From: a virus
Length of the DNA: 20,178 nt
IMG/VR virus record: IMGVR_UViG_3300025000_000482
Location: 1 to 20,178 of that record
Strand: one strand, 5' to 3'
Position numbers and translations under genes: made by a program. The notes under the pieces are model-generated. The model did no database searches. It saw only the letters and a program-made list of their open reading frames with translations, and was not told the origin of the DNA. This document shows, piece after piece, positions 1 to 20,178 of the stretch (its first letter is position 1; each line of letters begins with the position of its first letter).

Positions 1-322
1 TTTGAGAATAATGCGCCAGGTACATCCGGATATCAATATCGGTTATCACATCAACGTCCTTACAAACAATCGTTGAAAACCTATTCAGTACTAGAAAATA
101 GTTCTTAATCGTCTTAGGCGACATGCCGTCTATCCTTCTGGCAGCCAGATATAAACCTACCCTACTTGGCAAATTGTGCAGTAAAGCTAATGCAGTACAT
201 TCCGGCGTAACTGTGTAATGCTGCATTTCTTCCTGCATAATTACTTGAAGCTTTCGGATTGTGTCCAAATCCAGAAAATCCGATGCTCTGTCAAGTACCT
301 TGATAATAATTTCTTCCTTCAA
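1..322 (-). CDS. Tyrosine recombinase/integrase, N-terminal part (runs off the left edge)
   Basis: The 107 visible codons end at the window edge, so the catalytic domain (R-H-R-Y) is not seen. Residues 55-105 or so read as a SAM-like core-binding domain of phage/Xer-type tyrosine recombinases: a YLAARR segment, then SPKTIKNYFLVLNRF, then an ITDIDIRMYL segment. These enzymes cut and rejoin DNA at attachment or dimer-resolution sites. The start is TTG at 322: a TAG codon precedes it in frame and AGGAGG lies 8 bases upstream. That ribosome binding site sits inside a 9-bp hairpin and a small upstream reading frame overlaps the start, so translation may be controlled. It follows the late terminator at 659-686. 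A prophage integrase is the simplest reading; an Xer-like resolvase of an episome is also possible. Confidence 0.8.
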   Translation of the reverse strand, partial: MKEEIIIKVLDRASDFLDLDTIRKLQVIMQEEMQHYTVTPECTALALLHNLPSRVGLYLAARRIDGMSPKTIKNYFLVLNRFSTIVCKDVDVITDIDIRMYLAHYSQ

Positions 323-380
323 CTAAAACGCCTCCTATTGAATGTTTAGGAGGCGTAATGTATAATGATATTGCAATCAC
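291..380 (-). CDS. Possible 29-aa leader peptide overlapping the recombinase start
   Basis: A GTG at 380 is preceded by AGGAGGG with a 5-base spacer and opens a 29-codon frame. The frame runs through the hairpin at 329-355 and stops at 291, that is 32 bases inside the recombinase gene. A longer frame reaches back to 512 but lacks a good ribosome binding site. The peptide has no recognised domain. Its position suggests translational coupling: ribosomes reading it would melt the hairpin that hides the recombinase ribosome binding site. This is inference; it could also be a chance frame. Confidence 0.3.
   Translation of the reverse strand: MIAISLYITPPKHSIGGVLVEGRNYYQGT
329..355 (-). promoter_or_regulatory. 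Hairpin that sequesters the recombinase ribosome binding site
   Basis: CGCCTCCTA and TAGGAGGCG form a perfect 9-bp stem with a 9-base loop. In the minus-strand transcript the 3' arm contains the AGGAGG ribosome binding site of the recombinase (TTG at 322). TTTT follows the stem, so a weak intrinsic terminator is an alternative reading. Either way the element would lower recombinase expression unless it is opened. Confidence 0.6.
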
Positions 381-658
381 AGTTACCCTCCTAAACAGGG
401 GTCTGTGTGAGGGGGCTTTCAGGTGCAAACTGGGAGCTCCCTTTGCTATATGAAAATTTATAGCGTGACCTTGTTGCAAATCGTACCATATTATGACAAC
501 TATTGCAAGCACAATTACGTAAACATTTTATCCCATGGCGCAGTAAAATTGAACACGCTAAAACGCTTGTAATAGAGTGATATCAAGGGTTTCAAGGCTT
601 TTTAACTCATTAAATTTACTTCGCTTTTTGCATTTTCTTGGGTTTTATATTGCGAACT
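381..658 (-). other. Spacer between late terminator and recombinase, with a candidate promoter
   Basis: No convincing gene lies here. On the minus strand TTGCAA (508-503) and TACGAT (485-480) are separated by exactly 17 bases and could be the recombinase promoter. A perfect 10-bp palindrome GGGAGCTCCC (432-441) lies downstream of it, in the presumed leader. The AT-rich part from 520 to 658 shows no other structure that I can support. Confidence 0.35.
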
Positions 659-686
659 AAAAAGGACGCTCTTTACGAACGCCCTT
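659..686 (-). terminator. Intrinsic terminator at the end of the late unit
   Basis: In the minus-strand transcript AAGGGCG (686-680) pairs with CGTCCTT (668-662), including one G-U pair, and TTTTT follows. The stem overlaps the stop codon of the ribbon-helix-helix gene (673-675). It closes the leftward transcription unit before the recombinase. Confidence 0.65.
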
Positions 687-852
687 GCTTGGAAGCTTTC
701 TGTTTCTCGATTAACTTCTGATCTTCGATGAATTCTTTCATCTTGGCGTTAACCCAGGCTGACACTCTGATACCCAGTGGAGCTGCATATTTACAAAATT
801 CATCATAGACTTTCGGGTCCAGAGTAACATTTACTGCTTGTCTTGCCAGCAC
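673..852 (-). CDS. Small ribbon-helix-helix DNA-binding protein
   Basis: A 59-aa protein starting at GTG 852 behind a near-perfect AAGGGGGTGAT ribosome binding site; a second GTG two codons upstream (858) is too close to that site. The N-terminus has the alternating pattern of a short beta strand (QAVNVTLDPKVYDEF), followed by two helices and a lysine/glutamate-rich tail. This is the layout of Arc/CopG-type proteins that dimerise and bind operators. It is the last gene before the terminator at 659-686 and follows the zinc-ribbon gene. It may regulate the neighbouring recombinase or the palindrome at 1153-1170; nothing in the sequence proves a target. Confidence 0.6.
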   Translation of the reverse strand: MLARQAVNVTLDPKVYDEFCKYAAPLGIRVSAWVNAKMKEFIEDQKLIEKQKASKQGRS

Positions 853-908
853 AATCACCCCCTTATGGTAATTATGTCGGCTTTTCCATGTTATGGGTTA
901 ATACGCAA

Positions 909-1133
909 TTATGCTTCAACCGGCTTTTTCTCTTTCATACAGTTTATACAAATCTCATATGGCTTACCCGTCCTCTCATCGTATCGAGTAACCCACTCAT
1001 GCGGCTCTGGTACTTTGTGCCCTTCCGGAGATTGCGCAAGAGTAGTATTGCACTCTGAACAGCCGTCACATTGTCTTGGACCAGTAGAGCCCCACATTTC
1101 AGATTTCCCACATTTGCATCTATAATATTGCAA
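909..1133 (-). CDS. Small zinc-ribbon protein
   Basis: A 74-aa protein with many cysteines: CKCG near the N-terminus, a CDGCSEC cluster in the middle and CINC near the C-terminus. This gives enough Cys-x2-Cys pairs for one or two zinc sites. The TTG at 1133 is preferred because AAAGGAGATGAT lies just upstream; the in-frame ATG at 1160 would place that ribosome binding site inside the gene. The function is unknown; small zinc ribbons of this kind are common in phages. A 7-bp palindrome (1153-1170) lies directly upstream and could control it together with the ribbon-helix-helix gene. Confidence 0.6.
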   Translation of the reverse strand: MQYYRCKCGKSEMWGSTGPRQCDGCSECNTTLAQSPEGHKVPEPHEWVTRYDERTGKPYEICINCMKEKKPVEA

Positions 1134-1152
1134 AAAATCATCTCCTTTTATT

Positions 1153-1170
1153 ATGCGCATAACTGCGCAT
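1153..1170 (-). promoter_or_regulatory. Operator-like palindrome upstream of the zinc-ribbon gene
   Basis: ATGCGCA, four bases, then TGCGCAT form a perfect 7-bp inverted repeat just upstream of the ribosome binding site at about 1141-1147. There is no T-tract after it, so a terminator is unlikely. It could be an operator or a leader hairpin. Confidence 0.4.
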
Positions 1171-1201
1171 TTCCGCGCGATATTATCCTATGTCGAACTA
1201 A

Positions 1202-1372
1202 CTATAATCCTAAAAGCTTCTCAATTCTGTCCAATCTTTCAGACTGTGTGAGTGCTTTTACTTTTTCCTTTGCCTTGTATTCAGCTTTCACAGCCTCTGT
1301 TTTGTCGGCGTTTTCTGTGGCTTTAATTTTCAAGCCTTTTTTATCAAGGTATTGTTGTAACTTCTCATACAT
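1202..1372 (-). CDS. Small coiled-coil-like protein of unknown function
   Basis: A 56-aa, lysine/glutamate-rich, largely helical protein (MYEKLQQYLDKKG at the start, ERLDRIEKLLGL at the end). The ATG at 1372-1370 overlaps the stop of the previous gene by one base (TGATG), and GGGGTGG lies 7 bases upstream, so the two are translationally coupled. I recognise no family. Its place right after the fibre-like gene is where phages often carry small assembly helpers, but that role is only a guess. Confidence 0.65.
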   Translation of the reverse strand: MYEKLQQYLDKKGLKIKATENADKTEAVKAEYKAKEKVKALTQSERLDRIEKLLGL

Positions 1373-1524
1373 CAATAAACCACCCCTTTATCAACAAGTA
1401 AGGTAATGAGTTCGTCAAGCACTTCTTCTGTGGTAGGAGTTGGTTCAATTATTGGTATCTCAACATCTGGTGCATCCACAAATGTTGTTTCCTTTGTTTG
1501 AGCATTATATATTATCTGTTTCAT
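1372..1524 (-). CDS. Small acidic protein downstream of the fibre-like gene
   Basis: A 50-aa acidic protein with a proline/threonine hinge (IPIIEPTPTTEE) between an N-terminal strand-like part and a C-terminal helix. Its ATG overlaps the stop of the fibre-like gene (ATGA, 1521-1524), and GGAGG lies 10 bases upstream. The arrangement and the hinge resemble short accessory proteins encoded behind tail-fibre genes, but no family is recognised. Confidence 0.65.
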   Translation of the reverse strand: MKQIIYNAQTKETTFVDAPDVEIPIIEPTPTTEEVLDELITLLVDKGVVY

Positions 1525-2402
1525 GCATTGTATACCTCCACAAATGTTCCATTTGCCAAACTGACATTAGAGCCTGTATTTAATAATATAGATGTAATGT
1601 CTTGATTTGAATATAAATTATGAGTAAATATTCTTTTAATGTCAGTATAGGTGTTGGATGTTGTATTGTTCGTTTTTACACCGTGGCCTTCAATGGTAAT
1701 AGTTAATATACCAGTACAATCAATTACTGCCCAAAAATCTTCCCACACATTGTCATAGCTAAATATTGGATAATTAAAATTACCATTATTACTCCACATA
1801 GCACTGAGCAGTGCAATATTCGTATACAAATATTGACTTCCAGCTCTTAAGCTTCTACCCCTAAAATGTAATTTATACTTCTTCCTTGGAAGTAAATTGC
1901 TTATTGTAATTAGGTCAACTGAATAAGCTTCTAAATGAATATTTGCAAGATCTAAAGATGCATTTGTCGTTATGTCTACTGCTACCCCACCTTGTGTTGC
2001 TGAGAGTTTAAATGTATCCACCGTCAAACCATCTGCTATAATGTAATAAACACTTGCTACTGTAAAACCAGTAGGTATAATATTCGGTAAAAACACATTA
2101 TTTGCATTGACATTAATCACAAAGTACACTTTATCATCTACCACAAATGGGTGACCTACAGATGTAAATGTATTTGTATCTACATCAACAGCACTGATTA
2201 CCGCTGATTTATTAGCTGTATGTGTATATGTTGCTACTGGTGTCTCAACACTCCCACCCGCTACATTTTCATATGCTACTGATCCATCAGCTTGCACGGT
2301 TAAAACTTGTCCGTCTGTTGCACCCGCTGGGTTCGTAATAGATGCCAAGTCCTCAGTATTCTTTTTTGTTTTTGAATATGAAATAGGATCAAGCTCACTC
2401 AT
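1521..2402 (-). CDS. Fibre- or spike-like structural protein
   Basis: A 293-aa protein that starts at ATG 2402, 7 bases or so after GGAGG. An in-frame ATG at 2417 exists but has no ribosome binding site. The first 50 residues (DPISYSKTKKN, then an ATDGQVLTVQADGSVAYENV segment) resemble N-terminal parts of phage fibre proteins that precede the receptor-binding region. The rest is rich in Thr, Asn, Val and Ile, as expected for beta structure. It probably sits on the virion surface and contacts the host. Its start overlaps the preceding 54-aa gene (TAATG) and its end overlaps the next gene, so the cluster is co-translated. Receptor binding is inferred from composition and position, not from a catalytic motif. 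Confidence 0.55.
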   Translation of the reverse strand: MSELDPISYSKTKKNTEDLASITNPAGATDGQVLTVQADGSVAYENVAGGSVETPVATYTHTANKSAVISAVDVDTNTFTSVGHPFVVDDKVYFVINVNANNVFLPNIIPTGFTVASVYYIIADGLTVDTFKLSATQGGVAVDITTNASLDLANIHLEAYSVDLITISNLLPRKKYKLHFRGRSLRAGSQYLYTNIALLSAMWSNNGNFNYPIFSYDNVWEDFWAVIDCTGILTITIEGHGVKTNNTTSNTYTDIKRIFTHNLYSNQDITSILLNTGSNVSLANGTFVEVYNA

Positions 2403-2566
2403 TATAACAACCTCCAATCACCCTGAAGGTATTTATAAATCTTTATCGTGACAATATCTGCTTGCAATTCATAACATATTGAACCTTCTACAACACCCAC
2501 GGTTGGTTTGGTGTCGGTTGATAGACATGAATATTCTTTTTCATAACTAATTGGTTTTACAGCCAT
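2402..2566 (-). CDS. Small protein between adaptor and fibre-like genes
   Basis: A 54-aa protein (MAVKPISYEKEYSCLS at the start, YLQGDWRLL at the end). GGAGG lies 7 bases before the ATG at 2566, and its TAA overlaps the ATG of the fibre-like gene. The PISYEK segment resembles PISYSK at the start of the fibre-like protein, hinting at a shared short docking motif. The function is otherwise unknown. Confidence 0.65.
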   Translation of the reverse strand: MAVKPISYEKEYSCLSTDTKPTVGVVEGSICYELQADIVTIKIYKYLQGDWRLL

Positions 2567-2577
2567 AATAAAGCCTC

Positions 2578-3108
2578 CTATCTAAAGCTTGGCACATATA
2601 CCCTTTTATTCGGGTTAGTCGCCCGCCGTATATTTTTATTTGCTAAAGCAGCATCCGCCGCTGAATCCTGCATGAGTTCCTTTGAACGGTCTGTGTCTGT
2701 ATCCTTTATTGCCTTTGCTGCCACATATTCAGCAATAGATTTCAAGAAAGCCGCATTAATGGAAACCGTATCTATCATAGCGGTTATTGGGGTCTGAGCA
2801 AATGTCCCATGAACCGTATACGTACCGATACAATCAAACAGAATCTTTGAATTTGCATAAACAGTGTAATGCTTAAAATATGAGCCATTCACATCAAGCA
2901 CCCTGTCGATTTTAAAACATCCAGCGGTCAGGCTGTATTCTGTCGCGGTGTCTGTACAAACAATGGTCTGAGTGGTGTGCACCTTTGCCGTATCGTACAT
3001 CATGGCAAGGTCGTTAGCGGCACGGTTAAAGTCTGTCATAAATTGTCGGTCTGATATTGGCTTACCTGCTAGGTCAATTGCATCTTTTAAAATATCTCTT
3101 AATGGCAT
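2578..3108 (-). CDS. Putative head-tail adaptor (connector) protein
   Basis: A 176-aa protein encoded shortly after the capsid genes, where connector proteins that extend the portal ring usually lie. The N-terminus is helical (LRDILKDAIDLAGKP and a DFNRAANDLAMMYDTA helix). A beta-rich middle with a TEYSLTAGCFKIDRV segment follows, and then a C-terminal helix with repeated alanine and aspartate. This helix-beta-helix order is seen in adaptor proteins of short-tailed and siphovirus phages (gp4/gp6-type). The start is ATG 3108 with GGAG 7 bases upstream. The call rests on order and fold impression; sequence identity to a named family was not tested. Confidence 0.5.
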   Translation of the reverse strand: MPLRDILKDAIDLAGKPISDRQFMTDFNRAANDLAMMYDTAKVHTTQTIVCTDTATEYSLTAGCFKIDRVLDVNGSYFKHYTVYANSKILFDCIGTYTVHGTFAQTPITAMIDTVSINAAFLKSIAEYVAAKAIKDTDTDRSKELMQDSAADAALANKNIRRATNPNKRVYVPSFR

Positions 3109-3120
3109 AATACTGCTCCT

Positions 3121-3549
3121 TTATACCCATCGTTCTTTGAATGCTCCTTTGTCAACATATTCCTTGTCAACGTGCCGTTTGCAATAAGTGTGAATATCAC
3201 TAAGTTTGCAATCTGTTTCGTCCTTTACCGCATTGTTTCTGTCAGCCTTAAGCTTCTCATTTTCTGCTTCCATCTTTTCAAGAAACTTTTCATCCATGGC
3301 ATTGTTAAAGGCGGTTATTGTCCTGTTGTCAAGCTCCTTATATGGAAGATTAAATTCAAGTGTATTCCTCATGCCCCTGCGGTGTATCTCATACTTGTCT
3401 GTCGCTGGGTTATACATGACAAACAGCGCTGGGTCGATTGCTTGTAACTTTTGCGGTATATCAAGCGTGTGACTGTCAACAAGGATAAGGTTTCGTTTCA
3501 TCCTGCCGGCATTCTTCTGATAAATAATTTCATCCTGCAGTGTGTTCAT
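3121..3549 (-). CDS. Unknown protein between capsid and adaptor genes
   Basis: A 142-aa charged protein starting at ATG 3549 with GGAGG 4 bases upstream. The frame is open farther to 3693, but that part overlaps the capsid gene and the terminator and has no ribosome binding site. Residues around 90-115 form a likely coiled coil (EKMEAENEKLKADRN). The N-terminal half is mixed alpha/beta. The terminator between it and the capsid gene implies lower expression than the capsid. It could be a head-completion or minor head protein; no family is recognised. Confidence 0.6.
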   Translation of the reverse strand: MNTLQDEIIYQKNAGRMKRNLILVDSHTLDIPQKLQAIDPALFVMYNPATDKYEIHRRGMRNTLEFNLPYKELDNRTITAFNNAMDEKFLEKMEAENEKLKADRNNAVKDETDCKLSDIHTYCKRHVDKEYVDKGAFKERWV

Positions 3550-3560
3550 ATGTCCTCCAT

Positions 3561-3600
3561 AAAATAAAACGGGGAAGAGGAAGCGAGTCCCCTTCCCCGT
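3561..3600 (-). terminator. Intrinsic terminator after the major capsid gene
   Basis: In the minus-strand transcript ACGGGGAAG (3600-3592) pairs with CTTCCCCGT (3577-3569), a perfect 9-bp stem, followed by TTTTATTTT. It sits 13 bases after the capsid stop codon. Partial read-through would give much capsid and less of the downstream head and fibre proteins. Confidence 0.85.
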
Positions 3601-3613
3601 CATAGGGTTAAGT

Positions 3614-4801
3614 CTAATCAAACAGTGTGCTGGAAGTGGTGATACCAGAAATTTCAGCCTGACCACCAGGATGATCACAAATGAGCTCGGCATACTTTAA
3701 GAGGATACCTTCCCACATTGTATAGCCGGCCACCTTTTCAAGTATCCTTCCATTGTCCTCGAACCAAGCCCAATCTCCGAATGTATGCATCTTCCACTGG
3801 GTGGTGTCGAGCAACTTCACTGAACCGGACTTGATGTTCTTATCCTTCACCATTGGAACCTCATTGATTGAAAGAGCTGTAAAGCCTCCTGCAATCTTCA
3901 AGGTGTTGTTTGCCCTCTTAATAGAGGCATTATAGGCATAGAATTCAGAGTATACAGCCGGGTTGCAAACAATGAGGTCTGTTTTACCGCCATAAAATTC
4001 CTCGACATAGTTCATGACGTCGATTATATACTGCTCGTCCATTGCACCAGCATTAGCATACACATAAGGTTTGAGCCATGGGTAATCAGCCTTATCTAAA
4101 CCGTACAGCAGACCAGTTTGTTTATAGACTGCTTCCATACCGGTAAGCTCATTATTGTATGCTCCCTGTTCGGTGATGAAGTCGGTTACTATAGTGGTAA
4201 CCACGGCTGTTCCGTCGAGAACGATTGTCTTTGCGGCTCTGTTAACAGCCTTAATCCTTCTCTGTGTGCCGTTTGCTATTGCTGCACCGTTTGTGTCCAA
4301 AATATCAATTATCATACCTTCAACAAGGTACTGACACGAAGCCACTACAACTGTAAGTGAAGCGTTGGTTGCTCCACAAAGTGTAAGCAATCCGGTGCCA
4401 TCAGTGTAAGCCATCCTGCCATAGCTCATCTGCGCATGTTTCTTGATACCATTTGTTTCTGCATCAAACGCGCTTATGAATGCAGCTTTAGAGGTCTTAG
4501 ACGCTTTCATTACCTTATCGGTAAACCTGATAACGCCCTTCAGATCCTTAATCCCACTTATGAACTGTGCGTATTTGTTCCCACCGGAAACAGGATTTGC
4601 TCCGGACTCTGTACCGGCTGCAAAACCGCCGTTCACTCCGTATGGAGCATCCTTGACAACTCTCTTACCGCCTTCAATATTTTTCTCGGTCTGTTCAACC
4701 TTATTGAAGAAAGCAGAGGTTTCAAGATTGATCTGATCTCTCAATAGTCCCTGGTAATCGTCCTTTAATACATTATCAAATGTCGTAGTCGTTACTGACA
4801 T
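3614..4801 (-). CDS. Major capsid protein (HK97-like fold expected)
   Basis: A 395-aa protein placed directly after the scaffold gene, with GGGAGAG 7-8 bases before the ATG. Residues 1-75 form the N-terminal arm region (MSVTTTTFDNVLKDDYQGLL). The centre has a domain with a GTQRRIKAVNRAAKTIVLDG segment that looks like an inserted beta domain. The C-terminal half has DLIVCNPAVYSEFYAY, an LSINEVPMVKDKNIKSG-like stretch and WEGILLKYAELICDHPGGQA, which match the P-domain and end of phage coat proteins of this size. Hundreds of copies would form the icosahedral shell around the scaffold. The terminator behind it fits a very highly expressed gene. A P22/N4-like subfamily assignment is uncertain. Confidence 0.85.
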   Translation of the reverse strand: MSVTTTTFDNVLKDDYQGLLRDQINLETSAFFNKVEQTEKNIEGGKRVVKDAPYGVNGGFAAGTESGANPVSGGNKYAQFISGIKDLKGVIRFTDKVMKASKTSKAAFISAFDAETNGIKKHAQMSYGRMAYTDGTGLLTLCGATNASLTVVVASCQYLVEGMIIDILDTNGAAIANGTQRRIKAVNRAAKTIVLDGTAVVTTIVTDFITEQGAYNNELTGMEAVYKQTGLLYGLDKADYPWLKPYVYANAGAMDEQYIIDVMNYVEEFYGGKTDLIVCNPAVYSEFYAYNASIKRANNTLKIAGGFTALSINEVPMVKDKNIKSGSVKLLDTTQWKMHTFGDWAWFEDNGRILEKVAGYTMWEGILLKYAELICDHPGGQAEISGITTSSTLFD

Positions 4802-4821
4802 GATTTATCTCTCCCTTCATA

Positions 4822-5859
4822 TTAGCCGCCGAATATTCGGGCTGCTGCTCGCTCCGTTGCCTCCCTAATGGAAGTTGCCTTTAGCGGGGGCATTGCCGGT
4901 GCATTGCTTGAGCTGTTGCCGGATATGCTTGGCGGTATGCTGTTTTGTGTTCCTCTTACGCTTGCTAAATGCTCCTTTATGATCGCTTCCCGAATTGACG
5001 GGTTTGCCGTGACCTGCTTTACGAAATTTTCATCGTTTAGCAACGTCGCTGGGTCTGTTGGTGGAGCGTACTTCAAACCCTTTGCGTAGGTATATGCGTT
5101 TTTCAATACTTTTTGAGGTTCTTTGCTGCCCTGTAGGTTGTTTTCCGCAATGTACTGCTTCATCCCGTCAAGGAATTCCGGCATATCTGGATTACTCGTG
5201 TTGAAGCCTGTTATGGCTTCATTCCAAATATCAAGGTTTTGCTGATATTCGTTTCTTTCCATGATTGGATTCAGCTTACCTTCAAGTGGTTTAACCCTAC
5301 TGTCAACAATCTTCTCAACGAGCTTGCCTACTACTCCGGTTGGGTCAGCATAAAACTTCTCTAACATTCCTTCTGCATCAAGTCCGGCGAATTCATCCTC
5401 CGGCTGCACAGGTGCTGCTTGCGGCTGTTGTGGTTGTGCCAATGCCTGTAATTTAGCTTCAAATTCTGCCTTCATGGTTTCATTGGATTTCGTCAAATCC
5501 GCTACCATCTGGCTTTTGCGCGTAAGTTCCGCTTGCGCATTTTTGAAGCTTCTTACCACTTCGCCCACACTCTTGAAGTTTTCAGGAAGGGATTGCTCCG
5601 GTGATGGAGTCTCTTCCGGTACTGGCTGAGTTACAGGGTCTTGCACTGGCGGTTCTACTGGGGTATCAATTGCCGGTGACTGTGGGGCAGTAGGTTCTGG
5701 CACGTTTGCCTTTTCCCACATATCCCCTAACTTTTGCTCTAAGCTAACCGGTGCCGATTGTCCAACTGACGGGGTCGGTGCTGGTGCTTGGGCCTCTACT
5801 TCTGGCGCTATGCCATCGGCAAATAATTGCAGGTTAATTGGGTATATGAGTTTGCTCAT
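4822..5859 (-). CDS. Capsid scaffolding protein
   Basis: A 345-aa protein between portal and capsid genes, the standard place for a scaffold. It starts with the NLQLFADG segment often seen at the beginning of phage scaffold and capsid proteins. Residues 20-90 are a disordered, Pro/Gln/Glu-rich region. A long helical coiled-coil part follows (EVVRSFKNAQAELTRK to QALAQPQQPQ), and then mixed helical segments. The end is basic and helical (SIREATERAAARIFGG), as expected for the coat-binding tail. It would template procapsid assembly and then leave or be degraded. No protease motif is seen. AGGAGG lies upstream of the ATG at 5859. Confidence 0.8.
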   Translation of the reverse strand: MSKLIYPINLQLFADGIAPEVEAQAPAPTPSVGQSAPVSLEQKLGDMWEKANVPEPTAPQSPAIDTPVEPPVQDPVTQPVPEETPSPEQSLPENFKSVGEVVRSFKNAQAELTRKSQMVADLTKSNETMKAEFEAKLQALAQPQQPQAAPVQPEDEFAGLDAEGMLEKFYADPTGVVGKLVEKIVDSRVKPLEGKLNPIMERNEYQQNLDIWNEAITGFNTSNPDMPEFLDGMKQYIAENNLQGSKEPQKVLKNAYTYAKGLKYAPPTDPATLLNDENFVKQVTANPSIREAIIKEHLASVRGTQNSIPPSISGNSSSNAPAMPPLKATSIREATERAAARIFGG

Positions 5860-5948
5860 AAGATTCCTCCTATATTGTCAATACCGGATTATTCCTGTTG
5901 GAGTCCGATACCAAATTCCATTTTCAGTGTAAAACAAGCGAATACCCC

Positions 5949-5960
5949 AAATGGTCAAAA
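5949..5960 (-). promoter_or_regulatory. TTTTGACCATTT motif upstream of the scaffold-capsid segment
   Basis: This is one of three exact copies of TTTGACCATTT on the minus strand (the others are at 12235-12245 and 15999-16010). It lies between the portal terminator and the scaffold gene, where a fresh promoter for scaffold and capsid would be useful. TTGACC could be a -35 box, but no good -10 box is seen at 17 bases. Confidence 0.4.
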
Positions 5961-5973
5961 TGTATTTAGACAT

Positions 5974-5996
5974 AAAAAAACGAGCTTTTTAGCTCG
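5974..5996 (-). terminator. Intrinsic terminator overlapping the portal stop codon
   Basis: CGAGCT, four A, AGCTCG and then seven T in the minus-strand transcript form a compact perfect hairpin. The portal TAA (5991-5989) is in its loop. It should reduce transcription from portal into the scaffold and capsid genes, which then need read-through or their own promoter. Confidence 0.85.
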
Positions 5997-8139
5997 CCTT
6001 TTCTTTTGGTTCATTCTGTTTTTGCTTTGCTTGCTGATCGATTTTTATCTGTTGCACTAAGTCCTCTACAGTCAGCTCTATGCCAGCTTGCTTGGCTTGT
6101 TGCAGCTTCCCTGATACTGGTAAATCCTTGAATGGTATCGACTGCGCTGGTTTTTGTTCCTCTTGCGGGTTCATCTGCTGCGCAATCATGGCCGCCTTTT
6201 GCATTATCATCTGTTCATGTTGCTTAACGTGAGCATCAAATGCAGCTGCAAGTTGGGGTTGCTCCCTCTCAAAATTTTCATATGCCACATCAAGTCTGAA
6301 ACGGTTATGATCCTGTATGTGGATCTCGTGCATATCATAGTCTTTGAATACAGGCAATTGTTCTTTAACAATAAGCTTGTTTTCACGCCTAGCCTTGTTG
6401 GAGTGCATTTCTTCTTCATCGTCGATATTCTCAGGATTACCGAATTTATAAGTTTTGAGGAATTCCCTTCTCGTTTTGGCAGGTACTTTGTTTTCGTCAT
6501 AAAGTCCATACTGCAGGAATTCTATTGCAATTGATCTTTGTTGTGCGGGAGTTAGCATCAGTTCATCTTCATTGTCGATAATAACATCATCACTTGTCAG
6601 GTCGGAAGCATACCACTCAACCAAATCAATATCATTATTATCACCAACACACCTTAAAAGCCTTGGCGAGCTTTCCGGCACAAACTGCCTGTAAAGTCTC
6701 AGGTCAATTTTCCAGCCCTGTATTGCAGCTGCATTGATATTATCCCTTGTCAATGAAATTCTTGAATCATCGGCCTCTCTGAGCTGTTCCATTGCATCAC
6801 CGGATACAACACCGGAAGGGGGAAGCGATTGAGCGGAGAACGGAGAAACACCTGATATCATGGTGAATTCTTCCCTCAGGCTCTTTTCTTCCTCAGAAAA
6901 GTCCGTTGTGCTGTCTTTGTTTTCAAGGAATGTCGGCGCATGTGTTCCTCTTTGGTAAATATGAATTTTCCCAGGGTATAGGCCTTCCCGTTCGAGTTCT
7001 TCTGTGTCTACATTACCATCATCCTCAACAGCAAGGTTTCCTATGGCTTTACGGTTTAATATCTCATGTTTGCGGTTCTTTACAGCGTTGTATGCCCTCT
7101 GAATTGGTATAAGCCTTTCAATTATTGAAGTTGGCCAGAAAAATCCAGGGTTTAATATACAGCACTGCATTTCAAGCGGAAATCCATATGCTCCATTTTT
7201 ACCTACCCTGTAAATGAAAGGTCCTGAGTAAAGTAGCTGTTTAGCTGCTGTGATTATGTTTAGCCCTTGCGGAAACCTCTTACATGGCAGTAGCATCATT
7301 TCCTTGACTATTTCACTATTGTCAATTGTCGTTACAGTGAATTTATGATTGGTCGTAAAGTATCCGAGCCCCCCGCCGATATTAGACTGCGATAGGGTGA
7401 ATACATCAACCTTACGGCCTTTCAATTCAACGCCCCATTTCTCAGCAATATCTTCAACAAGCATAGAACGCGCATGAATTATACTCTTACAACCTTCTAT
7501 ACCATTGGCAAAATTGCTATCCGGGAATATCTCAAATGAGTTCACAACATCTTTTTCAATATCGCCGTCATAGACTTGCCCATTCTCATCCTGCCCAATG
7601 TAATTTCCTGAGCTTACATCCCATCTGCGTTTCAGAAAGGCACAGCCGGTAAGGTCTGACCACGATGTCATTAACGCTCTCTTACTAGACATATCAAGGT
7701 TTGAATCCAAACCCCTCAGGATCGCCTTGCTGGTCTTTGCCGCAGACATATCCCTTGTCTCGTTACTAGCAGGCCGCACAAAAGGAATAGGCTTATTCTT
7801 GCATAGTTTAGAAAGCCTTGCTTCGTAGATAGGGGCTATCTGGTTGAATACCTCCATCTCCTGCCAATCATACGCCGGTGTCTGCTGGTATATTGTTTTT
7901 GCAGATAGATTAATGTCGCAGTATTGGTTACTGTTTACAAAGTTGATGTTAAGCATCCATTGCAGTTCATAGTCCCTGCGTTCTTTCTGCCGCCTATCAA
8001 ATTCCTTTTCAACAAAATCAACCTCGCTCTCTCTGTCAGGAAACGGCGTAAATGAATTGCCCTGCACAGGAGGACTATCCTGAACCTGTTGGTCTGTCGG
8101 TCCTGAAAAAATATCTTTAATACCTTGTAAAATTCCCAT
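5989..8139 (-). CDS. Portal protein, P22-like
   Basis: A 716-aa protein, close to the length of P22-type portals and longer than HK97-type ones. It has the pattern of that family: an N-terminal helical part with EFDRRQKERRDYELQWMLNI, a segment about ARLSKLCKNKPIPFVRPAS, a central region with FEIFPDSNFANGIEGCKSII, and a part near residue 345 with RLIPIQRAYNAVKNRKHEIL. A glutamine- and lysine-rich helical C-terminal barrel region ends it. Twelve copies form the ring through which DNA enters and leaves the head. It lies upstream of scaffold and capsid, as usual. The stop codon is inside an intrinsic terminator. Confidence 0.85.
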   Translation of the reverse strand: MGILQGIKDIFSGPTDQQVQDSPPVQGNSFTPFPDRESEVDFVEKEFDRRQKERRDYELQWMLNINFVNSNQYCDINLSAKTIYQQTPAYDWQEMEVFNQIAPIYEARLSKLCKNKPIPFVRPASNETRDMSAAKTSKAILRGLDSNLDMSSKRALMTSWSDLTGCAFLKRRWDVSSGNYIGQDENGQVYDGDIEKDVVNSFEIFPDSNFANGIEGCKSIIHARSMLVEDIAEKWGVELKGRKVDVFTLSQSNIGGGLGYFTTNHKFTVTTIDNSEIVKEMMLLPCKRFPQGLNIITAAKQLLYSGPFIYRVGKNGAYGFPLEMQCCILNPGFFWPTSIIERLIPIQRAYNAVKNRKHEILNRKAIGNLAVEDDGNVDTEELEREGLYPGKIHIYQRGTHAPTFLENKDSTTDFSEEEKSLREEFTMISGVSPFSAQSLPPSGVVSGDAMEQLREADDSRISLTRDNINAAAIQGWKIDLRLYRQFVPESSPRLLRCVGDNNDIDLVEWYASDLTSDDVIIDNEDELMLTPAQQRSIAIEFLQYGLYDENKVPAKTRREFLKTYKFGNPENIDDEEEMHSNKARRENKLIVKEQLPVFKDYDMHEIHIQDHNRFRLDVAYENFEREQPQLAAAFDAHVKQHEQMIMQKAAMIAQQMNPQEEQKPAQSIPFKDLPVSGKLQQAKQAGIELTVEDLVQQIKIDQQAKQKQNEPKEKAS

Positions 8140-8149
8140 ATCACACCAC

Positions 8150-8374
8150 CTATTCCTCAGGTGTATTTCGCTTCTTATAAGCTTCTGCTATGTTCTTCTT
8201 AATGCCATTTGGCACTGACTTTGGCTTACTGCTGTTCCTTGCCTCATATTCTGGAAGGTCGCGTGCCATTATTCGGTTATACAGATCTTCACGCTCCTGC
8301 TTGTGAATAATGTACTGGACAACTATTACAGCTAAAAACAGGGTAATCACAATCCAAAATTCAATATGCTCCAT
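8150..8374 (-). CDS. Small membrane protein next to the portal gene
   Basis: A 74-aa protein with one membrane segment at residues 6-23 (FWIVITLFLAVIVVQYII) and a charged, basic cytoplasmic-type tail. The ATG at 8374 is chosen because AAAGG lies 8 bases upstream; the open frame to 8428 overlaps the preceding gene without a ribosome binding site. Genes of this shape are frequent near phage portal genes, but their role is not established. A holin is possible from topology, but the head-gene context and the long soluble tail argue against it. Confidence 0.65.
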   Translation of the reverse strand: MEHIEFWIVITLFLAVIVVQYIIHKQEREDLYNRIMARDLPEYEARNSSKPKSVPNGIKKNIAEAYKKRNTPEE

Positions 8375-8378
8375 GTTA

Positions 8379-8696
8379 TCAGCCTTTCGTAATATCCGCG
8401 ATTGCTTCAATGCGGAGGTTGCAATCAAGTGATTTTTTGCTCTCTTTATCTTCCATTCGGTCGCTCGTGTTTACACTGCTGACATAGCACTCACATACTA
8501 TAACAACCTTGTCACCAGCTTTATACTTTCCGATTGTGGGAAGTTCTTCATCGCCAAGGTAAAGGCTAGGTCTTGGGTCGTAAGTGTATGAGATGGGATC
8601 TTCGCCCTTCTTTTGCTTCTCAGGCTTCGGTTCATCCAGCTTCTGAACATTAAGGTTTTTTACTTTATCAAGAGCCTGTTCTATCGCACTTTTCAT
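8379..8696 (-). CDS. Putative capsid-staple-like head protein
   Basis: A 105-aa protein with two parts. The N-terminal 35 residues are a charged linker with a KPEKQKKGEDPISY stretch. The C-terminal 65 residues look like a small beta barrel (RPSLYLGDEELPTIGKYK, then GDKVVIVCECYVSSVN, then LDCNLRIEAIADI). The order of a Y-rich strap, a L-x-L-x-DEEL turn, a GDKV strand and a final LRIEAI-DI strand resembles small capsid-staple/stabilising proteins of siphoviruses. The gene starts by overlapping the stop of the previous gene at 8696 and lies in the head cluster. The function is inferred by pattern memory and not by alignment. Confidence 0.45.
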   Translation of the reverse strand: MKSAIEQALDKVKNLNVQKLDEPKPEKQKKGEDPISYTYDPRPSLYLGDEELPTIGKYKAGDKVVIVCECYVSSVNTSDRMEDKESKKSLDCNLRIEAIADITKG

Positions 8697-9151
8697 TACT
8701 TTTTACCACCCTTCTTGGCTTTCGCTGTCCGTGGTGCGCGACCCTGTGGCTTGGCATTTAACTTCGTTTCGAGCTCCTTTACCTTCGTTTCGAGCTCCGT
8801 AACCTTTGCCGCGCTTATAGCAAGCAGAGCGTTCACAGCTTCTGTAGAATCGTTGACGTTTCCATGTGCCCCGTCTATTTGAGCCTGAAACTGTTCAATT
8901 GTGATATCCTTTGCTTCAAGTTGGGACACAAGATCAGCATTTATGGTTTCAAGCTCGTTGGGCTGTTTGCCGTACTTCCCATCCAGATATGCTTGCCCAG
9001 TTGTAATTATCTCTTTCAAATGTTCCTCGCTACATATGAGGCGCAAAGGAAGTGGAGTACCTTTTTCATATATCCATACCGGGCTATCTGTTGCTTTCCT
9101 ATCTCCAAGATCATCCCTCACCCTTCTCGGGTGCTTTTCAACTATAATCAT
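8696..9151 (-). CDS. Unknown head-cluster protein with coiled coil and basic tail
   Basis: A 151-aa protein; GGAGG lies upstream of the ATG at 9151. Residues 1-60 form a compact part (WIYEKGTPLPLRLICSEEHL). Residues 70-130 are heptad-rich, with a duplicated LETKVKELETKL unit that is also a visible 16-base repeat in the DNA (about 8763-8798). The C-terminus is very basic (APRTAKAKKGGKK) and could contact DNA. It is the third gene of the head cluster. A minor structural or assembly role is likely from position, but no family is recognised. Confidence 0.6.
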   Translation of the reverse strand: MIIVEKHPRRVRDDLGDRKATDSPVWIYEKGTPLPLRLICSEEHLKEIITTGQAYLDGKYGKQPNELETINADLVSQLEAKDITIEQFQAQIDGAHGNVNDSTEAVNALLAISAAKVTELETKVKELETKLNAKPQGRAPRTAKAKKGGKK

Positions 9152-9175
9152 AAAATCCCTCCAAAGAAAATCTTA

Positions 9176-9194
9176 GGGCAGGTAGAACCTGCCC
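9176..9194 (-). terminator. Hairpin after the 155-aa structural gene, weak terminator
   Basis: GGGCAGGT, a 3-base loop, then ACCTGCCC form a perfect 8-bp stem 7 bases after the stop codon at 9201. The following minus-strand sequence TAAGATTTTCTTT is T-rich but interrupted, so this may be an attenuating terminator or an mRNA 3'-end stabiliser. Confidence 0.55.
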
Positions 9195-9200
9195 GAGCTA

Positions 9201-9668
9201 TTATGCATCCGCCGTTTCTCGCACAACATTTGTGCCGTCAAAGTACACAATCGCCCTCTTGGTTGAAGCAATGACAATACCAGTTCCCGTTGGAGCCTTA
9301 ACCGTCAAAGCCTGTCCGCTCGTATTCAATACAACAAACTCCTTAAAATTCTGTGCTGCTGGAATTATGGCGTTTACTGCACCGCTTGCATTGGTGACGA
9401 TCAGGAACCTTTTCTTTGCTTCTATTGCAGTTAGCGTCCAGTCTGCAACGCCAGCGGCATAATCATGTGCAGCAAAGCTGTGGAAAACTTCTGGTTCGGT
9501 TATAACAGGAGAAGTAAGCGTCTTGTTGGTCAGAGTCTCCGCGCCCGTCAGAGAAACAACCGCTGCCGCAAGACCTTTGAGCCATGTACCAATCTTTCCG
9601 CTTGTGAATGTAGGTGATTCCCTGTTAAGCATTTTCTCCAGTTTGTTTGTTAGTGCTGTATATGGCAT
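9201..9668 (-). CDS. Putative virion surface/decoration protein
   Basis: A 155-aa protein. The middle has the AETLTNKTLTSPVI segment that recurs in phage fibre and surface proteins. The C-terminal half is beta-rich with repeated V-V-L and I-V patterns (KEFVVLNTSGQALTVKAPTG). GGAGAGG lies upstream of ATG 9668. It is encoded between the terminase and portal genes, so a head fibre or decoration protein is more likely than a tail fibre. Alanine/threonine richness and the absence of cysteine fit an exposed structural protein. The exact role is unknown. Confidence 0.5.
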   Translation of the reverse strand: MPYTALTNKLEKMLNRESPTFTSGKIGTWLKGLAAAVVSLTGAETLTNKTLTSPVITEPEVFHSFAAHDYAAGVADWTLTAIEAKKRFLIVTNASGAVNAIIPAAQNFKEFVVLNTSGQALTVKAPTGTGIVIASTKRAIVYFDGTNVVRETADA

Positions 9669-9698
9669 GGTATACCATCCTCTCCGCCCGTAGGCTAA

Positions 9699-9836
9699 TT
9701 ATATTAATCTGGTTTCCTTGAACTTCAATTCACCGTTTTCAAAGTACGTCTCACCGATGATTGTAAACGGCTTATTGGTTTTCTTGCTGTCCTGCTTTTT
9801 CTCAGGTTCTTCGACTTTCTTAACTTCTTTACTCAT
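9699..9836 (-). CDS. Small lysine-rich protein after the large terminase
   Basis: A 45-aa protein with a lysine/glutamate-rich N-terminal half and a short strand-like C-terminus (IIGETYFENGELKFKETRLI). The ATG at 9836 overlaps the terminase stop (ATGA) and has AAGGAGG upstream. The frame is open to 9884 but inside the terminase gene without a ribosome binding site. Function unknown. Confidence 0.6.
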   Translation of the reverse strand: MSKEVKKVEEPEKKQDSKKTNKPFTIIGETYFENGELKFKETRLI

Positions 9837-11348
9837 ACAAACGACCTCCTTCCGCTCCTTCTTATACCTTGGCTTTCTTTCCAAATCTTTTCCCGGTATT
9901 TCTCCATCTTGGATTTCTCAGGGGATAAGGTTTTGGATTTACTCGCATGGTAGGCGATCAGACCGTAACCAAAACTATCTACCGTATGTGTTGCATCCCC
10001 GTCCTCGGAGTATTTTTCGTGATCATCCGGATCCTTCAATACCTCCTGAAGATATTCAATCAGTTTCTTACAGCAATCGCATATCTGAACCTTGGCTACC
10101 ATACGCCTTATGTTTTCATCCATAGATGGCTTAAGATATTCATGGATTGTTGCTTTCCTCAGTTTCCTATCTGTAATTGCTTTTATAAATCCATAAAGCC
10201 CGCCATCTTGGTAATAATCTATAAGTGTTTTACCTTGTTCATCCCTAACATGAGTAGCCCATGCATCGTGTCCAGCAACTGTAAATGCAAACTTTTCTTC
10301 ATGTTCATTTCCATTGACATCAGTATATTTTGATTTCTCAGCTACCCTCTCAGCTTGGGTAGAGTATGGTATCTGTGTGCTTTTATCACCTTTATCACGG
10401 GTAAACTCTCTGTAAACATACACGGTACCCTGCTCATCAACTGTGTACCAATACCACGCAAATGGATCATCATAGCCATTATCTACAGAACGCCAGCGTT
10501 TCCAGTGAGAAGGTATACCGTTCGGAAACGTTTTTTCATAACTCACAACATGAGTTTTATAATCAAACTCCGGGAAAGCTGTATCATCGTTTATGTCCCA
10601 ATTGCCTTCCATCAAGGCCTTTTGTTCCTTCTCAGGAAGCTTTAAGAGCCTGTTTACATAGTCCGGATCGTCTCTCATTAGGAAGTCGTTTTCATAATAC
10701 AGTGATGGGATGTAGCACCGGCTTTCATATCTTGGTTTGTCGAATCTGTCTTTGCCTATAAATTCCTGAAATGTAACACAGGATTCATTCACGCCGATTT
10801 TAAAGGTCTTTTTCAAAAACTTGTGTCCTGGTCCATCGGGGTTAGTTGATATTTTCATCTGCTTTGGGTATTTGTTTGTGCCCCTTATACGAGACTGCAT
10901 GTATGTTATGCGATATTCTGAAAACTCTGTGCCTTCATCCATTCGTATAATGTCGTACTCAGCAGACTTATATATCGTTACGCTATCATCTGAATCAAGG
11001 TATCCAAATTCAATAATGCTACCATTTGAGTGATACCAAGTAAAGTCAGCGGCATTGTACTGCATCAGGTCTGGCGGGTATAACGATTGCGATTTAATTA
11101 TCAAAGAACGCCGTAATTCCGGGAATGTCTCTCTGAGTATCAGCTGCCTTATTCCGGGGTAATTATTTGCATCATACAAGGCATCAATGAGCTGCGCATA
11201 GCTCTTTCCCCCTCCGGCTGCGTCAACCTCCGAACAAAACCATGTCCGCATTGCATTGGATAAATAACCCCTGCTTATACGATACTGTAATGTCCATGTT
11301 CTTTGCTTTTACTGTTGCATTCCTCTGCTTAAAGTTGGTCTTGGCCAT
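9833..11348 (-). CDS. terL: Terminase large subunit, split by a +1 frameshift (joined 504 aa)
   Basis: ATP-driven DNA packaging motor and nuclease. The first 41 codons (ATG 11348 behind AAGGGGGTGATT, to TGA at 11225-11223) end with VLFGG. The rest is in the +1 frame from GAC at 11224. The join reads LFGGDAAGGGKSYAQL, a Walker A with K48 of the fused product. Walker B is IIRMDE (D137/E138), the coupling motif is STNPDGPGH (about 167-175), and the RNase H-like nuclease has D289 in RSVDNGYDD and D457 in THTVDSF. The joined length is normal for the family. Without a shift, an ATG at 11251 could give a 472-aa form that lacks the N-terminal region and has a poor ribosome binding site. A sequencing error, a disabling mutation or programmed frameshifting are all possible; the site argues for the last. 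The gene overlaps the HNH gene upstream. Confidence 0.85.
11222..11231 (-). promoter_or_regulatory. Candidate programmed +1 frameshift site in terL
   Basis: GGA GGT TGA C on the minus strand: a Shine-Dalgarno-like GGAGGT runs straight into an in-frame TGA followed by C, the weakest stop context. Skipping the T of TGA enters the long terminase frame at GAC. The build-up is like the RF2 site (Shine-Dalgarno, slippery codon, UGA-C), although the P-site codon here is GGU rather than CUU and the spacing is shorter. Confidence 0.55.
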
Positions 11349-12084
11349 TCGGAGAATCACCCCCTTGGTTCTTTTGGCTATACTGCTCCAAAAGCCAGAT
11401 TCTATACTCTGATTCTGTTTTATTTCCTTTCCTGCTGTTACAACTTCTACAAGCAGGAACTATATTGGCTATCCAATCTGCGCCACCTTTACTTAATGGA
11501 ATGCGATGATCTTCTGTAAGTTCGTTTATTGAAATTTCTTTTTGGCAGTAGTAACATCGCTTTCCGTAATATTCATATTTCGCCCTTAACTGCTGTTCGT
11601 CATGTGTCCCTTTTGTGTTCAGCTTCAACACGCGCCGTTTATTGGCTTTCAACATTTTAGGTAACGGATTTTGCTTGTACCGTTCTCTTTCATGCTCGTT
11701 GTAGCCAGAAACTTTTCTTTTCTCCCACCTTTGCCTATCCTGCTCACGGCGTTCTGGATTGCTAGCCCATCTTTTGTGGTCAAGTTCCCTACACTTTTCA
11801 ATGTTCCTGTTACAATACTTGTTTTTGCCTTCAAGCCTCTGCTTTTCATGGTGTCGCTTTAACTTTGCGGCGGCTTTCTCTGGGTTGCACTCTTTGTATT
11901 TGCGTTCCTTCTCTCTGCGTTTCTCGGGATTATTTTTAACACGTTCTTTGCAATACTCATTAAAACATTTGCGGCACATCGTCAGAGACCAGCCGCTTTT
12001 CGTAGACTTATTAGGTTTCCAATGTTCTGTGGTTAGTAGATATTTCTCTCCGCACTTTTTGCATAAAATAACTTCCTCGTTCAT
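11329..12084 (-). CDS. HNH endonuclease with N-terminal zinc finger
   Basis: A 251-aa protein. C8, C11, C37 and C40 form an N-terminal zinc site. Residues 48-145 are a very basic helical region with repeated NPE(K/R)RR-type units, probably DNA-binding. Residues 175-222 are the HNH domain: CYYC (C177, C180), EDHRIPLSKGG (D192, H193), N207 and CRSCN (C212, C215). It lies directly upstream of and overlaps terL. HNH proteins beside terminase can help cleave cos-type packaging sites, but repeat-rich HNH genes are also free-standing homing endonucleases, and both fit here. ATG 12084 has GGAGGGGAG just upstream. A TTG at 12177 with AGGAGA is an alternative that adds a 31-residue hydrophobic/basic extension. 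Confidence 0.8.
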   Translation of the reverse strand: MNEEVILCKKCGEKYLLTTEHWKPNKSTKSGWSLTMCRKCFNEYCKERVKNNPEKRREKERKYKECNPEKAAAKLKRHHEKQRLEGKNKYCNRNIEKCRELDHKRWASNPERREQDRQRWEKRKVSGYNEHERERYKQNPLPKMLKANKRRVLKLNTKGTHDEQQLRAKYEYYGKRCYYCQKEISINELTEDHRIPLSKGGADWIANIVPACRSCNSRKGNKTESEYRIWLLEQYSQKNQGGDSPNGQDQL

Positions 12085-12234
12085 ATACTCCCCTCCACCA
12101 TCATCATGCAACAAACGTAAGAGTCGAAAGGTCAAAAAGCGCGCAAACAAGAAATAGCCTCCACGCATAAAGCGCAAAAGCTATCTCCTGGGAGGATCAA
12201 ATGAACAATTTAACCTTAGCATATCAGCGGGATA

Positions 12235-12245
12235 AAATGGTCAAA
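12235..12245 (-). promoter_or_regulatory. TTTGACCATTT motif between zinc-ribbon and HNH genes
   Basis: The second exact copy of the motif, directly after the stop codon of the zinc-ribbon gene and about 150 bases before the HNH start. TTGACC would be a -35 box; TATGCT lies 15 bases and TGCTAA 17 bases downstream as weak -10 candidates. It could start HNH-terL transcription. Confidence 0.4.
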
Positions 12246-12473
12246 TCATTGTTTGATTGACTTTTTATACTTCTGTATCTTACTTTCCCAATCTGGGAAC
12301 CCAATCCACTTAAGTACCAATTCATTCAGTTCAATATCGCATTCCATGCAAAGCGGCCTATGTAGCCTTCCGTCAGCGCAAGCTTGCCACTCTGCATGGG
12401 CTGGTTTACCACATCGTACACATTTACACCGTTTGATTCCAATTGCTGTATATGGTCGTTTACGTCCCTGCAT
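12246..12473 (-). CDS. Phage zinc-ribbon protein of a widespread unknown family
   Basis: A 75-aa protein with CKCVRC at residues 16-21, a CADGR segment, then CMEC followed by DIELNELVLKWIGFPDWE. The pattern CxxCGKPA, WQACAD, RPLCxxCDIELN and GFPD recurs in many phages that infect diverse bacteria. No enzymatic role is established. Two Cys pairs probably bind one zinc. GGAGG lies upstream of the ATG at 12473. Confidence 0.75.
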   Translation of the reverse strand: MQGRKRPYTAIGIKRCKCVRCGKPAHAEWQACADGRLHRPLCMECDIELNELVLKWIGFPDWESKIQKYKKSIKQ

Positions 12474-12483
12474 TGGTAGCCTC

Positions 12484-13309
<826 letters not shown>

Positions 13310-13310
13310 G

Positions 13311-13550
13311 TTATTCCACCTTCTCATATGTCTTTTCAAAAATGTCAGGTTTGCACGGATAGAATTCGCCGTTCACACCTTTGATAATCCAATCTTTGGG
13401 TGAAGCATGTAATGGGCCTTCTAAAGTTGCAACAATCAATTCGCCACTTCTAAATTCAGCATCTCCACCAACAAATTTTTCAATTTCATCGAAATTTCCA
13501 TGAAACTGAACCGCCTCAATAACTACTGGCCTCTTCCTAAACTTTGCCAT
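13311..13550 (-). CDS. Widespread small phage protein of unknown function
   Basis: A 79-aa protein of a recognisable phage family: it begins [16 protein letters not shown] and ends with [27 protein letters not shown], a signature found in many phages of Gram-positive and Gram-negative hosts. No biochemical role is established. GGAGG lies upstream of the ATG. It is the first gene after a clear promoter and a 10-bp operator-like inverted repeat, so it heads a small regulated unit with the ribbon-helix-helix and exonuclease genes. Confidence 0.8.
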
Positions 13551-13566
13551 AACAACCTCCTGTAAA

Positions 13567-13604
13567 TTTGATACTTTAATCTTATATAATTTTTAAGTAT
13601 CAAA
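13567..13604 (-). promoter_or_regulatory. Inverted-repeat operator around the 13.6 kb promoter
   Basis: TTTGATACTT (13567-13576) and AAGTATCAAA (13595-13604) are perfect 10-bp inverted arms with an 18-base gap that contains the -10 box. One arm lies in the -35/-10 spacer and the other near the expected start of transcription, so bound repressor would block the promoter. Confidence 0.55.
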
Positions 13605-13611
13605 CGGTCAA
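13583..13611 (-). promoter_or_regulatory. Sigma-A-type promoter for the 13550-12484 unit
   Basis: On the minus strand TTGACC (13611-13606), a 17-base spacer and TATATA (13588-13583). The -35 overlaps the stop of the preceding gene. The first gene downstream starts at 13550. Confidence 0.65.
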
Positions 13612-14000
13612 ATAGTTTTGGATTTGAGAAATTTTATCATGGCGCACCTTGTCATGCAATTACCTGTATGATCTTCGCCGGTTGGGTACTGGATATTGTG
13701 TTGTATTTCATATTGAGCATCAACCGCATGGTTAGAGGCGTGCTGCGCATGTTCCAGTAGGCTCACATCCTTCCAGCCGTTACCTGGGTGAGTCAATTCG
13801 CCTTCCTGCATGGTCTTAAGGACCGTGTCATAGGCAACTTGCGCAACTTCGTGATATTCGGATGGTGTTTCCTTCACATCATAGATAGCGCCTTTATTGA
13901 AATTATCCATATAAAAGTCGAAGAAGGAGTTTCTGTTGGGTAATTCGTGGGTTTCGAGCTTTTTCATGTTGCATTTACGGGCAAATTTTAAGGTAATCAT
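13608..14000 (-). CDS. Unknown protein, possibly DUF5664/dNTP-hydrolase-like
   Basis: A 130-aa protein. The start ATG 14000 overlaps the stop of the previous gene (ATGA), with GGGAGG 10 bases upstream. The C-terminal half has LTHPGNGWKDVSLLEHAQHA, a histidine-rich helix, and EDHTGNCMTRCAMIKFL. The spacing W, then H-x2-H-x3-H, then an acidic ED-H and a helix with Arg/Ala resembles phage DUF5664-type proteins related to dATP/dGTP diphosphohydrolases. The match is loose and no substrate can be assigned. Its stop codon lies within the -35 region of the next promoter. Confidence 0.4.
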   Translation of the reverse strand: MITLKFARKCNMKKLETHELPNRNSFFDFYMDNFNKGAIYDVKETPSEYHEVAQVAYDTVLKTMQEGELTHPGNGWKDVSLLEHAQHASNHAVDAQYEIQHNIQYPTGEDHTGNCMTRCAMIKFLKSKTI

Positions 14001-14356
14001 ACGACAGGAACCTCCCTTTCTAACCATGCATAAGTGGTTATATCTTTTACATCGCCGCCGTCAGGGTGTGGGTCATGTACAAGTTTGCCGTTATTATAAA
14101 TGACAGAGTGTTTTAACCCTCTTGGACTCGTCCCCCAAGCCATATAATATTCAACACCTTCAGGCGGATTATCGTCATTATAAAACATGATTTTATTTGC
14201 TTGGCACCAATCCCATAGTTTCTCGGGATAATTCGGATCATCAACAAAATTCGGAACACCTTCGTCTGATATTTCAAGAAGTGAACACATACAAGCACGT
14301 AGGCAATCGCCCTTAACTCCTTCGCTGTGTATAAGTTTTTGTTTTATTGGCTTCAT
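13997..14356 (-). CDS. Phage papain-fold/C39-like protein
   Basis: A 119-aa protein with a cysteine-protease-like triad: C18 in KGDCLRACMCSLLEI, H83 in LKHSVIYNNGK and D95 in VHDPHPDGG. The GDCxRAC start, the SPRGL-HSV segment and the HDPHP end are typical of a family common in phages. The fold resembles peptidase C39/papain domains. Whether it cleaves a peptide bond in infected cells is unknown. It overlaps both neighbours by ATGA and so is co-translated with the ERCC4 nuclease. Confidence 0.65.
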   Translation of the reverse strand: MKPIKQKLIHSEGVKGDCLRACMCSLLEISDEGVPNFVDDPNYPEKLWDWCQANKIMFYNDDNPPEGVEYYMAWGTSPRGLKHSVIYNNGKLVHDPHPDGGDVKDITTYAWLEREVPVV

Positions 14357-14874
14357 GCTGTTTCGCCCTCCGCATTCTTTAATATTTCACGCAAAAAGTA
14401 ATAGAATTGTGAGTGTATAAACATTCCGGAATACTTTGAGGAAACAAACTGTATATCAAGGCCATAGCGATACTGAAACGCGAATAATGAGGCTAAAAAT
14501 GACTTTTCGGCTAGATTTGTGCGGTATTTATGTTCAATAATTTCTTGGTAACTGCCATTTTCAACCATAAGAATGAGTTTGGCTCCGGCATCTTTTGCCC
14601 GTTGGAATTCATTCTCAAATCGTTCCCTATTTTGCGCGAGGTTTCCGCTTACTTCAGTCAAATTAGCCTTACGTTCAATCGCTATTTTGTTCTCATAGGA
14701 CTGTCCATCTACCTCAAACGAGTAGTCACCAAATTTAAGACAGCGCTGAACGTGCTTAATGCCCTTGCTGTCAAGATAAGCGATAATGTTTGCAGAGTTA
14801 CCTTCGCTGTGCTCCCGGGTATCAATGATGATCGTTATTGAATTAAGTATCTGCTGCAGGCTGGCGTTAGTCAT
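14353..14874 (-). CDS. ERCC4/XPF-type nuclease domain protein
   Basis: A 173-aa protein with the XPF-family nuclease core: D18 in IIIDTREH, GD at 49-50 in LKFGDYSF, and ERK at 67-69 in AIERKANLTE. An NRERFENEFQRAKDAG helix and an LILMVEN strand follow. Members cut branched or flap DNA, and phage forms consist of this domain alone, as here. It would act in DNA repair or recombination, or in debranching before packaging. It overlaps the HAD gene upstream and the C39-like gene downstream (ATGA at both ends). Confidence 0.8.
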   Translation of the reverse strand: MTNASLQQILNSITIIIDTREHSEGNSANIIAYLDSKGIKHVQRCLKFGDYSFEVDGQSYENKIAIERKANLTEVSGNLAQNRERFENEFQRAKDAGAKLILMVENGSYQEIIEHKYRTNLAEKSFLASLFAFQYRYGLDIQFVSSKYSGMFIHSQFYYFLREILKNAEGETA

Positions 14875-15221
14875 GGCTTCACCCCAATAAACTCCTGCAA
14901 TGCAACCCCTGTATTAGGTATAACCTGAACACACCTATCATCCCAAAATTCAATCATCCCATAATCCTTTTCTGCCGTGATAGGAAGTAATTTTCCAATA
15001 TGCTTAAGACACCATTCGTTAATTGCTATTTTTGATTCTCTACTTATCGGATTATTTGAGGACACTCTCGCGGTAAAAATTCTAACATCTTTTCCTTGAA
15101 TGAGCCACGTTTTTACCCTATCAAGCATTTTAGGTATTGGTTCTCCAATATGTTCCGCACCTTTCCATTCATCGTAATAAGCAAGTGTTCCATCCAGATC
15201 TACGCCTATCCAGCCATTCAT
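14871..15221 (-). CDS. HAD-superfamily phosphatase
   Basis: A 116-aa protein with all HAD motifs: D8/D10 in GVDLDGTLAYYD, T50 in VRIFTAR, K85, and D94/D95 in FWDDRCVQVIPNTG. It has no large cap domain. Phage proteins of this size resemble the phosphatase half of polynucleotide kinase and may remove 3' or nucleotide phosphates. The location beside the ERCC4 nuclease supports nucleic-acid end processing. GGAGG lies upstream of the ATG, which overlaps the preceding stop codon. Confidence 0.8.
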   Translation of the reverse strand: MNGWIGVDLDGTLAYYDEWKGAEHIGEPIPKMLDRVKTWLIQGKDVRIFTARVSSNNPISRESKIAINEWCLKHIGKLLPITAEKDYGMIEFWDDRCVQVIPNTGVALQEFIGVKP

Positions 15222-15778
15222 AAATTTTCCTCCTTAATTGACGATTCATTTATTTCTTTAGGCTTCGGAAGCATCCCAAGGTACTTCTCAATAACCCATT
15301 TGGGAATATGGTCTTGCAGTTCCTTTTGGAAGGCTAGAAACAGGTACAAGGGCATGTAAGTAGTTGTGTTGTAGTAAAGTGGGTTCATACAGAAAAAATC
15401 TATCCCATCAAATGGAACTGTTTTAATAATTTTTAGTGTGAAGAGTTTCTTCCAGAACGGTACAAACTTCGTTCTGTGCATCTTTAAACTGTCTTGAATT
15501 TCATCTCTTGTAAGAGGCGCTATGCTTACATCCACACGTTTTGCCAGTAAGTTGCTGTTAGAATACATCATCTTGCTTATTCGGTATAATCGCCCTAATT
15601 CAATGTCTGTGAAGGTATCAGGGAGCGATATGCCCAGATAGCTTTTGATGAATGTGCTTTTATACTTGAAATTGTACCCAACGCCTTCTTTAAACGGACT
15701 GTACAGTTCTAATAATTTATGCTTGGTTTCTTCCCCATCTTCAGTTATGCTTTGCCTTTTGTAGTACTTTTGTGTCAT
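15218..15778 (-). CDS. Putative winged-helix DNA-binding protein
   Basis: A 186-aa protein. Residues 80-135 or so look like a winged helix: VDVSIAPLTRDEIQDSLKMHRTKFVPFWKKL, then FTLKIIKTV, a turn, and FFCMNPLYYN. The layout recalls RepL-like plasmid initiators and MarR-like regulators. ATG 15778 is chosen because AAGGAGA lies 10 or so bases upstream; the frame is open to 15817. Two identical palindromes lie 24-70 bases upstream of its start, so autoregulation is likely. A replication-initiation role is an alternative. It opens a run of five overlapping genes. Confidence 0.5.
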   Translation of the reverse strand: MTQKYYKRQSITEDGEETKHKLLELYSPFKEGVGYNFKYKSTFIKSYLGISLPDTFTDIELGRLYRISKMMYSNSNLLAKRVDVSIAPLTRDEIQDSLKMHRTKFVPFWKKLFTLKIIKTVPFDGIDFFCMNPLYYNTTTYMPLYLFLAFQKELQDHIPKWVIEKYLGMLPKPKEINESSIKEENL

Positions 15779-15801
15779 TAAAATTGTTCTCCTTATCGTG
15801 C

Positions 15802-15815
15802 GACCTAAAAAGGTC
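15802..15815 (-). promoter_or_regulatory. Operator-like palindrome, copy 1
   Basis: GACCT, AAAA, AGGTC. With its flanks it reads GCGACCTAANNAGGTCAC like copy 2. The centres are 32 bases apart, about three helical turns, so two dimers could bind the same DNA face. It lies between the winged-helix gene and its probable promoter. Confidence 0.6.
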
Positions 15816-15833
15816 ACTTTTTGAACAAATCGC

Positions 15834-15847
15834 GACCTAATCAGGTC
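15834..15847 (-). promoter_or_regulatory. Operator-like palindrome, copy 2
   Basis: GACCT, AATC, AGGTC. It shares 16 fixed positions of GCGACCTAANNAGGTCAC with copy 1. TTGTTC (minus strand) lies between the copies and might be a -35 box. Confidence 0.6.
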
Positions 15848-15998
15848 ACATTAAAACCGGTTCAAACACTTGCTATCACTGCCTTTGCTGAAATTGCTCC
15901 GGTAAACACGTATAATACAATATGTTAAGTACGTCTTTGCCGTGGAAAGCAGCTCGGAATCCTCCTGTGTTTATAACTTTAAACGTGATTTGTTGTGC

Positions 15999-16010
15999 AA
16001 ATGGTCAAAA
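15999..16010 (-). promoter_or_regulatory. TTTTGACCATTT motif upstream of the winged-helix unit
   Basis: The third exact copy of TTTGACCATTT. On the minus strand it is followed 19 bases later by TTTAAA, and further on by TTATAA, both weak -10 candidates. It points toward the unit that begins at 15778. Confidence 0.4.
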
Positions 16011-16228
16011 AGATTATATAAATGTTACAATTAAGGTTATTTATAATATAAAAAACACAGACACCCCCTACCACCCTGAAAGCTGAGACAAAAGGTACCC
16101 CCCCCTTTGCAAATTCCCTAAAAAATATTCCAAAAAGCATTCCGCCTAAAGCCTTGAAAGCGTTAAACGGCAAGGTATTAAAAGGGGTATAAAATGATAA
16201 AAGCTATGGGGGACAGAGACTCTTGTGT

Positions 16229-16279
16229 GTGAGAGATATTATATTCCGGAGGACTATACTCCACACCCCGGGTTCTCAC
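16229..16279. repeat. Nested inverted repeat in the gap
   Basis: GTGAGA (16229-16234) pairs with TCTCAC (16274-16279). Inside it GGAG (16248-16251) pairs with CTCC (16259-16262) around a 7-base loop. C-rich flanks follow. It is tRNA-arm-like in size, but no full cloverleaf or standard T-loop can be formed. Confidence 0.4.
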
Positions 16280-16436
16280 GATACCCCCTCCCCCTTCAAA
16301 AATCCTGGACAAATACAGTTGATCCCAGTCACCCATGCCGTTGGGCCACCTATCCTGCCAGCTGGGCTATGACCAACATGATAATATATGTTTTTACTAT
16401 TACATTATTGCCCTGTAACATTACTGTCTCTAGGCT

Positions 16437-16661
16437 TTGATGGATGAATATCGGCTTGATTACACGAAATATTTGCTTCGCGTACTCAGGCAAAACAAAA
16501 TCCCCGTAGCCTTAGATACTGTAAGACTACAAGGATTGTACTATTTAATGAACAATTGTAATTATTCGGCTTTTTCCGGCAAAACACTATATGTTGTGTT
16601 GACCGCCTCTATTAAATTGGTTGGAGCTGCCGGTTGCGGCAGGATATTAATGGTAATTTGA
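16437..16661 (+). CDS. Doubtful small plus-strand ORF facing the terS-like gene
   Basis: A 74-codon frame (MMDEYRLDYTKYLLRVLR at the start) whose first 40 residues have a protein-like charge pattern. It has no ribosome binding site and its last 100 bases overlap the terS-like gene on the other strand. It could be a relic or a chance frame. Confidence 0.15.
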   Translation: MMDEYRLDYTKYLLRVLRQNKIPVALDTVRLQGLYYLMNNCNYSAFSGKTLYVVLTASIKLVGAAGCGRILMVI

Positions 16662-17074
16662 GATGGAGTTTGTTGTTGATGCATTCCACCTTCTTGATAC
16701 ATCTCAGCCATCTCCAAAAGTACCTTGCCGTGTTGGAAACTACCTCTTACAGCTTCTTTGAGGAATGTATTGACCACTGGTGCTACAGATTGCTTGATAA
16801 TGTCTAATGTAAGCTTTCGGTATAATTTCTCGAATTCAGGCCGTTTAAAGGCGTCATAATAGGCTTTGCGACTGCATTTAGCCGCTAAACACAAATCAGT
16901 CACATTTTTATACTTGTTCGAAGGGTCTAACAAGGCATCAAGGATTTTCTGCTCAGTATCTGAGGGCAAGTAATCCGTGTCTATTTGTAACACATCTTCA
17001 CCCTTCTTACCATCAACTATATTCATACTGTTATTTCCAATATATGTATTTTCGTTAATCTTTCTCTCGTCCAT
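16562..17074 (-). CDS. Terminase small subunit-like protein (phBC6A51-type)
   Basis: A 170-aa protein with a helix-turn-helix in residues 40-85 (EQKILDALLDPSN, VTDLCLAAKCSRKAYYDAFKR, PEFEKLY). Helical segments for oligomerisation follow, with VNTFLKEAVRGSFQHGKVLLEMAEMY. This is the pattern of phBC6A51-type terminase small subunits that bind packaging sites and recruit TerL. ATG 17074 is best placed after GGAGG (7 bases); the ATG at 17080 overlaps the previous stop and is nearly as likely. It is unusual that terL lies more than 5 kb away. A transcription regulator with the same homeodomain-like fold cannot be excluded. Confidence 0.65.
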   Translation of the reverse strand: MDERKINENTYIGNNSMNIVDGKKGEDVLQIDTDYLPSDTEQKILDALLDPSNKYKNVTDLCLAAKCSRKAYYDAFKRPEFEKLYRKLTLDIIKQSVAPVVNTFLKEAVRGSFQHGKVLLEMAEMYQEGGMHQQQTPSQITINILPQPAAPTNLIEAVNTTYSVLPEKAE

Positions 17075-17076
17075 AA

Positions 17077-17649
17077 TCATTCCTCCAATATGTCAGGTAC
17101 TTCGCTGTTAATACCGTACCATTTCATTCCATACGCTTCTATGATGTTTGAGAAGTCCTCTATGTCATGCGGTCTTACCGTCAATCCTCTCGGTCCAATC
17201 TCAATGTGCTGGAGCTCATGCTTCATAACTATTTTCCTTTGGTTCTCGTCCAAACCGGAAACGTTGCTCTCATAGAACGTAATAATAAAATCAAATGGCA
17301 TCCATGCTCTGTAAACTGTACTAACCTTGCGGCAATCGGCATAGATGGTTTTTGCACCCTGCTTTCGTTCCTGACTCATCACGTAACCAATCTTCACATC
17401 ACAGTCTTTAATGAAGTGGAACTCAGGGAACTTATTAATGATTCGTTCAGCTAACTTCCGCATTTCCTTTGAAGGTTCAGCGTCCATAATCCGCAGGTCT
17501 TTATTGAGTTTCTTTATCAGCTGATGTCGTTCTTTGTTCCGAGTTTCAGCATAGATGTTAAGAAGCATGTCCAGTGGTGGACATCCTATATCCTCACAAC
17601 CTTTCCCGCATTTCTTACATACGATATTCAGCAAAGCCATTATGTTCAT
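17077..17649 (-). CDS. Putative phage metallopeptidase
   Basis: A 190-aa protein with HELQH at residues 144-148 (VMKHELQHIEIG) and a RPHDIEDF segment at 159-166 that can supply the third zinc ligand. This is the phage-metallopeptidase (PF18894-like) pattern. The N-terminus has a cysteine cluster (CKKCGKGCEDIGC, residues 11-23) that may bind a second metal. The FDFIITFY segment before the active site forms the edge strand usual in zincins. ATG 17649 follows AAAGGA with 4 bases; the second ATG at 17640 is possible. It is the first gene of the leftward unit and overlaps the terS-like gene. The substrate is unknown. Confidence 0.75.
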   Translation of the reverse strand: MNIMALLNIVCKKCGKGCEDIGCPPLDMLLNIYAETRNKERHQLIKKLNKDLRIMDAEPSKEMRKLAERIINKFPEFHFIKDCDVKIGYVMSQERKQGAKTIYADCRKVSTVYRAWMPFDFIITFYESNVSGLDENQRKIVMKHELQHIEIGPRGLTVRPHDIEDFSNIIEAYGMKWYGINSEVPDILEE

Positions 17650-17841
17650 CCCTTCCTTTCGTTCTCCTATTCCCTATTCTATCCGTGTCCCATATACTAC
17701 TGGGTCAAATCCTTTCTTGTCTCTCCAATATTCCCCCAATAACACCGTTCACATTTCGCCAAACTCAAAAAATTATTTCCGCTATTTTAGTGGATTTGAA
17801 GGCAATTTTTATGGACTTTTGTATGAATATTTAAAAAGTGC

Positions 17842-17871
17842 TTGACGTACGTTTAACGAACGTGGTATGAT
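17842..17871 (+). promoter_or_regulatory. Strong promoter of the rightward unit
   Basis: TTGACG (17842-17847), an 18-base spacer and TATGAT (17866-17871), followed by a T-rich start region. It is the best sigma-A-type promoter in the window. The next gene starts only at 18047, leaving a leader of about 170 bases. Confidence 0.75.
17845..17863 (+). promoter_or_regulatory. 19-bp palindromic operator in the promoter spacer
   Basis: ACGTaCGTT-t-AACGaACGT: two 9-base arms with one mismatched position each around a central T. It overlaps the end of the -35 and fills the spacer, so a bound dimer would exclude RNA polymerase. This suggests control of the rightward unit by a lysogeny repressor encoded outside the window. 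It is not a GAAC-N4-GTTC type LexA box. Confidence 0.6.
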
Positions 17872-17875
17872 GTTT

Positions 17876-18033
17876 TTGTCAGCAAGCGAAACACGAACCG
17901 CCGACCGAACATTGACAACTTAACAGCCAATTCCCAATAGCCTGCATCTGGCAGGTCATACCTCGAAGTGCATAGCACAGTATAGAGGGAGCAATTAAAG
18001 GATTGGCTGGTCTGCACATAGCAAATTTGAAAG
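17876..18033 (+). ncRNA. Structured 5' leader RNA (three-way junction)
   Basis: P1: CAGCCAATTC (17924-17933) with GGATTGGCTG (18000-18009), 10 bp with one G-U. P2: CCTGC/GCAGG (17941-17945/17951-17955) with loop ATCTG. P3: CCTC/GAGG (17961-17964/17985-17988) and GTGC/GCAC (17968-17971/17975-17978). Between the P3 halves lie GAA and AGTATA, matching the GAA/AGUA bulged-G (sarcin-ricin) internal loop. TTGTCA (17876) and TGACAA (17913) may add an outer helix. GGCT of P1 could alternatively pair with AGCC just before the ATG at 18047. No known riboswitch class is recognised. Confidence 0.55.
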
Positions 18034-18046
18034 GATGGTGCTAGCC

Positions 18047-18232
18047 ATGTTTGAAATTAAGAAAATTACTCAGGAAGAAGCAAGCAAGATTATTGAAACT
18101 CGGGAACCAAAAGGACTGTTTTACCAGAAGGACGGCGAAACCTATGTCGGTATTGATAATTCATACGGAGATGCTTGGACAGAAGATTTTAAAAGCCTCT
18201 GTGCATGCAAAAGATGGCTTAAAAACGGATGA
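18047..18232 (+). CDS. Small acidic protein, first gene of the rightward unit
   Basis: A 61-aa protein (MFEIKKITQEEASKIIE at the start, then GLFYQKDGETYVGIDNSYGDAWTE, then CACKRWL). ATG 18047 is preferred: AAGGATGGTG lies 6 bases upstream, while the ATG at 18035 lies inside that sequence. Similar small proteins with a GDAWTE-x-FK segment occur in clostridial mobile elements as far as I recall. The function is unknown. As the first early gene it is a candidate for host take-over, but that is only inference. Confidence 0.65.
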   Translation: MFEIKKITQEEASKIIETREPKGLFYQKDGETYVGIDNSYGDAWTEDFKSLCACKRWLKNG

Positions 18233-18246
18233 AAGGATGGGATGAT

Positions 18247-18351
18247 ATGAAATATCGCATTAAATGGATAGGCAAACGAGCCCACGAGCGCATATTTGAC
18301 TCGCTGGCAAGTATTGCCGATATGGATTGGTTTAACTCTAATCACGAATAG
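18247..18351 (+). CDS. 34-aa basic protein
   Basis: The frame reads MKYRIKWIGKRAHERIFDSL and continues to an acidic, aromatic end (DMDWFNSNHE). AAAGGATGGGATG precedes the ATG. It resembles, in its first residues, the 44-aa protein at 19212 (MKLRIKLI), so the two may be related. Function unknown. Confidence 0.5.
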   Translation: MKYRIKWIGKRAHERIFDSLASIADMDWFNSNHE

Positions 18352-18356
18352 TCGAA

Positions 18357-18372
18357 ACCGGGTTTTCCCGGT
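18357..18372 (+). promoter_or_regulatory. GC-rich hairpin 5 bases after a stop codon
   Basis: ACCGGG, TTTT, CCCGGT: a perfect 6-bp stem with a tetraloop and no U-tract after it. One of a series of such hairpins following the plus-strand genes. Confidence 0.55.
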
Positions 18373-18373
18373 C

Positions 18374-18411
18374 TGCAGGAGCTGACCTACCTGCATTGAT
18401 GAGACAGGTCA
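18374..18411 (+). ncRNA. H-type RNA pseudoknot upstream of the radC-like gene
   Basis: Stem 1 is TGCAGG (18374-18379) with CCTGCA (18390-18395). Stem 2 is TGACCT (18383-18388) with AGGTCA (18406-18411). The order is a-b-a'-b', both stems are perfect 6 bp, and the loops are 3, 1 and 10 bases, which is ideal H-type geometry. AAGCAG/CTGCTT (18420-18425/18451-18456) and CATGC/GCATG (18473-18477/18490-18494) form further stems before the gene. It lies in a leader of about 170 bases without a gene. Confidence 0.55.
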
Positions 18412-18525
18412 CATAGAGAAAGCAGCCCGCCACCTACCAAAGCAAACGGACTGCTTAATACACAGCCGGAGCCATGCAAGAACAGTATAGCATGAGCCCG
18501 AGCAATAGAAAAGGGGCAAATGTAT

Positions 18526-18999
18526 ATGAGCAAAGCAGCAGCAGCAAAGACGGTAAGCAGTATTAACATCTACAAACTTAAGATGGTAAAAGAGGAAAGC
18601 GTGCAATACGGCACAAAAATGATTAAGTCACCCATGGAAATAAGCACAATAGCATGTGATTTGATGGAAATGCACGAGATGGCGGAAGAAAACTTTATCA
18701 TCATTTGTTTGAACACGAAGAATTACATCGCGGGAATACATACCATAAGCGTAGGCAGCTTGAACGCTTCTATCGTCCATCCTCGGGAGGTTTTTAAGGC
18801 GGCAATGTTAAACAATGCAAGCTCAATTATCCTCCTGCACAATCACCCGAGTGGCGATTCTTCCCCTAGTCAAGAAGATATTACCACCACACAGCGACTT
18901 ATTGATGGCGGGAATGTGTTGGGCATTAAGGTTCTGGATCATGTTGTTATCGGCAGCAAATTTAGATATACCAGCTTTAAAGAACAAGGCTTGATGTAA
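18526..18999 (+). CDS. RadC-like JAB/MPN domain protein
   Basis: A 157-aa protein with the JAMM metal site of RadC: H105 and H107 in LLHNHPSGDSSPSQED, S115 and D118, plus an upstream acidic E54/E55 in EENFIII. The helix-hairpin-helix part of full-length RadC is absent, so this is the short, mobile-element form. Residues 60-120 (GIHTISVGSLNASIVHPREVF) are typical. Such proteins are common on phages, plasmids and ICEs; the reaction is not settled, with suggestions in repair, recombination or counter-defence. ATG 18526 has GGGG at 9 bases; the ATG at 18520 is too close to it. Confidence 0.8.
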   Translation: MSKAAAAKTVSSINIYKLKMVKEESVQYGTKMIKSPMEISTIACDLMEMHEMAEENFIIICLNTKNYIAGIHTISVGSLNASIVHPREVFKAAMLNNASSIILLHNHPSGDSSPSQEDITTTQRLIDGGNVLGIKVLDHVVIGSKFRYTSFKEQGLM

Positions 19000-19008
19000 A
19001 TACATATA

Positions 19009-19025
19009 AGCCGAGCCTGGCGGCT
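19009..19025 (+). promoter_or_regulatory. Hairpin after the radC-like gene
   Basis: AGCCG (19009-19013) and CGGCT (19021-19025) with a 7-base loop, 9 bases after the stop codon and without a U-tract. Confidence 0.4.
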
Positions 19026-19050
19026 ATACCGGGCAGAGAGGCAGGACGCA

Positions 19051-19215
19051 ATGAATAAAGTGCCATACAAAATACAGGACAGTGAAGGCAACATATTTGT
19101 ATTTGCTTGTTACGAAAATGGTTTTCCGGTTTACCGCACCCGTGGCGGCTGTAAACATATTTTCGAAAGCGAGTTGCAGTATTACACCGTGCTGCAGAAG
19201 GAGGTCGCCCCATGA
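19051..19215 (+). CDS. 54-aa protein of unknown function
   Basis: The frame reads MNKVPYKIQDSEGNIFVFAC, then YENGFPVYRTRGGCKHIFES, then a helical end. The first half looks like a small beta sheet with two cysteines. AGGCAGGA lies upstream. The stop overlaps the ATG of the next gene (ATGA), so the two are coupled. Confidence 0.55.
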   Translation: MNKVPYKIQDSEGNIFVFACYENGFPVYRTRGGCKHIFESELQYYTVLQKEVAP

Positions 19216-19346
19216 AACTACGCATCAAACTAATCCACCTGATCCGCATGACAGCGGATGAACCATACCGCATAGACCAGGAACGCCGCGCCCGGTTCGC
19301 CCGGGTGATGGCGGCAAATAAAAGCATTACGGAAGGTTTGAAATAA
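19212..19346 (+). CDS. 44-aa basic helical protein
   Basis: The frame starts MKLRIKLIHLIRMTADEPYR and continues with an arginine-rich helix (DQERRARFARVMAANKSI). GGAGG lies upstream of the overlapping ATG. The basic helix could bind nucleic acid. Its start resembles that of the protein at 18247. Confidence 0.55.
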   Translation: MKLRIKLIHLIRMTADEPYRIDQERRARFARVMAANKSITEGLK

Positions 19347-19356
19347 CGCAGATGGG

Positions 19357-19395
19357 CCGGGGCTTCCCCGGTTAATGCCCTCCCGGAAACCGGGA
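19357..19395 (+). promoter_or_regulatory. Tandem GC-rich hairpins between plus-strand genes
   Basis: CCGGGG, CTT, CCCCGG (19357-19371) and TCCCGG, AAA, CCGGGA (19381-19395) are two adjacent perfect 6-bp stems with 3-base loops. No U-tract follows. They start 10 bases after a stop codon. Confidence 0.6.
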
Positions 19396-19432
19396 ACCGT
19401 CCAAAGGCGGTAGGCAATGAAGGAGTGATATT

Positions 19433-19954
19433 GTGGCACGCTTAATACAGGCAGTCTATAATGGGAAGGCAGCAGACGATTTAACGAAAGATGAATTGAT
19501 CCGCGAGATACTGATTGATTCTGGAATTTCTGACGGATACACAGATGGGAAGATTCGCCGGGCCATGGAAGAAGCGTTTAGGCAAGGCTGGCTTCGCGGT
19601 GAAGATTATCAGTGCAAAATTAGTAATTGTGTGAAAGAGAGTGATGAAAGGACGTCGTGCAGGTTTATTGATTACCTTAAATCCGCTGTGGAACTGGACT
19701 GCGACCTCATCATTGGTGACGTTGATATGCCGGCCTCCTTTGTTTGGTATAACGATGGTGACACAGTAATCACTGAGGCAGGTTATCAAAAATTTAAGTC
19801 CATCATGGATGCGCCTTACGAAATCCTCGACAACGGTAACATTGAAATCTTTTGTGACGACGACGAGCTGGGTGAAAAATTTGTTTATGCTGCAGCTGGG
19901 TACATTGGTGATTCAGACTATAAACTATATTTTGAGGGGGAATGGTACAAATGA
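19433..19954 (+). CDS. Acidic protein of unknown function
   Basis: A 173-aa protein that starts at GTG 19433, with AGGAG 7 bases upstream. Residues 18-55 form a helical domain (LTKDELIREILIDSGISDGY, then RRAMEEAFRQGWLRGEDYQC). The rest is acidic and beta-rich: FVWYNDGDTVITEAGYQKF and EIFCDDDELGEKFVYAAAGY. The helical part could be a small DNA- or protein-binding domain. A strongly acidic, DNA-mimic-like C-terminal half would fit an anti-defence protein, but that is speculation. No family is recognised. Confidence 0.65.
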   Translation: MARLIQAVYNGKAADDLTKDELIREILIDSGISDGYTDGKIRRAMEEAFRQGWLRGEDYQCKISNCVKESDERTSCRFIDYLKSAVELDCDLIIGDVDMPASFVWYNDGDTVITEAGYQKFKSIMDAPYEILDNGNIEIFCDDDELGEKFVYAAAGYIGDSDYKLYFEGEWYK

Positions 19955-20094
19955 GAGAGAAAACATTTATGGCACAGCAGTACAAATACTACGTCTATGT
20001 CAGGCCGGGATACATCGAGTATTTTAATGATCTTCAAAAGGCACAGGAATTCGCTCGCGAGAATGATGTAGAAGTAAAGGAAATGGATATTTAA
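19951..20094 (+). CDS. 47-aa protein of unknown function
   Basis: The frame contains MAQQYKYYVYVRPGYIEYF and a helix (DLQKAQEFARENDVEVKEM). The ATG overlaps the preceding stop (ATGA), and GGGGGA lies upstream. The strand-helix pattern resembles half of a small ferredoxin-like fold. Function unknown. Confidence 0.55.
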   Translation: MREKTFMAQQYKYYVYVRPGYIEYFNDLQKAQEFARENDVEVKEMDI

Positions 20095-20106
20095 GTCCCG
20101 AGGTTG

Positions 20107-20155
20107 CCAGCTTGAAAGGGGCTGGGGTGGTAAAATTCCACCGGCGGGAAACCGC
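20107..20155 (+). ncRNA. Three consecutive hairpins in the leader of the next gene
   Basis: CCAGC/GCTGG (20107-20111/20121-20125), directly abutting GGTGG/CCACC (20126-20130/20138-20142), then GCGG-GAAA-CCGC (20144-20155) with a GNRA tetraloop. Abutting helices can stack coaxially. The element is probably cut by the window edge. Confidence 0.5.
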
Positions 20156-20178
20156 TTAACGCTTATAGACTATGAAAG

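Follow-up and report, generated by a model that had tools for sequence, protein, structure and literature searches.

The cytosine at position 3 of the hammerhead core pairs with G8. In type II hammerheads (RF02276), a pseudoknot formed between loop I and the 3' tail has already been described (Perreault et al. 2011, PMC3088659). This pseudoknot is critical for fast cleavage and, as in-line probing showed, it also folds when the remainder of the ribozyme is absent (PMC3088659). The same study reported hammerheads flanking prophage genes, for which an mRNA-type processing role was proposed, and it accepted rare core variants as hammerheads; natural U3-A8 pairs are also known from it, as is HHmeta, a saltern variant which is slow, active and cleaves at high Mg2+, while the 5' end of the HHphage transcript was mapped near the HHphage cleavage site (PMC3088659). 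Furthermore, two variants whose cores have insertions close to position 3 have been listed from halophilic organisms, one of them having U3 together with G8 (PMC7151607). Comprehensive pairwise mutagenesis of one hammerhead has shown that changes at the C3-equivalent position are all low in activity except for a G:C swap (PMC9901934).

The window analysed here is a virus record of 20,178 bases in which terminase and capsid-type genes occupy the - strand and short accessory genes, separated by long structured gaps, occupy the + strand. A preliminary description had pointed out two perfect, interleaved 6-bp stems with loops of 3, 1 and 10 nucleotides in the leader of a radC-like gene, and direct reading of the sequence confirms that they are present exactly as first described (18374-18411, + strand). 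We found that these 38 nt make up the 3' part of a larger type II hammerhead element, where S1 corresponds to stem I, S2 to the tertiary contact between loop I and the 3' tail, and the 10-nt pseudoknot loop to the catalytic core plus one strand of stem II (Table 1). The GC-rich hairpin which had been noted before the pseudoknot does stand 5' of it, but it is not a separate structure, as it forms stem III of the same element; further stems are located 3' of the pseudoknot. The last base of the TAG stop codon of the upstream ORF (18349-18351) is also the first base of stem II, the G of GUC.

Table 1. Coordinates of the putative type II hammerhead, its parts and the neighbouring genes in the window
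Feature	Position	Strand	Basis
Small ORF, 34 aa, stop codon abutting the ribozyme	18247-18351	+	Homologous ORF before the hammerhead in L037
Probable type II hammerhead, core variant (C3 to U), in the leader between the small ORF and radC	18350-18411	+	RF02276 match and sequence
Stem II, 3' strand GUC, pairing with GAC 18403-18405	18351-18353	+	Sequence
Core G12 A13 A14 (18354-18356) and A15.1 (18357), GAAA	18354-18357	+	Aligned to Hammerhead_II consensus CGAAAC
Stem III hairpin CCGGG-uuuu-CCCGG, closed by A15.1-U16.1	18358-18371	+	Rfam alignment, sequence
U16.1 (18372) and C17 (18373); predicted cleavage between 18373 and 18374	18372-18373	+	Alignment to the consensus GUC triplet
Stem I TGCAGG/CCTGCA with 10-nt loop I	18374-18395	+	Covariation, sequence
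S1 (TGCAGG/CCTGCA)	18374-18379/18390-18395	+	Sequence read
S2 (TGACCT/AGGTCA)	18383-18388/18406-18411	+	Sequence read
Pseudoknot loops agc (3), a (1), ttgatgagac (10)		+	Sequence read
Pseudoknot strand within loop I, TGACCT	18383-18388	+	Covariation with the tail
Core UUGAUGA: U at position 3, then U4 G5 A6 U7 G8 A9	18396-18402	+	Comparison of descriptor matches
Stem II, 5' strand GAC	18403-18405	+	Sequence
Pseudoknot strand AGGTCA in the 3' tail after stem II	18406-18411	+	Covariation; contact known from PMC3088659
RadC-like JAB domain protein, HNHPSGD motif, downstream gene	18520-18999	+	Pfam PF04002, E 1.9e-41

When the leader (18330-18525, 196 nt) was searched against Rfam at E up to 10, Hammerhead_II was the sole credible family. 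The match covers 18350-18413 and runs through the model from end to end (1-66/66) with 31.4 bits and an E-value of 6.1e-5 for the 196 nt searched, a score which is below the Rfam gathering threshold of 37. The hammerhead was thus invisible at the gathering threshold, as well as in a 2.4-kb scan at E<=5, and surfaced in the 196-nt search. The three-helix layout is that of the class, in which stem II is open whereas stems I and III are closed, and the consensus core (C3 U4 G5 A6 N7 G8 A9, G12 A13 A14, A15.1-U16.1 and H17) is matched everywhere except at C3, which is U. The window has the same permutation, GAAA, GUC site and UGANGA as the described type II hammerheads, with which it also shares the phage intergenic location next to genes, a short stem II and the loop-tail pseudoknot of most members, here 6 bp long (PMC3088659). 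The length of stem II, just 3 bp, is a point that we counted against the hammerhead reading. Hammerheads with rare departures from the consensus core have been accepted as such in earlier work (PMC3088659), and the element is therefore best called a core variant. From sequence comparison, we put the probability that 18350-18411 is a hammerhead-fold RNA of type II with a variant core at roughly 0.94, a figure which refers to structural identity and not to activity.

On the + strand of the window, no perfect 6/6 H-type pseudoknot with loops as short as these was found other than the one at 18374-18411. The preliminary description had considered such an arrangement rare by chance, an argument which turned out to be weak: dinucleotide shuffles of the 20-kb window gave 0.155 comparable 6/6 pseudoknots per strand, with at least one in 10.5% of the shuffles, making the bare pseudoknot unexceptional. 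Folding with ViennaRNA, which leaves pseudoknots out, gave an uninformative z of -1.32. Because the bare pseudoknot is not very improbable, the case for the element had to rest on comparison, which provided independent evidence that proved decisive.

A scan of viral contigs with a hammerhead descriptor found at least 133 matches of this type, the window included. Among the matches listed, 92 distinct loop/tail pairs have loops of at least 5 nt, and in 52 of these the loop and the tail are joined by a helix of 5 or more Watson-Crick base pairs, as opposed to a mean of 5.6 and a maximum of 12 when the tails were swapped; 39 different helices of this kind were observed among the matches listed. 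The exact 6/3/6/1/6/10/6 geometry of the window (38 nt) is found in at least 22 hammerheads. The 22 aligned were chosen on stem I and the core and not on S2, and their alignment is gapless. In this alignment, 92.8% of the cells are paired and nine of the 12 pairs have double changes, while the covariation score is 0.667 versus 0.162 for shuffled and at most 0.10 for slid alignments. Stem I is paired in 100% of the cells with double changes in five of six pairs, and S2 in 85.6% of the cells with double changes in four of six. The interleaved a-b-a'-b' pattern for which the preliminary description had proposed a covariation check is therefore seen to covary in related elements, and the refuting case of either stem being lost without compensation was not borne out among the 22 aligned members of the same-geometry class. 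Short loops, or none of this pseudoknot, are found in further hammerheads sharing the fold, among them the syntenic copies in L025, L037 and L167.

The unusual feature of the element is the identity of the residue at position 3. Among the matches listed, cytosine occupies this position in 132 of the 133 descriptor-matched hammerheads and T was observed solely in the window; with stricter stems, the counts among the matches listed are 154 C and one T. The window keeps G8 opposite U3, which would give a U.G pair, and it differs in this from RF02276, as it does in scoring below the gathering threshold. The U3-A8 covariant hammerheads also have U at position 3, but they compensate with A8 and so keep a Watson-Crick pair (PMC3088659). 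HHmeta and HHphage, which come from salterns and haloviruses, resemble the window in being phage or virus elements that precede a gene and are altered in the core around position 3 (PMC3088659, PMC7151607); however, variants of that type carry 2-nt insertions (2a, 2b) and are of hypersaline origin, whereas the window has a plain substitution with no insertion. A scan of viral contigs specific for T3 gave three loci, and the stems are formed in one of them alone, L162, where the hammerhead is intergenic and has its own TGACT/AGTCA pseudoknot. The U3.G8 variant with well-formed stems was thus found solely here and in phage contig L162. A scan for U3 across 84,980 genomes gave 25 matches, none of which forms the stems, and a search for a contig having the same ribozyme with either base at position 3 found none.

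Since U replaces C3 while G8 stays, cleavage is expected to be slow, condition-dependent or lost, and the element may accordingly be slow or even inactive through U3. Cleavage by such a core-variant type II hammerhead is plausible. We would place biologically useful cleavage, of about 0.1 per min or more, somewhat short of an even chance. In about one case out of three, on our estimate, the element might instead be a decayed hammerhead which keeps the fold after cleavage was abolished by the change from C3 to U, either as a relic or for its structure only, e.g. as a 5' or internal mRNA stabiliser or as a hairpin near the stop codon. Decay of this kind would fit the near invariance of C3 among the matches listed, the low activity of C3 changes on mutagenesis (PMC9901934) and the extreme rarity of the T3 variant in IMG/VR and in the 84,980 genomes. 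However, apart from U3 the core is intact, as are stems I and III and the 6-bp pseudoknot, and the decay would therefore have to be very recent. The second pseudoknotted U3.G8 hammerhead, in an intergenic region of L162, also argues against decay, as do the two insertion variants from halophilic organisms, one of them U3/G8 (PMC7151607), the cleavage of HHmeta and the position of the HHphage 5' end near its site (PMC3088659). The L162 instance hints at tolerance of the variant or at selection for it. A more specific proposal is that of a functional, uncompensated U3.G8 hammerhead, slow or cation-dependent, which would set the timing or level of small-ORF/radC processing while the other gaps of the operon are served by different ribozyme classes; we consider this unlikely. 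In the syntenic copies L164 +4206 (in L025) and L165 +4873 (in L037), we noticed an extra U between A9 and stem II (CUGAAGA-U-GACU and CUGACGA-U-GGCC, respectively), and so this hammerhead locus can accommodate oddities in the core.

The preliminary description had also offered an exonuclease block or a protein-binding site as functions of the pseudoknot. After cleavage, the downstream RNA of a type II element would indeed start with the pseudoknot, and the pseudoknot is able to form without the rest of the ribozyme (in-line probing, PMC3088659). Nevertheless, a long pseudoknot is missing from many relatives that have the hammerhead core, and the closest syntenic copies (L025, L037, L167) are among them; the conserved thing is therefore the core and not the block. 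We consider blocking or protein binding improbable as the primary function, and an exonuclease block would be retained only as a side consequence of cleavage. A stand-alone ligand sensor resembling SAM-II or preQ1-I, to which two interleaved 6-bp stems with short loops in a leader before a gene had drawn attention, is very improbable: no riboswitch family was found at E up to 10 on 18330-18525, the supposed 10-nt loop and the flanking hairpin are hammerhead core and stem III, and the combination is seen again in many phages whose downstream sequences are unrelated. Chance pairing, despite the frequency of bare 6/6 pseudoknots in shuffled strands, can practically be dismissed, as the full hammerhead descriptor (position 3 free) occurs once in the window versus twice in 1000 shuffled windows, only one of those having a pseudoknot, and as the Rfam match and the covariation both speak against it.

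The hammerhead is found in a syntenic position in three related phage contigs, namely L164 (L025) +4206, L165 (L037) +4873 and L167 +2731. In L037, a homologue of the small upstream ORF is followed by sequence which aligns, as a hammerhead, with 18374-18411 and the hairpin preceding it, and the L167 copy also matches RF02276 (28.5 bits). Pistol ribozymes are part of the same array in both L025 and L037, two contigs reached by pattern scanning, and L025 also has a twister-P5. The window together with L164, L165 and L167 resembles the multi-ribozyme phage arrays in which twister-P5 (RF02684), pistol (RF02679) and RAGATH-36 (RF03104) are arranged around short accessory genes; these are different RNA classes and provide context rather than homologues of the hammerhead element. 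The element belongs to a known kind of RNA and is unusual at a single catalytic position, and the phage array around it mixes ribozyme classes. DNA similarity searches of the leader found no similarity to annotated phages. RadC homologues were found at four viral loci, none with a hammerhead, and a search for leaders shared by RadC homologues in the genome collection found none.

Several other structured elements were observed in these arrays. A permissive Rfam scan of the window gave a twister-P5-like RNA between two later accessory genes (19347-19411; 34.6 bits against a gathering threshold of 37.6), and twister-P5 scores above threshold in the relatives L025 (48.5 bits), L167 (44.8) and L003 (61). 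The first part of a RAGATH-36-like RNA (20123-20178, 27 bits) is cut by the window end, and L025, L037 and L167 each have homologous sequence that ends in AACGCUUAUAGACU. A conserved leader of the whole operon is located at 17906-18045 and also at L164 3552-3700, L165 4066-4220 and L167 1969-2100. It contains the hairpin CCUC-GAA-GUGC-AUA-GCAC-AGUAUA-GAGG, which reads CGGC-GAA-GCGC-AUA-GCGC-AGAAUA-GCCG in L167; its GAA/AGUA internal loop resembles the sarcin-ricin motif and its 3' end resembles the end of the pistol ribozymes of the array.

Between the hammerhead and radC, a structured element at 18418-18515 has a P1 of AGCAG/CTGCT followed by TAATAC, ACAGTATA and GAGCAATAG, and has no Rfam family. 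The sole relative found is at L003 2913-3000, before the radC of that locus, the one RadC locus of the four with such an element, where P1 is CCCCC/GGGGG. This ACAGTATA-containing element was dropped as an explanation of the pseudoknot, being a separate element downstream of it. Another compact H-type pseudoknot, GCCG A GCCUGG CGGC UAUA CCGGGC at 19010-19035, also occurs at L164 5911 and at L167 3568 and 3808. Pseudoknots of this type are located directly upstream of ribosome-binding sites, have no matching Rfam family and show compensatory variation of both stems in the few copies. In addition, L003 contains a repeated GC-rich structured element (GCTAGGGACAGTCCCGGGAAGGCCGGGACCGGGGAG...CTCCCCGCTCCGCTCAA) before two genes at about 2340-2400 and 3470-3530, with no Rfam match at E up to 1.

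The homology of the fold, its covariation, the synteny with other hammerheads and the position in a ribozyme array can be read directly from the sequences, and the likely role of the type II hammerhead would be in processing the phage operon transcript between the small ORF and radC. Transcription of the accessory operon would give a polycistronic RNA in which stem I, stem III and the open 3-bp stem II surround the core, and S2 would tie loop I to the tail after stem II, thereby keeping stem I alongside stem II in the manner of known type II hammerheads. An active ribozyme would cut its own transcript between C18373 and U18374 and so separate the radC message from an upstream message whose 3' end lies close to stem III. 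The downstream radC RNA would then begin with the pseudoknot and a 5'-OH, and the 5'-terminal pseudoknot could be protective for this message.

An apparently mysterious leader pseudoknot thus becomes a testable ribozyme with a predicted cut site. Natural tests of the C3-G8 pair in the hammerhead core are rare, and the window adds one. Furthermore, phage operons in which successive gene gaps hold distinct classes of self-cleaving RNA (pistol, hammerhead and twister) together with RAGATH-36 are a useful setting in which to study the role of phage ribozymes.
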